From an uncultured Pelagibacteraceae bacterium (GTDB taxonomy: Bacteria; Pseudomonadota; Alphaproteobacteria; Pelagibacterales; Pelagibacteraceae): a stretch of 64,000 bases of DNA. Positions 1-64,000 of this stretch are shown here, piece after piece (position 1 is the stretch's first letter; each line of letters begins with the position of its first letter). Below the pieces are notes generated by a model that saw only the letters and a program-made list of their open reading frames with translations, searched no databases and was not told where the DNA came from. Position numbers and translations under genes: made by a program. The stretch covers positions 1 to 64,000 of the forward strand of contig CACKVD010000005.1 of assembly GCA_902603555.1 (NCBI GenBank), in the 5' to 3' direction.

Positions 1-2
1 GC

Positions 3-521
3 CCAGATTTAGGACAAGACTCAATTGATGCAGGAATGTTTGCATTAATAATTGGATTTGTACTTGTTATCTTGTTTATATTTATAAAATACAAAATATT
101 TGGACTGATTACTAATATTACATTAATTATAAACTTATTTCTTTTAGTTGGTGTTTTAACAATTTTTGAAGCAACCTTAACATTGCCTGGTATAGCAGGA
201 ATTATTTTAACTGTTGGAATGGCAGTTGATGCAAATGTTTTAATTTTTGAAAGAATTAAAGAAGAATTAAAAAATGAAAAAAACAACTTAGTAGCTTTTG
301 ATAGTGGATACACAAAATCAAAAACAGCTATTCTTGATGCAAATATAACAACCTTGTTAGCAGCTATGATTTTATTTTTTATGGGTTCAGGCCCAATTAA
401 AGGTTTTTCTTTAACACTAGGAGTAGGAATTTTTACTACACTTTTTTCAGTCTATTTTATAGCTAGATTGTTGACTGTTTTATATGTTTCAAAGAATAAG
501 GATAAGGAGAACTTAATTTAG
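3..521 (+). CDS. secD: Protein translocase subunit SecD, C-terminal part (truncated by window start)
   Basis: Frame is open from base 3 (PDLGQDSIDAGMFALIIGF...); AVDANVLIFERIKEEL motif typical of SecD; directly followed by secF. Confidence 0.93.
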   Translation, partial: PDLGQDSIDAGMFALIIGFVLVILFIFIKYKIFGLITNITLIINLFLLVGVLTIFEATLTLPGIAGIILTVGMAVDANVLIFERIKEELKNEKNNLVAFDSGYTKSKTAILDANITTLLAAMILFFMGSGPIKGFSLTLGVGIFTTLFSVYFIARLLTVLYVSKNKDKENLI

Positions 522-1409
522 ATGATACCCTTTAATAAATATTACAATCAATTTAATATTATTTCAGTCACACTTGTTGTTATCTCATTAACATTTTTAG
601 TCTTTAAAGGTTTAAATTTTGGAATAGATTTTAAGGGTGGTACATTAATTGAACTTAGATCATCTGATAATAAAATTAATGTTTCATCTTTAAGAGATAA
701 TATTAGTCAAATGAACTTAGGTGATATTTCAGTAAAAAATTTTGGAAATAAAACTGATTTTTTAATTAAATTTGAAATAAATGATAATAAAGATGTCATT
801 GAAAAAATTCAAATAAATTTAGAAAATTCTTTTGGAAACAGTTTTAATTTTAGAAGGGTAGAAAATGTAGGTCCAAAAGTAAGTGCTGAATTATTAAGAT
901 CTGGTATTATTGCAATATCAGTAGCCTTAGCTTTAATGTTAATTTATATTTGGATTAGATTTGAATGGCAATTTAGTTTGGGTGCAATATTGGCTTTATT
1001 TCATGATGTTATAGTTACCCTTGGATTATTTTCATTACTTGGACTTGAAATTAATTTGTCGATCATTGCAGCTGTTCTAACAATAGTGGGTTATTCGATG
1101 AATGATACAGTTGTTATTTTTGATAGAGTTCGTGAAAATTTGAGAAAATATTCAGATATTAAGATTTTTGACTTAACAAATATTTCAATTAATGAAACTT
1201 TATCTAGGACTTTGATAACATCCATAACTACGTTATTAGCATTATTATCTATATTTTTCTTTGGTGGAGAAATTCTTAAAGGTTTTTCTTTGGCTATGAT
1301 TTTTGGAGTTCTATTTGGAACATATTCATCTATTTATATTGCAAATACAGTATTAGTAAGACTTAAAGTTTCACAAAAGACAATTTTAAAAGACGAAGAA
1401 AAAAACTAA
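522..1409 (+). CDS. secF: Protein translocase subunit SecF
   Basis: GIDFKGGTLIELR, VGYSMNDTVVIFDRVREN and GGEILKGFSLAM motifs; follows secD. Confidence 0.95.
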   Translation: MIPFNKYYNQFNIISVTLVVISLTFLVFKGLNFGIDFKGGTLIELRSSDNKINVSSLRDNISQMNLGDISVKNFGNKTDFLIKFEINDNKDVIEKIQINLENSFGNSFNFRRVENVGPKVSAELLRSGIIAISVALALMLIYIWIRFEWQFSLGAILALFHDVIVTLGLFSLLGLEINLSIIAAVLTIVGYSMNDTVVIFDRVRENLRKYSDIKIFDLTNISINETLSRTLITSITTLLALLSIFFFGGEILKGFSLAMIFGVLFGTYSSIYIANTVLVRLKVSQKTILKDEEKN

Positions 1410-2008
1410 TATAAATTTTGAGCAGCTACCATAGTCAGAAGCATCGGCAACGATAGCAATGTATTTGTTCTAGAAAACAACATTGCAGTTCTAGCAGACT
1501 TGGCTTTTAATTCTGGATCACATTCTACAATTCCCAAAGCTCTTTTTTGATTTGGCCAAATTACAAACCAAACGTTAAATGCCATTATAACACCCAACCA
1601 CATACCAATTCCAATAGCAGTATGTTTAGGAACACCCGAGCCAATACTTAAAGTCATAGCATCATGCAAATATCCATTTAATCCAGCAACTAATAATCCT
1701 GATATAATTGTAAATGCTGCAGCCCATCTAAAATAAAAAAGTGCTGCTGGAGCAATAACTTTACCTATAGCAGGTTTTTGTTCGTCAGGAATTTTCCCCA
1801 TATTAGGTATTTGAACAAAATTAAAGTACCAAAGTAGACCAATCCACATTATACCAACTAAAACATGGACATATCTAGCTACACCACTCCAAAAAAGTCT
1901 ATCAAAACTAAATCCATCGTTTTGATAAAATAATCCTAAAAATAATATTATTGCTAAAGCTAATGAAGCATGAATTGTTTTAGATAATGACGTTAGTAAG
2001 TTTCCCAT
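1406..2008 (-). CDS. Multi-pass membrane protein resembling the urate hydroxylase PuuD membrane domain
   Basis: ARYVHVLVGIMWIGLLWYFNFVQIP and several hydrophobic helices; no haem-binding cytochrome c domain. Confidence 0.5.
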   Translation of the reverse strand: MGNLLTSLSKTIHASLALAIILFLGLFYQNDGFSFDRLFWSGVARYVHVLVGIMWIGLLWYFNFVQIPNMGKIPDEQKPAIGKVIAPAALFYFRWAAAFTIISGLLVAGLNGYLHDAMTLSIGSGVPKHTAIGIGMWLGVIMAFNVWFVIWPNQKRALGIVECDPELKAKSARTAMLFSRTNTLLSLPMLLTMVAAQNLY

Positions 2009-2054
2009 AATTAAAATTATATACTAAATTGATATTAATGTAACAATATTTTTT

Positions 2055-4910
2055 TTAATTAAGAAGAGGTTTTAAAAACTTACCTGTATAACTACCATTT
2101 ATTTTACAAATTTCCTCTGGTTTTCCTTCTGCGATAATTTTTCCACCTTTGACACCACCTTCTGGCCCCATATCTACAATGTAGTCAGCAGTTTTTATAA
2201 CGTCTAAATTATGTTCTATTACTACTACTGTATTACCTAAAGCCACAAATGTATGGAGGATTTCGAGCAATTTCTTTATATCATGCTGGTGTAACCCTGT
2301 TGTAGGTTCATCTAGAATGTAAACTGTTCTACCAGTTGATCTTTTTGATAATTCTTTAGCTAATTTTATCCTTTGAGCTTCCCCACCAGATAGAGTTGTA
2401 GCTTGTTGACCAATTTTTATATATCCCAAGCCTACTTTTTTTAATGTTAATAATTTCGATTTAATATTTGAAATATTTTCAAAGTATTCACAACCTTCAT
2501 CAACAGTCATATTTAGTACATCTGCAATACTTTTATCTTTAAATTTTATTTCAAGAGTCTCTCTATTATACCTAGTTCCTTTACATTCGTCACATTGAAT
2601 ATAAACATCAGGTAGAAAGTGCATTTCATAAGTAATTACTCCATCACCTTCACATGCCTCACATCTCCCACCTTTGACATTAAATGAAAATCTTCCAGGT
2701 TTATAACCTCTTGTTTTAGACTCTGGTAATCCTGTAAACCAATCTCTTATTGGACCAAAAGCCCCTGTGTATGTGGCAGGATTAGATCTTGGTGTACGCC
2801 CAATTGGTGATTGATCTATATCAATTATTTTATCAACTAGTTCTGTTCCTTTAAATCCTTTAAAAGGTTTTGGAATTTTTCTAGATTTATTATTGTTTAA
2901 AGTTAAGTTCAAAGCATTATATAAAGTTTGCAAAATAAGTGTCGACTTTCCACTTCCTGAAACTCCTGTAACACAGGTTAAACTTCCTAACGGCACTTTG
3001 AGATTCACATTATCTAAATTATTTCCTGTAGCCCCTGTAATTTCTAAAAATCTACCATTTTTTGCCAACCTTCTTTTTTGAGGAATATTAATTTTAAGTT
3101 TATTTGAAAGATACTTTCCGGTTATACTGTTTTTGCTTTGACTTATTTCTTGAAAGGATCCTTGTGCAACTACTTCACCACCTTTATTTCCAGCCTCAGG
3201 ACCTAAATCAATTATATGATCTGCATTTTCCATCGTCTCTGTATCATGTTCAACAACTATAACTGTATTTCCCAAATCTCTTAATCTTTTAAGAGCATTT
3301 ATTAGTTTAACATTATCTTTTTGATGAAGTCCTATTGAGGGTTCATCCAATACATATAGGACACCAGTAAGACCAGACCCTATTTGTGAAGCGAGCCTAA
3401 TTCTTTGAGCCTCTCCTCCTGATAAGGTACCTGACTCTCTTGAGAGAGTTAAATAATCAAGACCTACATTTAATAAAAAATTTAATCTTTCATTAATTTC
3501 TTTCAATATGTGTTCAGCAATTTTAACCTGTCTTTTATCAAGATTATTTTTCAAATCTTCAAACCACTTTGCTGCATCTAAAATTGATTTTTCTGTTACT
3601 TCACTAATATGTAGTCCATCAATTTTAACACAAAGAGCCTCATCTTTAAGTCTGTAACCATTACATCTTTCACATTTTGTATCTGATTGATATTGACTAA
3701 TTTCTTCTCTTTTCCAATCACTATCTGTTTCAAGATATCTTCTTTCTAAATTATTTATTACACCCTCAAAGGTTTTTTTATGAGAATACTTTTCATAACC
3801 ATCATCATATGAAAATTTAATTTCTTCATCATCTGAACCATAAAGAATGATATCTTTTATTTTCTTAGATAATTTAGACCATTTTTCATCAAGAGAAAAA
3901 TCATAGTGTTTAGCTAGAGACGCTAACGTTTGAGCATAATACAAAGTTGTAGTTTTGGCCCATGGTACAATTGCACCATCACTAATAGTTTTTTTTTCAT
4001 TAGGAATAACTAAATTAGGATCAACATTAAGTTTTATACCTATACCTTCACATTCTTCACATGCTCCAAAAGGACTATTGAAAGAAAATAACCTTGGTTC
4101 AATTTCCTCAATAGTAAAACCACTTTCAGGGCAGGCAAATTTGGTTGAGAAAATCAAATTTTCTAATTTTCTAAATTTTTTAGGCAATGTTTCATCTTCA
4201 TATTCAACAAATAATAAACCGTTTGCTAAGTTTATTGATGCTTCTATACCTTCGGCTAACCTATTACCTAATGATGAGTTTAAGACTATTCTATCAACCA
4301 GAATAGAAATATCATGTTTGATTTTCTTGTTTAATTCAGGAATTTTATCAATGTCGTATAATATATTATCTATCTTTATTTTTCTAAAACCTCTTTTTTT
4401 ATATCCTAAAATTTCTTTTTTATATTCACCCTTACGCCCTCTTACAACTGGAGCATAAAGATATATAGTCGATTTTTTTGGCAATTTTTTAATCTTATCG
4501 ACAATTTGAGTAACAGTCTGTGACTCAATAGGTTTTCCTGTAAATGGAGAAAAAGGTATTCCAGCTCTAGCAAATAACACTCTCATATAATCATAAATCT
4601 CTGTTACGGTAGCAACAGTTGATCTTGGATTTTTGGATGTGTTTTTCTGTTCTATAGATATTGCTGGACTTAGACCTTCAATTAAGTCAACGTTTGGTTT
4701 TTTCATTTTATCTAAAAATTGTCTGGCGTATGCTGATAGACTTTCAACATATCTTCTTTGACCTTCAGCATATACAGTATCAAATGCGAGAGATGATTTT
4801 CCTGAGCCTGATAGCCCAGTAATAACAACAAATTTATCCTTAGGAATTTCTAAAGAAATATTCTTTAAATTATGTTCTTTAGCGCCCTTAATAACTATCT
4901 TTTTAATCAT
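2055..4910 (-). CDS. uvrA: Excinuclease ABC subunit A
   Basis: Two ABC ATPase domains with Walker A ([25 protein letters not shown]), LSGGEAQRI signatures and CxxC zinc motifs; 951 aa. Confidence 0.98.
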
Positions 4911-5000
4911 AATTTTTGTTGCTTTGACTTAATAAAATTAATATTCAGAGTAAATTGTGATATAAATCTATTTAATTAATTTAACAAATATTAAAATATT

Positions 5001-5456
5001 ATGGCTGGAAGTTTAAATAAAGTACTTTTAATTGGTCGTTTGGGCGCAGACCCAGAAATCAAACAAATGGTAAATGGCAAAAGCGTAGCTAGATTAAGTC
5101 TTGCTACTAGTCAGTCCTGGAAAGATAAAAATAGTGGTGAAAAAAAAGAAAAAACTGAATGGCACCGTATAGTTGTATTTAACGAAGGTTTAGTAAATGT
5201 TGTTCAACAATATTTGAAAAAAGGTGCTCAGATATATGTTGAGGGTCAATTAACTACAAGAAAGTGGAAGGATGAACAATCTGGTCAAGATAAATATTCT
5301 ACTGAAGTCGTTATACAAGGTTATAACTCTTCTTTAACTATGCTGGGTGGAGGAAATTCAAGTGGTGGTATTTCTAATGATACTTCGCAAACCTCAAGTA
5401 GCAACGAAGATATGTCTCAAATATCTAATGATATGGATGACGAAATTCCATTTTAA
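5001..5456 (+). CDS. ssb: Single-stranded DNA-binding protein
   Basis: [23 protein letters not shown] fold and acidic DDEIPF C-terminal tip. Confidence 0.97.
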
Positions 5457-5461
5457 TTTCT

Positions 5462-8041
5462 ATGCAAAAAACTGAAGTTCCTGAAGATAAAAACATAAAA
5501 TTAATATCAATGCATGACGAGATGAGCTCGTCTTATCTTTCTTATGCCATGAGCGTTATAGTAAGTAGGGCACTCCCCGACATAAGAGATGGTCTAAAGC
5601 CAGTTCACCGAAGAATATTATATGCTATGTATAAAGGTGGATATGACTGGTCAAAACAATTTAGAAAATCAGCGAGAATAGTTGGTGATGTTATAGGTAA
5701 GTACCACCCACACGGAGATCAATCAGTTTATGATGCTCTTGTTCGTATGGTTCAAGATTTTTCAATGAGTCTTCCATTGGTTGATGGACAAGGAAACTTT
5801 GGTTCAATAGATGGCGACCCAGCAGCAGCTATGAGATATACTGAAACCAGACTATCTAAAGTATCTCAATTTTTAATTGATGATATAGAAAAAAACACAA
5901 TTGTTTTTAAAAGTAATTATGATGAAACTGAAAAAGAACCATCTGTTCTTCCAGCACAATATCCAAATTTACTTGTTAATGGAGCTGGAGGTATAGCTGT
6001 AGGAATGGCAACGAGTATACCACCTCATAATCTTGGTGAAGTAATTGATGGAACTTTAGCTTTGATAGAAAATAAAGACATTAGGATAAAAGAATTAATG
6101 AAACATATACCTGGTCCTGATTTTCCTACTGGAGGAGTAATCATAGGTAAAGATATAATTAAACAAGGCTATAATAAAGGTAGAGGTTCATTTAAAATTA
6201 GAGGAGAAGTTTCAATCGAAAGTCTAAAAAATGGAAGAGAAAGACTTGTGATTACATCAATACCTTATCAAGTTAATAAATCAGTTTTAAATGAAAGAAT
6301 AGCTCAGTTGGTTAGAGAAAAAAAAATTGAAGGCATAAAAGATATTAGGGATGAGTCAAATCGTGAGGGTATAAGAGTATCAATAGATTTAAGAAATGGC
6401 GTTGAACCAGAAACGGTAAAAAGACAATTATATAAAAACACACAAATTGAAAGTTCTTTTGGTTTTAATACTTTAGCAATTGTTGAGGGCAAACCTGAAA
6501 CTTGCAACTTAAAAGATTTTTTATCCAATTTTTTAACGTTTAGAGAAGATGTAGTAATTAAAAAAACAAAGTTTGATTTAAACAAAGCAGAAGAAAGAGC
6601 TCATATTCTTATAGGCTTATCTGTATCTGTAGAAAATTTAGATAAAGTTATTAAAATTATAAGATCTTCAAAAAATCCAGTAGAAGCAAAAAAATCAATC
6701 TTAAAAACAAAATGGAAAATTAGCAAAACTCAAAAAATGATTTCATTAGTTGAGGGGAAAAAAAATAAATCTTTATATACACTTACTGAACCACAGGTTG
6801 ACTCAATCTTAGAACTAAGATTACAAAAATTAACTGCTTTAGGAATTAATGAAATCGAAATTGAAATTAAAAAGTTAGCAGAATTAATTAACAAATATAA
6901 AAAAATAATTTCTTCAAAAAAAGAATTATTAAAGGTTATCAGTGAAGAACTAAAAAATATTAAAGAAAAATATTCTATACCTAGAAGAACAAAAATAATT
7001 GATGCTGTGCTTAATTATAATATTGAGGAAACAATTCAAAAACAATCAATTTTAATAACAGTAACTTTACAAGGATATATTAAAAGGGGATCATTAAATA
7101 AAGTCAAAACTCAAAAAAGAGGTGGTAAAGGTAAAACTGGAATCACGACTAGAAATGAAGATTCTGTAGTTCAAACACTATCTGTAAACACTCATACTTC
7201 AGTTTTGTTCTTTTCTACAGAAGGTTTAGTTTATAGAATTAAAGCTTGGAAAATACCTGAAGGATCTTCAGCTTCTAAAGGTAAGTCTTTATTCAATATT
7301 TTACCCTTAAAAAATCACCAATCCATTAGCTCAATAATGCCATTTCCAGACGATGATGCTGAGCTTAAAAATTATCAAATTGTTTTTGCTACTTCACAAG
7401 GAAAAATAAGAAAAAATAGTTTAGAAGATTTTTCTTCCATCAACTCAGCCGGAAAAATAGCAATGAAACTTGATAATAACGATAAGATTGTAGGTGTCAA
7501 AATTTGTAAAGATAATCAAGATATAATTTTAAGTACCAAATTGGGAAAATGTATTCGTTTTGAGTCTAAAAAATTGAGAGTTTTTAAGGGTAGATCCTCA
7601 AAAGGCATTAAGGGTATAGTTTTAGCTCCTAATGATGAAATTGTTTCTTTATCAATAATTGATAATGATAAAAATCACAAAAATGGAAAAAAAACTAAAG
7701 ATGATAAATCTGAATTAAAAGCTCAACAAAAATTTATCTTATCAATTACTGAAAATGGCTTTGGGAAGAAAACACCTCACACAGATTACAGAGTTACTAA
7801 TCGAGGTGGTAAAGGGATAATAGGAATAATTAATTCCCCAAGAAATGGAAATATTTCATCTTCATTTCCTGTTTTTGATGGTGATGAGATTTTAATTTCA
7901 ACTAATAAAGGAAGAGTCATTAGAGTTGCTGTTAAAGAAATCAGAACCGCAGGCAGAAATACCCAAGGTGTTAGAATAATTAAATTATCAGGTGAAGAAA
8001 AAGTAGTTTCTGCTGATAAAATTGATGATAATTTAGTTTAA
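5462..8041 (+). CDS. gyrA: DNA gyrase subunit A
   Basis: [43 protein letters not shown] (catalytic Tyr), and GyrA C-terminal pinwheel repeats. Confidence 0.97.
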
Positions 8042-8535
8042 TGAATAAAATAGCGATTTATCCTGGTACATTTGACCCAATAACATTTGGACATATTGAT
8101 GTAATAAGAAAAGGTTTAAAATTATTTGACAAGATTGTAGTCGCAGTTTCTGATGTTGATAATAAAAATTATCTCTTTAATTCTGATGAAAGAATTGAAA
8201 TAGTCAAAAAAGCACTATTCTCAGACTTAAAATTAAATAAAAAAAAGATATCAATTATTTCATTTTCATCACTTACAACGGATTTATGTAAAAAATATAA
8301 GTCTAATATTATTTTAAGAGGATTAAGAGCAGCTTCTGATTTTGAATATGAATTTCAATTAGCTGGAATGAATAGAAAATTAAATAACAATATTGAAACG
8401 TTGTTTTTAATGTCAGATGTTGAAAATCAAATTATATCCTCAAAGTTTGTAAAAGAAATTGTAAAGTTAAAAGGTGATATAAAAAAATTTACAACAAAAA
8501 ACACTATTAAATTACTAAAAAAAAAGTATGAATAA
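8041..8535 (+). CDS. coaD: Phosphopantetheine adenylyltransferase
   Basis: IAIYPGTFDPITFGHIDVI; RGLRAASDFEYEFQLAGMN. Confidence 0.96.
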   Translation: MNKIAIYPGTFDPITFGHIDVIRKGLKLFDKIVVAVSDVDNKNYLFNSDERIEIVKKALFSDLKLNKKKISIISFSSLTTDLCKKYKSNIILRGLRAASDFEYEFQLAGMNRKLNNNIETLFLMSDVENQIISSKFVKEIVKLKGDIKKFTTKNTIKLLKKKYE

Positions 8536-9088
8536 ATTTTTTATTAGTATATTGGTTATGTTTTTTTTAACAATTAACCAAACAATGTCAGAGGAGAATA
8601 TTATGATTTTAAAATTAAAAGATGGTGATGTAAAGATAGAACTATTTGAAGATGTCGCGCCAAATCATGTAAAAAGAATTAAAGAATTAGCAAATTCAGG
8701 AAAATACAATAATGTAGTTTTTCACAGAGTTATTGATGGATTTATGGCTCAAACAGGGGATGTAAAATTTGGTAACACAGAGTCAAAAGAATTTGATTTA
8801 AGAAGAGCAGGCATGGGAGGATCAGATTTACCTGATTTAAAAGAAGAATTTAATAGTTTACCTCATGAAAGAGGAACATTGTCTATGGCAAGATCTTCAG
8901 ATCCTAATAGTGCTAATAGTCAGTTCTTTATTTGTTTTAAAGCAGCTCCATTTCTTGATAGACAGTATACAGTATTTGGTAAAGTAATAGAGGGAATGGA
9001 AAATGTTGATAAAATTAAAAGAGGTGATGAAAATAATAATGGATCAGTTTCCGACCCAGATAAGATAATTAGTTTTAAGTCATTATAA
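8528..9088 (+). CDS. Cyclophilin-type peptidyl-prolyl cis-trans isomerase with N-terminal signal/anchor
   Basis: VVFHRVIDGFMAQTGD, SANSQFFICF; hydrophobic N-terminus. Confidence 0.93.
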   Translation: MNKFFISILVMFFLTINQTMSEENIMILKLKDGDVKIELFEDVAPNHVKRIKELANSGKYNNVVFHRVIDGFMAQTGDVKFGNTESKEFDLRRAGMGGSDLPDLKEEFNSLPHERGTLSMARSSDPNSANSQFFICFKAAPFLDRQYTVFGKVIEGMENVDKIKRGDENNNGSVSDPDKIISFKSL

Positions 9089-9096
9089 ATTTTTAA

Positions 9097-10209
9097 ATGT
9101 CATTAAAAGATTTTGCTTTTAATGTTTTGAAAACTGACAATTATTCCAGAACTGGATTGATTGAAACTCATAGAGGTAATATTCAAACTCCAGCATTTAT
9201 GCCTGTTGGTACTCAGGCAACTGTTAAAGCTTGTAAACTTGATGATATAAAAAAAACAGGTTCAGAAATAATTCTAGGAAATACTTATCATTTAATGATA
9301 CGTCCAGGTGTAGATCGGATTCAAAGAGTGGGTGGTTTACACGAATTCATGAATTGTGACTTACCAATTTTGACAGACTCTGGTGGATTTCAAGTTATGT
9401 CCTTATCAAAATTAAATAAAATTGATAGAGAAAAAGGAGCAATTTTTAATTCTCATGTTGATGGAAAAAAGTTTTATCTATCTCCAGAGGAAAGCATTAG
9501 GATTCAACTGGGTCTCAATTCTGATATTGTTATGATAATGGATGAATGTCCAAAAAAATCTAATGATTACGAACTAATTAAAAAATCAATGAATTTATCG
9601 CTTTATTGGGCTGAACGATCAAAAAAAGCCTTTGGAAAAAATTCCCACAAAGCAATTTTTGGAATTATTCAAGGTGGTCTTTTTAAAGATTTAAGAATTG
9701 AATCACTGAATGGCCTTCTTAAGATTGGATTTGATGGATATGCACTTGGTGGTCTAGCAGTCGGAGAATCTCAAAAAGAGATGTTTAAAATTTTAGATGA
9801 TATCAAAGATTTTTTACCAGAAAATAAACCTCATTATTTGATGGGTGTAGGTACTCCTTCAGATATTTTGGGTGCAGTTAAAAGAGGTATTGATATGTTT
9901 GATTGTGTTATGCCAACGAGATCGGGTAGAACTGGTCTTGCTTTTACTTGGAATGGAAGAATAAATATTAAGAATAATAAGTACCAAAATGATGATTCTC
10001 CTTTAGATGACAAATGCACAAACCTTGATTTGAATAAATACTCCAAAAATTATCTTAACCATCTGTTCAATACCAATGAAATTCTTGGTTCTACATTGCT
10101 AACTCTTCATAATATTAATTTTTATCAAGAATTAATGACGTCAATCAGAAAAAATATTGAGAGTAGAACATTTGACGATTTTCATGATAAATACGTTGAT
10201 AAGTTGTAA
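9097..10209 (+). CDS. tgt: Queuine tRNA-ribosyltransferase
   Basis: LTDSGGFQVMSL, GIIQGG, CVMPTRSGRTG motifs. Confidence 0.97.
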   Translation: MSLKDFAFNVLKTDNYSRTGLIETHRGNIQTPAFMPVGTQATVKACKLDDIKKTGSEIILGNTYHLMIRPGVDRIQRVGGLHEFMNCDLPILTDSGGFQVMSLSKLNKIDREKGAIFNSHVDGKKFYLSPEESIRIQLGLNSDIVMIMDECPKKSNDYELIKKSMNLSLYWAERSKKAFGKNSHKAIFGIIQGGLFKDLRIESLNGLLKIGFDGYALGGLAVGESQKEMFKILDDIKDFLPENKPHYLMGVGTPSDILGAVKRGIDMFDCVMPTRSGRTGLAFTWNGRINIKNNKYQNDDSPLDDKCTNLDLNKYSKNYLNHLFNTNEILGSTLLTLHNINFYQELMTSIRKNIESRTFDDFHDKYVDKL

Positions 10210-10289
10210 ATAGAAACTATTTGTCTCATAAATTCCTATTTGAATTATTTGTATAATTATGTATACACGGTGACATTCTTAATGAATGT

Positions 10290-10365
<76 letters not shown>

Positions 10366-10366
10366 C

Positions 10367-11194
10367 TTATGATATTTTAATTGGTGGATATTTAAATATT
10401 ATATCTGTAGTCCATTCATTAATTTGTTTAATTCTATTATCTGCTGACGGATGTGTACTCATAAATTCAGGTGGAGCTTTACCTTTATTTGCAACTTTCA
10501 TTCTTTCCCAAATTTTGACTGTTTCTTGAATATTATATCCTGATAAAGATGAAAATATTAAACCTAAGTAGTCTGCTTCACTCTCTTGTTTTCTATTAAA
10601 AGGGTTCATTATACCTATTTGAGATAATAGACCCACAGTATTCATTCCAGTCATTCTATTTACAGAAGAAAGTTTACCACCGCTAAAAATATCTATTAGT
10701 TGTGTTCCTGTATTAAGTAAAACATTTCTACTAGCTCTTTCAACAGAATGTTTTGCAACTGCATGAGCTATTTCATGTCCCATTATCGCTGCAAGACCAT
10801 CTTTATTTTTAGTAATATCAAGCATACCTGTATAAACAGCTATCTTACCTCCAGGCATACACCAAGCATTTTTAACTTTTTTATTATCAATAAGAATATA
10901 TTCCCAATCAAAAAACTTTGTGGGATCATCAAGATTTGACTGGTAAAAATATTCACTTATTGAATTTTCCATTTTTTTTCCAATCTTTTTAATAAGATTT
11001 AAACTATCTTTATCATCACTCATTTTTTCTTTTTCTTTTATTTTTTCAAAAATGGCAGCAGCTTGTGCGTTCAATTTAGCTTCAGGAATTATCTTAAGTT
11101 GTTTTCTATCTGTAATAGGGGTTGTTGAGCAAGAGTTTAGTACCATTCCACAACAGCCACAACCTATATAAGTTAAAAATTTTCTTCTATTCAT
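10367..11194 (-). CDS. M48-family metalloprotease with lipoprotein-like N-terminus
   Basis: MGHEIAHAVAKH HExxH zinc motif; ESEADYLG; N-terminal VLNSCSTT. Confidence 0.9.
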   Translation of the reverse strand: MNRRKFLTYIGCGCCGMVLNSCSTTPITDRKQLKIIPEAKLNAQAAAIFEKIKEKEKMSDDKDSLNLIKKIGKKMENSISEYFYQSNLDDPTKFFDWEYILIDNKKVKNAWCMPGGKIAVYTGMLDITKNKDGLAAIMGHEIAHAVAKHSVERASRNVLLNTGTQLIDIFSGGKLSSVNRMTGMNTVGLLSQIGIMNPFNRKQESEADYLGLIFSSLSGYNIQETVKIWERMKVANKGKAPPEFMSTHPSADNRIKQINEWTTDIIFKYPPIKIS

Positions 11195-11222
11195 TTGTTG
11201 TTAACATTGGTATTATTCATCC

Positions 11223-11300
11223 ATGAATCTTAATAATAAAATTCTATTAGTACTTTTTATAATTGCAATCACTTTTGTAGTATATTCTAGTTTTAATTAA
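11223..11300 (+). CDS. Possible 25-aa single-TM microprotein (MNLNNKILLVLFIIAITFVVYSSFN)
   Basis: Read directly from the sequence; hydrophobic core; fills the gap between the M48 protease and DUF502 genes; below the length cutoff of the ORF track. Confidence 0.3.
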   Translation: MNLNNKILLVLFIIAITFVVYSSFN

Positions 11301-11304
11301 TTTT

Positions 11305-11925
11305 ATGGCTAAAAACAAAAAAAAAAGGTCTTTAACACTAATACTAAGAAACTACTTTATTACAGGAGTAGTTGTACTAATTCCAATAGGTTTCACTTTA
11401 TATTTAAGTAAAATTTTAATTGGAATTTCATCTAAAATAATTCCACAAAACATAAATCCTAATAATTATCTACCATTTGCTATACCTGGAATTGAAATCA
11501 TAATTTCTGTGATTTTTATAACTATTGTTGGAGGTTTATCCTTATCTTTTTTAGGCAAACGAATTCTCAAACTTATTGATGATTTGTTTAAAAGAATCCC
11601 AGTTCTACGAACTATTTACTCTGCGATATTACAAATGACAGAAACGTTTTCCAATAAAGATGAGAGCGATAAAAAAAGTGTTGTCTTAGTTGAATATCCT
11701 AGAAAGGGAGTTTGGGCAGTCGGTTTTGCTACTAAAGAAAATAAAGGTGAAATGGCACAAAAAACTAATAAAAAATTGATTAACGTTTTCGTTCCAACCA
11801 CACCAAATCCTACAAGTGGTTTTCTACTTATGTTTCCAATAGATGAGGTTATATATCTAAATATGACATTCGAAGAAGCTTCTAAATTTATTGTGTCTGC
11901 AGGAACATCTGCAGGAAAGAATTAA
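11305..11925 (+). CDS. DUF502 family membrane protein
   Basis: FITGVVVLIPIGFTLY, RIPVLRTIYSAILQ, VPTTPNPTSGF typical of DUF502. Confidence 0.9.
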   Translation: MAKNKKKRSLTLILRNYFITGVVVLIPIGFTLYLSKILIGISSKIIPQNINPNNYLPFAIPGIEIIISVIFITIVGGLSLSFLGKRILKLIDDLFKRIPVLRTIYSAILQMTETFSNKDESDKKSVVLVEYPRKGVWAVGFATKENKGEMAQKTNKKLINVFVPTTPNPTSGFLLMFPIDEVIYLNMTFEEASKFIVSAGTSAGKN

Positions 11926-13973
11926 GCAATATCATTTATTATGTCTGCTCGATCGTATAATTTTACTAATGCTTTAAATCTACTAATATCTTCTTTTTCT
12001 TTTTCAATTCTTTTGATTTCTTTTTCAGCTAAAATAAAAAGATTATGATTGTGGATTGGGTCTGCTAATTTAAAGCTTTTAATTCCGCTCTGTTTAAAAC
12101 CCAAAATATCCCCAAACCCTCTTAACTTCATATCTTCCTCAGATATCCAAAAACCATCATTAGACTCTTTTAATATATTTATTCTTTTTTTTGCATTTTC
12201 ACTCAAATTGGATTTAAACATTAATATACATGATGACACTTTATTACCTCTCCCAACCCTGCCTCTAAGCTGATGTAATTGAGATAAACCAAATTTATTT
12301 GCATTTTCAATAACAATTACATTTGCATTAGGAAAATCTATACCAACCTCAATAATTGTTGTTGATACTAAAATTTTAAATTCATTTTTTAAAAATTTAT
12401 TTAAAATTAACTCTTTTTCTTCAATGGTTGTTTTTCCATGAAGTAAAAAAACTTCTTTAGGGAATAACTTTTTCAAATATTCAGACTTTTTTACAGCGGA
12501 TGTATGATCAATTTTATTTGATTCTTCAATTAAAGGGCACACCCAAAAAATTTGATTTCCAAGATTAATTTCTTTTTTTACAAATTTAATTACATCATCA
12601 ATTTTATTTTCAAATTTACTATAGGTTTTAACAGGTTTACGAATATTTGGTTTTTCTCGAATAATGGAAAGATCCATATCACCATATATTGTCATCGTCA
12701 AAGTACGTGGTATTGGTGTGGCAGTCATTAAAAGAACATCACAATCTTTACCAGCTTTATCAGATAACTTTTTTCTTTGATTGACTCCAAACTTGTGTTG
12801 TTCATCTATTATTATTAATCCAAGGTTTCTAAATTGAACTTTTTTTTGAAATAAAGCATGTGTTCCGAAGATTATATCAATTTGTTTCTTTAACAATCTA
12901 TCTAAAATATTTTTTTTGTCTCTATAAGTTGATTTCCCAGAGAGTAATTCTATTCTTATGTTTTTTGGAAATATTTTTTGTGCTAACAAAGAATGCTGTC
13001 TTGCTAATATTTCAGTAGGTGCCATTACTGCTACTTGAAAACCTGAATTAATTGAATTGTAGGCAGACAATAATGATACTATTGTTTTTCCGCTACCAAC
13101 ATCACCCTGTAACAATCTAAACATCTTTTTATCAGAACATAAATCTTTATTTATCTCATCTAAAGTTTTGTTTTGATCATTCGTTAATGAGTAGTTTAAA
13201 GTAGAAATTATTTCATTTTGTTTTTTTGTATCGAATTTTTTTTTAGTTTTTTTAACTTTTTTGATTTTTTTTCTAATTTCAGAATTTACTAAAAATGTTG
13301 AGAAAATTTCATCAAAAGCTAGTCTTTGATAAAAGTTTTCTTTAAATTTTCCAATATTTTCAGGATTATGTAATTTTTTAATTGAATCATTCCAACTCAT
13401 ATTATCAAATTTCTTTAATATTTCTTTTGAATGCCATTCATCAATTTTAGGTAAATTATTTATTATCTGTAATATAATCTTATTATAAACTTTCTCACTG
13501 ATACCTTCAGTTAATGAGTAACTATTGTGTTTTTGTTTTATTATAGAGGAGTTTTCTGAAATATATTTAGGATTTGTAAGCTGGTATTTATTTCTAAAAT
13601 GTTTAATTTTACCACTAATTGTAACTTCTTTACCAATAGGCAATATCTTTTTAATATATCCCTCATAACTATTAAAAAAAACACAATCTATCTCACCAGT
13701 TTCATCTTTACATAAAACCCGACTTGGTAAGTTTCTAATTCTTGGAAACAAATATTTTTGGGGTATTACAGTTATAGTTTGTGTTTCATCTATTTTTAAA
13801 TCTTTTATTTTCGACGATAAACTTCTATCAGTGTACGATTTTGGTAATTTCCACAATAAATCAAAAATATTATTTATCTTTTTTTTCTTGAGTAAATTTG
13901 TTGTCTTAATTCCGATACCCTTGAGAGAAGTGAGGTCAGATAATAAGTATTTATAATTTCTTTTAATATCCAT
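11922..13973 (-). CDS. recG: ATP-dependent DNA helicase RecG
   Basis: LLQGDVGSGKTIV, DEQHKFGV, MTATPIPRTL, QLHQLRGRVGRG. Confidence 0.97.
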   Translation of the reverse strand: MDIKRNYKYLLSDLTSLKGIGIKTTNLLKKKKINNIFDLLWKLPKSYTDRSLSSKIKDLKIDETQTITVIPQKYLFPRIRNLPSRVLCKDETGEIDCVFFNSYEGYIKKILPIGKEVTISGKIKHFRNKYQLTNPKYISENSSIIKQKHNSYSLTEGISEKVYNKIILQIINNLPKIDEWHSKEILKKFDNMSWNDSIKKLHNPENIGKFKENFYQRLAFDEIFSTFLVNSEIRKKIKKVKKTKKKFDTKKQNEIISTLNYSLTNDQNKTLDEINKDLCSDKKMFRLLQGDVGSGKTIVSLLSAYNSINSGFQVAVMAPTEILARQHSLLAQKIFPKNIRIELLSGKSTYRDKKNILDRLLKKQIDIIFGTHALFQKKVQFRNLGLIIIDEQHKFGVNQRKKLSDKAGKDCDVLLMTATPIPRTLTMTIYGDMDLSIIREKPNIRKPVKTYSKFENKIDDVIKFVKKEINLGNQIFWVCPLIEESNKIDHTSAVKKSEYLKKLFPKEVFLLHGKTTIEEKELILNKFLKNEFKILVSTTIIEVGIDFPNANVIVIENANKFGLSQLHQLRGRVGRGNKVSSCILMFKSNLSENAKKRINILKESNDGFWISEEDMKLRGFGDILGFKQSGIKSFKLADPIHNHNLFILAEKEIKRIEKEKEDISRFKALVKLYDRADIINDIA

Positions 13974-13995
13974 AAACTAATATTATATTCCTATT

Positions 13996-14253
13996 ATGAC
14001 TGCTGATATAGAACAAATAAAAAAAAAAATTATTTATCGATCAAATTATCGCGGCACAAAAGAAATGGATAAACTTTTAGGAGCTTTTACAAATAAATAT
14101 ATAAATCAATTAGATTATGAAGATTTAAACCAATTAATAAAATTTTTGGCAATTGATGATAATAATCTTTATAATTTTTATAATGGTTTAAAAACAAATA
14201 TAGAATTTGAAGATAATAAAATTAATAATCTATTTAAAAATTTTAAATATTAA
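13996..14253 (+). CDS. sdhE: FAD assembly factor SdhE
   Basis: RSNYRGTKEMDKLLGAF (RGxxE motif); divergent from recG, a common alphaproteobacterial neighbourhood. Confidence 0.88.
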   Translation: MTADIEQIKKKIIYRSNYRGTKEMDKLLGAFTNKYINQLDYEDLNQLIKFLAIDDNNLYNFYNGLKTNIEFEDNKINNLFKNFKY

Positions 14254-14262
14254 TGATTTTAG

Positions 14263-14352
14263 TGGCGGAGAGACTGGGATTCGAACCCAGGAAAGAGTTG
14301 CCCCTTTGCCGGTTTTCAAGACCGGTGCTTTCAACCGCTCAGCCATCTCTCC
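14263..14352 (-). tRNA. tRNA-Ser (anticodon TGA)
   Basis: Reverse complement GGAGAGATGGCTGAGCGG...CTTGAAAACC...variable arm...GGTTCGAATCC...CTCTCCGCCA. Confidence 0.96.
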
Positions 14353-14434
14353 TTGTAGAAGCTTTTATAATTAAAAATATTTAATTCAACTATAAAATAG
14401 TCTATTTAATGAAAGTATTATTTAATTCATTAAA

Positions 14435-15319
14435 ATGTCAATGAAACCAGATTTTAATAAAGGATTATTGTTAACATCATTAGGATCTTTTTGGTGGGGA
14501 TTTATTGGTGTAATATATTTTGAATATGTATCATTTATTGGTCATGTTGAATTAGTTGTTCATAGATGTTTATGGACAGCATTAATGCTAATTTTTACAA
14601 CTACATTATTTTCTAAATGGAAATTATTTTTATCAACATCCTCAAATAAAAAATACTTATTATATTTATTTATATCTGGTTTTTTAATTTTTACAAATTG
14701 GGCAATTTGGATTTATGCTGTTGCTACTGACAGAATAATTGATGCAAGTTTTGGATATTTTATAATGCCAATAATTAGTGTTTTGCTTGGTTACATTTTT
14801 TTTAAAGAAAATCTTAATAGAAAAAGAACATTTTCAATTTTATTAGTCTTGATCTCAATCTTAATGTTAATCCTTTTTAATTTAAAAGATCTTCCTTGGG
14901 TTGGTCTTATAGTTGCATTAAGTTGGGCTTTTTATAACTTAGTGAGAAAAAAAATAAATGTTGATACAGATATAGGTCTTTTGATTGAAAGTTTATATAT
15001 TCTACCTTTTGCAATTATAACTTTTTACTTCATAAGTAAAAATGGCTTTAACGATTTTAGTTTTTCTAACTTAGAATTAAGTCTGCTTCTTATACTAGCG
15101 GGCCCAATGACTGTGATTCCTTTGTTTTTATATGTCAGAGGTGTCGAGTTGATTGGCCTAGGTCCAACAGGTATGATTTTTTATATCACTCCAACTTTAC
15201 AGTTTATTTTGGGGTATTTTTATTACAATGAGGAGTTTTCATTAGTTAAATTTCTAAGTTTTATTATTATTTGGATTGCTGTAATTATATATCTTAAAGA
15301 TCTTTATGAAAATAATTAA
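14435..15319 (+). CDS. rarD: EamA/RarD-like drug/metabolite transporter
   Basis: KGLLLTSLGSFWWGFIGVIYF; TNWAIWIYAV; SFGYFIMPIISVLLG typical of RarD. Confidence 0.88.
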   Translation: MSMKPDFNKGLLLTSLGSFWWGFIGVIYFEYVSFIGHVELVVHRCLWTALMLIFTTTLFSKWKLFLSTSSNKKYLLYLFISGFLIFTNWAIWIYAVATDRIIDASFGYFIMPIISVLLGYIFFKENLNRKRTFSILLVLISILMLILFNLKDLPWVGLIVALSWAFYNLVRKKINVDTDIGLLIESLYILPFAIITFYFISKNGFNDFSFSNLELSLLLILAGPMTVIPLFLYVRGVELIGLGPTGMIFYITPTLQFILGYFYYNEEFSLVKFLSFIIIWIAVIIYLKDLYENN

Positions 15320-16307
15320 TAATTTTTTTTTAATATTTATCATCTCATTTACAAACTTATTAGCAGATACGAGTCTTGAGTTTAATGAATGGAAAAAGAA
15401 TTTTAGAATTTTAGCATTAAAAAATAATATATCAGAAAAAACATTCGACACTGTAATGTCAGACGTAAAATTTTTACCTAATGTAATTAAATATGACAGA
15501 TATCAACCAGAATTTTATGAAGATACAAAAACCTATGTTACAAAAAGGACTTCAGTAAAAAAAGTTCAAAAAGGAACAAGCTTTTATAATAAAAATTCTT
15601 CACTTATTAATGAAGTTGAAAAAAAATTTAATATAGAAAAAGAATTACTTCTTTCATTAATGGGTATTGAAACAAATTATGGTACATATGTTGGTAAAAT
15701 GGATATTTTATCATCATTATCTACTCTGAGTTATGATAAAAGAAGATCTCAATTTTTTACTGAAGAACTTTTAATTTTATTAAAATTAATAGACTCAAAT
15801 CAAATTGATCATGAAACTTTATATGGATCGTGGGCTGGTGCTTTTGGTTTTTTTCAATTTATGCCATCAACTATTAAGAATCACGCTATAGATTATGATA
15901 AAAATAATCATATTGATTTAAAAAATCCTACCGATGCTTATGCATCTGCCGCTAACTATCTTTACAAGATGGGTTGGGATAAAAATTCACATTGTTTTTA
16001 TAAAATAAATCTTAATGATAAAATTTCAAAAAAGTATTTAAATGTTTCTGCAAAAAAATTAGTGAATAAAAGAAAACTTAAATATTTTAAAAAATTTATT
16101 TCAAATTACGATGATTTTAATTTTCTTGATGAAAACCTCAAAGTTGCAATAATTACTCCAGATAAAGATATCATACCTGAAGCAGAAACCCTAAATCCTG
16201 CATATATAGTTTTTGACAATTATGAAATAGTTTTAAAGTGGAATAGATCGCTTAGATTTGCTTTAGCAGTTTGTACATTAAAAGATAAGATTAAAAATGA
16301 ATTATAA
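15306..16307 (+). CDS. Lytic murein transglycosylase, MltB-like
   Basis: LLSLMGIETNYGTYVG, SWAGAFGFFQFMPSTI, DAYASAANYL; signal peptide. Confidence 0.92.
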   Translation: MKIINNFFLIFIISFTNLLADTSLEFNEWKKNFRILALKNNISEKTFDTVMSDVKFLPNVIKYDRYQPEFYEDTKTYVTKRTSVKKVQKGTSFYNKNSSLINEVEKKFNIEKELLLSLMGIETNYGTYVGKMDILSSLSTLSYDKRRSQFFTEELLILLKLIDSNQIDHETLYGSWAGAFGFFQFMPSTIKNHAIDYDKNNHIDLKNPTDAYASAANYLYKMGWDKNSHCFYKINLNDKISKKYLNVSAKKLVNKRKLKYFKKFISNYDDFNFLDENLKVAIITPDKDIIPEAETLNPAYIVFDNYEIVLKWNRSLRFALAVCTLKDKIKNEL

Positions 16308-17049
16308 GATATTAATTTTCTCATTTATATGCTTATTTTTTTTTGGTTGTGAACAGATAAATACCAATAAATCTAGTGAGATTAATTTTAAACCAGAAAA
16401 CAGTTATAAAAATTTGGGATTTGCCCTTATTTATAATAATAATCTTGAAAATATAAAAAAATTAGAGACAAGATCTTTAGATATTTATCATAAATCATTA
16501 AAAAAAAAATCATCTGTAAAAATTCTAAACCCCGCAAATGGTAAATATTTAATTGCACAAGTTAAATCAAATAAAGAAAAATTTTCAAATTTTTATAATT
16601 CTATTTTGAGCTCAAGAATAGCTGAAGAATTAGAGCTGAATATTAATGAACCCTATGTTGAAATAATATTAATTTCAAAAAAATCAACTTTTGTAGCAAA
16701 GAAGTCTAAAATGTTTGAAGAAGAAAAAACTGTAGCTGAAAAAGCCCCTGTAGATGGTATTCAAATTAATGACTTAAATCAAAAAAAAGTTAAAAAGAAG
16801 ACACCTATAAGTAAGAAATTTTCTTATTCAATTAAGGTGGCAGATTTTTATTACGAGGACACTGCCTTTTTAATGAAAGATAGAATAAGAAAAGAAACCT
16901 CAATTAAAACATTGAAAATAAGTAGATTATCTCAAACAAAATATAGGGTATTAATAGGACCTTTTAATGATATAAAAAGTTTAAAAAACTCATTTGAAAA
17001 TTTGAGTTCTTTGAATTTTGAAAATTTAGAAATTTTAAAAAATGATTAA
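16297..17049 (+). CDS. Divergent RlpA-like lipoprotein with C-terminal SPOR domain
   Basis: Lipobox FFGCEQ; SVKILNPANGKYLIAQV...RIAEELEL resembles a degenerate RlpA barrel; C-terminal YSIKVADFYYEDTA...YRVLIGPFND SPOR-like; lies between mltB and dacA. Confidence 0.65.
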   Translation: MNYKILIFSFICLFFFGCEQINTNKSSEINFKPENSYKNLGFALIYNNNLENIKKLETRSLDIYHKSLKKKSSVKILNPANGKYLIAQVKSNKEKFSNFYNSILSSRIAEELELNINEPYVEIILISKKSTFVAKKSKMFEEEKTVAEKAPVDGIQINDLNQKKVKKKTPISKKFSYSIKVADFYYEDTAFLMKDRIRKETSIKTLKISRLSQTKYRVLIGPFNDIKSLKNSFENLSSLNFENLEILKND

Positions 17050-18193
17050 AAAACTTATCATAATTTTTTTTGTAAACATATTCGTATCACAATTTGCAAA
17101 TGCTAATTTGGAAATAAAAGCCAGAACTGCAATTTTGCAGGATTTTTTATCAGGAGAAATTTTATATGAAAAAGAACCTGATAGATCTATTTATCCAGCC
17201 TCTATGACTAAAATAATGACAAGTATTATTGCATTTGATTTAATCAAATCTGGTGATTTAGATTTAGATGAAAAGTTTATTATTTCTGAAAAAGCATGGA
17301 GATTATCTACAGCTGGATATTCTTCAATGTTTGTAATGATAGGAGATGAAGTATCTGTATATGATTTACTTAAAGGAATTATTGTTGCTTCAGGCAATGA
17401 TGCGTGCATTGCACTAGCAGAAGGAATTGCCGGAACTGAAGAAGAGTTTGCTATAATGATGACTTCAAAAGCGAAGGAAATTGGTATGGAAAATACTAAT
17501 TTTGCTAACTCTTCAGGAATAAATGATCCTGACAACTACTCAACTGTCAGAGATATAATGATAATGTCAAATTATTTGATTAAAAACCATCCAGAATATT
17601 ATGAATGGTTTAGTGAAAAAGAATTTACTTGGGATAGAACAGGGGGTGATCCGATAACACAAGGTAACAGGAATCCACTTTTATATAAAAATATGGGTGT
17701 AGATGGAATTAAAACTGGCTACTTAGCTGTAGAAAGATATTCTTTAGCTTCATCATTAAAGAGAAAAGGAAGAAGACTCATCGCAGTTGGAAGTGGTTTT
17801 GAAACGAAAAATGAGAGATCTAGAGAAAGTGCAAAACTTTTAACTTTTGGTCTCACAAATTTTGATTTAGTCGAAATTTCAAAAAAAGATGATCCATTTA
17901 CATCCTTAGAAGTTTGGCTTGGTAAAGAGAAATTAGTTAAAGCCTATACAAAAGAGAATATTTACAAAACAATAAAAAAAGGACAAAAAAAGAAATTAAA
18001 AGCCAAAGTTGTTTATGAAGGACCTATTGAAGCTCCAATTAAAAAAGATCAAATATTAGCAAAACTTGAGATTATTTATGATCAAAACTTAATAGGTGAA
18101 TATGAACTATTAGCTATTAATGAAGTCAAAAAAGTTAATATTTTTTCAAGATTAATGAAATCTTTAAATTATCTTATATGGGGCGATGTATAA
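17042..18193 (+). CDS. D-alanyl-D-alanine carboxypeptidase (DacA/PBP5 family)
   Basis: YPASMTKIMT (SxxK), ASGNDACIALAE (SGN), GVDGIKTGYL (KTG). Confidence 0.96.
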   Translation: MIKKLIIIFFVNIFVSQFANANLEIKARTAILQDFLSGEILYEKEPDRSIYPASMTKIMTSIIAFDLIKSGDLDLDEKFIISEKAWRLSTAGYSSMFVMIGDEVSVYDLLKGIIVASGNDACIALAEGIAGTEEEFAIMMTSKAKEIGMENTNFANSSGINDPDNYSTVRDIMIMSNYLIKNHPEYYEWFSEKEFTWDRTGGDPITQGNRNPLLYKNMGVDGIKTGYLAVERYSLASSLKRKGRRLIAVGSGFETKNERSRESAKLLTFGLTNFDLVEISKKDDPFTSLEVWLGKEKLVKAYTKENIYKTIKKGQKKKLKAKVVYEGPIEAPIKKDQILAKLEIIYDQNLIGEYELLAINEVKKVNIFSRLMKSLNYLIWGDV

Positions 18194-18797
18194 AAAACCC
18201 TTAATTGTTTTTGAAGGTATTGAAGGAAGTGGAAAAAGCTTACATATTTCAAATGTCTCTAGATATTTACACAAAAAAAAAATTGACCACATTAAATTAA
18301 GAGAACCAGGTGGAAGTCTTAATTCAGAAAAAATAAGAAAATTGATACTTAATAATAAATCAAATTTTAATAAAGATACTGATTTATTACTTTATTTGGC
18401 AGCAAGAAGTGAAAATCTAGTTTTATTAAATAAGTATTTTAGAAAAAAAGTAATATTAATTGATAGATTTATTGACTCAACTATATCCTATCAACATTAT
18501 GGATTAGGTGTTAATTTAAACTTAATAAAAGTTATCAATAAATACCTTTTAAAGAATATTAAAATTGATTTTACATTTTTAAATACCGTAAGTAAAAATA
18601 ATATGATTAAAAGACTTAAATTAAGAAAATCACTTAATAGATATGATAAATTTAATGAATCTTTTTATCAAAATGTACAAAAAGGTTTTTTAAAACTTGC
18701 AAAAAAAGATAAAAAAAAATATTTAATAATTGATTCAAATTTGGATGTTAAGACAAATAAATCTTTAATAATTGATAAAATTGATAAATTGATATGA
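18186..18797 (+). CDS. tmk: Thymidylate kinase
   Basis: IVFEGIEGSGKSLHI, REPGGS, DRFIDSTISYQHYGLG. Confidence 0.95.
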   Translation: MYKKPLIVFEGIEGSGKSLHISNVSRYLHKKKIDHIKLREPGGSLNSEKIRKLILNNKSNFNKDTDLLLYLAARSENLVLLNKYFRKKVILIDRFIDSTISYQHYGLGVNLNLIKVINKYLLKNIKIDFTFLNTVSKNNMIKRLKLRKSLNRYDKFNESFYQNVQKGFLKLAKKDKKKYLIIDSNLDVKTNKSLIIDKIDKLI

Positions 18798-19726
18798 TTT
18801 ATGTTGAACCAATTAACCAACTAAAGTTATTTGGTTTAGAAAAATATATTCATGAATTAATCAATCTATATGATAATAAAAAACTACCTAGTAAGATACT
18901 ACTTAGTGGATCTAAAGGTTTAGGTAAATCAACATTATCTTATCATTTTATTAATTATGTTTTATCAAAAGATGAGCAATATAGTTATAATTATTATGAT
19001 TTTACAATAAATTCTGAAAATCATTCTTTTAAAACTATCTTAAATAAATCTAATCCAAATTTTATTTTAATTGATGTAAATACTGATAAAAAATTTATTG
19101 ATATTGACCAAATTAGAAAATTGATAATTAATTTGAATAAATCATCTTTCAATAATAAGCCAAGATTTGTTTTGATAGATAACATAGAGTTTTTAAATAC
19201 AAATTCAATTAATTCATTACTTAAAGTTTTAGAGGAACCTTCTGTAAATATTCATTTTATTCTAATTCACAATAATAAAAAAATCTTACCTACTTTATTA
19301 TCAAGATGTATTAATTTTAAGATTTCATTATCTAATAAAGAAATTTTAAACATAGCTAACAAATTGTTAGATGATAAAATAGAAAATTTTGTTAACAAAG
19401 ATTTGATCAACTATTACATCACACCAGGAAATATTTATAACTTAGTATTTTTTGGCGTAAATAATGAGTATGACCTTATTAATATAGATTTAAAAGATTT
19501 TTTAAATACTGTAATTGAAAATAAACACTATAAAAAAGAGTATCTAATCAATTTTATGATTTTTGATTTTATTGAATTTTATTTTAATAAAATTAATTCT
19601 TCATTTTCAACAAAAATTTCTGATAAATATAGTTACTTTTTAAAAAGAATATCTGATACTAAAAGATTTAACTTAGATGAAGAATCTCTATTTTTAGAAT
19701 TCAAGAATGTTATTTTAAATGGATAA
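18794..19726 (+). CDS. holB: DNA polymerase III delta' subunit / AAA clamp-loader-like
   Basis: KILLSGSKGLGKSTL, NSINSLLKVLEEPSVNIHFILIHNN, LPTLLSRC; between tmk and metG. Confidence 0.9.
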   Translation: MIYVEPINQLKLFGLEKYIHELINLYDNKKLPSKILLSGSKGLGKSTLSYHFINYVLSKDEQYSYNYYDFTINSENHSFKTILNKSNPNFILIDVNTDKKFIDIDQIRKLIINLNKSSFNNKPRFVLIDNIEFLNTNSINSLLKVLEEPSVNIHFILIHNNKKILPTLLSRCINFKISLSNKEILNIANKLLDDKIENFVNKDLINYYITPGNIYNLVFFGVNNEYDLINIDLKDFLNTVIENKHYKKEYLINFMIFDFIEFYFNKINSSFSTKISDKYSYFLKRISDTKRFNLDEESLFLEFKNVILNG

Positions 19727-21260
19727 AAACTTTTACATAACAACTCCAATTTATTATCCATCAGCGAAACCTCATATGGGACATGCTTACTCAAGTATAA
19801 TTGCAGATTTTTTTGCAAGATTTAAAACAATTGATGATTATAATGTTTATTTTCTCACTGGTACAGATGAACATGGTCTAAAAATTCAAAGGTCTGCTGA
19901 AAAAGCTGGGCAAGATACACTTAAATTTTGTGATCAAATAAGTAAAACTTTTAAAGATTTATCCAAAATTTTAAACTTATCAAATACTGATTTTATTAGA
20001 ACTACTGAAGAAAGACATAAAAAAACTGTTCAATACCTATGGACTGAGCTTGAAAAAAATGGTGATATTTATCTTTCTAAATATTCAGGTTGGTACTCCA
20101 TATCGGATGAAGCCTTTTATAACAATGATGAAATTGAAGAATTAGAAGGTAATAAAGTTGCGATTACATCAAAATCTCCAGTTGAGTGGATAGAGGAAGA
20201 GTCATATTTTTTTAAACTTTCAAAATGGGAAAAACCTTTATTAGATTATTATGAAGCTAATCCAGATTTTATTTCTCCTGCATCTAGAAAAAATGAGGTA
20301 ATAAGTTTTGTTAAAAGTGGACTTAAAGATTTATCAGTAAGTAGAAAAACTTTTTCATGGGGCATACAAGTTCCGAATAATAAGGAACATGTAATATATG
20401 TTTGGCTTGATGCTCTTACTAACTATTTAAGTGCTTTAAATTATCCAGAAACTAAAGATAGATTGTTCAAAAAATTTTGGCCTGCTTCAATACATTTAAT
20501 TGGTAAGGATATTCTTAGATTTCATGCTATTTATTGGCCTGCATTTTTACTAGCTGCTAAAATAGATTTACCAAAAAAAATTTATGGTCATGGATGGATT
20601 CTATCTGGTGAAGAAAAAATGTCTAAATCAAGAGGGAATATATTAGATCCTTTAGAAATTATTGAAAAATATGGTTTAGATCCATTAAGATATTACTTAA
20701 TTAAAGAGGTATCCTTTGGAAATGATGGAAATATTTCTCAAGAAAGACTAGAGGATTGCATTAATAGTGATTTAGCAAATAATTATGGAAATTTGTGTCA
20801 ACGAGTTACTGCATTTGCATCAAAAAATTGCAATGGCAGAATTCCTTCTAGTGTTAAATTTCAGACTGATGATTTGAAAATATTAAATAAGTATAAAGAC
20901 AACTTAGGTAATATTAGATCAAAAATTGATCAACAAGATATTAATTTTTATATTGAGTATATAGTAAATTCACTTTTTGAAGCTAATAAATATTTTAATG
21001 ATCAAGAACCATGGAAAAAAAAAGATGACCTTATAAGATTAAATACAATAGTTTATACTACTTTAGAAATAGTGAGAAAAATAAGTTTTTTACTTTATCC
21101 AATTATTCCAGAATCATCGTTAAAAGCTTTACAAATATTCAATTTATCAAAAAAAGATATAAAACTAGAATCTATTGCAAATAATGAGTTTTTAGTTAAA
21201 GATAAAATGATAAATACGATAGATATTCTTTTTAAAAAAATAGAAAAAAAAAATGATTGA
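19719..21260 (+). CDS. metG: Methionyl-tRNA synthetase
   Basis: TTPIYYPSAKPHMGHAYSSI; KMSKSRGN; TGTDEHGLKI. Confidence 0.97.
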   Translation: MDKNFYITTPIYYPSAKPHMGHAYSSIIADFFARFKTIDDYNVYFLTGTDEHGLKIQRSAEKAGQDTLKFCDQISKTFKDLSKILNLSNTDFIRTTEERHKKTVQYLWTELEKNGDIYLSKYSGWYSISDEAFYNNDEIEELEGNKVAITSKSPVEWIEEESYFFKLSKWEKPLLDYYEANPDFISPASRKNEVISFVKSGLKDLSVSRKTFSWGIQVPNNKEHVIYVWLDALTNYLSALNYPETKDRLFKKFWPASIHLIGKDILRFHAIYWPAFLLAAKIDLPKKIYGHGWILSGEEKMSKSRGNILDPLEIIEKYGLDPLRYYLIKEVSFGNDGNISQERLEDCINSDLANNYGNLCQRVTAFASKNCNGRIPSSVKFQTDDLKILNKYKDNLGNIRSKIDQQDINFYIEYIVNSLFEANKYFNDQEPWKKKDDLIRLNTIVYTTLEIVRKISFLLYPIIPESSLKALQIFNLSKKDIKLESIANNEFLVKDKMINTIDILFKKIEKKND

Positions 21261-22011
21261 TTCACACTGCCATTTAGATCATGAGCCACTTTTTGATAAT
21301 TTAGATGCTGTTTTAAAAAGATCAAAAGATGCTGGAATCCAAAAACTTCTTACAATATGTACAACATTTGAAAGTTATGAAAAGATCAAACAACTAGTTA
21401 AAAAAGATGATATTATTTATGGGACTTATGGTATTCATCCCCATGAAGCAAAAAATGACAAAATTACCTCTAAAAAAATAATTGATGAAATTAATAATAA
21501 TGAAAAAATTATTGGAATAGGAGAAACGGGTTTAGATTTTTATTACAATCATAGTGATAAAGTGGATCAGATTAAAAGTTTTGAAGAACATATAAAAGCT
21601 GCTATTAAATTAAATATCCCTTTGATTATTCATTCTAGAAATGCTGATAACGATATGTTTGATATTTTAAACAACTTCAAAAGATTTGATTTAAAAATCT
21701 TGATGCATTGTTTTACAGGATCAAAAATTTTTGCCAAAAAACTATTAAAATTGAATGCTTATTTTTCAGCAAGTGGAATAATAACATTTAAGAATTCTAT
21801 AGATTTACAAGAAACTTTTAAATTTCTTCCTTTAGAAAAATTATTAATCGAAACCGATAGTCCTTATTTGGCACCTGTTCCTAATCGAGGTAAGAAAAAT
21901 GAGCCATCTTTTGTTAAATATACAGCTGAAAAATTAGCCTCCATTAAAGATATAACAACTGAACATTTGATAAAAACCACTACAACAAATTTTAATAATT
22001 TATTTAATTAG
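21253..22011 (+). CDS. TatD family hydrolase
   Basis: MIDSHCHLD, GIGETGLDFYY, IIHSRNA, ETDSPYLAPVPNRGK. Confidence 0.96.
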   Translation: MIDSHCHLDHEPLFDNLDAVLKRSKDAGIQKLLTICTTFESYEKIKQLVKKDDIIYGTYGIHPHEAKNDKITSKKIIDEINNNEKIIGIGETGLDFYYNHSDKVDQIKSFEEHIKAAIKLNIPLIIHSRNADNDMFDILNNFKRFDLKILMHCFTGSKIFAKKLLKLNAYFSASGIITFKNSIDLQETFKFLPLEKLLIETDSPYLAPVPNRGKKNEPSFVKYTAEKLASIKDITTEHLIKTTTTNFNNLFN

Positions 22012-22014
22012 AAA

Positions 22015-22785
22015 ATGAAATTTATCATTCTAGGTTGTGGAAGTTCAATGGGTGTACCTAGGGCTGATGGTTTTTTTGGTAAATGTAATCCAAAAAATCC
22101 AAAAAATCTTAGAACTAGATGTTCAGGGTTAATTAAAACTAAAGACGAAACAATTATAATTGATACTTCACCAGATTTAAGACAACAACTAATAAATAAC
22201 AAGATTAAAACGATAGATAAAGTATTTTACTCTCATATGCATGCAGATCAGACTCATGGAATAAATGATTTGAGAGTCTTTTATTTAAAAAACAAAAAAA
22301 CTATTCCAATATATGCTGATATTAAAACAAAAAAATACCTATTTAATTCTTTTAAATATTGTTTTGTAAATAATAGTAATGAATATCCCGCAACATTAAA
22401 ATTTAATAATATTAATAGAAATTTATTTATTAAGGATGGGGAAAAAAAGATTTCAGTTAAACCAATAGTAGTCAAACATGGTAAGGTTAATAGTATTTGT
22501 TATATTTTTGATAAGAAACTTGCTTACATAAGTGATGTAAGTAGTATTGACTCAAAATATTACAATTATTTTAAAAATCTAAAATATCTAATTATAGATT
22601 GTTTGTGGTTAAGATATCATCCATCCCATTTAAATTTAGAAAATTCATTAAAACTTATAAAATTATTTAAACCTAAAAAGGCAATATTAACTAATTTGCA
22701 CTCTGATCTTGATTATGATTACTTAAAAAAAATACTACCAAATAATATAATACCTGCCTATGACGGATTAAATTTAAATTTATAA
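22015..22785 (+). CDS. MBL-fold metallohydrolase (PhnP-like)
   Basis: ILGCGSSMGVPRADG; FYSHMHADQTHGINDLR. Confidence 0.92.
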   Translation: MKFIILGCGSSMGVPRADGFFGKCNPKNPKNLRTRCSGLIKTKDETIIIDTSPDLRQQLINNKIKTIDKVFYSHMHADQTHGINDLRVFYLKNKKTIPIYADIKTKKYLFNSFKYCFVNNSNEYPATLKFNNINRNLFIKDGEKKISVKPIVVKHGKVNSICYIFDKKLAYISDVSSIDSKYYNYFKNLKYLIIDCLWLRYHPSHLNLENSLKLIKLFKPKKAILTNLHSDLDYDYLKKILPNNIIPAYDGLNLNL

Positions 22786-23325
22786 AATTTCTTCTATTTT
22801 TTTGATTAACTTATTTGATGTTGGGCTTGTAAATGACGAAAAGGTATCATGTATTTTACCTTCTTTATTGATCAAAATTTTATGAAAATTCCATTTAGGG
22901 ATTGCAGATTTTCCATGATTTTTTTTTGCCCATTTAAATATTGCATGTGCATTTTCACCTTTTACATCTGTAATAGTTGATAATGGAAAATCTATACTAA
23001 AGTTAATTTCACAAAACTTTTTAACGTCTTCATCATTTTTTTTTTCTTGATTAAAAGAATTGGAGGGTATACCAAATACAACTAAACCTTTTGCGCTATA
23101 TTTCTCCCATAATTCTTGTAAATCTGTATATTGTTTAGTAAAGCCACAGTAGCTAGCTGTATTTACAAGTAAGACGGCTTTATTTTTATATTTGTCAAAA
23201 TTGATTATTTCACCACTTATACTTTCGATGTTAAAATCAAAGAAAGTTTTTTCATAATCAGCCATTGATGTATTCTTAAAAAAAAACATTATTATTGTAA
23301 ATCCTATTATTAAAATTTTATTCAT
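22780..23325 (-). CDS. Glutathione peroxidase family protein (Cys form) with signal/anchor peptide
   Basis: LVNTASYCGFTKQYTDLQ, KWNFHKILINKEG; hydrophobic N-terminus. Confidence 0.93.
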   Translation of the reverse strand: MNKILIIGFTIIMFFFKNTSMADYEKTFFDFNIESISGEIINFDKYKNKAVLLVNTASYCGFTKQYTDLQELWEKYSAKGLVVFGIPSNSFNQEKKNDEDVKKFCEINFSIDFPLSTITDVKGENAHAIFKWAKKNHGKSAIPKWNFHKILINKEGKIHDTFSSFTSPTSNKLIKKIEEIL

Positions 23326-23333
23326 CTATGAGG

Positions 23334-24506
23334 TTATTTGTTAGGAGTCAATAATATCAGAAAGTAACCGGCTAATGTTGATAATAATGACCCAGTTAAC
23401 ACACCAATTTTTACACCATCCATATATTGCATATTTTCAACAAATGCTAAATTTCCAACAAAAAGACTCATTGTAAAACCAATACCAGTAAGAATTCCAA
23501 CACCATAAAGATTAAACCAGTTAGTATTATTTGGCATTTGTGCAATTTTCATTTTTATTGATACATAAGAGAAAACAAAAACACCTAATTGTTTACCAAC
23601 GAATAATCCTAATAATATTCCTAATGGTACTTTATCTAACAACGATGAAAAGGATAAACCATCTAAAGACACTCCAGCATTAGCAAAAGCAAATAACGGC
23701 ATTATACAAAATGCAACGTAAGGACTTATTGCGTGCTCAACTTTAATTAATAATGAAAAATCTTTCTCTTTGTCTCTGTGAGGTATTGTCATTGCTAATA
23801 ACACACCAGCTATTGTTGCATGTATTCCTGAATTATGTGTAAAATCCCACAAAAATAGACCAACTATAAGATAAGGTAAGAATTTTTTAATATTAAACTT
23901 ATTGATAATTAATAAAATAATAAATGCGACAAGCATTAATATTAAATATTTTATACTTAAATCACCTGAATAAAATAAAGCTATAATTACTATTGCACCT
24001 AAGTCATCAATAATCGCAAGAGCGGTTAAAAATACTTTAAGTGATATAGGAACTCTTTTTCCCAAAAGAGATAAAACTCCTAAAGAAAATGCAATATCAG
24101 TAGCTGAAGGTATTGCCCATCCATTTAATGTTGTACTATCATCAAAATTTATGAATACATAAATTAGAGCAGGGACTAACATGCCGCCGACTGCAGCAAT
24201 TATTGGAAGTAAGGCCTGTTTTATATTTGATAATTCACCTTGTAAAAATTCTCTTTTAATTTCTAAAGTAACAAAGAAAAAGAAAATTGCCATTAAAGCA
24301 TCATTAATCCAATGAATTACTGATAATTTTAAACCAAAATCATTTATTCCTATAAATAAATAGTTATTTAAAGTTGAAAAGTAAAGTTCAGATAAATTTG
24401 AGTTACTAATGATTAAAGCTATTATAGCTGCAAATAGTAAAATTAATCCACTTGCAGCCTCAAGTTTAAAAAACCATTTAAAAGGTTTGGATAAGTAATT
24501 AATCAT
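23334..24506 (-). CDS. nhaA: Na+/H+ antiporter NhaA
   Basis: WAIPSATDIAFSLGVLSLLGKRVPISLKVFLTALAIIDDLGAI. Confidence 0.96.
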   Translation of the reverse strand: MINYLSKPFKWFFKLEAASGLILLFAAIIALIISNSNLSELYFSTLNNYLFIGINDFGLKLSVIHWINDALMAIFFFFVTLEIKREFLQGELSNIKQALLPIIAAVGGMLVPALIYVFINFDDSTTLNGWAIPSATDIAFSLGVLSLLGKRVPISLKVFLTALAIIDDLGAIVIIALFYSGDLSIKYLILMLVAFIILLIINKFNIKKFLPYLIVGLFLWDFTHNSGIHATIAGVLLAMTIPHRDKEKDFSLLIKVEHAISPYVAFCIMPLFAFANAGVSLDGLSFSSLLDKVPLGILLGLFVGKQLGVFVFSYVSIKMKIAQMPNNTNWFNLYGVGILTGIGFTMSLFVGNLAFVENMQYMDGVKIGVLTGSLLSTLAGYFLILLTPNK

Positions 24507-24508
24507 AT

Positions 24509-24967
24509 TTAAATTAAGTCTTTAACGAAAAGTTCAACATCTTTCAATGTTTCATAAAAGCTAAATAATAAAAATTCTAAGTTTGGAAAAAAAACATATA
24601 GTGATAATTTAAAAGTATCTAATATAATCACAAAACCAATGATAGAAATTATTGCAACCAAAATATATGATAAAAATTTTGAAAATGTAAAAGTTGATTT
24701 AGGTTGATATTTTACTATTTCAGAACCTGTATTATTCTTTGAATAAATCATAGTTTTTTTTTCTTGCTTAGGTAATGTTTTTTGAGGTTTTGAAAGTAAT
24801 TTGTCTTTTTTTGGAGTTGGTTTTTGAATTTTTTTTGTAACTTCATCATTTTTATTAAAAAACCATGTTTCATCACATGAGCCACATTTAAGTAACCTTC
24901 CTTTTTCTGGTATTAGATTTTCTGCAACCTCAAACTTTTTTTCCCCACATGGACATGTAATTATCAT
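24509..24967 (-). CDS. MJ0042-type zinc-ribbon domain membrane protein
   Basis: MIITCPCGEKKFEVAENLIPEKGRLLKCGSCDETW with four cysteines plus a C-terminal TM helix. Confidence 0.75.
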   Translation of the reverse strand: MIITCPCGEKKFEVAENLIPEKGRLLKCGSCDETWFFNKNDEVTKKIQKPTPKKDKLLSKPQKTLPKQEKKTMIYSKNNTGSEIVKYQPKSTFTFSKFLSYILVAIISIIGFVIILDTFKLSLYVFFPNLEFLLFSFYETLKDVELFVKDLI

Positions 24968-25061
24968 AAGCTCTTATATAGCAGATTCTAATAAAAATTC
25001 CTTTATTTTAGCTATCTTTATAGTTTGAAATAATTAATAAGTGCTGTATTAGTACATCACT

Positions 25062-25138
<77 letters not shown>

Positions 25139-25143
25139 TTATT

Positions 25144-25425
25144 ATGAAAAAAGCCAAAATATACATTCCAAACAAAAGTCCAATGCAATCAGGTTTTGGT
25201 AAAACTGATAAATGGATACTAGAATTTGAAACCAAAGACAGCACAGTAAATCCTTTAATGGGGTGGGAAAGTTCTAATGATACCTTTACTGAATTAAAAT
25301 TGGAATTTTCTACAAAAGATCTTGCCATAAATTATGCAAAAAAAATGAAAATTGATTATGAATTAATTGAACCAAAAAAAAGAAAAATTGTTAAGAAATC
25401 TTATGCAGATAATTTTTTAAATTAA
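25144..25425 (+). CDS. ETC complex I subunit, NDUFS4/NuoQ-like
   Basis: MKKAKIYIPNKSPMQSG...WILEFE...NPLMGWESSNDTFTELKLEF. Confidence 0.88.
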   Translation: MKKAKIYIPNKSPMQSGFGKTDKWILEFETKDSTVNPLMGWESSNDTFTELKLEFSTKDLAINYAKKMKIDYELIEPKKRKIVKKSYADNFLN

Positions 25426-25429
25426 TTAT

Positions 25430-26428
25430 ATGTTCAAATTTTTTACAGATAAAAGATGGCATTTATGGAGTATTGGAGGAACAATCCTTATCCTAGTTGC
25501 TACTTGGTATCAGGTTCAACTAGATGTTCGTATTAATGAATGGTTTGGTGAATTTTATGATACTTTACAAAAAGCTTTAGCCGAACCAGGAGCTGTAACA
25601 GAAAAAGAATTTATTGCATATCTTTTTACATTTGCAAAAATTGCTGCTGTTTACATATTAGTAGTTATTTTTAGCGATTATTTTACGAGTCATTGGACCT
25701 TTAGATGGAGAACAGCCATGGCTAACTTTTATCATGATAAGTGGAGTTTCGCTTCATCAATTGAGGGAGCTTCACAGAGAGTACAAGAGGATACACTTAA
25801 GTTTGCACGAATAATGGAAGGTTTAGGAGCTGAACTTTTAAGAAGTATTATGACATTGATTGCATTTACTCCAATTTTGTGGGGTCTATCTAAAAGCATT
25901 ACCGTTCTTCCGTGGATTGGAGAAGTTGATCATGCATTAGTATGGGTTGCAATAATTTCTGCCTTAGGAGGCACTTTTATTTTGGCAACTGTTGGGATTA
26001 AATTACCTGGTATTGAATATGATATACAAAAAGAAGAAGCCGCATATAGAAAAGAATTAGTTCTAGGAGAGGAATTTAAAGAAAATGCTCAACCAGTAAG
26101 AATTGATAACTTGTATGGTGGAGTAAGAAAAATTCATTACAAAATGTATTTTCATTATTTATATTTTAACGCAGTTAAATGGAGTTATTTACAAGGAATG
26201 GTTATTGTTCCTTATCTAGCATTGGCTCCAACAATAGTAACAGGAGCTATTACTTTAGGTTTTGTTCAACAAATTATTAGAGCTTTTGGTAGAGTAGAGA
26301 CTTCACTACAATATTTAGTTAGAAGTTGGCCAATTATAGTTGAATTAATTTCTGTTTGGAAAAGATTAAATGAATTTGAAAATAAACTTAAAATTAATAC
26401 AGAAAATATATCAAAAGAAAAAATTTAA
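25430..26428 (+). CDS. SbmA/BacA-like family transporter
   Basis: Multi-TM; TSHWTFRWRTAMANFYHDKW, EGASQRVQEDTLKFARIMEGLG typical of SbmA/BacA. Confidence 0.88.
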   Translation: MFKFFTDKRWHLWSIGGTILILVATWYQVQLDVRINEWFGEFYDTLQKALAEPGAVTEKEFIAYLFTFAKIAAVYILVVIFSDYFTSHWTFRWRTAMANFYHDKWSFASSIEGASQRVQEDTLKFARIMEGLGAELLRSIMTLIAFTPILWGLSKSITVLPWIGEVDHALVWVAIISALGGTFILATVGIKLPGIEYDIQKEEAAYRKELVLGEEFKENAQPVRIDNLYGGVRKIHYKMYFHYLYFNAVKWSYLQGMVIVPYLALAPTIVTGAITLGFVQQIIRAFGRVETSLQYLVRSWPIIVELISVWKRLNEFENKLKINTENISKEKI

Positions 26429-27378
26429 TGTCTTTAAATAAAGAATTAATTGATAAAATCATAACAGTAACGTCTAGAGCTGCAATATCCTGTCATAAAT
26501 TTGTTGGTAAAAATGACAAAAATAATGCTGACAGAGCTGCCACAGACACAATGAGAAATGAAATTAATAAACTTAAGATTAATGGAGAAGTTGTAATAGG
26601 AGAGGGTGAATTAGATGAAGCTCCAATGTTATTTATTGGTGAAAAATTAGGTGCAGGTGGAAATTTAGATATTGATATAGCAGTCGATCCTCTTGAAGGT
26701 ACGAATTTTGTTGCTAAAAATTTACCTGGAGCGTTATCAGTAATTTCAATAGCAGAAAAAGGAAATCTTTTTAATGCACCTGAAACTTATATGGATAAAC
26801 TTGCAGTTTCAAATAAAGTTCCCAATGATGCAACTGATTTAGATTTTCCACTTGAAAAAAATATAAAAAATTTATCTGATTCATTAAATAAAGATATTAA
26901 AGACATCAATGTCTGTTTGTTAAATCGTCCTAGACACATAAAGATTATTGATGAATTAAAACAAATGAATGTAAAAATGAAATTAATATCTGATGGTGAT
27001 GTCTCTGGAGCATTAATGGTTACAGATGAAAAATACAATGTAGATTTATTCTTAGGAATTGGAGGAGGTCCCGAAGGTGTATTGGCAGCATCAGCTTTAG
27101 ATGCTTATGGTTGTAAGTTTCAAGGTCGATTTATTTTTAATAGTGATAGAGATATTTCCAGAGCAAAACAAATGGGAATAAAAGATTTAAAAAAAAAATA
27201 TAATTTAAAAGAAATTATTAGAGGAGACTCAATATTTTGTGCCACAGGTATTACCAGCGGAGATTTAGTAGATGGTATTGATGTAAAAGATAATATGTAT
27301 ACTACTCAAACGTTAGTTACACACAAAGGCTCAAATATGTGTAATATTGTTATAAGAGAAGACACTATAAAAACTTGA
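26428..27378 (+). CDS. glpX: Class II fructose-1,6-bisphosphatase
   Basis: DRAATDTMR, VVIGEGELDEAPML, AVDPLEGTN, DGDVSGAL, GIGGGPEGVLAA. Confidence 0.96.
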   Translation: MSLNKELIDKIITVTSRAAISCHKFVGKNDKNNADRAATDTMRNEINKLKINGEVVIGEGELDEAPMLFIGEKLGAGGNLDIDIAVDPLEGTNFVAKNLPGALSVISIAEKGNLFNAPETYMDKLAVSNKVPNDATDLDFPLEKNIKNLSDSLNKDIKDINVCLLNRPRHIKIIDELKQMNVKMKLISDGDVSGALMVTDEKYNVDLFLGIGGGPEGVLAASALDAYGCKFQGRFIFNSDRDISRAKQMGIKDLKKKYNLKEIIRGDSIFCATGITSGDLVDGIDVKDNMYTTQTLVTHKGSNMCNIVIREDTIKT

Positions 27379-27413
27379 TAAATATTATATTTTACAATAA
27401 AAGATCCAAATTT

Positions 27414-27488
27414 GGTCCCTTCGTCTATCGGTTAGGACACGTGGTTTTCATCCTCGAAAGAGGGGTTCGATTCCCCTAGGGACCGCCA
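27414..27488 (+). tRNA. tRNA-Glu (anticodon TTC)
   Basis: GGTCCCTTCGTCTATCGGTTAGGAC...GGTTTTCATCC...GGTTCGATTCC...AGGGACCGCCA. Confidence 0.96.
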
Positions 27489-27494
27489 TTATCT

Positions 27495-27746
27495 ATGTCA
27501 TATTGTGTATACATGCTTGTATGTACTTCATCTGTCAAAAAAAGAACATATGTTGGCTACACAAATAATCTCAAAAATAGATTGAAAAATCATAATTCTA
27601 ACAAAGGTGCTAAATATACCAAAGGTAACAAATGGAAGATTATTTATAAAAAGAAATTTTTAACTAAAAAAAAAGCAATGTCTTATGAATATATTTTAAA
27701 ACATGATAGAAAAGAAAGACTTAAAATTTATAATAATTATAAATGA
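27495..27746 (+). CDS. GIY-YIG nuclease-domain protein (UPF0213-like)
   Basis: CVYMLVCTSSVKKRTYVGYTNNLKNRLKNHN...GAKYT; single-domain 83 aa. Confidence 0.9.
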   Translation: MSYCVYMLVCTSSVKKRTYVGYTNNLKNRLKNHNSNKGAKYTKGNKWKIIYKKKFLTKKKAMSYEYILKHDRKERLKIYNNYK

Positions 27747-29848
27747 ATATTTCAATCTTACTTCCTTTTAAAGAAAACTACTCAAATGAAATGGCTGGTG
27801 CCGTATCTCTTTTTGTAAAAGACACAAGCATTATAAGCACATTTAGCAATACAATTCAAATTTTTGGATCTACTAATAGTAAAAAATTTTTGAGTAAAAA
27901 CTACATAAATTTAAAGCAAAAAAAACATTTCTTAAAAAGTGCAAATAAAGAATATGTAAAATCTTTTTTAACCCACCCAAGATTAAAGGAAACTGAAATT
28001 TTAGAAATACATAATAGACCCAATTATATTAAACAAGTCAGACAATTATACAATAAAAAGATTTTTTTATTTTTTCATAATGATCCGTTATCAATGAATG
28101 GTTCAAGAACAGAAAAAGAAAGAGATTATCTAATTAGAAATGTTGATAAAATAATTTTCAATAGCAAATGGTCAAGGGATAGATTTTTTTTAAATTCAAA
28201 ATTTAAAGATATAATGATTAATAAATCAGATATATGTTATCAATCTACAAGTAAAGTTTCATTAAATTTAAAAAAAAAGAAAAATATAATAACTTTTATT
28301 GGAAAATTAAATTCAGCAAAAGGTTTTGATATATTTGGAAATACTATCATTAAAATTTTAGATAAATATAAAAACTGGAAAGCCTATATAATAGGAGATG
28401 AACCAAGAGAAAAAATGGTTTTTAAACATAAAAATATATTAAATCTTGGTTTTAAAAATAACGATTTTATTTTAAATTTGCTTACAAAAGTTAGTATTTC
28501 AGTTGTCTGTTCAAGATGGGAGGAGCCCTTTGGTAGAACTAGCTTAGAGGCTGCAAGTAGAGGTTCTGCTGTAATTATAAGTAACAAAGGTGGCCTACCT
28601 GAAACTTCAAAATCTGCAATTATATTAAAAAGATTAGATGAAAATTATTTGTATAAGGAAATTTCAAATCTTATTCAAAATAAAAAAAGATTATTAAAGA
28701 TACAAAAATTAAATCATAAAAATTTCTTTTTAACTCATAAATACGTTTCAAATATTTTAGATAATATACGTAAAAAATTTATGATTAGTAAAATAAATAT
28801 CCACACTAAAAAGATTCTTAAGATTATGCATGTTACAAATTTTAATTATCGTTTTAATGGTAGATTACATTATAATACAGGTAGGAGATTAAATAATGGT
28901 TTTGTCAGATTAGGTCATAATGTTCTTACAGTCAGTGATAGAGATATATTGCACAATAATAAAAAATTTAATGATCTAGCAGGTTCGAAATCTCTTCAAA
29001 AATCAATTATCAATAATTACACTAATTTTAAACCAGATTTAGTCGTACTTGGCCATGCAGATAATGTTAATTATGAAACTTTAAATTTTATCAAACAAAA
29101 TAAAACTCTAGTTTCACAATGGTTCTTAGATCCGGTCGGAAGACATGGTCCAGATTATACAAATAATAAAAGTAGAATATTAGCTAAACAAGATTATATT
29201 GACTCTACATTTATAACAACCGATCCTAAATCATTAGATTTTGATGTTAATAATAGTTTTTATATGCCAAATCCATGTGATGAATCATTCGAAATTTTAG
29301 AAAATTACAATAAAGTTTGTGATAATGATTTATTTTTTGCAATGAGTCATGGAGTTCACAGGGGTCAGCTTAAAAAAGGTAAAAAAGATGATAGAGAAAT
29401 ATTTATTAATAAACTTATTAAACTAAATAAATCAATTAAATTTGACATCTATGGAATGTATCAAAGTCAACCAATTTGGGCTGATAATTTTTTAAATAAA
29501 GTTTCAAACTCATATATGGGATTGAATTTAAGTAGAGGTAAACCAATTAAATATTACAGTAGTGATAGACTGGCTCAGTTAATGGGCAATGGACTTCTCA
29601 CTTTTGTTGATAAAAGAACATCTTTAAATGACTTTTTTTCAAATAATGAAATTGTTTTTTATAAAGATATCAATGATCTTTCTTATAAAATAAATAAATA
29701 TAAAAAAGATCACAAACAAAGAAAATTGATCGCGAAAAATGGTAAAAAAAAATATTTTAAATATTTCAATTCAACTCTAGTTGCTGATTATATCATTAAA
29801 AAAACCTTGGATACTAATAATAAAAGAAACTTTATATGGGAAAAATAG
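27743..29848 (+). CDS. Two-domain glycosyltransferase: N-terminal GT4-like + C-terminal CgeB/DUF3880-like
   Basis: N-terminal half FIGKLNSAKGFDIFG...CSRWEEPFGRTSLEAASRGSAVI; C-terminal half MHVTNFNYRFNGRLHYNTGRRLNNGFVRLGHNVL...NLSRGKPIKYYSSDRLAQLMGNGLL. Confidence 0.82.
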   Translation: MNISILLPFKENYSNEMAGAVSLFVKDTSIISTFSNTIQIFGSTNSKKFLSKNYINLKQKKHFLKSANKEYVKSFLTHPRLKETEILEIHNRPNYIKQVRQLYNKKIFLFFHNDPLSMNGSRTEKERDYLIRNVDKIIFNSKWSRDRFFLNSKFKDIMINKSDICYQSTSKVSLNLKKKKNIITFIGKLNSAKGFDIFGNTIIKILDKYKNWKAYIIGDEPREKMVFKHKNILNLGFKNNDFILNLLTKVSISVVCSRWEEPFGRTSLEAASRGSAVIISNKGGLPETSKSAIILKRLDENYLYKEISNLIQNKKRLLKIQKLNHKNFFLTHKYVSNILDNIRKKFMISKINIHTKKILKIMHVTNFNYRFNGRLHYNTGRRLNNGFVRLGHNVLTVSDRDILHNNKKFNDLAGSKSLQKSIINNYTNFKPDLVVLGHADNVNYETLNFIKQNKTLVSQWFLDPVGRHGPDYTNNKSRILAKQDYIDSTFITTDPKSLDFDVNNSFYMPNPCDESFEILENYNKVCDNDLFFAMSHGVHRGQLKKGKKDDREIFINKLIKLNKSIKFDIYGMYQSQPIWADNFLNKVSNSYMGLNLSRGKPIKYYSSDRLAQLMGNGLLTFVDKRTSLNDFFSNNEIVFYKDINDLSYKINKYKKDHKQRKLIAKNGKKKYFKYFNSTLVADYIIKKTLDTNNKRNFIWEK

Positions 29849-30789
29849 CCATTATTACTGGAATAAGTGGACAAGACGGATCTTACTTGGCAGAATTATT
29901 AGTAAAGAAAAAATATAAAGTTTATGGAATCCTTAATCCTCAAAAAAAAAAAAATTTAAAAAATTTAAGAAAAATTAAAGAAAAGTTATTATTTAAAAAT
30001 ATAGATATTAATAATTATCAAAAAATTAAAGATCTTATAAGAAAAATTAAACCTTCAGAATTTTATCATCTAGCAGCTCAGAGTTTTATTAATTATAAAT
30101 TTGAGGATGAATTTTTTAAACTTAATCCAAATATTAATGGGACACATTATATACTATCTGCAATAAAACAATTTTCTCCTAAAACAAAATTTTATTTTGC
30201 AGCTTCTTCTGAATTATTTGGTAATGTTAAAAAATCCCCACAAAATGAAGACACTAAATTCAATCCAAGATCAGCATACGGTGTTTCAAAAGTTGCTGGT
30301 TTCTATTTGACTAAAAACTATAGAGAGGCATACAATATTCATGCTTGTTCAGGGATTTTATATAATCATGAGTCTCCAAGAAGAAATGAGAACTTTGTTT
30401 CAAGAAAGATTACAAAAAATTTGTCCTTAATACTAAAAGGTAAAGTTAAGAAAATTCTCTTAGGTAATATTCACTCTAAAAGAGACTGGGGTCATGCTAA
30501 AGACTATGTCTATGCTATGTGGAAAATGATGCAGTTAAAAAAACCTCAAGATTTCGTAATAGGATCAGGAAAAATTCATACTGTAAAAGATTTTATTAAA
30601 TTGGCTTTTAATCATGTAAATCTTAATTATAAAAAATATATCAAAATTGATAGTAAATTATTTAGACCTAATGATAAGGTAATTTTGAAAGCTAATTTTA
30701 ATAAAGCAAAAAGAATACTTAAATGGAGACCAACAATCACTTTTAAATCATTAGTAAAAGAAATGGTTGAATATGATTTAAAAAATTAG
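29836..30789 (+). CDS. GDP-mannose 4,6-dehydratase-like SDR enzyme
   Basis: ITGISGQDGSYLAELL, AASSELFGNV, YGVSKVAGFYL, NHESPRRNENFVSRKIT, RDWGHAKDYV. Confidence 0.92.
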   Translation: MGKIAIITGISGQDGSYLAELLVKKKYKVYGILNPQKKKNLKNLRKIKEKLLFKNIDINNYQKIKDLIRKIKPSEFYHLAAQSFINYKFEDEFFKLNPNINGTHYILSAIKQFSPKTKFYFAASSELFGNVKKSPQNEDTKFNPRSAYGVSKVAGFYLTKNYREAYNIHACSGILYNHESPRRNENFVSRKITKNLSLILKGKVKKILLGNIHSKRDWGHAKDYVYAMWKMMQLKKPQDFVIGSGKIHTVKDFIKLAFNHVNLNYKKYIKIDSKLFRPNDKVILKANFNKAKRILKWRPTITFKSLVKEMVEYDLKN

Positions 30790-30793
30790 ACAA

Positions 30794-31798
30794 ATGACCT
30801 GTAAAGTTCTTATATTAAAAAATGATAGGACTGGTGATTTATTTGTTTCTTTAAACGCTATTAATAAAATAATCAATAAACATTTAAATGAAGATATGGA
30901 TATTTTTCTATCCGATGTTAATCATAAATTTAGTTTTTTATTTCCAAAAATAAATAAAAAAAAAATTTCAATGAATCTATCAATATTTGAAAAAATTAAG
31001 ATCCTTTTTTATTTGTTATTTAATAACGTAAGAACTGTTTACATTTTAACACCTAAAAATTTTTATTATTATTTACCTTTTTTTTTTAGAAAAATTAGAT
31101 TTTATGGAATAACAATCAAATCCAATAAAAGTAGGCCAAGTCTTTTTTTAAAAAAATATCTTTATAAAAGTGCTGAATTAGATCGTATAAATATCAAAAA
31201 AAGAAAATCCTCATATGAAATTCAAAGTAGTTTGATTGATACAAACCTAGATAAAAATTACCTTAGTAATGAAATTTCAATAAAACATACTTTTCTTTAT
31301 CCAAAGAATTTTATCTATTTTCATTATAAACGTAGTTTATTTGAGAATTTGCTTAAATGGGATCTTGATACTATTTGCAAGTTTTTAGAAATACTTAGTA
31401 ACAAATATGAAAACATTTTGTTTTCTTCTGAAATAAATGATCAAAATAAAAACAATTTTTTTTCTAATAGATTTAATACATTTGATTTTATTAACAATAA
31501 AAAGATAGATTTAAATAAAAAAAATATCTTTTTTTTAAAGGATATTGATGGGTCTGATTTATTTGATGCGGTAAAAAAATCTTCTAAAATTATAAGTCCA
31601 GAAGGTATTATAACACATATGGGTTATTATCTTAATAAACCAATATTAGCTTTAATGCACTTCAACCTCACCAAAAGACAAGATTTTATAAGTCAGATAA
31701 TTTCATGCAAAGAGTGGTTTCCGCCAACTAATTATAAGTTTATCGTTTTAAAGAAAAATTTTGATAAATCTATTCAAAAGATATTAAAGAGAATTTAA
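30794..31798 (+). CDS. Glycosyltransferase family 9 / heptosyltransferase-like
   Basis: VLILKNDRTGDLFVSLNAI N-terminus; SGSD-like region SKIISPEGIITHMGYYLNKPILALM. Confidence 0.75.
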   Translation: MTCKVLILKNDRTGDLFVSLNAINKIINKHLNEDMDIFLSDVNHKFSFLFPKINKKKISMNLSIFEKIKILFYLLFNNVRTVYILTPKNFYYYLPFFFRKIRFYGITIKSNKSRPSLFLKKYLYKSAELDRINIKKRKSSYEIQSSLIDTNLDKNYLSNEISIKHTFLYPKNFIYFHYKRSLFENLLKWDLDTICKFLEILSNKYENILFSSEINDQNKNNFFSNRFNTFDFINNKKIDLNKKNIFFLKDIDGSDLFDAVKKSSKIISPEGIITHMGYYLNKPILALMHFNLTKRQDFISQIISCKEWFPPTNYKFIVLKKNFDKSIQKILKRI

Positions 31799-31803
31799 TT
31801 ATT

Positions 31804-32811
31804 ATGAAAAGTAAAATTAAAATTTATTTTCTTGAAAATTCTTTTGACTATAACGGAAATGATCTAAATAGTAATATTATTGGCGGCTCTGAAAAAACTT
31901 TAATTAATATTTCAAGTGAACTCGCAAAAGATAATATATTCGATATTAAAGTTTTTAATAATACTTCAAATTCATCAATTATCAATAATGTAACTTGGAT
32001 GAATATTAATGAAATAAATCAATCTGAACAAGTCAACTATATTATAGCAATGTCTGATGCTAATCTTTTTAAAAAAATACACTGTAAAAATAATTTTTTA
32101 TGGTCTCATAGTGTTCAGTCATTTGAAAAATTTATTAGAAAAAAACAATTAATTCCTTTTTTTAAATATAAACCTGTAATGATTTTGGAAGGTGATTATC
32201 ATTTTAAAACTAGAAGTTTTTTAACGTCTTTTTATGGAAAAAAAATTTTAAAAATTGCTCCTGATAATGATTTTATAAATACAGAAATTGATTTAAATAA
32301 ATTACCTCCTGCAAATGCTATATTCACTACGAAATCTGATAGAAACCTAGATTTTTTGCTTGATGCATGGCATCAAGTTAAAAGAAAAAGTATTCAATCT
32401 AAACTTTTTATAAATCCACCTTATAAATTGACAAATATGAATATCAAAGATGAAGTTTTTTTGAGAATAAAAGGGGAAAAAAAATTATTAATAGAAGATC
32501 TTGTTAATTCTAGAGTTTTCATAACCCCAGGACACAAAACTGAAGTTTTTTGTTTGGCAGCTGAGGAGGCAAGAGAACTTTGTGTTCCTATAGTGACTAT
32601 GGGTTTTGGATCATTATATGAAAGAGTTGAACATGGAATTACAGGATTTGTAGCACAAAATAAAAAAGAGTTCATTGAATTTACAAGTCTTATTTTAAAC
32701 GATAGTAAAACCTATTTTAAGTTGAAAGATAACCTAATAAAAAGAAAAAATTCAAGAAATTATTCGTATGTAAAAAATGATTTAATCAAAATTTTAAAAA
32801 TTAATGACTGA
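31804..32811 (+). CDS. Glycosyltransferase, GT4-like
   Basis: IIGGSEKTLINISSELAKD; VFITPGHKTEVFCLAAEEARELCVPIVTMGFGSLYERVEHGITGFVA. Confidence 0.85.
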   Translation: MKSKIKIYFLENSFDYNGNDLNSNIIGGSEKTLINISSELAKDNIFDIKVFNNTSNSSIINNVTWMNINEINQSEQVNYIIAMSDANLFKKIHCKNNFLWSHSVQSFEKFIRKKQLIPFFKYKPVMILEGDYHFKTRSFLTSFYGKKILKIAPDNDFINTEIDLNKLPPANAIFTTKSDRNLDFLLDAWHQVKRKSIQSKLFINPPYKLTNMNIKDEVFLRIKGEKKLLIEDLVNSRVFITPGHKTEVFCLAAEEARELCVPIVTMGFGSLYERVEHGITGFVAQNKKEFIEFTSLILNDSKTYFKLKDNLIKRKNSRNYSYVKNDLIKILKIND

Positions 32812-33997
32812 TCTGGTAATATTGGTGGGTGGCAAAGGAAAAAGACTAGGAAAATTAACTAAAAAAATACCAAAACCATTAATTAAAATAAACAAAAAAC
32901 CATTTTTAGATATCTTGCTCAGTAAATTAATTTCTTATGAATTTAATACGATTTATCTTCTTTGCTCTTACAAGAAAAAACTTTTTTTTAAAAAATATCA
33001 TCGAACTATTCTACATAAATCTCGTGTCATTTGTATCGATGAGGGTAAACAAAAAGACACAGGTGGAGCTCTTTATAAAATAAGAAATAAAATTAAAGAC
33101 AATTTTTTTTTAATTAATGGTGACTCTTATTTAGATATCGATTTTAATTCAATTTCAAAAATTTCTCTCAACCATGCTATTGGTATAATTGCTACTACCA
33201 ATAACAAAAATTATAAAAAGAATTATAAAATAAATAATCTCAAGATTGATAATCGGGGTTTTATTGAATATTCAAATAATAAAACTAAATTAATGAACGG
33301 GGGTATTTACTTTTTTAAAAAAAAAATTTTTGATTATGTTTTTAATAAAAAAACGTCTTTAGAAAATGATATATTAGATGAATTAATTAAAAGAAAAAAA
33401 ATTAAAGGTATTTATTCAAACAATAAATTTATAGATATTGGGTCAATAAAAAATTTAAATTTATTAAAAAAAAATCCTAATTTTTTTAGTCAAAGAGCAG
33501 TTTTTTTAGATAGAGATGGCGTAATTAATAAATTAAATCCGGATGGCTATATTTTAGATTTTAATCAGTTCAAATTACTTCCAGGTGTAGGTAATGCTAT
33601 AAATTTTCTGAATAAAAACAATTATCTAGTAATAGTTGTAACAAATCAATCATGTGTTGGAAAATCAATAATTACAGAAAAAAAATTGCATAAAATTCAC
33701 GAAAAAATGAAAAAAAAAATTTTTAAAAATAATCAAGGATTGATTAATGATATCTATTATTCCCCTTACTATAAATATTCAAAAAATAAGAAATATAGAA
33801 TTAATTCAATAGACAGAAAACCTAATTCAGGAATGATATTAAAAGCTATTAAAAAATGGAATTTGAGGATAAATGATAGTTTTTTTATTGGTGATAGTAT
33901 ATCAGACTATAATGCAGCAAAAAAAATCGGACTTAGGTTTTATTATAAAGATAATGGGCTTTTTGATAAACAAATTAAAAGAATTGTCGATAAATGA
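32804..33997 (+). CDS. Bifunctional fusion: HddC-like nucleotidyltransferase + GmhB-like HAD phosphatase
   Basis: N-terminus ILVGGKGKRLGKLTKKIPKPLI (NTP transferase); C-terminus AVFLDRDGVINKLNPDGY...VVTNQS...KPNSGMILKAIKKW...FIGDSISDYNAAKK (HAD). Confidence 0.9.
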   Translation: MTDLVILVGGKGKRLGKLTKKIPKPLIKINKKPFLDILLSKLISYEFNTIYLLCSYKKKLFFKKYHRTILHKSRVICIDEGKQKDTGGALYKIRNKIKDNFFLINGDSYLDIDFNSISKISLNHAIGIIATTNNKNYKKNYKINNLKIDNRGFIEYSNNKTKLMNGGIYFFKKKIFDYVFNKKTSLENDILDELIKRKKIKGIYSNNKFIDIGSIKNLNLLKKNPNFFSQRAVFLDRDGVINKLNPDGYILDFNQFKLLPGVGNAINFLNKNNYLVIVVTNQSCVGKSIITEKKLHKIHEKMKKKIFKNNQGLINDIYYSPYYKYSKNKKYRINSIDRKPNSGMILKAIKKWNLRINDSFFIGDSISDYNAAKKIGLRFYYKDNGLFDKQIKRIVDK

Positions 33998-34572
33998 AAA
34001 ATAGAATTAAAAAACATTTTATTGAGATACAAAAAATTTTAGAGAATCCAGATGATTTAATCAATAAAACATACAAAATATCATTATTTCTTAAAAAAAA
34101 GGTAAAATCTAAAAATAAAATTTATGTATATGGAAATGGTGGTTCATATGCAGATGCATCTCATTTTGTTGGTGAATTAACTGCATCATACTCATCAAAA
34201 AAAAGAAGACCATTACCGTTTATTTTATTAAGTTCAAATACAGCAGCATTGACAGGATGGTCGAATGATTTTAATTTTGATGGTTATGTTTCTAGAGAAT
34301 TCTCAACTTTAGCTACAAAAGGGGATGTACTTTTCCTTTTTTCCACTTCTGGAGGAGATTTAAAAACCAAAAGGTCATTAAATCTAATTAAATTAGCAAA
34401 AATAGCAAAATCTAAAAAAATAGAAATTATTGCATTACTAGGTAAGGGTGGAGGAGAGCTCAAAAAAATTGCAAACCAATCTATTATAATTAATTCAAAT
34501 AAAACTGGATCAATTCAAGAAACACATAAAATTATATTTCATTCGATTTGTGAAACTTTTGAAAATATCTAA
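33994..34572 (+). CDS. gmhA: Sedoheptulose-7-phosphate isomerase (GmhA-like SIS protein)
   Basis: YGNGGSYADASHFVGELTASY; FSTSGGDLKTKRS; NKTGSIQETHKIIFHSICE. Confidence 0.9.
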   Translation: MKNRIKKHFIEIQKILENPDDLINKTYKISLFLKKKVKSKNKIYVYGNGGSYADASHFVGELTASYSSKKRRPLPFILLSSNTAALTGWSNDFNFDGYVSREFSTLATKGDVLFLFSTSGGDLKTKRSLNLIKLAKIAKSKKIEIIALLGKGGGELKKIANQSIIINSNKTGSIQETHKIIFHSICETFENI

Positions 34573-34574
34573 TC

Positions 34575-35552
34575 ATGATTATTTCAAAAACACCTTTTAG
34601 AATATCACTTATTGGAGGTGGTACTGATTTTCCTTCATATTATAAAAAATCTCCTGGTTTAGTTATTGGTGGAACTATAGATAAATATTGTTATGTTTCA
34701 GCAAGGTTTTTACCAAATGTTTTCAAATATAAACATCGTGTAGTTTGGTCTAAAAATGAAGTGGTCAAAAATAATAATCAAATAATTCATCCAACCGTAA
34801 GGGCTGTATTTAATTATCTTAAGATTAATCAAGGCTTAGAAATTCATTACCAAGGTGATTTACAAAAAAATTCTGGCTTAGGGACAAGCTCTGCCTTCTG
34901 TGTTGGTTTAATTAAATCTCTTAAAGGATTGCACAACAAAGGAATAAATAAAGAAATTTTAGCTAAAACTGCAATCAATATAGAACACAATGTAATGAAA
35001 GAAAAATGTGGTTCTCAAGATCAAATTTGGGCTGCTTATGGGGGGTTTAATGCAATCGAATTTAAAGGAAAATCATTTAAAGTTAAAAAATTAGGAATAA
35101 ATAAATCTAAATTATCAAATCTGAGTAAAAACCTATTTTTAATATATACAGGTATTAATAAATTTTCACATTTTGTTGAAAAGGATAAAATTTCAAAGCT
35201 AAATAAAAATTTAAATCATCTAAATAAAATTTATAATTTAGCTAAATCATTTAGATACGAAGTACAAAATAATAAGAGTAGTGATTTTATTGGTACTATT
35301 CTTAATGAATATTGGTCAATAAAAAAAACACTATCAAATAGAGTTTCAAATAATAAGATTGATGAAATTTACAATGAAGCCTTAAAATCAGGTGCAGTTG
35401 GTGGTAAAATAATAGGATCAGGTGGAGGTGGTTTTTTACTAATGTACTGTAAACAGAAGAATCATTTATCTTTGAGGAAAAAACTTAACAAATTGCCGAT
35501 TATTAAATTTAATTTTGTTGAAAAGGGTAGTGAAATTATATTTAAGTCTTAA
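34575..35552 (+). CDS. hddA: D-glycero-D-manno-heptose 7-phosphate kinase-like GHMP kinase
   Basis: SKTPFRISLIGGGTDFPSYYKK; GLGTSSAFCVGLI; CGSQDQIWAAYGGFN; GGKIIGSGGGGFLL. Confidence 0.9.
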   Translation: MIISKTPFRISLIGGGTDFPSYYKKSPGLVIGGTIDKYCYVSARFLPNVFKYKHRVVWSKNEVVKNNNQIIHPTVRAVFNYLKINQGLEIHYQGDLQKNSGLGTSSAFCVGLIKSLKGLHNKGINKEILAKTAINIEHNVMKEKCGSQDQIWAAYGGFNAIEFKGKSFKVKKLGINKSKLSNLSKNLFLIYTGINKFSHFVEKDKISKLNKNLNHLNKIYNLAKSFRYEVQNNKSSDFIGTILNEYWSIKKTLSNRVSNNKIDEIYNEALKSGAVGGKIIGSGGGGFLLMYCKQKNHLSLRKKLNKLPIIKFNFVEKGSEIIFKS

Positions 35553-36276
35553 AAAATGTTTTAATCATATATTTTATATATTCTATTTTTTGAATTTTTC
35601 TTCTATTTAAAAAAAAACCATCTTTATGTACTGTTAAATGTAATCCGTCTATTTTGCTATTTGCATTTTGTTCATAAACGATGTCTTTATTAACTTGATC
35701 TCTAAATATGTTAATTAAATTTTTAATAGATGATTTTTTTTCTTTTTGAAGATAAATAGCTAGCCACAAATCATCATCTAAAAACATATTACTGTTGTTT
35801 TTCACATATTTTTCATAAAAAATTTCAATACTATCAAGTAATTTAGTATTCATTAAAAAACCATCTGCACATTGGCCCATTTTTATATTAAAGATTTTAT
35901 TTAAGTAAAAACTATAATTAATTGGTTCTTTTTTAAATGCTTCTAGAAATATTTTACATATATTTCTATCATAAATATGATCATCATCTAACAATATAAC
36001 ACAGTCATAACTTCGTACTTTGTCAATTGAGCCCATAATCTTAGTTCCCGGTCCATAATCATTACATCTTATTATTTCAACATTTTCTTTTCCGATATCA
36101 TCTAAATCTTTCTCTGAAATAATTTCATTTCTAAATCTATTATATTTAAAAGGTACATTTAAAAATATTTTATTAGGTTTTAATGTTTGGTTGTTAATAT
36201 TTTCTAAAATATCATTAATATTTTTTACTCTTGATGGGATAGTCGACATGGAAACACAAAATGAAAAATCCTTCAC
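35542..36276 (-). CDS. Putative GT-A fold glycosyltransferase
   Basis: CVSMSTIPSRVKNINDILENINNQTLKPNKIFLNVP; VILLDDDHIYD (DxD). Confidence 0.65.
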   Translation of the reverse strand: MKDFSFCVSMSTIPSRVKNINDILENINNQTLKPNKIFLNVPFKYNRFRNEIISEKDLDDIGKENVEIIRCNDYGPGTKIMGSIDKVRSYDCVILLDDDHIYDRNICKIFLEAFKKEPINYSFYLNKIFNIKMGQCADGFLMNTKLLDSIEIFYEKYVKNNSNMFLDDDLWLAIYLQKEKKSSIKNLINIFRDQVNKDIVYEQNANSKIDGLHLTVHKDGFFLNRRKIQKIEYIKYMIKTFFKT

Positions 36277-36282
36277 TTAAAA

Positions 36283-36975
36283 TTAAACCTTAAATTTACT
36301 TTTTTTTGCGTCTTTATAAAAACCCTTTACTGTATCTAAAGTTAATTGATTATATGATTTATTAGATTTTTTGATTTGATCAATAATTTTTGGTGGCATT
36401 GTAATAATTTGACAACCTAATTTTTTTGCTTCTAAATAGTTGTAAGTCTCTCTTGTGCTTGCCCATAAAATTTCAATATTTCTATATTTTCTTGTAAATT
36501 TAATAGATCTATCAAATATTGGAATAGGGTTTTTAAGTTGATCTCCCATTCTACCGGCAAAAATTGAAATAATAGCTCTTGTTTTTTTATTAAGTTGTTG
36601 AGTAATTTTCTTAACTTGTTCAAAAGTGTAGACAGCAGTAATATTTAATTTAATTTTTTCGTTACTTAATTTTTTTATTATTTTTCCAGTAAATTTACCC
36701 TTTGTATTTACTACAGGTATTTTAACATAAACATTTTTTGCCCAATTATTTATAATCTTTCCTTGATTATACATTTCGTCAATATTGTCTGAAAAAACTT
36801 CTAACGAAACTGGTTTGTTATTACTATTTTTTAATAACTTAATTGAATATGATTTATAACTTTTTGCTCCTGATTGCCTCATCAAACTTGGGTTTGTAGT
36901 AAAACCTTTGACAATTTTATCTTTTTTATATTTTAAAAAATTTTTATAATCAGCGCTATCACAAAATATTTTCAT
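36283..36975 (-). CDS. Transaldolase / fructose-6-phosphate aldolase family protein
   Basis: MKIFCDSADYKNFLKYKKDKIVKGFTTNPSLM; VYVKIPVVN (Schiff-base Lys context); KLNITAVYTFEQV; FAGRMGD. Confidence 0.88.
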   Translation of the reverse strand: MKIFCDSADYKNFLKYKKDKIVKGFTTNPSLMRQSGAKSYKSYSIKLLKNSNNKPVSLEVFSDNIDEMYNQGKIINNWAKNVYVKIPVVNTKGKFTGKIIKKLSNEKIKLNITAVYTFEQVKKITQQLNKKTRAIISIFAGRMGDQLKNPIPIFDRSIKFTRKYRNIEILWASTRETYNYLEAKKLGCQIITMPPKIIDQIKKSNKSYNQLTLDTVKGFYKDAKKSKFKV

Positions 36976-36987
36976 AATTTAAGATTA

Positions 36988-37893
36988 TCATATTTTTATT
37001 TTATTTAATGCGTTATTTTTAAATAGATTTGCCTCTTGAATATATCTTCTTACCATTTGTGTAGTTTTGTGTCCTGTCATAGCCATTATATTTCTCTCTT
37101 CAGCTCCAAATTCAGCAGCTGTTGTGGCAAAACCAGATCTTAAACTATGTCCTGCATACTTTGATGAATCTAATCCGGCTTTTTGTGCATATTTTTTAAT
37201 TATCAGAGCTACTGATTTATCTGAAATTTCAAAAATTTTTTCTTCATTTTTTTTTGATATTTTTTTATCGATATAATCTCTAAGTGTTAACACTGGACAA
37301 AATTCTTGGTTATCAAAGTAGGGGATAGCTTTAACTATCCCTTCTCCTGATTGATCTGTTTTTGATCTTTTAATTAAAATTTTTATTCCCTCAGGTACAA
37401 ATTCAATATCTTCATGTAGTATATTAACCAACTCAGACCTTCTAAAACCACCTGCGAAACCCAATAATATTAATGCTTTATCTCTAATTTTTTCTTTATC
37501 TATTGCTTTAATTATCAATTTTAAATCATTGATTAATAATGGTTTTTTGGCCTTTTGTCTTGACCCCAAAGTTCTTTTGATGCCGTGTAAGTTTTCCATA
37601 ATAATTGGATGTTTAGTGTCAAGATAATGCCCTTTTAATTTATGAATAACGCTTATAGAGGCTATTCTGCGTTTTAAAGTACTAAATTTAGATGATTTTG
37701 AGAGATGTGTTATATAAAGTGCAATTATTTTTGGCTGTGTTGGGATTGAAGATAATCCATTTTTAGAGCAAAAACCAGAAAAGTCTCTAAAATCTGATTG
37801 ATAAGCCCTTAAAGTATTATTAGCTTTTGAATTTTTTAAATTTTTTAAAGTCTCAATTTCTAAGTTCTTAACATCAGTTATTAATTCATTCAT
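36988..37893 (-). CDS. Tyrosine recombinase / integrase
   Basis: Catalytic box GGFRRSELV, HSLRSGFAT, MTGHKTTQMVRRYI; N-terminal SAM-like domain. Confidence 0.94.
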   Translation of the reverse strand: MNELITDVKNLEIETLKNLKNSKANNTLRAYQSDFRDFSGFCSKNGLSSIPTQPKIIALYITHLSKSSKFSTLKRRIASISVIHKLKGHYLDTKHPIIMENLHGIKRTLGSRQKAKKPLLINDLKLIIKAIDKEKIRDKALILLGFAGGFRRSELVNILHEDIEFVPEGIKILIKRSKTDQSGEGIVKAIPYFDNQEFCPVLTLRDYIDKKISKKNEEKIFEISDKSVALIIKKYAQKAGLDSSKYAGHSLRSGFATTAAEFGAEERNIMAMTGHKTTQMVRRYIQEANLFKNNALNKIKI

Positions 37894-37899
37894 AAGTAT

Positions 37900-37924
37900 T
37901 TCCGATAACCATTAATTATCGGAA
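37900..37924. repeat. Perfect 9-bp inverted repeat with 7-bp spacer (TTCCGATAA-CCATTAA-TTATCGGAA)
   Basis: Read directly; begins 7 bp upstream of the integrase start codon. Confidence 0.9.
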
Positions 37925-37971
37925 CTTATATAACAGGTGATTTTTAATGTCAACAATTATATTTTAAATAA

Positions 37972-38217
37972 ATGGAAACCGATTCAGACACAATTATTAA
38001 ACTATCAGCATTAGGAATACTTGTTCTTATAGGAGTTTGGTACTTATTTAGAGGAACGTGGATTTATATGTTCTGGATAATCTTAACGGCTTTAGACTTA
38101 GTTTACTTATTTTTCGTAATATTTGCTAATACAACAAGTGCTGCTGACCTTATTCCTCCATTGATAATACTTGTAGCTTTGATATTTTGGATAAATAAAA
38201 TGGAAAAAAAGAAGTAA
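37972..38217 (+). CDS. Small membrane protein of unknown function (81 aa)
   Basis: Three hydrophobic segments; start ATG after the integrase divergent region. Confidence 0.55.
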   Translation: METDSDTIIKLSALGILVLIGVWYLFRGTWIYMFWIILTALDLVYLFFVIFANTTSAADLIPPLIILVALIFWINKMEKKK

Positions 38218-38219
38218 AT

Positions 38220-38396
38220 ATGGGCTCAATTGATGGCGAAATTCCTGCGGTATGGTTCTTAATAAGCTCAATAGGGTTTGTTATTTTAACTTTTATTCAA
38301 TATCGAAATACAGGTAAGAGCTTTAACACTATATTCTTGTCTGTAATGACTATTATATTTTTTATAAGTTACATAATTTTATTAATTCCACGGTAA
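38220..38396 (+). CDS. Small membrane protein of unknown function (58 aa; not in supplied ORF track)
   Basis: Read from sequence: MGSIDGEIPAVWFLISSIGFVILTFIQYRNTGKSFNTIFLSVMTIIFFISYIILLIPR*, starts 2 bp after preceding CDS. Confidence 0.6.
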   Translation: MGSIDGEIPAVWFLISSIGFVILTFIQYRNTGKSFNTIFLSVMTIIFFISYIILLIPR

Positions 38397-38402
38397 AAAT
38401 CA

Positions 38403-38672
38403 GTGCAAGGAACAAAATTTCAATTAAAAGTCTGGAATTACCTTAAAACTATACCTAAAGGTAAGGTAAAAACCTATAAACAGGTGGCTATTGGCATAAA
38501 AAGCCCTAAATCGGCTCGTGCTGTAGCTAATGCTTGCGCTAAAAACCCATATGCTCCAAAAATACCCTGTCATAGAGTGATTAGGTCCGATGGATCTCTT
38601 GGTGGCTACTCTGGAAGAGGTGGAATTAAGCAAAAGATCAAATTACTAAGATCTGAAAAGGTAGCGATTTAG
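38403..38672 (+). CDS. Stand-alone MGMT DNA-binding/alkyltransferase domain protein (GTG start)
   Basis: FQLKVWNYLKTIPKGKVKTYKQVA, NPYAPKIPCHRVIRSDGSLGGYSGRGG; in-frame TAA at 38394 excludes a longer N-terminus. Confidence 0.9.
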   Translation: MQGTKFQLKVWNYLKTIPKGKVKTYKQVAIGIKSPKSARAVANACAKNPYAPKIPCHRVIRSDGSLGGYSGRGGIKQKIKLLRSEKVAI

Positions 38673-39134
38673 CTCTGTTTTAAGGCTTTTTTAGGTTAAA
38701 AAAGTTAGTAAAATCAACGTTTTTTGACATTTTTAAGTGATTTATTCCTAAATAACACAATTCACCCTTCAGTTGTACCATAAATGAGCTTATAACTAAA
38801 AAAGACCCCTCTACGGGCGTTTAAATGCTATATTCAATTAGTGCATCGCTCTACTATTCAACTATATCAATGCTTTTAGACTGCCCTATTTTTAGGTAAT
38901 TTTCATTACCGCAATTGAAAAAAAGCCCCTATTTTAAAGGATTATTTGATGTTTTTTATAATTTGGCAAAAATCTAAACTATTACACAGCATATTAAGTT
39001 AATTTGATATTAAATATTCCAAAAATATTCTAATAATTGTATTAATTATAAAGTTAATAAAACACAATAAATACAATAATTTAAATACTATACTTAATGT
39101 AATACTTTAAATATTAGTAAATAAACAATACCTA

Positions 39135-39986
39135 TTATTTAACTTTTTTGACTAAGTTCTCTCTTCTTGAGATGTAGATACCACTAAATACAATAATAAA
39201 TAATCCTAAGAAAGTCCAATTATCTGGGAAATCACTAAAGAAATAATAGCCTATAATGATGTTTGTAATAATTTCAAAGTAGCTAAATGGAGCTAATTTA
39301 GAAGCATCAGCATATTTGAGAGACAGTATTAAGAATAAATGCCCTATACAGGCAAATATACCTATGGCAGCCATCATAGACCACTGATTTAAGCTAGGTT
39401 TAACCCATACAAATGGCATTACAGTGGATATAATTATGGCCCCTACTACACCAGTTAACAATAAAGTTAATAAGGGGTTGTCTGAGGTACTTAGTTTACG
39501 AGTAATGATCAAATAAAACCCATACATTAAACCTGTTCCAAGAGCAGCTATACTTGCTAAGTTAATTTCAACAAATCCTGGTCTTATAACTACTAAAGAA
39601 CCTATAAAACCTATAATTACTGCAGACCATCTTCTAAATCCTACCTTCTCACCTAAAAAAACTGGAGAAAAAGCTGTAACAATTAAAGGAGCAACAAAAG
39701 CTAGGGTTAATGCTTTTGCTAAAGAAATTACCGAAATTGAATAGAAGAAACAAATATTAGCAGTTAAAAGAATTAAACCTCTTATGAATTGTAATTTTGG
39801 TTTATCCGTCCATACAAGATTTTTTCGAAAAAAGAAAAACATAATAGGAAAAGTGAAAGCCACTGTAAAAAAATATCTTGCCCATGTAATTTGTAATACT
39901 GGAAGATCTGCACTTAAATATTTTGCAAATCCATCCATTATAGGAAGCATCACCCATGCCAATAGATTAAAAGTTATAGCCTTCAT
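39135..39986 (-). CDS. EamA/DMT family transporter
   Basis: About 10 TM helices in two EamA halves. Confidence 0.88.
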   Translation of the reverse strand: MKAITFNLLAWVMLPIMDGFAKYLSADLPVLQITWARYFFTVAFTFPIMFFFFRKNLVWTDKPKLQFIRGLILLTANICFFYSISVISLAKALTLAFVAPLIVTAFSPVFLGEKVGFRRWSAVIIGFIGSLVVIRPGFVEINLASIAALGTGLMYGFYLIITRKLSTSDNPLLTLLLTGVVGAIIISTVMPFVWVKPSLNQWSMMAAIGIFACIGHLFLILSLKYADASKLAPFSYFEIITNIIIGYYFFSDFPDNWTFLGLFIIVFSGIYISRRENLVKKVK

Positions 39987-40006
39987 TTTTAGAAGGAGGA
40001 TATAGA

Positions 40007-40909
40007 TTAATTAAAGTATTTTAAAGCAAAGAATACGACGATTGGTATGGTTATAAATGACATTAATGTTGATACAACAATAGTACTAGCAACACTATCA
40101 ACAATTTTTTTAGGTGAATATATTGAGGCAACTAAATAATTTAGAACAGCACTAGGCATTGAACATTGAATTAACAAAACACCAGCTGCAAAACCTTCTA
40201 AATTAAAGTATAGAATTAATAAATATCCAATTATAGGTCCAACAATTACACGTCCTATAGAAGAGAATATAGCTTTATTTAGAGAAAAAACTTTAAGTCT
40301 TGTTAATGCTATTCCTAAAGACATCAAAATAAGAAATATAGTTGCATACATTAATAAGAAAGTAGTATTTTCGACAAATCCTGGAAGTTCTAAATCATAA
40401 TAAAGTAAAAATACCGAAACTATTATCGCATAAAAGGGAGGACTTTTAATTATAACGTTAATACTAAATTTTCTATCTGCTAAAAAAACACCTAAAGTAA
40501 AGTGACACAAAATAATTAGAGCAGATATCGCAGCTGAAACTCCAAGACCTTGAGACCCATAAGCAAATAAACAAATTGGTAAACCCATATTTCCTGTATT
40601 AGGCATTGTTAATGGAGGAAGCTCTCTAATAATATCTTTAGTTTTCAGAAGATATAGAATTATAATTCCAGTAAACATAAATCCAGCAATAGCTAGAGCG
40701 TAATACCAAAAGTAATTTATAAAAATATTGAATGAAATATTTACAGGATTTAAAGCATAAATAATCATTGCAGGAGTTCCTACATTTGCTGCAAAATTTG
40801 TAATGAATGCTGTATCTATTTTTGGGTTTTTCTTGCCTAAATAATAACCAATACCAACAACAAAAAATACAGGAAACAAAACCTCAAAAAGTTTTATGTA
40901 GATATCCAT
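40007..40909 (-). CDS. AEC (auxin efflux carrier) family transporter
   Basis: PVFFVVGIGYYLGKK; MPNTGNMGLPICLFAYG; QCSMPSAVLNYLVA. Confidence 0.9.
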   Translation of the reverse strand: MDIYIKLFEVLFPVFFVVGIGYYLGKKNPKIDTAFITNFAANVGTPAMIIYALNPVNISFNIFINYFWYYALAIAGFMFTGIIILYLLKTKDIIRELPPLTMPNTGNMGLPICLFAYGSQGLGVSAAISALIILCHFTLGVFLADRKFSINVIIKSPPFYAIIVSVFLLYYDLELPGFVENTTFLLMYATIFLILMSLGIALTRLKVFSLNKAIFSSIGRVIVGPIIGYLLILYFNLEGFAAGVLLIQCSMPSAVLNYLVASIYSPKKIVDSVASTIVVSTLMSFITIPIVVFFALKYFN

Positions 40910-42201
40910 TAATTATATAGTCTAATTAATGTTGGAAATTTAAGAATATTCTTATTCTTTTTAAATACTGATAAACAGTTTCTTGCGTTAATTTCTGTTG
41001 TTTTATGCGTAATAATTACGATTGTTGCTTTTTTATTTTTCTTATCAGGTGTTTGAATTATTCTTTTAACTGAAATTTTATATTTGGCTAATCTATTTGT
41101 AATTAACGAAAGAACACCTTGCTTATCTTTGACTTCAAATCTTAAATAAAGTGAGTTTGTATATTTATCATTACTAAATGGCTTAATAGACCTTCTTTTA
41201 TTAGAAGAAATACCAAAAGGATATTTAGTATTTCCTCTTAATATTGATAATAAGTCTGATAATAATGAAGAGGAAGTTGGCCCAGGTCCAGCACCCTCCC
41301 CTTGTAAAACGCTTTCCCCTACTGGTTTACCTTCTGTAATTACAGCATTCATAACACCATTAACATTTCCTATATATGTATTTTTACTTACCAAACATGG
41401 ATGTACTGTTTCAAACAATTGACCATTAATAATTTCAGAAATTCCAAGTAGTTTAACTCTAAGACCCAACTGACTTGCGATTTTAATGTCTTCCAATTTG
41501 ATATTTTCAATTCCTTCCATGATACATTTACTTTTAGAAATTTTTGTATTGAATGAAAGAGCTGACAATATTCTAATTTTAGCAAAAGCATCAAAACCAT
41601 TTAAATCTAATTTTGGATTACCTGGTTCAGCATAACCTAATAGTTGTGCTTTTTTTAAAACCTTATCAAAATTTTCACCAGTTTTTTCCATTTCAGTTAA
41701 GATATAATTTGTTGTCCCATTTAAAATTCCATAAATTTTGTTAATTTTATTAGTAGCTAAACCTTCCTTTATTGTTCTAAGGATTGGAATACCGCCAGCA
41801 ACTGAAGCCTCAAATTCTAAATTTACATTATTTTTTTCAGCTAATTTTGCTAAGTAATCTCCATGTTTTGCTATCAGAGCTTTATTCGGAGTAATAACAT
41901 TAACTTTATTTCTTAGAGCAGTTTCGACAATTTTCTTAGAAATACCATCTGATTGACCAATCGACTCAAATAAAATATCAACTTTTTTTGATTTAAATAT
42001 TGTTAACGGATTTGAGTAAAAAATTTTTTTATCTATTTTGAAATTTCTTTTTTTATTTTTATTCTTAGCAGAAATAGCAACTATCTTAATTTTTTTACCT
42101 GATTTAACTTCAATTTCATTTTTTTTAATATTAAGTTCATTATAAAGATAAATACCAATCTGTCCTAACCCTACAATTGCAATATTAATAAATTTATTCA
42201 T
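40909..42201 (-). CDS. hom: Homoserine dehydrogenase
   Basis: VGLGQIGIYLYNEL, NVITPNKALIA, EASVAGGIPILRTI, GILNGTTNYIL; C-terminal ACT-like. Confidence 0.96.
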   Translation of the reverse strand: MNKFINIAIVGLGQIGIYLYNELNIKKNEIEVKSGKKIKIVAISAKNKNKKRNFKIDKKIFYSNPLTIFKSKKVDILFESIGQSDGISKKIVETALRNKVNVITPNKALIAKHGDYLAKLAEKNNVNLEFEASVAGGIPILRTIKEGLATNKINKIYGILNGTTNYILTEMEKTGENFDKVLKKAQLLGYAEPGNPKLDLNGFDAFAKIRILSALSFNTKISKSKCIMEGIENIKLEDIKIASQLGLRVKLLGISEIINGQLFETVHPCLVSKNTYIGNVNGVMNAVITEGKPVGESVLQGEGAGPGPTSSSLLSDLLSILRGNTKYPFGISSNKRRSIKPFSNDKYTNSLYLRFEVKDKQGVLSLITNRLAKYKISVKRIIQTPDKKNKKATIVIITHKTTEINARNCLSVFKKNKNILKFPTLIRLYN

Positions 42202-42363
42202 TTAACCATCTATTTTTGGATAAGGATTATTTTTTGCATATTCTTCAAGTTGAATTCTAAATTCCTCAAAACTGATTTCATCTGAAAAATTAATGTCATT
42301 TCTAATATTATTAGATGAACAAGAAGCTAAAAAAAATATAGTTATAAGAAAAAATTTACTCAT
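42202..42363 (-). CDS. Small lipoprotein (53 aa; not in supplied ORF track)
   Basis: MSKFFLITIFFLASCSSNNIRNDINFSDEISFEEFRIQLEEYAKNNPYPKIDG*; lipobox LASC; ATGA overlap with argC stop, abuts the hom start. Confidence 0.75.
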   Translation of the reverse strand: MSKFFLITIFFLASCSSNNIRNDINFSDEISFEEFRIQLEEYAKNNPYPKIDG

Positions 42364-43382
42364 TTAAAACCTTCATCATTTTTAAATCCAAATTTTAAAT
42401 TCATATTTTGAATAGCTTGTCCTGCTCCACCTTTAATTAAGTTATCTATTGCAGATAATATAATAATCTTATTTTTATATTTTGTTTTAAAAACTGAGAT
42501 AAAACAATTATTAGTATTAATAACATCATTTGTACTTATCAAAGTATCATTCTTTAAAATCTTAACAAATTTACTTTTTTTATAAAATTGTTTTAAAATC
42601 TTTTCAATTTTTGTCACTGAAAAACTTGATTTCAAATCAACATATATAGTGCTTAAAATACCTCTAAACATAGGCGTTAAATGAGGTGTGAAAGTAAATT
42701 CCACATTTGATTTAATATATTTTTTTAATTCTTGATCAATTTCTGAATTATGTCTGTGGAAACCTAGGCCATAAGCACTTAAAGATTCATATAAGTTTTT
42801 TTTCTGATATTTTTTATGCACACTTCTTCCAGCACCAGAATAACCTGATTTTGAGTCTATAATTATATTTTTAACATTAATAGAATTACTTTTTACTAAT
42901 GGTATTAATGGTAAAAGAACCGATGTAGGATAACAACCTGGACATCCTATAATCTTAAAATCTTTAATTTTTTTACCTATAATTTCTGGCAAAGCATAAA
43001 TACTTTTTTTAATATTAGATATTGCTTTATGTTTTTGTTTATACCATTTAAGATATTCTGAACTTTTCTTTAATCTGAAATCTGCTGCTAAATCAATTAA
43101 AGTATTCTTTTTTAATAAATGATTAGAAATTTCTTGAGCTTCACCATTCGGGAGCGCTGTAAAAATTATATCAACTTCTTTCAAAAATTTCTTGTTAAAT
43201 TTGACAATTTTAGGTAAATTTTTTGATGCTAAAGACTTTTCATAAAATGAAATTTTTTTACCAACAGAAGTATTTCCACATAAATATCTGATATTTACAT
43301 TTTTATGCTTTACTAATAATTTTATTAGTTGAACACCAATGTATCCAGTTGAACCAGCAATTAAAGCATTAAGCTTAAGCAT
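42360..43382 (-). CDS. argC: N-acetyl-gamma-glutamyl-phosphate reductase
   Basis: GSTGYIGVQLIKLL, IGCPGCYPTSVLLPL, SGYSGAGR. Confidence 0.96.
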   Translation of the reverse strand: MLKLNALIAGSTGYIGVQLIKLLVKHKNVNIRYLCGNTSVGKKISFYEKSLASKNLPKIVKFNKKFLKEVDIIFTALPNGEAQEISNHLLKKNTLIDLAADFRLKKSSEYLKWYKQKHKAISNIKKSIYALPEIIGKKIKDFKIIGCPGCYPTSVLLPLIPLVKSNSINVKNIIIDSKSGYSGAGRSVHKKYQKKNLYESLSAYGLGFHRHNSEIDQELKKYIKSNVEFTFTPHLTPMFRGILSTIYVDLKSSFSVTKIEKILKQFYKKSKFVKILKNDTLISTNDVINTNNCFISVFKTKYKNKIIILSAIDNLIKGGAGQAIQNMNLKFGFKNDEGFK

Positions 43383-43415
43383 TTTTTATTATAGCAGTTT
43401 AAAGTTAAAAAAGAA

Positions 43416-43853
43416 TTATCTTTTAGAGAATTGGAAGCTTCTTCTAGCCTTTTTTCTTCCAGGTTTTTTTCTCTCAACGGCCCTAGAATCTCTAGTGGTT
43501 AATTTTTCGGTTTTAAGTGTAGATTTTAAATTTTCATCAAACATAACTAAAGCTTTTGAAATACCATGAACCATAGCACCAGCTTGACCTGTTGGTCCAC
43601 CACCTTTAACACTACATCTTACATCATACTCAGTTGCTTGATTAATTAATTCAAATGGTCTTGTTATTTGCATCTTGTGATTATCACTTGAAAAATAGTC
43701 ACTAAAAAGTTTACCATTTACATAAATTTTTCCAGATCCTTTTTTTAACCAAACTTTGGCAATTGACGTTTTTCTTCTACCTGTAGCATATTTACTATCT
43801 TTAAAATCTAATTTAAGTTTCGGTGTCTTTGAGGCAGTCTGTGTATTTTCCAT
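43416..43853 (-). CDS. rpsI: 30S ribosomal protein S9
   Basis: YATGRRKTSIAKVWLKKGSGKIYVNG; C-terminal KKPGRKKARRSFQFSKR. Confidence 0.97.
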   Translation of the reverse strand: MENTQTASKTPKLKLDFKDSKYATGRRKTSIAKVWLKKGSGKIYVNGKLFSDYFSSDNHKMQITRPFELINQATEYDVRCSVKGGGPTGQAGAMVHGISKALVMFDENLKSTLKTEKLTTRDSRAVERKKPGRKKARRSFQFSKR

Positions 43854-43854
43854 A

Positions 43855-44313
43855 TTAATTTCTAACTATGTTTTTACTATTCATTTTTCCTAATTCAATA
43901 ACTTTTGGATTTTGTGCTGAATGAGGATGATCTCCTCCTGAATAGATTTTCAATTTAGTTAGTTGCTTTTTTCCCAAAACACCACCTGGTAACATTCTTT
44001 TAACTGCAAGCTTTAAAGCCTCACCAGGTTTTTTTTCTTGGAGTTTTTCAGGTGTAGTTTCTTTGATACCACCAGGGTGACCTGTGTGTTTATAATATTT
44101 TTTATTTTGAAATTTTTTTCCAGTAAACTTTATTTTTTCAATATTCTTAACTATAACAAAATCTCCATGATCCATATGTGGAGTATAAGTTGTTTTATTT
44201 TTGCCTCTTATTATTTTAGAGATTATAGTAGCCAGTCTGCCTACTACAGCATTATTTGCATCAATTTCGTACCACGATGAGGATAATTGATCTTTTTTAA
44301 TGAATTTTGTCAT
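43855..44313 (-). CDS. rplM: 50S ribosomal protein L13
   Basis: WYEIDANNAVVGRLATIISKIIRGKNK; VKRMLPGGVLGKKQL. Confidence 0.97.
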   Translation of the reverse strand: MTKFIKKDQLSSSWYEIDANNAVVGRLATIISKIIRGKNKTTYTPHMDHGDFVIVKNIEKIKFTGKKFQNKKYYKHTGHPGGIKETTPEKLQEKKPGEALKLAVKRMLPGGVLGKKQLTKLKIYSGGDHPHSAQNPKVIELGKMNSKNIVRN

Positions 44314-44397
44314 TGTGCGAGGATTAATACTATTAATAAATATAATGTCAAATTGATATTTCTATTGTTTTAATTACTTAATTTGATATATTTGTAA

Positions 44398-44441
44398 TTG
44401 CCGATTTGATCCTATTGCGGGCTTACAGCTAAACAGGAACT
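44398..44441 (+). promoter_or_regulatory. SAM-II riboswitch aptamer candidate
   Basis: TTGCCGATTTGATCCTATTGCGGGCTTACAGCTAAACAGGAACT matches remembered SAM-II conserved blocks (GATTT..CC.TATTGC, AGCTAAA.AGG); TCCT/AGGA pseudoknot pairing possible. Confidence 0.75.
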
Positions 44442-44455
44442 TTCACACTAAATCG

Positions 44456-44516
44456 GTAGGCATTTGAACTATATTGTGCGCCTTACATTAAGTAGAAGCA
44501 CTAAAAAAGGAGTAAT
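44456..44516 (+). promoter_or_regulatory. SAM-V riboswitch candidate covering the ribosome-binding site of metY
   Basis: GGCATTTGAACTATATTGTGCGCCTTACATTAAGTAGAAGCACTAAAAAAGGAGTAAT; AGGC/GCCT and GTGC/GCAC stems; SD AAGGAG lies inside the conserved 3' block. Confidence 0.82.
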
Positions 44517-45845
44517 ATGAGCAAGAAAAGAAACAATCCTGAAACCATAGCTATTCATGGTGGAGATTATAGAAGTGATCCAGCAACTAATGCTGTTGCT
44601 GTTCCAATTTATAGAACAACTTCTTATCAATTTAATAGTGTAGATCATGCGGCCAACCTTTTTGCATTAAAAGAGTTTGGCAATATCTATACAAGAATAA
44701 TGAACCCTACAAATGATGTGTTAGAAAAAAGAATTGCAGCTCTAGAGGGAGGCTTGGCTTGTTTAACTGTAGCATCTGGACAAACTGCATCATTATTTTC
44801 AGTATTAAATGTCGCTCAAGCTGGAGACAATATTGTAAGTTCAACAGATCTGTATGGTGGAACTGTATCTTTATTTACACACACATTGAGTAAACTTGGT
44901 ATTGAAATTAGATATGCTGATCCAAAAGATCCAAAAAATTTTGAAAAAAAAATTGATGATAAAACTAGAGCTTTTTATGGAGAAACATTACCCAACCCAT
45001 ATTTGAGAGTATTTCCAATTAAAGAAGTTTCAGATATTGGTCGTAAATACAATATACCTCTTATAATGGATAATACTGCAGCACCAGTTATATGTAAACC
45101 AATTGAACACGGTGCAGCCGTAGTAATTCATTCACTAACAAAATATATAGGAGGTCATGGTACTGCTATTGCTGGAAGTATTGTTGATAGTGGTAATTTT
45201 GATTGGACAGCAGATCCTAAAAGACAACCATTGTTTAATGAACCGGATGCTAGTTATAATGGTGCAGTTTGGGGTAAAGTTGTACCTGAACTTACAGGAG
45301 CAAATGTTCCTTTTGCTGTGAGAGCTAGAGTTTGTTTATTAAGAGACCTAGGTTCAGCATGCTCACCAGATAATGCGTTTGCTATTATTCAAGGTCTTGA
45401 AACTGTGGCTTTAAGAATGAGACAACATTGTGCCAATGCTGAATATGTTGTTGATTTTCTAAAAAAACATAAAGAAGTGACAAAAGTAATATATTCAACT
45501 GAACACGACAAACCTATTGCTGAAAGAGCAAAAAAATATCTAACCGGTGGAAATGGTCCTATGGTTGGTATTGAACTAAAAGGTGGTATTGAAGCTGGTA
45601 AAAGATTTATTGAATCCTTAAAAATGTTTTATCATGTAGCAAATATTGGTGATGCTAGAAGTTTAGCTATTCATCCAGCTAGCACTACTCATAGTCAATT
45701 AAACGAAAAAGAGTTGGCAGCTTCTGGTGTCACTCAAAGTTACGTTAGATTGTGTATCGGTTTAGAACATATTGATGATATAATAGATGATTTAGATCAG
45801 GCTCTAAATAAATCTTCAAAAGGGTCCTTAAAAGCAGTTAGTTGA
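44517..45845 (+). CDS. metY: O-acetylhomoserine sulfhydrylase (Cys/Met metabolism PLP enzyme)
   Basis: ETIAIHGGDYRSDPATNAVAVPIYRTTSYQF; IHSLTKYIGGHGTAIAG (PLP Lys). Confidence 0.94.
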   Translation: MSKKRNNPETIAIHGGDYRSDPATNAVAVPIYRTTSYQFNSVDHAANLFALKEFGNIYTRIMNPTNDVLEKRIAALEGGLACLTVASGQTASLFSVLNVAQAGDNIVSSTDLYGGTVSLFTHTLSKLGIEIRYADPKDPKNFEKKIDDKTRAFYGETLPNPYLRVFPIKEVSDIGRKYNIPLIMDNTAAPVICKPIEHGAAVVIHSLTKYIGGHGTAIAGSIVDSGNFDWTADPKRQPLFNEPDASYNGAVWGKVVPELTGANVPFAVRARVCLLRDLGSACSPDNAFAIIQGLETVALRMRQHCANAEYVVDFLKKHKEVTKVIYSTEHDKPIAERAKKYLTGGNGPMVGIELKGGIEAGKRFIESLKMFYHVANIGDARSLAIHPASTTHSQLNEKELAASGVTQSYVRLCIGLEHIDDIIDDLDQALNKSSKGSLKAVS

Positions 45846-46854
45846 CCTTTGTATTAATATAAAAAAAATAAATACATGAACTAACTAAAAAAATTGAACT
45901 TATTTGGTGCATCGATGCTACATAAATCTGTGCACCATATAATACTGTAAATATACCTAAAAAAATTTGTAAAATTATAAAAAATCCTAAAATATTTATT
46001 GATTTGTATAAATCATACATCTTATTTCTATAAATCTTATAAAAAATAAATAAATAAAAAATACCTATTACATAGGCCAAATTTCTATGTAAAAATTGAA
46101 CTAATGATGGATCACTTAAAGCTGATAGTTTAAATAAATTTATAAAATCGTTATCATTAGGAAAATATGAATGTCCCATTAATGGCCAAGAATTATAAAT
46201 TTTGCCTGCATCCATGCCAGATACAAAGGCACCTACAACTATTTGTGTAAAAACTAAACTTAAAAATAAAAAGGGAATTAGTGGGTTTATTCTGTTTAAA
46301 GTAGTACTATATTTTTGAATTTTTAAAAAATTCCAAAAAATTAATGATAAAATCAAAAAAGCGACAAATAAGTGTATTGAAAGTCTAAAATGACTTACAT
46401 CTACTCTATTAACTAATCCACTGCTAACCATATACCATCCTATAAAACCTTGAAAACAAATTAATAAAAAAATAAAATATAAATTTAGTAATTTAGATAT
46501 TTTTATTTTAAATGAAAAATATATTAATGGAATCAAAAATCCTAAACCTATTAATCTTCCAAGAAATCGGTGTACCCATTCCCACCAAAAAATTATCTTA
46601 AATTCTTGTATACTCATGTTATAATTCTGTAATTTAAATTCAGGTATCTCCTTATAAAGATTAAAATAAAATACCCAGTCACTATGATTTATTGGTGGAA
46701 AGAAACCTGAAAATAACTGCCATTCTGTAATGGATAAACCCGAATCTGTTAATCTTGTTAAACCACCAACAACAATCATAATCGATATTGCCCAGAACAT
46801 CGTAATTAACCAAATTGATAGTTGATTATTAATTTTTGGATTTAATGTATACAT
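45838..46854 (-). CDS. ctaA: Heme A synthase, COX15/CtaA-like
   Basis: GGLTRLTDSGLSITEWQLFSGFFPP, WWEWVHRFLGRLIGLGFL; start trimmed to MYTLNPKINNQLS, since the ORF-track start would overlap the divergent chorismate mutase. Confidence 0.93.
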   Translation of the reverse strand: MYTLNPKINNQLSIWLITMFWAISIMIVVGGLTRLTDSGLSITEWQLFSGFFPPINHSDWVFYFNLYKEIPEFKLQNYNMSIQEFKIIFWWEWVHRFLGRLIGLGFLIPLIYFSFKIKISKLLNLYFIFLLICFQGFIGWYMVSSGLVNRVDVSHFRLSIHLFVAFLILSLIFWNFLKIQKYSTTLNRINPLIPFLFLSLVFTQIVVGAFVSGMDAGKIYNSWPLMGHSYFPNDNDFINLFKLSALSDPSLVQFLHRNLAYVIGIFYLFIFYKIYRNKMYDLYKSINILGFFIILQIFLGIFTVLYGAQIYVASMHQISSIFLVSSCIYFFYINTKVN

Positions 46855-46897
46855 AATAGAATAAATATAATAATTTTTTAAATATCCAAATATATAA

Positions 46898-47188
46898 ATG
46901 TCGCCACTTAAAAGAAAAAAACTTAGTATAATTAGATCTGAATTAGATAGATTAGACAATTCTCTTATAAAAATAATTAAAAAAAGAACAAATTTAGTTA
47001 AAAAAGTTTTAGCTCTTAAGGAAAAAAAAAGTCAAATTATAGATCAAAAAAGAATTAGATATATACTGAAAAATATTAAAAAAAAATCAATTAGAAATAA
47101 TATTGATACAAAAATAACCAATCGGATTTGGAAAAATATGATTTGGTCTTATATCGACTTCGAAAAAAGAAACTTTAAAAAAAAATAG
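46898..47188 (+). CDS. AroQ-type chorismate mutase domain protein
   Basis: SIIRSELDRLDNSLIKIIKKRTNLVKKVLALK. Confidence 0.82.
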   Translation: MSPLKRKKLSIIRSELDRLDNSLIKIIKKRTNLVKKVLALKEKKSQIIDQKRIRYILKNIKKKSIRNNIDTKITNRIWKNMIWSYIDFEKRNFKKK

Positions 47189-47380
47189 TTACTTACTATG
47201 AGGAGGAAGTTTTTTTTCAATAAAAACTTCATGTTTACGAGTAGCAGGATTATATTTTTTTGCTTTAAGTTTAACCTTTGCCTTTTCACCACCAGCAGGC
47301 TTTTTAACATAATAAAAAAAAGGACTATCGGGTTTATTTTCTGGAACTAATCTTACTTTTATATGTGTTTTTTTTGCCAT
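47189..47380 (-). CDS. rpmG: 50S ribosomal protein L33
   Basis: MAKKTHIKVRLVP...YYVKKP...KKYNPATRKHEVFIEKKL. Confidence 0.94.
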   Translation of the reverse strand: MAKKTHIKVRLVPENKPDSPFFYYVKKPAGGEKAKVKLKAKKYNPATRKHEVFIEKKLPPHSK

Positions 47381-47381
47381 T

Positions 47382-47753
47382 TTATTTATTAAGTTTTAAA
47401 GTTTTTATAATTTTAGAAATTTTTTTTAACTTATTTCTTAAATTAGCTGCTTTTATAGAATTATTTGAAGTTTCGTCAAGTTTTAAAGGTTCATTTTTAT
47501 TTAAAATTTTTTTAGCACCATTTATTGTCATACCTTGCTCTTTTAATAGAAAATGGACTTTTTTTAATAGTTCAATATTTTTCACATCATAATATCTTCT
47601 TTTGCCAATTAATATTTTGGGTTTTATTTGTTTAAATTCTTTTTCCCAAAAACGAATTGTGTGTGGCGGAATTAATTGTCCCTTTTTAGATTTTGAACTT
47701 AATAATTTTGCAACTTCCCCTATTGTTTTATAAGCATTTGTTAACTTACTCAT
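47382..47753 (-). CDS. MerR family transcriptional regulator
   Basis: YKTIGEVAKLL...PHTIRFWEKEFKQIKPKILIGKRRYYDVKNIELL. Confidence 0.92.
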   Translation of the reverse strand: MSKLTNAYKTIGEVAKLLSSKSKKGQLIPPHTIRFWEKEFKQIKPKILIGKRRYYDVKNIELLKKVHFLLKEQGMTINGAKKILNKNEPLKLDETSNNSIKAANLRNKLKKISKIIKTLKLNK

Positions 47754-48046
47754 TTCTTTAATAAATTAATTAATTCCTTAAAATCTTTAGAGGGCTTAAA
47801 TAAAACAACGTTTCTTTTTGAAATTGTTTTTTCTTCCTTTGTCTTTGGATTTCTACCAAGCCTAGATTTTTTAGATCTTATAGAAAAAGTACCAAAATTT
47901 GAAATTTTAATTTTTCCTTGGCTTTGTAAATTACTAATTATTAAAGTAAAAAATTCACTTAATAAACTTTCAGAAATTTGTTTAGAGAAGCCAATTTGCA
48001 TGTAAACTTGATTAACTAAATCTTTTTTAGTCAAATTTATTCTCAT
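47750..48046 (-). CDS. ihfA: Integration host factor subunit alpha
   Basis: LTKKDLVNQVYMQIGFSKQISESLL...KISNFGTFSIRSKKSRLGRNPKTKEE; plsX/merR neighbourhood. Confidence 0.9.
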   Translation of the reverse strand: MRINLTKKDLVNQVYMQIGFSKQISESLLSEFFTLIISNLQSQGKIKISNFGTFSIRSKKSRLGRNPKTKEEKTISKRNVVLFKPSKDFKELINLLKK

Positions 48047-48049
48047 AAA

Positions 48050-49051
48050 TCAAATATTATTCCTTATTTTTTTAATTAGATTACCTTTTACTATTTTATA
48101 ACAGACATCTACTGAATTAGAAAAACCTATATAATCAGTTCCACCATGACTTTTTACAACGGGTGTATCTAGACCAATGAAAATTGCTCCATTATATAAT
48201 CTTGGGTCTAATCGATCTTTAAATTTTTTTAAGTTTGAAATGTTTAATAGAGAGGATATTTTTCCCATAATAGATCCGCTTAAAGCTTTCTTAAGTTCAT
48301 CTGTAATAAAATTAGCTGTACCTTCGGCTGTTTTTAAAGCTACATTTCCAGTAAAACCATCAGATACAATTACATTTACTTCACCGTTCATAAGTTGATT
48401 TCCTTCAATATAACCAGAAAAAATAAAATTATCGTTTTGTTTTTCATTAAGCGTTTGGAATGTTTCTTTTATAATTTCATTTCCTTTAAGTTCTTCAGAG
48501 CCAATATTAAGTAACGCGACATTGGGATGTTCTGTGGGGTATAAAGATTTATATAAAGATGAACCCATTATAGAAAAATCCACTAAATTTTTTGAACTAC
48601 ACTCAATGTTTGCTCCAAGATCTAATACAACACTCATTCCTTTTTTGTTTGGCCATAAAGCTGACAGAGCAGGTTTGTCAATACTTTCAATCATTTTCAG
48701 ATTTAATTTAGCAATAACTAATAATGCTCCAGTATTTCCAGCAGATATCACAATGTCTGATTCTTTTTTTTTTACACTTTCAATCGCTAACCACATACTA
48801 GTATCTTTGCCTCTTTTAGCAGCTTCAAGCGGGCTATCAGTGCTTTTAACAGTATTTAATGTATTGAATGTCTCATAGAATTTTTTATCTATTTTTTTAT
48901 CTATGTATTTATTAATCTTAGTTTCATCACCAAATATTTTAAAAAAACATTTTTGATTAGATTTATGATGGTGAACAATTCCATCGATAATCTTTTTTGG
49001 AGACCCATCTCCCCCCATTGCATCAACTGCAATTTTAATTAAATCTTTCAT
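48050..49051 (-). CDS. plsX: Phosphate acyltransferase PlsX
   Basis: IAVDAMGGDGSPK; VISAGNTGALL; GSEELKGNEI. Confidence 0.96.
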   Translation of the reverse strand: MKDLIKIAVDAMGGDGSPKKIIDGIVHHHKSNQKCFFKIFGDETKINKYIDKKIDKKFYETFNTLNTVKSTDSPLEAAKRGKDTSMWLAIESVKKKESDIVISAGNTGALLVIAKLNLKMIESIDKPALSALWPNKKGMSVVLDLGANIECSSKNLVDFSIMGSSLYKSLYPTEHPNVALLNIGSEELKGNEIIKETFQTLNEKQNDNFIFSGYIEGNQLMNGEVNVIVSDGFTGNVALKTAEGTANFITDELKKALSGSIMGKISSLLNISNLKKFKDRLDPRLYNGAIFIGLDTPVVKSHGGTDYIGFSNSVDVCYKIVKGNLIKKIRNNI

Positions 49052-49069
49052 TTTGTAATTTTAAAGTAT

Positions 49070-49252
49070 TTATTCCTTAGGGTCTAGGACTTGACGACCT
49101 TTATACATTCCGGTTTTCAAATCAAGATGATGTGATAATCTATATTCTCCTGATTTTTTATCTTCAACGACATTTTTTGAGGAAAATTTCATGTTTTGAG
49201 ACCTTCTCATTCCTGTTCTTGAAGGTGTTTGTTTACGTTTTGGTACAGCCAT
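49070..49252 (-). CDS. rpmF: 50S ribosomal protein L32
   Basis: [21 protein letters not shown]...CDS followed by plsX. Confidence 0.97.
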
Positions 49253-49254
49253 AA

Positions 49255-49722
49255 TTATTGGTTACTTACACTTTTTAAATAAGAATTCAAAGTTTTTTTT
49301 GATAAAAAATCATCAAATTCATTAAAATAATTGGTTAATTCAGCAATATTTCCAAAATTTATTAAGAATTTAGAAATCTTTTTTTCTTTTTCCTTAAAAT
49401 CATCACTTGACCAAAAATGAATATCGGAGACTATTGAGTGAAATAAATTGATATAATCTTTCATTTTTTTATTTATTGATTGATCACCATAGCCAATTTC
49501 ACGTATACTAAGTTCAATTTGTCTAAAATTAAAGTCATACAATTCTTGTAAAGTTTTTTTATTTTCTTTATCTTTCAGGTTTTTTAATAGAAAAGCAAAA
49601 TGAAATAAAAATAAAGTAAGTCTGTCTGAAAAGGTATCTTGTTCATTTAAATTAGCGTATAACTTTTTATTAGTAGTTAAATTAACTAAATTGTTGTAAA
49701 TTTTTAAATAAGATTTGTTCAT
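49255..49722 (-). CDS. Ubiquinol-cytochrome c chaperone family (CBP3/UQCC1-like) protein
   Basis: [21 protein letters not shown]...[24 protein letters not shown]. Confidence 0.8.
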
Positions 49723-50185
49723 GAAATATATAATTTACATAATAATATCTTTTTTTTTAATAACAAGTTGCTCAATGAATAAGGTTATTAAAAAACATGG
49801 AGTAAGAAATCTTGAAAAAAAACAAGAAAAACTTATTATTTTGGAGTCTAATAAAAATGATATTAGAAAAATATTAGGACCTCCTTCAAGTGAAAGTGTT
49901 TTTGATAATGATTTGTGGATATTTATTGAAAGAGAAATCGTTAATGACAAGCTCTTAAAACTTGGTAAAGAAAAGTTAATTACGAATAATGTTCTTTTTT
50001 TAGAAATAGACTCAAAAGGACTGCTAATAAGTAAAAAATTTTATGACATCAACGAAATGAATGAAGCAAAGTTAAGTGAATTAAGTACAGAGTCAAAATA
50101 TACAAAAAAATCTTTTATTTATGACTTTTTATCAAGTATGAGACAAAAAATTAATGATCCACTTGGAAAAAGAAAAAAGCCATAA
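49715..50185 (+). CDS. BamE/SmpA/OmlA-like outer membrane assembly lipoprotein
   Basis: Lipobox ITSCSMNK; NDIRKILGPPSSESVFDNDLWIFIE. Confidence 0.85.
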   Translation: MFMKYIIYIIISFFLITSCSMNKVIKKHGVRNLEKKQEKLIILESNKNDIRKILGPPSSESVFDNDLWIFIEREIVNDKLLKLGKEKLITNNVLFLEIDSKGLLISKKFYDINEMNEAKLSELSTESKYTKKSFIYDFLSSMRQKINDPLGKRKKP

Positions 50186-50196
50186 AAATGAATAAT

Positions 50197-52302
50197 TTAT
50201 CCAGCTATTACAGCAAGCAATAATAAAGCTACAATGTTTGTAATTTTAATCATTGGGTTTACCGCTGGGCCAGCTGTGTCTTTGTACGGGTCTCCAACTG
50301 TGTCCCCAGTTACAGCAGCCTTATGAGCCTCAGATCCTTTTCCACCATGATTTCCATCTTCAATAAATTTTTTTGCATTATCCCAAGCACCACCACCAGC
50401 GGTCATAGAAACAGCAACAAATAAACCAGTAATAATTACACCTAAAAGCATAGCACCTACTGATGCAAGAGCTGCAACTTGACCACCGATTGTGAATATA
50501 ATGAAATATAAAACAATTGGAGATAACACCGGTAATAGTGATGGAATTATCATCTCTTTAATTGCTGCCACTGTTAATAAGTCAACTAACTTTGCATAGT
50601 CAGGTTTTTGTTTTCTTTTCATTATTCCAGGAAACTTTTTAAATTGTCTTCTTACTTCAACAACTACAGCTCCTCCTGCTCTACCAACAGCTTGCATACC
50701 CATCGAACCAAATAAGTAAGGGAGCATTCCACCAATTAATAAACCAACTACAACGTATGGATTCGACAAATCAAATGTAACAACAATACCTTCTAGTTTA
50801 GATCCAGCTTCCTTTGAAAAATGTTTAATATCCTCAGTATAAGCAGCAAACAAAACTAAAGCACCTAATCCAGCCGAGCCAATAGCATAACCTTTTGTAA
50901 CAGCTTTAGTTGTGTTACCAACAGCATCTAATGCATCAGTAGTTTTTCTAACATTATTTGGTAGTTTTGACATTTCTGCTATTCCTCCAGCATTGTCTGT
51001 TACTGGTCCATAAGCATCTAATGCTACTACCATTCCTGCTAGTGCTAGCATCGTAGTAACAGCGATTGCTATTCCAAAAAGACCAGCAATATGATTTGTA
51101 AATAGAATTCCAGCAACAATTATTAAAGCTGGTATTGCGGTTGCTTCAAGCGAAATCGCTAAACCTTGAATTACATTTGTTCCATGCCCTGTAGTTGATG
51201 AACTAGCAACACTTCTTACCGGTCTATAATTTGTACCAGTATAATATTCTGTTACCCATATTAATAAACCTGTGATAATTAATCCAATAACACCACAATA
51301 ATACAAACTCAAACCTGAAAAAGATTTATCATTTAAATTATATGTATTTTCTAAACCTAAAACATAATCAGTAACTGGATATAATATTGCTAGAGAAGCT
51401 ACAGCAGAAACTACAAAACCCTTATATAATGCATTCATTACATTTTTACTTTTACCAAGTTTTACAAAAAATGTTCCTAATATAGAGGTCAATATACAAG
51501 CACCGCCAATTGTTAATGGATATATCATCATAGACATATCTCCTGGAAAAAATATTGAAGATAAAACCATTGTCGCTACAATAGTAACTGCATAAGTTTC
51601 AAACAAATCAGCAGCCATACCTGCACAATCTCCAACATTATCACCTACGTTATCAGCAATAACAGCTGGATTTCTTGGATCATCTTCTGGTATTCCTGCT
51701 TCAACTTTACCAACCAAATCTGCTCCAACATCAGCTCCTTTAGTAAATATTCCACCACCTAATCTTGCAAAAATTGAAATTAAAGAAGCACCGAATCCTA
51801 ATGCAACTAATGCATTAACAATTTCTCTTTCATCGACATTATATTTTAATAATAAATAATAATAAACTGCTATTGATAATAAAGCTAAACCAGCAACCAA
51901 CATTCCTGTTACGGCACCTGATTTAAAAGCAACAGAAAGCCCACTTGCCAAACCTTTTCTAGAAGCTTCAGCAGTTCTAACGTTTGCTTCAACAGAAACT
52001 AACATTCCAACATATCCTGCTATACCAGATAAAGTTGCACCGATAAGATATCCTAAACCAACTAAAGGGCTAAATGCAGTACTTACAATTATTAAAACAA
52101 CAACACCAACAATTGCGATTGTTTTATACTGTCTTGCTAAGTAAGCTTTAGCTCCAATTTGTATCGCAGATGCAATTTCCTGCATTTTAGAATTTCCTGC
52201 GCTTGAATTTAAAATATTCTTCCCAGTAAAATATCCATAAACAATTGATAAAAAACCGGCAGCAATAGTATAAAGTAGTATAGTTTCAACAGTTGAGTTC
52301 AT
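50197..52302 (-). CDS. hppA: Membrane-bound H+-translocating pyrophosphatase
   Basis: [72 protein letters not shown]. Confidence 0.97.
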
Positions 52303-52384
52303 ATTGACCTTAATTAAGTTGTTGGTTGTTAGTTATTAAAATGCGGACAATACAAAAAAAGATATAAAACGCAATAACTAACTT

Positions 52385-53344
52385 CTAAAATCTATGAAAA
52401 TATCCTTTTGTTTTAACATCAATTTTGTTCCCTTTTTGATCAATAATCTTAGATTTTTGAGAGTTAGAACAAATTTTACCAATTTTTGAAATTTTAATTC
52501 CTAAAGATTTAGCAGTTTTATTAATGATTCTAGATTTGGCTGAGTTTGCTGTAAACAATATCTGATAATCATCACCTCGCGATATATATGATAATTTATT
52601 TAACTTTTTTTGTATAATTAATTTTTTAAGGTTTTGAGATATTGGAATACTATTCAGATTAATATTGTAAGAAAGTTTTTGTTTATTAATAAGTTTTTCT
52701 AAATCAGTAATTAAACCGTCAGATACATCTATAGATGTATTTGCAAAAGATAATAACTTTTTACTTAATTTTAAATGCAAATTTGGTAAATAATATTTAT
52801 TTTCAAAATATCTATTTAATAAACTATTAGTATAAATCTTTTTTTTTAAAATATTCAAACCTGCAAAACTATCACCTAAATTACCAGTAATATAAATATC
52901 ATCATTTAATTTTGCATTATTTCTAAATATTATCTTTTGTGAGAAACCTATACATGTCACAGTAAAACTCAATTTATCAGAATATGTGGTATCACCACCG
53001 CATAAAAAAATATTGTACTTATTTTGCTCTTGTTTTAAAGATTTAGAAATTTTTTTTAAATTAGTAGGTGTAAATGATTTTTTATTACCTGATCCTGCTA
53101 TAAAATAATACTTTGGTTTCACTCCTTTGCAAATAATATCTGATATTGAAGATCTAATTATTTTTTTAATTACAAGATCTGGTTTTTTAAAATTAATAAA
53201 GTGTGTACCTTCAACATAAGTATCTACTGATACAACTAATTTTTTAGATTTATCGAAAAAAACATCATCATTTAAGTTTAATGAATTTTTATTTTTACTC
53301 GTCAATTTTGAAAAATATCGATTAATTAATTGAAATTCATGCAT
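52385..53344 (-). CDS. thiL: Thiamine-monophosphate kinase
   Basis: LNLNDDVFFD, VVSVDTYVEGTHF, GGDTTYSDKLSFTVTCIG, SIDVSDGLITDLEKL. Confidence 0.94.
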   Translation of the reverse strand: MHEFQLINRYFSKLTSKNKNSLNLNDDVFFDKSKKLVVSVDTYVEGTHFINFKKPDLVIKKIIRSSISDIICKGVKPKYYFIAGSGNKKSFTPTNLKKISKSLKQEQNKYNIFLCGGDTTYSDKLSFTVTCIGFSQKIIFRNNAKLNDDIYITGNLGDSFAGLNILKKKIYTNSLLNRYFENKYYLPNLHLKLSKKLLSFANTSIDVSDGLITDLEKLINKQKLSYNINLNSIPISQNLKKLIIQKKLNKLSYISRGDDYQILFTANSAKSRIINKTAKSLGIKISKIGKICSNSQKSKIIDQKGNKIDVKTKGYFHRF

Positions 53345-53741
53345 TTGAAGATCTTAATTTTTTTCCTATATCATCCAACAAAGCATTTAGATATTTAGTT
53401 TGACCATCATCTAAAAAGAAGTTTGAAGCATTTAAATATTCTTTAATTATAATCTTTATTGAAATATTGGGTTTATATAAAAATTCGTATGTGGCAGACT
53501 TTAAAATTACTTGAAATAATTTATCTAATTTATTCAAAGTCAATTTTTCGCCAAAATTTTTATCCAACTCTTCTAAGATTAAATCATTACGTTCAATAGT
53601 TCCTGAGACAATATCTTTAATAAATTTTTTAAATCGATGTTTTGGAAATATTAATTTTTCATCATCATTAAAAAATTTTCCGTATAATTTTTGAATAATT
53701 ATTACACGAGGATTGTTTTTGGGACTAAAATTAGTTTTCAT
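53337..53741 (-). CDS. nusB: Transcription antitermination factor NusB
   Basis: Position between ribH and thiL; LILEELDKNF, IIIKEYLNASNFFLDDGQTKYLNALLDDI. Confidence 0.88.
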   Translation of the reverse strand: MKTNFSPKNNPRVIIIQKLYGKFFNDDEKLIFPKHRFKKFIKDIVSGTIERNDLILEELDKNFGEKLTLNKLDKLFQVILKSATYEFLYKPNISIKIIIKEYLNASNFFLDDGQTKYLNALLDDIGKKLRSSNA

Positions 53742-54127
53742 TTTTGTGATAAAACAGACAAAATAGCTTTAGTTGCTTCGGCACCTTTTTTTTTTCTAAA
53801 AATTGCTTGCTTCATATTCAAACAAGTTATAATTGCATTCCCTATAGGTTTTTTAGATTCGATTGATAATTTCATAATTGCATCTGTTGATGCTTGAGAT
53901 ATAAAATCAAAATGTGGAGTTTCACCTTTTATTACGCAGCCAAGAGCTAAAAAACCATCAAATTTTTTTAAATTTTTTGAAATTGTAACTGGTATTTCAA
54001 ATACTCCAGGAACATTAATAATTTTAATTTTATATTTTTTAGGTAATAAATTTAATGAGGTTTTAAGCAAACCAGATGAAATATCTTGGTAATAATTAGC
54101 ATTTACTATTAAAATTCTCTTATTCAT
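53738..54127 (-). CDS. ribH: 6,7-dimethyl-8-ribityllumazine synthase
   Basis: VPGVFEIPVTISKNL, LALGCVIKGETPHFDFI. Confidence 0.95.
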   Translation of the reverse strand: MNKRILIVNANYYQDISSGLLKTSLNLLPKKYKIKIINVPGVFEIPVTISKNLKKFDGFLALGCVIKGETPHFDFISQASTDAIMKLSIESKKPIGNAIITCLNMKQAIFRKKKGAEATKAILSVLSQK

Positions 54128-55227
54128 TAAATTAATTCTTGTTTTGTTATCTTTATATCATAACCATCTAAACCAATAACCTTTTTTGGTGACTTGGTGA
54201 TTAAAATCATTTTTTTTATCTTTAAATCTTTAATAATCTGTGCCCCAATACCATAATTTCTAATTAGCTTATCATTTCCTTTTTTATAAAAATCCTTATC
54301 TTTATAATCTTTTAGTGTTTGAGTTACAGATTTGAGGTTAGAGTCCTTAATAAATATTAAAACACAGTTATTAAATTTCTTAAAATAATTTAGTGTTTTA
54401 TTAAATGAATTTGGCAATTGTTGATTTAAAAGATAATTGTGTACAACATTAGAAGAAATAACCCTAACTCTAGGGATAATTCCTCTTCTAATTTTACCTT
54501 TAATAAGTGCGAAATGTTCTGATCCATCAAGTAAATTTTCATATATCTTTATTTTATAATTTTGGTTTTTAACTTTAATATCTGAGATTTTTCTTAATCT
54601 TACTAATTTTTCTTTTTTTAGTCTGTAAGAAATAAGATCTTCTATTTTACCAATCTTTAAGTTATGTTTTTTAGCAAAATTAAATAAGTCTTTCCCTTTG
54701 GCCATTGTTCCATCTTCATTCATTATTTCGCATATAACAGCTGAATTATTTTTTTTAGCTAATTTAGAAATATCAACTGAAGCCTCTGTATGACCGGCTC
54801 TTACTAAAACTCCACCATCTTTAGCAATAATTGGAAATACATGACCAGGAGAAACAATTTCTTTTTTATTTACATTTTTTTTTGAGGCAATCTTAATAGT
54901 TCTTGCTCTATCTTTAGCAGATATACCGGTTGTAATTCCTTTTTTGGCTTCAATAGATATAGCAAACGCAGTTTTATTTCTTGATTGATTAATTGGTGAC
55001 ATAAGTGATAAATTTAAACGCTTAGCTTGTAAACTATCTAGAGCTAAGCATATTAACCCTCTTCCATACTTTGCCATGAAATTAATATTTTTAGCATTAG
55101 TATCTGATGTAGATATAACAAGATCACCTTCATTTTCTCTTTTTTCATCATCAACAAGAATGTACATGTCACCTTTTTTGGCAATTTTAATAATTGTTTC
55201 AATTGAAGAATAATTATTTTTTTTCAT
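54127..55227 (-). CDS. ribBA: Bifunctional DHBP synthase / GTP cyclohydrolase II-like protein
   Basis: VDDEKRENEGDLVIS, GRGLICLAL, SPGHVFPI, RAGHTEASVDI; degraded RibA-like C-terminus ending YGIGAQIIKDLKIKKMILIT. Confidence 0.92.
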   Translation of the reverse strand: MKKNNYSSIETIIKIAKKGDMYILVDDEKRENEGDLVISTSDTNAKNINFMAKYGRGLICLALDSLQAKRLNLSLMSPINQSRNKTAFAISIEAKKGITTGISAKDRARTIKIASKKNVNKKEIVSPGHVFPIIAKDGGVLVRAGHTEASVDISKLAKKNNSAVICEIMNEDGTMAKGKDLFNFAKKHNLKIGKIEDLISYRLKKEKLVRLRKISDIKVKNQNYKIKIYENLLDGSEHFALIKGKIRRGIIPRVRVISSNVVHNYLLNQQLPNSFNKTLNYFKKFNNCVLIFIKDSNLKSVTQTLKDYKDKDFYKKGNDKLIRNYGIGAQIIKDLKIKKMILITKSPKKVIGLDGYDIKITKQELI

Positions 55228-55807
55228 GAAAAAAATTTTTAACGTATTTTGAAAGAATATCTATTTCAATATTAACAAGACTTCCCTTTTTGATCTTAGA
55301 TAGATTAGTCAATTTATAAGTATGTGGAATTACCCAGATTTGAAAACCTTTCATTGTTTTTTTTGAAATTGTTAAAGAAATACCATTGATACAAATTGAG
55401 GCTTTTTCAATTATATTTTTCCTTTCCTTAAGGTTAATTTTGAAATCAAAGATGTATGATTTATCTATTTTTTTAACACTTAGAACTTCACCAGTAGTGT
55501 CGACATGGCCTTGGCAAATATGACCTGAAATTTTTTGACCATATCTTAATGGAAGTTCTAAATTAATTAGATCATCTTTTTTTAAAAATCTAAATTTTGA
55601 TCTTCTAACGGTTTCATTTGAAAGATAAAATTCCATTATTCTTTTTTTAATATTAATCAATGTCAAACAAACACCATCACAAGCAACCGATACTCCCAAA
55701 TCTTTATTGCTTAATTTAAGATCAGACTTTACAAAAATATTTATACCTTTGGTTCTTTTAGAAATTTTTGTAATTAAACCTTTATTAAATATTATTCCGT
55801 TAAACAT
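55214..55807 (-). CDS. ribE: Riboflavin synthase alpha chain
   Basis: MFNGIIFNKG, SVACDGVCLTL, GQKISGHICQGHVDTTGEV, ICINGISLTI. Confidence 0.95.
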   Translation of the reverse strand: MFNGIIFNKGLITKISKRTKGINIFVKSDLKLSNKDLGVSVACDGVCLTLINIKKRIMEFYLSNETVRRSKFRFLKKDDLINLELPLRYGQKISGHICQGHVDTTGEVLSVKKIDKSYIFDFKINLKERKNIIEKASICINGISLTISKKTMKGFQIWVIPHTYKLTNLSKIKKGSLVNIEIDILSKYVKNFFHEKK

Positions 55808-55808
55808 G

Positions 55809-56915
55809 TTATCTTTTATAAATTGTAATGTTATCTTTGGCTAGTTTTGAACTAATCTTATATTTTTTTTTATATCTACTATTTAAGATGCCAAAAGAAG
55901 TAAAGTTTTGATGCTTTTTAGTAATTGACAAGTCTTTTGGGCTCTTAAATAAGTAAAATTTATCAATTAATCTATTTTTAATAAGATTTTTAGTGATCTG
56001 ATCCCCACCTTCAACTAATAAATTTCTAGTTCCTAATGAATGTAGTTTTTTTAAAATTATTTTTAAATCGAAATATTTTTTATTACCCAGTTTAATCTTA
56101 ATTAAAAATGCCCCCCTTTTTTTAAGAAATTGAATTTTTTTATTATCTGATGAACTATGAAATATAATCGTATTATTTTTTTTTAAAGATTTACAAATAT
56201 AACTATTAATTTTTATCTTTAAATTTCTGTCTAAGATTATTCTCTTAGGTGAAAATTTTTCAAATCCACTCAATCTACAATCAAGTTTAGGATTGTCAGT
56301 GTTAAGAGTTTTAGAAGAAATCATTATAGAATCATTTTTATATCGCAAATAATGAGTTATTCTATCAGATGAGTTATGAGTGATTCTTTTAGTTCCTTTG
56401 CTATAAATCAATCTATTTTTTGAAACAGCAATTTTTGCAGTTACATAAGGTAATTTTTTATTTCTATTAATGATATAAGATTCATATAAATTTTTGGCCT
56501 CAGTTTTTAAAAGACCCTTTTTAACTTTTATTTTTTTATTTGATAGAATTCTAAAACTTTTACCTTTTACTTTTTTATCAATATCATCCATCGCATAAAT
56601 AATTTCACTAATGCCACTTTTTATGATGGTATTAGTGCAAGGAGGTGTTTTCCCATAATGATTACAAGGTTCAAGTGTAACATACATCTTTGAGCCTTTA
56701 AGTTTTACTAATGAATTTTTTATCGCATTATGCTCAGCATGAGGTCTTCCATCAAATCCTGTTTGTCCAATAGAAATTATTGTATCATTTTTAACAATTA
56801 AACATCCAACGGAAGGATTTTCTCCTGTTAAACCACTTCGAGCTCTTGCTAAATTTAAAGCAAGTTTCATGTAATTTTTATCTTTAAATGAAAATTTATC
56901 TTTTTTTGAAGACAT
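55809..56915 (-). CDS. ribD: Bifunctional riboflavin deaminase/reductase
   Basis: [40 protein letters not shown]. Confidence 0.96.
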
Positions 56916-57354
56916 CTATTTTGTCCACAAATTGCACAAAATCTTTTTCTTCTCTAAAGTTCCTATAAACAGAGGCAAATCTTACATATGCAACTGGATC
57001 AAGTTCTTTCAGGCCCTCCATTACCATCGTTCCAATAGTATTACTTGAAATCTCACTCTGACCAAGTTCTTCTAAAGATCTTGATATACGACTTATAAAT
57101 TTTTCAACTGTTTCGGTATCTAAAGGTCTTTTCTTTAAAGCAATATAAATAGATTTTGCAAGTTTATCTCTATCAAATGAAGATTTTCTACCATTTTTTT
57201 TAACTACCATTAATTCTCTATATTGAATTCTTTCAAAAGTAGTAAATCTTTCTCCACAAGAACAAAGTCTTCTTCTTCTTATAGCAGTCCCATCTTCAGT
57301 TGGTCGAGAGTCCACAACTGAAGTCTCACCTTTTTTTTCACAAGGGCAAATCAT
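56896..57354 (-). CDS. nrdR: Transcriptional repressor NrdR
   Basis: [42 protein letters not shown]. Confidence 0.96.
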
Positions 57355-58664
57355 TTATTCAAATTTTTATAAATTGGAAATTTAGAACATAAGTCAACAA
57401 CTTCATTTCTAACTTCTTCCTCAACTTTGCTATTATCTTCTGGACTTTCAGACAAACCTTTAATTACCTTCGTTATTAAATTACCAACTTTTTCAAATTC
57501 TTTTAAACCAAAACCTCTTGTAGTTGCAGCTTGAGATCCTAATCGAATTCCAGATGTGATCATTGGTTTTTCAGTGTCAAATGGTATTCCATTTTTATTA
57601 CAAGTAATATTTGCTCTACATAAACTCTCTGAAGCTAAATTTCCTTTTACATTAAATGGTCTTAAATCTACCAACATCAAATGTGTATCAGTACCTCCAG
57701 AATAAATTTTAAAGCCATTATTCTTTAATGTTTCTGCTAACATTTTTGCATTTGCTAAAACATTTTTAATATAAGTTTGGAATTCAGGTTTTAATGCCTC
57801 GAAAAAGCCAGCGGCTTTTGCAGCAATTATATGCATTAATGGTCCTCCTTGATAACCTGGAAAAACAGCTGTATCAAATTTTTTACCAAGCTCAATATCG
57901 TTTGATAAAATAATTCCACCTCTTGCACTTCTGAAAACTTTATGAGTTGTCGAAGTTACAACATGAGCATAATCGCATGGGTTAGGGTATCCTTTTCCAG
58001 CTACTAAACCTGAAAAATGTGCCATATCTACCATCAGGTATGCTCCAACTTTGTCAGCTATTTCTCTAAATTTTTTGAAATCAATAACTCTTGAGTAAGC
58101 ACTTCCGCCTGCTATAATTAGTTTTGGTTTATGTTCTAAAGCAAGTTTTTCTACATTATCATAATCAATAAGTTCAGATTTTTTATCTACATCATAACTA
58201 ATTGCATTAAACCATTTACCAGACATTGAGATTTTTAATCCATGAGTGATATGACCTCCAGAATTTAAACTCATGCCCATAAATGTATCGTTAGGCTTTA
58301 GTAATGCTAAAAATACAGCTCCATTAGCTTGAGCTCCTGAGTGTGGTTGTACATTTGCATATTTACAATTAAAAAGTTTTTTAATTCTTTCTAAAGCAAG
58401 TTGTTCAGCAACATCAACATGTTCACAACCATTATAATACCTTTTGCCAGGGTAACCTTCTGCATATTTATTTGTTAATACAGAGCCTTGAGCCTCTAAC
58501 ACAGCTTGAGAGACTATATTTTCTGATGCAATTAATTCTATATGATTTTGTTGTCTAATTAATTCATCATTTATAGCTTTGAACAAAGCTGGATCACTTT
58601 TTGAAAGACTTTTTTCAAAAAAATCTTCATAATTTGAATTTAAGTATTTTGTTTCACTGGACAT
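57351..58664 (-). CDS. glyA: Serine hydroxymethyltransferase
   Basis: [44 protein letters not shown]. Confidence 0.97.
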
Positions 58665-58670
58665 ATTATT

Positions 58671-59096
58671 TTAAATCTTATCTACCCTTTTCTTGTGTCT
58701 ACCACCCTCAAATTTTGTATTCATAAAAGCTTCAATACATTTAAAAGCAGTGTTTTTTTTTGTTAACCTAGCACCTAATGTAATAATATTTGCGTTGTTA
58801 TGCAATCTAGATAATTTTGTGTTTTTTAATGAATAACACACTGCCGCTCTTATTTTTTTATGCCTATTAGCTGCCATTGACATGCCTACACCTGATCCAC
58901 AAACTAAAATTCCGATATTTGAGCTATTTTTACTAACTTTTTTACATAATTTATGAGCATAATCAGGGTAATTTACTGAAATCAAAGAGTTATTAGGACC
59001 TAAGTCTTGGAATTTATATTTTTTTGAAAAATTTTTTTTTATTTGTTCTTTTAAATTAAAGCCCGCATGATCTGATGAAATAAATATTTTTTTCAA
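58671..59096 (-). CDS. rpiB: Ribose-5-phosphate isomerase B
   Basis: ISSDHAGFNLKEQI, VCGSGVGMSMAANRHKKIRAAVC. Confidence 0.94.
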   Translation of the reverse strand: MKKIFISSDHAGFNLKEQIKKNFSKKYKFQDLGPNNSLISVNYPDYAHKLCKKVSKNSSNIGILVCGSGVGMSMAANRHKKIRAAVCYSLKNTKLSRLHNNANIITLGARLTKKNTAFKCIEAFMNTKFEGGRHKKRVDKI

Positions 59097-59097
59097 A

Positions 59098-59688
59098 TTA
59101 ATTAAACTTATGATCTAACACACATGCCACTAAGTGAATTCTATTTTCTTCTCCACCATTAAAAGCATTGTGGTATTTCGTATTATTTGTAATCCAAACT
59201 GATCCATCAGCAGGCATATGTTTTGCAACATTATCTATTACCATAATTGATCCTGGATTTGTAATAATTGGAATATGTAGTCTTGGCTCAGGGTCTCTGT
59301 GCCAACTTAATGTTGACCTCGGTTCTTTCAGTAATACTCTTACTCTTCCTAATTTATATTTTGATGAAAGAACATCAAAGACTTCTTTAAAATACGTTTT
59401 TTTGTAGTCATCAATAAATTCAGAATAAGCAGCTTCGTTTATCATTTCGTCACGCATTGCCTCTTTACCAGAAGAATCTGGCTTAGTCCAAAATACGCCT
59501 CTAGCTTTATTGCCCTTAACAGAATCTGGGTCACCAGGTATTTGGGTTAACGAAATAGCACCAAAGTTTGAAACACCATTAACACCTGTAAATCCTTTAA
59601 TAGCTAGAACCTCTTTATATGCATTTTGCAGTTCATTGATATCAAATTTGATATCTTGTTTCTGAAAATCGTCAAAATTTAAATTCAT
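59098..59688 (-). CDS. Aspartyl/asparaginyl beta-hydroxylase-like (2OG/Fe) protein
   Basis: LSWHRDPEPRLHIPIITNPG...VWITNNTKYHNAFNGGEENRIHLVACV (HxD...H...R metal/2OG pattern). Confidence 0.75.
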   Translation of the reverse strand: MNLNFDDFQKQDIKFDINELQNAYKEVLAIKGFTGVNGVSNFGAISLTQIPGDPDSVKGNKARGVFWTKPDSSGKEAMRDEMINEAAYSEFIDDYKKTYFKEVFDVLSSKYKLGRVRVLLKEPRSTLSWHRDPEPRLHIPIITNPGSIMVIDNVAKHMPADGSVWITNNTKYHNAFNGGEENRIHLVACVLDHKFN

Positions 59689-59779
59689 TTGTAACTTATT
59701 GTCTCCTAATATTGTTTATTATCCTTTTTAAGATATATTTGTATATTACATTTGTCGCATTATTAAAATATATTTAAAC

Positions 59780-60769
59780 ATGATAACAGGAAAATATCCA
59801 AGTTTGAGACTTAGACGCAGTCGAAAAAATGATTGGTCTAGAAGATTAATTGAAGAAAATAACCTCACACCAAATGATTTTATACTACCAATATTTATTA
59901 TTGAGGGAAAAAATAAGAAGATACCAGTTAAATCAATGCCCGGAGTTTATCGTTATACTTTAGATAAGCTTGTTTATTTAGTCCATAAAGCAATAAAAGA
60001 TGGTTTACCTATGATTGCATTATTTCCTTATACTGAGAAAAAGAAGAAAAATTTATTAGGAACAGAAGCTTTAAATGAAAATAATTTAGTTTGTCGAGCA
60101 TTAAGATCTATCAAAAAACGTTTTAAAAACGAAATAGGTATTATGTGTGATGTAGCATTAGATCCTTACACATCGCACGGTCATGATGGCTTAGTAAAGT
60201 CTGAATACGTATTGAATGATGAAACAATCGATGTATTAGTCAATCAATCCTTATTACAAGCACAAATGGGTTGTGATGTTTTAGCTCCATCAGACATGAT
60301 GGATGGAAGAATTGGAAAAATCAGAAAATCACTTGATAAAAATGGGTATCAAATGACTCAAATTTTATCTTACGCTGTAAAATATGCTTCAAGTTTTTAT
60401 GGACCATTTCGAGATGCTGTAGGATCTAAAAATCTATTAAAGGGTAATAAAAAAAACTACCAAATGGATTTTAGAAACAGTAATGAGGCTCTTAGAGAAA
60501 TTTCTTTAGATATAAAAGAGGGAGCAGACATGGTAATGGTTAAACCTGGTCTACCCTACTTAGATATAATAAAATTAGTTAAGGAAAACTTTAGAATCCC
60601 AGTTGTGGCATATCAGGTTTCGGGAGAATATAGTCTACTATCTAATGGTATTAATAAAGGTTTAATCGACAAGAGTGTAATCTTGGAAAGTTTAATTGCT
60701 TTTAAAAGAGCAGGCGCTAATGCAATTGTAAGTTATTATGCTGATAAATTACATAATTTTTTAGAATGA
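59780..60769 (+). CDS. hemB: Delta-aminolevulinic acid dehydratase
   Basis: RLRRSRKNDWSRRLIEENNLTPNDFILPIFI; CDVALDPYTSHGHDGL; APSDMMDGRI; VMVKPGLPYLDII. Confidence 0.97.
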   Translation: MITGKYPSLRLRRSRKNDWSRRLIEENNLTPNDFILPIFIIEGKNKKIPVKSMPGVYRYTLDKLVYLVHKAIKDGLPMIALFPYTEKKKKNLLGTEALNENNLVCRALRSIKKRFKNEIGIMCDVALDPYTSHGHDGLVKSEYVLNDETIDVLVNQSLLQAQMGCDVLAPSDMMDGRIGKIRKSLDKNGYQMTQILSYAVKYASSFYGPFRDAVGSKNLLKGNKKNYQMDFRNSNEALREISLDIKEGADMVMVKPGLPYLDIIKLVKENFRIPVVAYQVSGEYSLLSNGINKGLIDKSVILESLIAFKRAGANAIVSYYADKLHNFLE

Positions 60770-61450
60770 TTACTTTAGAGAATTAATAAATTGCAACCTA
60801 CTAATTGGATGATTAAGATTATTTGGTTTTAAAATAGTTTTATCTAAATAGTCACCAACAATTTTTAAACCATCTAATAAAGTCGATAAGTTTTCAGTAT
60901 TAAATTTTTTATCAATCAAAAAACTTGGAATAATTTTTTTTTCAGTCAAAGATTTGGTAATATATTGAATTTCATTTTCATTTATTTTTTTATCAACTAA
61001 ATTTTCAAATATCAAATCATAACCAATAAGTTTAAATAGTTCTAGTTCCCAAAAAATATAGTTTTTTATCCAATCCTCTTTTTTTAATAAAATATAAAAA
61101 TTTTCTATTAAATTGTATATTGATTTATTCTTTTGGGAGTCAACAGTTAATAATTTAATTAAATTCATTGCAGATGAAATACAAGATAATTTTTTTTTAC
61201 TATCAAAATAATAAGGTGATAAAGCCTGTTCTATCTCAACCTTAAAATATCCAATTTTATTTTCTGATTTTGAATTAAAGTTTATATGTAAATTGTTTCC
61301 AATTTGAAGATAATTTTTAATTTTTTTGGAAGTTCCTCCAAAAATTATACCTGGAACTTTACCATAATTTTTGGTATATATTTCAACAATTAGAGAATTT
61401 TCATTATACTTAGTTTTAGATAGTAAAAATCCTTTATCATCCCAAATCAT
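60770..61450 (-). CDS. recO: DNA repair protein RecO
   Basis: MIWDDKGFLLSKTKYNENSLIVEIYTKNYGKVPGIIFGG. Confidence 0.9.
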   Translation of the reverse strand: MIWDDKGFLLSKTKYNENSLIVEIYTKNYGKVPGIIFGGTSKKIKNYLQIGNNLHINFNSKSENKIGYFKVEIEQALSPYYFDSKKKLSCISSAMNLIKLLTVDSQKNKSIYNLIENFYILLKKEDWIKNYIFWELELFKLIGYDLIFENLVDKKINENEIQYITKSLTEKKIIPSFLIDKKFNTENLSTLLDGLKIVGDYLDKTILKPNNLNHPISRLQFINSLK

Positions 61451-61452
61451 AA

Positions 61453-62115
61453 TTATTTAATATCTTTTAAACATTTTAGTGCTGCATGTTGTTCAGCATC
61501 TTTTTTAGATTTACCTTCTGCTATATAAAGCTTAGAGTCTAGTAATTTTACTGCAACTTTAAAAAGTGGCTTGTGTCTAGGTCCAGTATTTGAGATAATT
61601 TTATAAATTGGTAACTTCTTAAATTTTTTTAAAGAGAACTCTTGTAACTTTGTTTTTGCATCAACTTGAGTATTAACACTTTTTTTTATTTGATTAGACC
61701 ATAAATCTAATATGATTTTTTCAACAACAATATGACCTTTCTCTAAATAAATTGATCCTATTAAAGCCTCACAACAATCAGCTAAAACTTTGTCTTCAAT
61801 CATGTTTTTTCTAATTTTCATGTTACCGGTTAAGATATATTTTTGTAATTCAAGTTTTTTTGCTATTTCTAAACAAGTTTTTTTATTAACAAGAGCTGCA
61901 AATTTTTTATCAAGAATGCCCTCTTTTTCATTTGGATATATTTCCAAAAGTTTTTTAGCTATAACAAGCCCAAGTACACGATCACCTAAAAATTCAAATT
62001 TTTCATTATTATTTTCTTTATCAAAACTTTTATGAGTCAATGCTCTTATTAATAAATCTTTATTTTTAAAATTTATTTTTATCTTTTTTTCTAAAACTTG
62101 ATAATCAATTTTCAT
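61453..62115 (-). CDS. rnc: Ribonuclease III
   Basis: ALTHKSFD, NEKFEFLGDRVLGLVIA, DCCEALIGSIYLEKG. Confidence 0.96.
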   Translation of the reverse strand: MKIDYQVLEKKIKINFKNKDLLIRALTHKSFDKENNNEKFEFLGDRVLGLVIAKKLLEIYPNEKEGILDKKFAALVNKKTCLEIAKKLELQKYILTGNMKIRKNMIEDKVLADCCEALIGSIYLEKGHIVVEKIILDLWSNQIKKSVNTQVDAKTKLQEFSLKKFKKLPIYKIISNTGPRHKPLFKVAVKLLDSKLYIAEGKSKKDAEQHAALKCLKDIK

Positions 62116-62849
62116 TAATTAATTTTTTTAAAAAATCTATTAAATCTTATGGATTTATTCCACTTCCAAAATGAAAAAATACTCCCTATTGATTTATCAG
62201 ATGAAAAAAAAATAAATTGTGCTTTTCCTACAAGATTATCTTTGTGAACATAACCAACGCTTGACAAAAATCTGCTATCCTTTGAACAGTCTCTATTATC
62301 ACCTAAAAAAAAATAATGATTTTCAGGCACTATAAAATTATCAGAATTTTGATAAGAAAAATTTTTAAGGTATACAGAGTTAAATTTTTTTCCATTTGGT
62401 AACAGCTCTTCAAAAGTAAAAACATCAATTTTTTTTTTTCCACAATAAATTTCATCATTTGTAGAATTTCTAGACTTAAGAATTTCACTGTTATTAATAA
62501 ATAAATTTGAGTCAATAAATTGAATTTTATCTCCAGGTAAACCAATTAGTCTTTTTATATAATCAGTTCTGTTATCTGCAGGTGTTTTAAAGACTATAAC
62601 ATCTCCTCTTTCTGGATTGTCGTCAAATAGTCTGCCCTTAAAAAAAGGAGGGCTAAAGGGAAAAGAGTGCTTACTGTAACCATAAGAATATTTTGTAACA
62701 AATATTCTGTCACCTACTAATAAATTAGGCTCCATTGACGAAGAAGGAATGTAAAATGGCTGTAGAAATAAAGATCTAATAATTATTGCAATTACTAATG
62801 CATAAAATAGAGTTTTAGCGTTATCTATAAAAAAATTTTTGTTAATCAT
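62115..62849 (-). CDS. lepB: Signal peptidase I
   Basis: FYIPSSSMEPNLLVGDRIFVTKYSYG; GDVIVFKTP; YIKRLIGLPGDKI; FLGDNRDCSKDSR. Confidence 0.96.
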   Translation of the reverse strand: MINKNFFIDNAKTLFYALVIAIIIRSLFLQPFYIPSSSMEPNLLVGDRIFVTKYSYGYSKHSFPFSPPFFKGRLFDDNPERGDVIVFKTPADNRTDYIKRLIGLPGDKIQFIDSNLFINNSEILKSRNSTNDEIYCGKKKIDVFTFEELLPNGKKFNSVYLKNFSYQNSDNFIVPENHYFFLGDNRDCSKDSRFLSSVGYVHKDNLVGKAQFIFFSSDKSIGSIFSFWKWNKSIRFNRFFKKIN

Positions 62850-63244
62850 TATTTATTTTGTAAAATTACAAAAGCTATGGAATAATCTTTTTCATCAGAA
62901 ATTGAAAGTAGTAAATCATATTTCTTAATCATAAACTTTTTAGTAATTATGTTATTAATCTTTTTTGATTTATTATAATAAGGTTTACCTTTTTTATCGT
63001 TGAAAATTTCGATATCTTTAAAGTTAAGTCCATTTCTAAATCCTGTACCTATAGACTTAGCTAAAGCTTCTTTTGCAGCAAATCTTTTTGCAAAATAACT
63101 AGTTTTTTTTAAAGTTTTTTTTGAAAATTTAATTTCATTTTTACCAAAAGTTCTTGTGATAAAATTTTTATTTCTTATTAAAGATTTAATTCTTTTGTTT
63201 TGTACAATATCAACACCAATCCCAAGTATATCTCTACCAATCAT
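62849..63244 (-). CDS. acpS: Holo-[acyl-carrier-protein] synthase
   Basis: ILGIGVDIVQNKRI; FAKRFAAKEALAKSIGTGF. Confidence 0.95.
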   Translation of the reverse strand: MIGRDILGIGVDIVQNKRIKSLIRNKNFITRTFGKNEIKFSKKTLKKTSYFAKRFAAKEALAKSIGTGFRNGLNFKDIEIFNDKKGKPYYNKSKKINNIITKKFMIKKYDLLLSISDEKDYSIAFVILQNK

Positions 63245-63957
63245 TTAATTATTTTTTTAAAGTTTTTAATTATCTTTTTTAAACCATAAAAAATTGACTC
63301 ACCAATTATAAAATGGCCTATATTAAATTCCTTAATTTCACTAATTTTCGTTAAAATTTTTGTTGTTTTGTAATCTAAACCATGACCTGCATGAGTCTCT
63401 ATACCCAATTTATTTGCTAACATTGAGCATTTTTTAATCTTATTAAATTCAAAATTATAATTTTTTTTTAATTTTATTAAATTGGATAAACGTCCAGTAT
63501 GTATCTCAACACAATCAACCTCTAATTCTTTTGAAATTTTAATATCATTAAGAGAAGGATTTATAAATAAACTTGTTCTAATATTATTTCGTTTTAGTTT
63601 TAAAATTATTTTTTTTATTTTAATTCTATTTTTTTTTAGGTTTAAGCCTCCTTCCGTAGTTATTTCTTTTCTATTTTCTGGAACAATACAAACAAAATCT
63701 GGTTTGAGTTTTAATGCTATATTAACGATTTGTGGATTTGTCGAAATTTCAAGATTTACTAAAAGATTGTTTATTGAACATATCTTATTCGCATCAGTAT
63801 CTTTTATATGCCTTCTGTCTTCCCTTAAGTGAATTGTAACAGAGTCCGCTCCTGCTTTTTTAACAAATTTAGCAGCATAAACAGGATTTGGATGAAATTC
63901 TCCCCTGGCATTTCTAAGAGTAGCTATATGATCTATATTAACACCTAAACGTTTCAC
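63241..63957 (-). CDS. pdxJ: Pyridoxine 5'-phosphate synthase (GTG start)
   Basis: LGVNIDHIATLRNARG, GADSVTIHLREDRRHI, HAGHGLDYKTT. Confidence 0.96.
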   Translation of the reverse strand: MKRLGVNIDHIATLRNARGEFHPNPVYAAKFVKKAGADSVTIHLREDRRHIKDTDANKICSINNLLVNLEISTNPQIVNIALKLKPDFVCIVPENRKEITTEGGLNLKKNRIKIKKIILKLKRNNIRTSLFINPSLNDIKISKELEVDCVEIHTGRLSNLIKLKKNYNFEFNKIKKCSMLANKLGIETHAGHGLDYKTTKILTKISEIKEFNIGHFIIGESIFYGLKKIIKNFKKIIK

Positions 63958-64000
63958 TTAATAAATCTACTTCCGGGAGTTGTGACAGGAATTAATTTTA
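63954..64000 (-). CDS. C-terminal end of an upstream gene (partial; ...KLIPVTTPGSRFIK*)
   Basis: Open frame whose TGA overlaps the pdxJ GTG start; identity unclear, possibly pyrE. Confidence 0.5.
   Translation of the reverse strand, partial: KLIPVTTPGSRFIK

Follow-up and report, generated by a model that had tools for sequence, protein, structure and literature searches.

The metY leader

The window, the whole 64,000-nucleotide stretch of DNA analysed here from an uncultured Pelagibacteraceae bacterium, carries metY, the gene for O-acetylhomoserine aminocarboxypropyltransferase (O-acetylhomoserine sulfhydrylase). Its open reading frame scores 569.8 bits against TIGR01326, for which the cut-off is 495. 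The genes rplM and rpsI are divergent to metY, from position 44313. In the metY leader, a SAM-II-type element (44400–44438) lies directly 5′ of a SAM-V riboswitch (44449–44515). The features are as follows.

44365–44392, plus strand: predicted metY promoter; –35 TTGTTT (44365–44370), 16-nt spacer, extended –10 TG-A-TATATT (44387–44392)
44400–44438, plus strand: predicted short-P1 SAM-II-type pseudoknot aptamer; P1 GCC (44400–44402) with GGC (44420–44422), L1 GAUUUGA (44403–44409), P2a UCC (44410–44412) with GGA (44436–44438), P2 core UAUUGC (44413–44418) with GCUAAA (44428–44433)
44400–44407, plus strand: 5′ strand of predicted helix P0, GCCGAUUU, overlapping the P1 5′ strand and L1 of the SAM-II-type element
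44450–44457, plus strand: 3′ strand of P0 (anti-aptamer), AAAUCGGU, ending directly at SAM-V P1 (AGGC, 44458–44461)
44449–44515, plus strand: SAM-V riboswitch; P1 44458–44461/44480–44483, P2 44476–44479/44498–44501, P3 44484–44486/44492–44494
44507–44512, plus strand: metY Shine-Dalgarno sequence (SD) AAGGAG, inside the SAM-V 3′ end
44517–45845, plus strand: metY, the regulated gene

The covariance-model match identifies the downstream domain as a full member of the SAM-V class (Rfam RF01826, 77 bits against a gathering score of 41, E=6.8e-11), which was found in 254 of the 397 genomes of the family. The GGAG of the SD ends 4 nt 5′ of the metY ATG at 44517, within about 10 nt of the start codon. 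An initial annotation of this DNA had placed a SAM-V segment here, ending within 5 nt of the ATG with the SD embedded, and had proposed a covariance-model check; the Rfam match and the position of GGAG agree with it. It had also proposed a translational role for the downstream aptamer, which is supported by the SAM-V element ending in the metY SD. For metY of HTCC1062, whose own RNA rather than the window sequence was studied, SAM binding occludes the SD in SAM-V, and the isolated short SAM-V RNA binds SAM (PMC6061858).

Transcription of metY is predicted to start at about 44399–44400, the first base of the SAM-II P1. The upstream regions of relatives have the same arrangement, in which TTG.. 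and 16 nt are followed by an extended –10 (TGnTAaAAa) whose end lies 6 nt from P1. Among 45 dereplicated relatives, the –10 of the best promoter ends 5–7 nt ahead of P1 in 71%, compared with 10% in shuffles, and the predicted start base is a purine in both the GCC and the ACC forms of P1. A strict fixed-threshold promoter scan of the window gave no match at the metY promoter. On the minus strand, TTGACA at 44346–44351 is the probable –35 of the divergent rplM-rpsI operon. The GTCAA block conserved 5′ of the metY promoter is therefore probably the rplM –35 read on the opposite strand.

The upstream SAM-II-type element

The SAM-II-type blocks of the window are GATTTGATCCTATTGC (44403–44418) and AGCTAAACAGGA (44427–44438). 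The two consecutive segments described by the initial annotation are both present where it had put them, including the P1 pairing GCC/GGC. Like SAM-II (RF00521, SAM_alpha), the upstream element has the layout of an H-type pseudoknot with a GAUUU L1, a UAUUGC/GCUAAA core and a P2a. It differs in its P1, which is 3 bp in the window type and 5 bp in sister-genus copies, in an L3 of mostly 5–8 nt, and in lying below Rfam detection. The short form is also predicted to start at +1 and has no terminator or RBS of its own.

The Rfam SAM-II model RF00521, with a cut-off of 36 bits, gave no match in 44300–44560, even at E<=5. The experimentally verified bhmT SAM-II of Pelagibacter HTCC1062 served as a control for this model. 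It was located in a relative (G026) treated as HTCC1062 because its SAM-V elements at 1005818, 732787 and 1127359 lie within HTCC1062 intergenic regions tabulated in PMC2704228. In that genome the published bhmT SAM-II scores 15.5 bits (E=0.34) and the metX SAM-II 26.7 bits. Since verified SAR11 SAM-II also falls below the cut-off, a missing RF00521 match does not discriminate in SAR11, and we set the model aside as an uninformative arbiter of the SAM-II half. Of the two Rfam checks proposed initially, that for SAM-V was positive and that for SAM-II negative, the latter with a model that misses verified SAR11 SAM-II. SAM-II is probably under-annotated in SAR11. The published SAR11 copies at G026:C1:218239-218313 and 1127457-1127532 (L137, L138) are below the RF00521 gathering threshold. 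A 14.8-bit SAM_alpha match elsewhere in the window (24441–24501) has no SAM-II core in its sequence and was rejected as chance.

We therefore built a covariance model of our own from 28 sequences of the short element, among them those of the window and of HTCC1062 metY and mmuM. It matches the window at 44396–44438 with 64.7 bits (E=5e-12; the window sequence is in the model), and the HTCC1062 metY and mmuM leaders, both also in the model, with 63.3 and 54.7 bits. With this model, at E<=0.001, 158 of the 399 genomes in the genus proved to have the short element. There are 208 distinct loci, 156 before metY, 51 before mmuM and one too near a contig end for assignment by BLAST, which reads like mmuM; HTCC1062 has the element in the leaders of both genes. 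The exact core pattern occurs in at least 119 places in genome_contigs, and among the matches listed all titles are Pelagibacteraceae or Pelagibacterales. A search for phage or viral copies did not find the exact core pattern in viral_contigs.

Sequence changes among these copies preserve the predicted structure. In 28 aligned variants, 97.8% of the cells in P1, P2 and P2a, the crossing helices of the pseudoknot, are paired; three pairs are changed on both sides, and the covariation score was reached in none of 500 shuffles. Compensatory changes fall in P1 and P2a. In an open search, P1 is 3 bp long and paired in all 117 distinct variants (GCC/GGC 115 times, ACC/GGU once, in HTCC1062 mmuM, and GCU/AGC once), whereas the usual SAM-II P1 has about 5 bp. 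The contact blocks GAUUU, AUUGC and GCUAAA are whole in the window and in 84 of 86 distinct variants. The contact bases of the bhmT SAM-II are U10, U11, A20, U21, U22, U46, A47 and A49 (PMC11508383), and by our position mapping all eight are identical in the short element. Thus the upstream SAM-II-type element of the initial annotation is borne out by the model score, by its occurrence across the genus and by structure-preserving changes. The same annotation had suggested that the short P1 may weaken the aptamer, which is not supported, P1 having 3 bp in 117 of 117 variants with compensatory changes. Because the contact bases are near-invariant and P1 and P2a change in a compensatory manner, the comparative data point to specialisation of the short-P1 element rather than decay. 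Sequence comparison gives good support for the identification of both aptamers in the metY leader, which belong to the SAM-II/SAM-V superfamily and share one short transcript.

Leader architectures and the predicted P0 helix

About 118 SAM-V leaders were read for architecture. Nearly all have a SAM-II-type element 5′, in two main arrangements. In the first, a canonical SAM-II with P1 GCGCC/GGCGC is followed by a terminator such as CCACCGCUUUAG..GGUGGUUUUUUUU and then by SAM-V; it is carried by sister genera and by a few copies in the genus itself, including HTCC1062 bhmT. In the second, carried by the genus itself before metY and mmuM, (G/A)CC-GAUUU..UAUUGC-n-GG(C/U)..GCUAAA..AGGA is followed about 20–27 nt later by SAM-V, without a terminator; L115 was classed as short-P1 from its sequence. 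Neither the window nor any short-P1 leader of the genus among those read was found to have an intrinsic terminator between the aptamers, and action of the upstream aptamer through transcription, which the initial annotation had thought possible, does not fit. The sister-genus metY leaders L050, L052 and L055 combine the short-P1 element with an intrinsic terminator before SAM-V and are possible evolutionary intermediates. These three have a weak P0-like strand 3′ of the terminator. Four mmuM leaders (L246, L254, L287 and L316) have kept the short SAM-II element and have lost SAM-V or have it in decayed form; in L254 and L287, which are without SAM-V, a P0-like complement is kept 5′ of the start codon. 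At G040:C1:454602-454645 (L341), a SAM-II-like element with a very short L3 precedes what is probably metX; after the element comes a small hairpin with a U-rich tail.

The published tandems are of the first kind. In the original set of 120, SAM-II ‘always precedes an intrinsic terminator’ (PMC9481103), and the SAM-II/SAM-V pairing has been described as rare and assigned to bhmT (PMC5069961). The initial annotation had stated that SAM-V is known from Pelagibacter metY leaders, where it can follow SAM-II. SAM-V is indeed known there, but the published tandem is that of bhmT, and for HTCC1062 metY and mmuM only SAM-V is given (PMC2704228 Table 1; PMC5069961). As far as it is described in later papers (PMC9481103, PMC11508383), the Pelagibacter ubique bhmT tandem of Poiata et al. 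2009 resembles the window in having the same aptamer order before a methionine gene and a SAM-V that overlaps the SD. By the same accounts, the published tandems have a full-length SAM-II P1 and always a terminator, whereas the window has a 3-bp P1, no terminator and a P0 strand adjoining SAM-V; the published Pelagibacter tandem stands at bhmT, the short form at metY and mmuM. In the literature, with Poiata et al. 2009 represented by those later papers, we found no description of a short terminator-less form. The comparative evidence indicates that the short-P1 SAM-II-type element with SAM-V is a real, widespread and new variant of the SAM-II/SAM-V tandem.

In the linker between the two aptamers, the strand AAAUCGGU, which adjoins SAM-V P1, is complementary to GCCGAUUU in the upstream element. 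This pairing, P0, is in the RNAalifold consensus for 51 leaders and also in the minimum free energy (MFE) structure of the window. In these models P0 and the folded upstream aptamer are mutually exclusive. Over 152 distinct linkers, P0 lies 4–19 nt from SAM-II, whereas the duplex is flush with SAM-V P1 in 132 of them and within two more nucleotides in the rest, counting transcribed bases only. When energy and position were compared jointly with shuffled linkers, p was at most 0.06 in 23 of 23 dereplicated linkers (Fisher 1e-31, a descriptive value from which relatedness is not removed). The energy alone gives a modest signal against dinucleotide shuffles (mean z about –1, Fisher 2e-5). P0 is absent from the canonical terminator-type tandems. 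Clearly canonical leaders have P0 energies of about –1 to –5 kcal/mol compared with a median of –9.3 in the short form, a contrast understated by the summary of the canonical control set, which also contained several short-form leaders. In mmuM leaders the pairing partner of the same 5′ segment is another 3′ strand (AUCAAAUAAGCAA and AUCAAUCUGCA, among others), and in several of them P0 is weak (–4 to –6 kcal/mol).

In alignment A1 no pair of P0 is changed on both sides and none scores above shuffles. The aptamer keeps the 5′ strand invariant, which leaves no room for compensatory change in P0, and covariation by columns was dropped as evidence. The case for P0 as a helix is thus confined to complementarity and position. 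An extension of P0 upstream into SAM-V P1, seen in the MFE structure of 44390–44520, was also dropped, as it is not common to relatives and lies mostly 5′ of the predicted start. Nested folding gave an inconsistent effect of P0 on SAM-V P1; the SAM-V pseudoknot is beyond the reach of the method. The P0 pairing and the predicted start on P1 are additions to what the initial annotation contained.

Proposed coupling of the two aptamers

The best explanation of this leader, to which we assign an even chance of being correct, is an exchange of strands that is gated by SAM and linked to the translational switch of SAM-V. At low SAM, P0 would form, dismantling the upstream pocket and locking L1, which would supply the third strand of the SAM-binding triplex, in a duplex; SAM-V would be empty too, the SD free and metY made. 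With ample SAM, the upstream aptamer would capture its ligand co-transcriptionally, before the P0 3′ strand exists. P0 would then be prevented, and SAM-V P1, unstacked from P0, would fold, bind SAM and bury the SD. Without ligand, computed energies favour the P0 fold over P1 (median 6.4 kcal/mol, 23 leaders), a margin comparable to the energy of micromolar binding; SAM would therefore need to be bound ahead of transcription of the P0 3′ strand. The upstream element would in this way sharpen or gate the SAM-V switch by strand exchange at the junction, not by a terminator. There is a precedent in the bhmT tandem, where SAM-II is kept from responding to SAM by the linker (PMC11508383). The step from P0 to SAM-V is the least certain one; coupling is favoured because the position of P0 is fixed relative to SAM-V. 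The fuller proposal, that two SAM aptamers of different classes are physically coupled by strand exchange, with a miniature SAM-II at +1 licensing SAM-V in a cooperative, terminator-less switch, is put forward more tentatively. Such a leader would share with bi-mechanism or pseudo-cooperative tandem riboswitches (PMC9481103) the use of two aptamers for one ligand and one gene; it would differ in that one strand seems to take part in the state of the upstream aptamer as well as in the edge of the downstream one.

A less probable alternative is that the upstream SAM-II acts at the mRNA level while SAM-V exerts independent translational control. Exchange between P0 and P1 at the 5′ end could alter access of RNase or RppH, or SAM could expose the AU-rich linker to RNase E and so cause decay. 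With the start predicted on P1, both P0 and P1 contain the first bases of the mRNA, and ligand-induced pseudoknots acting on mRNA stability have been discussed for SAM-II (PMC9373788). Under sulfur limitation of HTCC1062, metY mRNA rises 7.1-fold and its protein 2.2-fold, and mmuM mRNA 6.1-fold (PMC5069961), although both are described as translational switches. The rise in metY mRNA, together with the P0 complements that persist in the two mmuM leaders without SAM-V, keeps an mRNA-level output in play. However, the 5′ end is paired in both states, control of decay needs no tight anchoring of P0 to SAM-V P1, and translation alone can cause changes in mRNA.

It is rather unlikely that the two aptamers act independently in series, with P0 as a ligand-free fold that sets the threshold of the short SAM-II and repression that is pseudo-cooperative with no physical coupling. 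SAM-V does bind SAM as an isolated short RNA (PMC6061858), and because L254 and L287 have lost SAM-V yet keep the P0 complement, P0 may serve SAM-II itself, not SAM-V. But an aptamer without terminator or RBS needs an output, for which only P0 is visible, and P0 keeps a constant position with respect to SAM-V but not to SAM-II. More doubtful still is the reading of the upstream element as a remnant of a canonical SAM-II-terminator-SAM-V tandem, with its terminator lost and SAM no longer bound. In sister genera these genes do carry a canonical SAM-II and a terminator, and L050, L052 and L055 resemble intermediates; yet intact contact bases, a P1 paired in every variant and compensatory changes in P2a point to strong continuing selection on the element while the neighbouring linker drifts. 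Chance resemblance of the upstream blocks, with no RNA element, had in its favour the missing Rfam SAM-II match, but Rfam also misses verified SAR11 SAM-II and the comparative data refute this reading.

Pelagibacter are the most common bacteria of the ocean, and the SAM-V of HTCC1062 metY, whose crystal structure is known, serves as a reference riboswitch. The window domain corresponds to it in its 4-bp P1, its P2 and P3, and its SD. The crystallized RNA (6FZ0, PMC6061858), a 53-nt construct, begins at P1 and therefore omits the P0 strand and the upstream element, both of which are present in the metY leader of the HTCC1062 genome itself (L041). These sequences indicate that the native HTCC1062 leader holds a second, unannotated SAM-II-type aptamer together with a strand able to dismantle it. 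If the upstream element binds SAM, the published SAM-V affinities would account for just one half of the switch, the control of metY and mmuM by SAM in SAR11 would have to be reinterpreted, and the puzzle of the bhmT tandem, in which a linker silences SAM-II, would gain a simpler counterpart. For annotation, the Rfam SAM-II model misses SAM-II in SAR11. In an HTCC1062-like genome, a SAM-V without SAM-II lies 5′ of an OsmC-looking gene (L030, about 2710), in agreement with PMC5069961.
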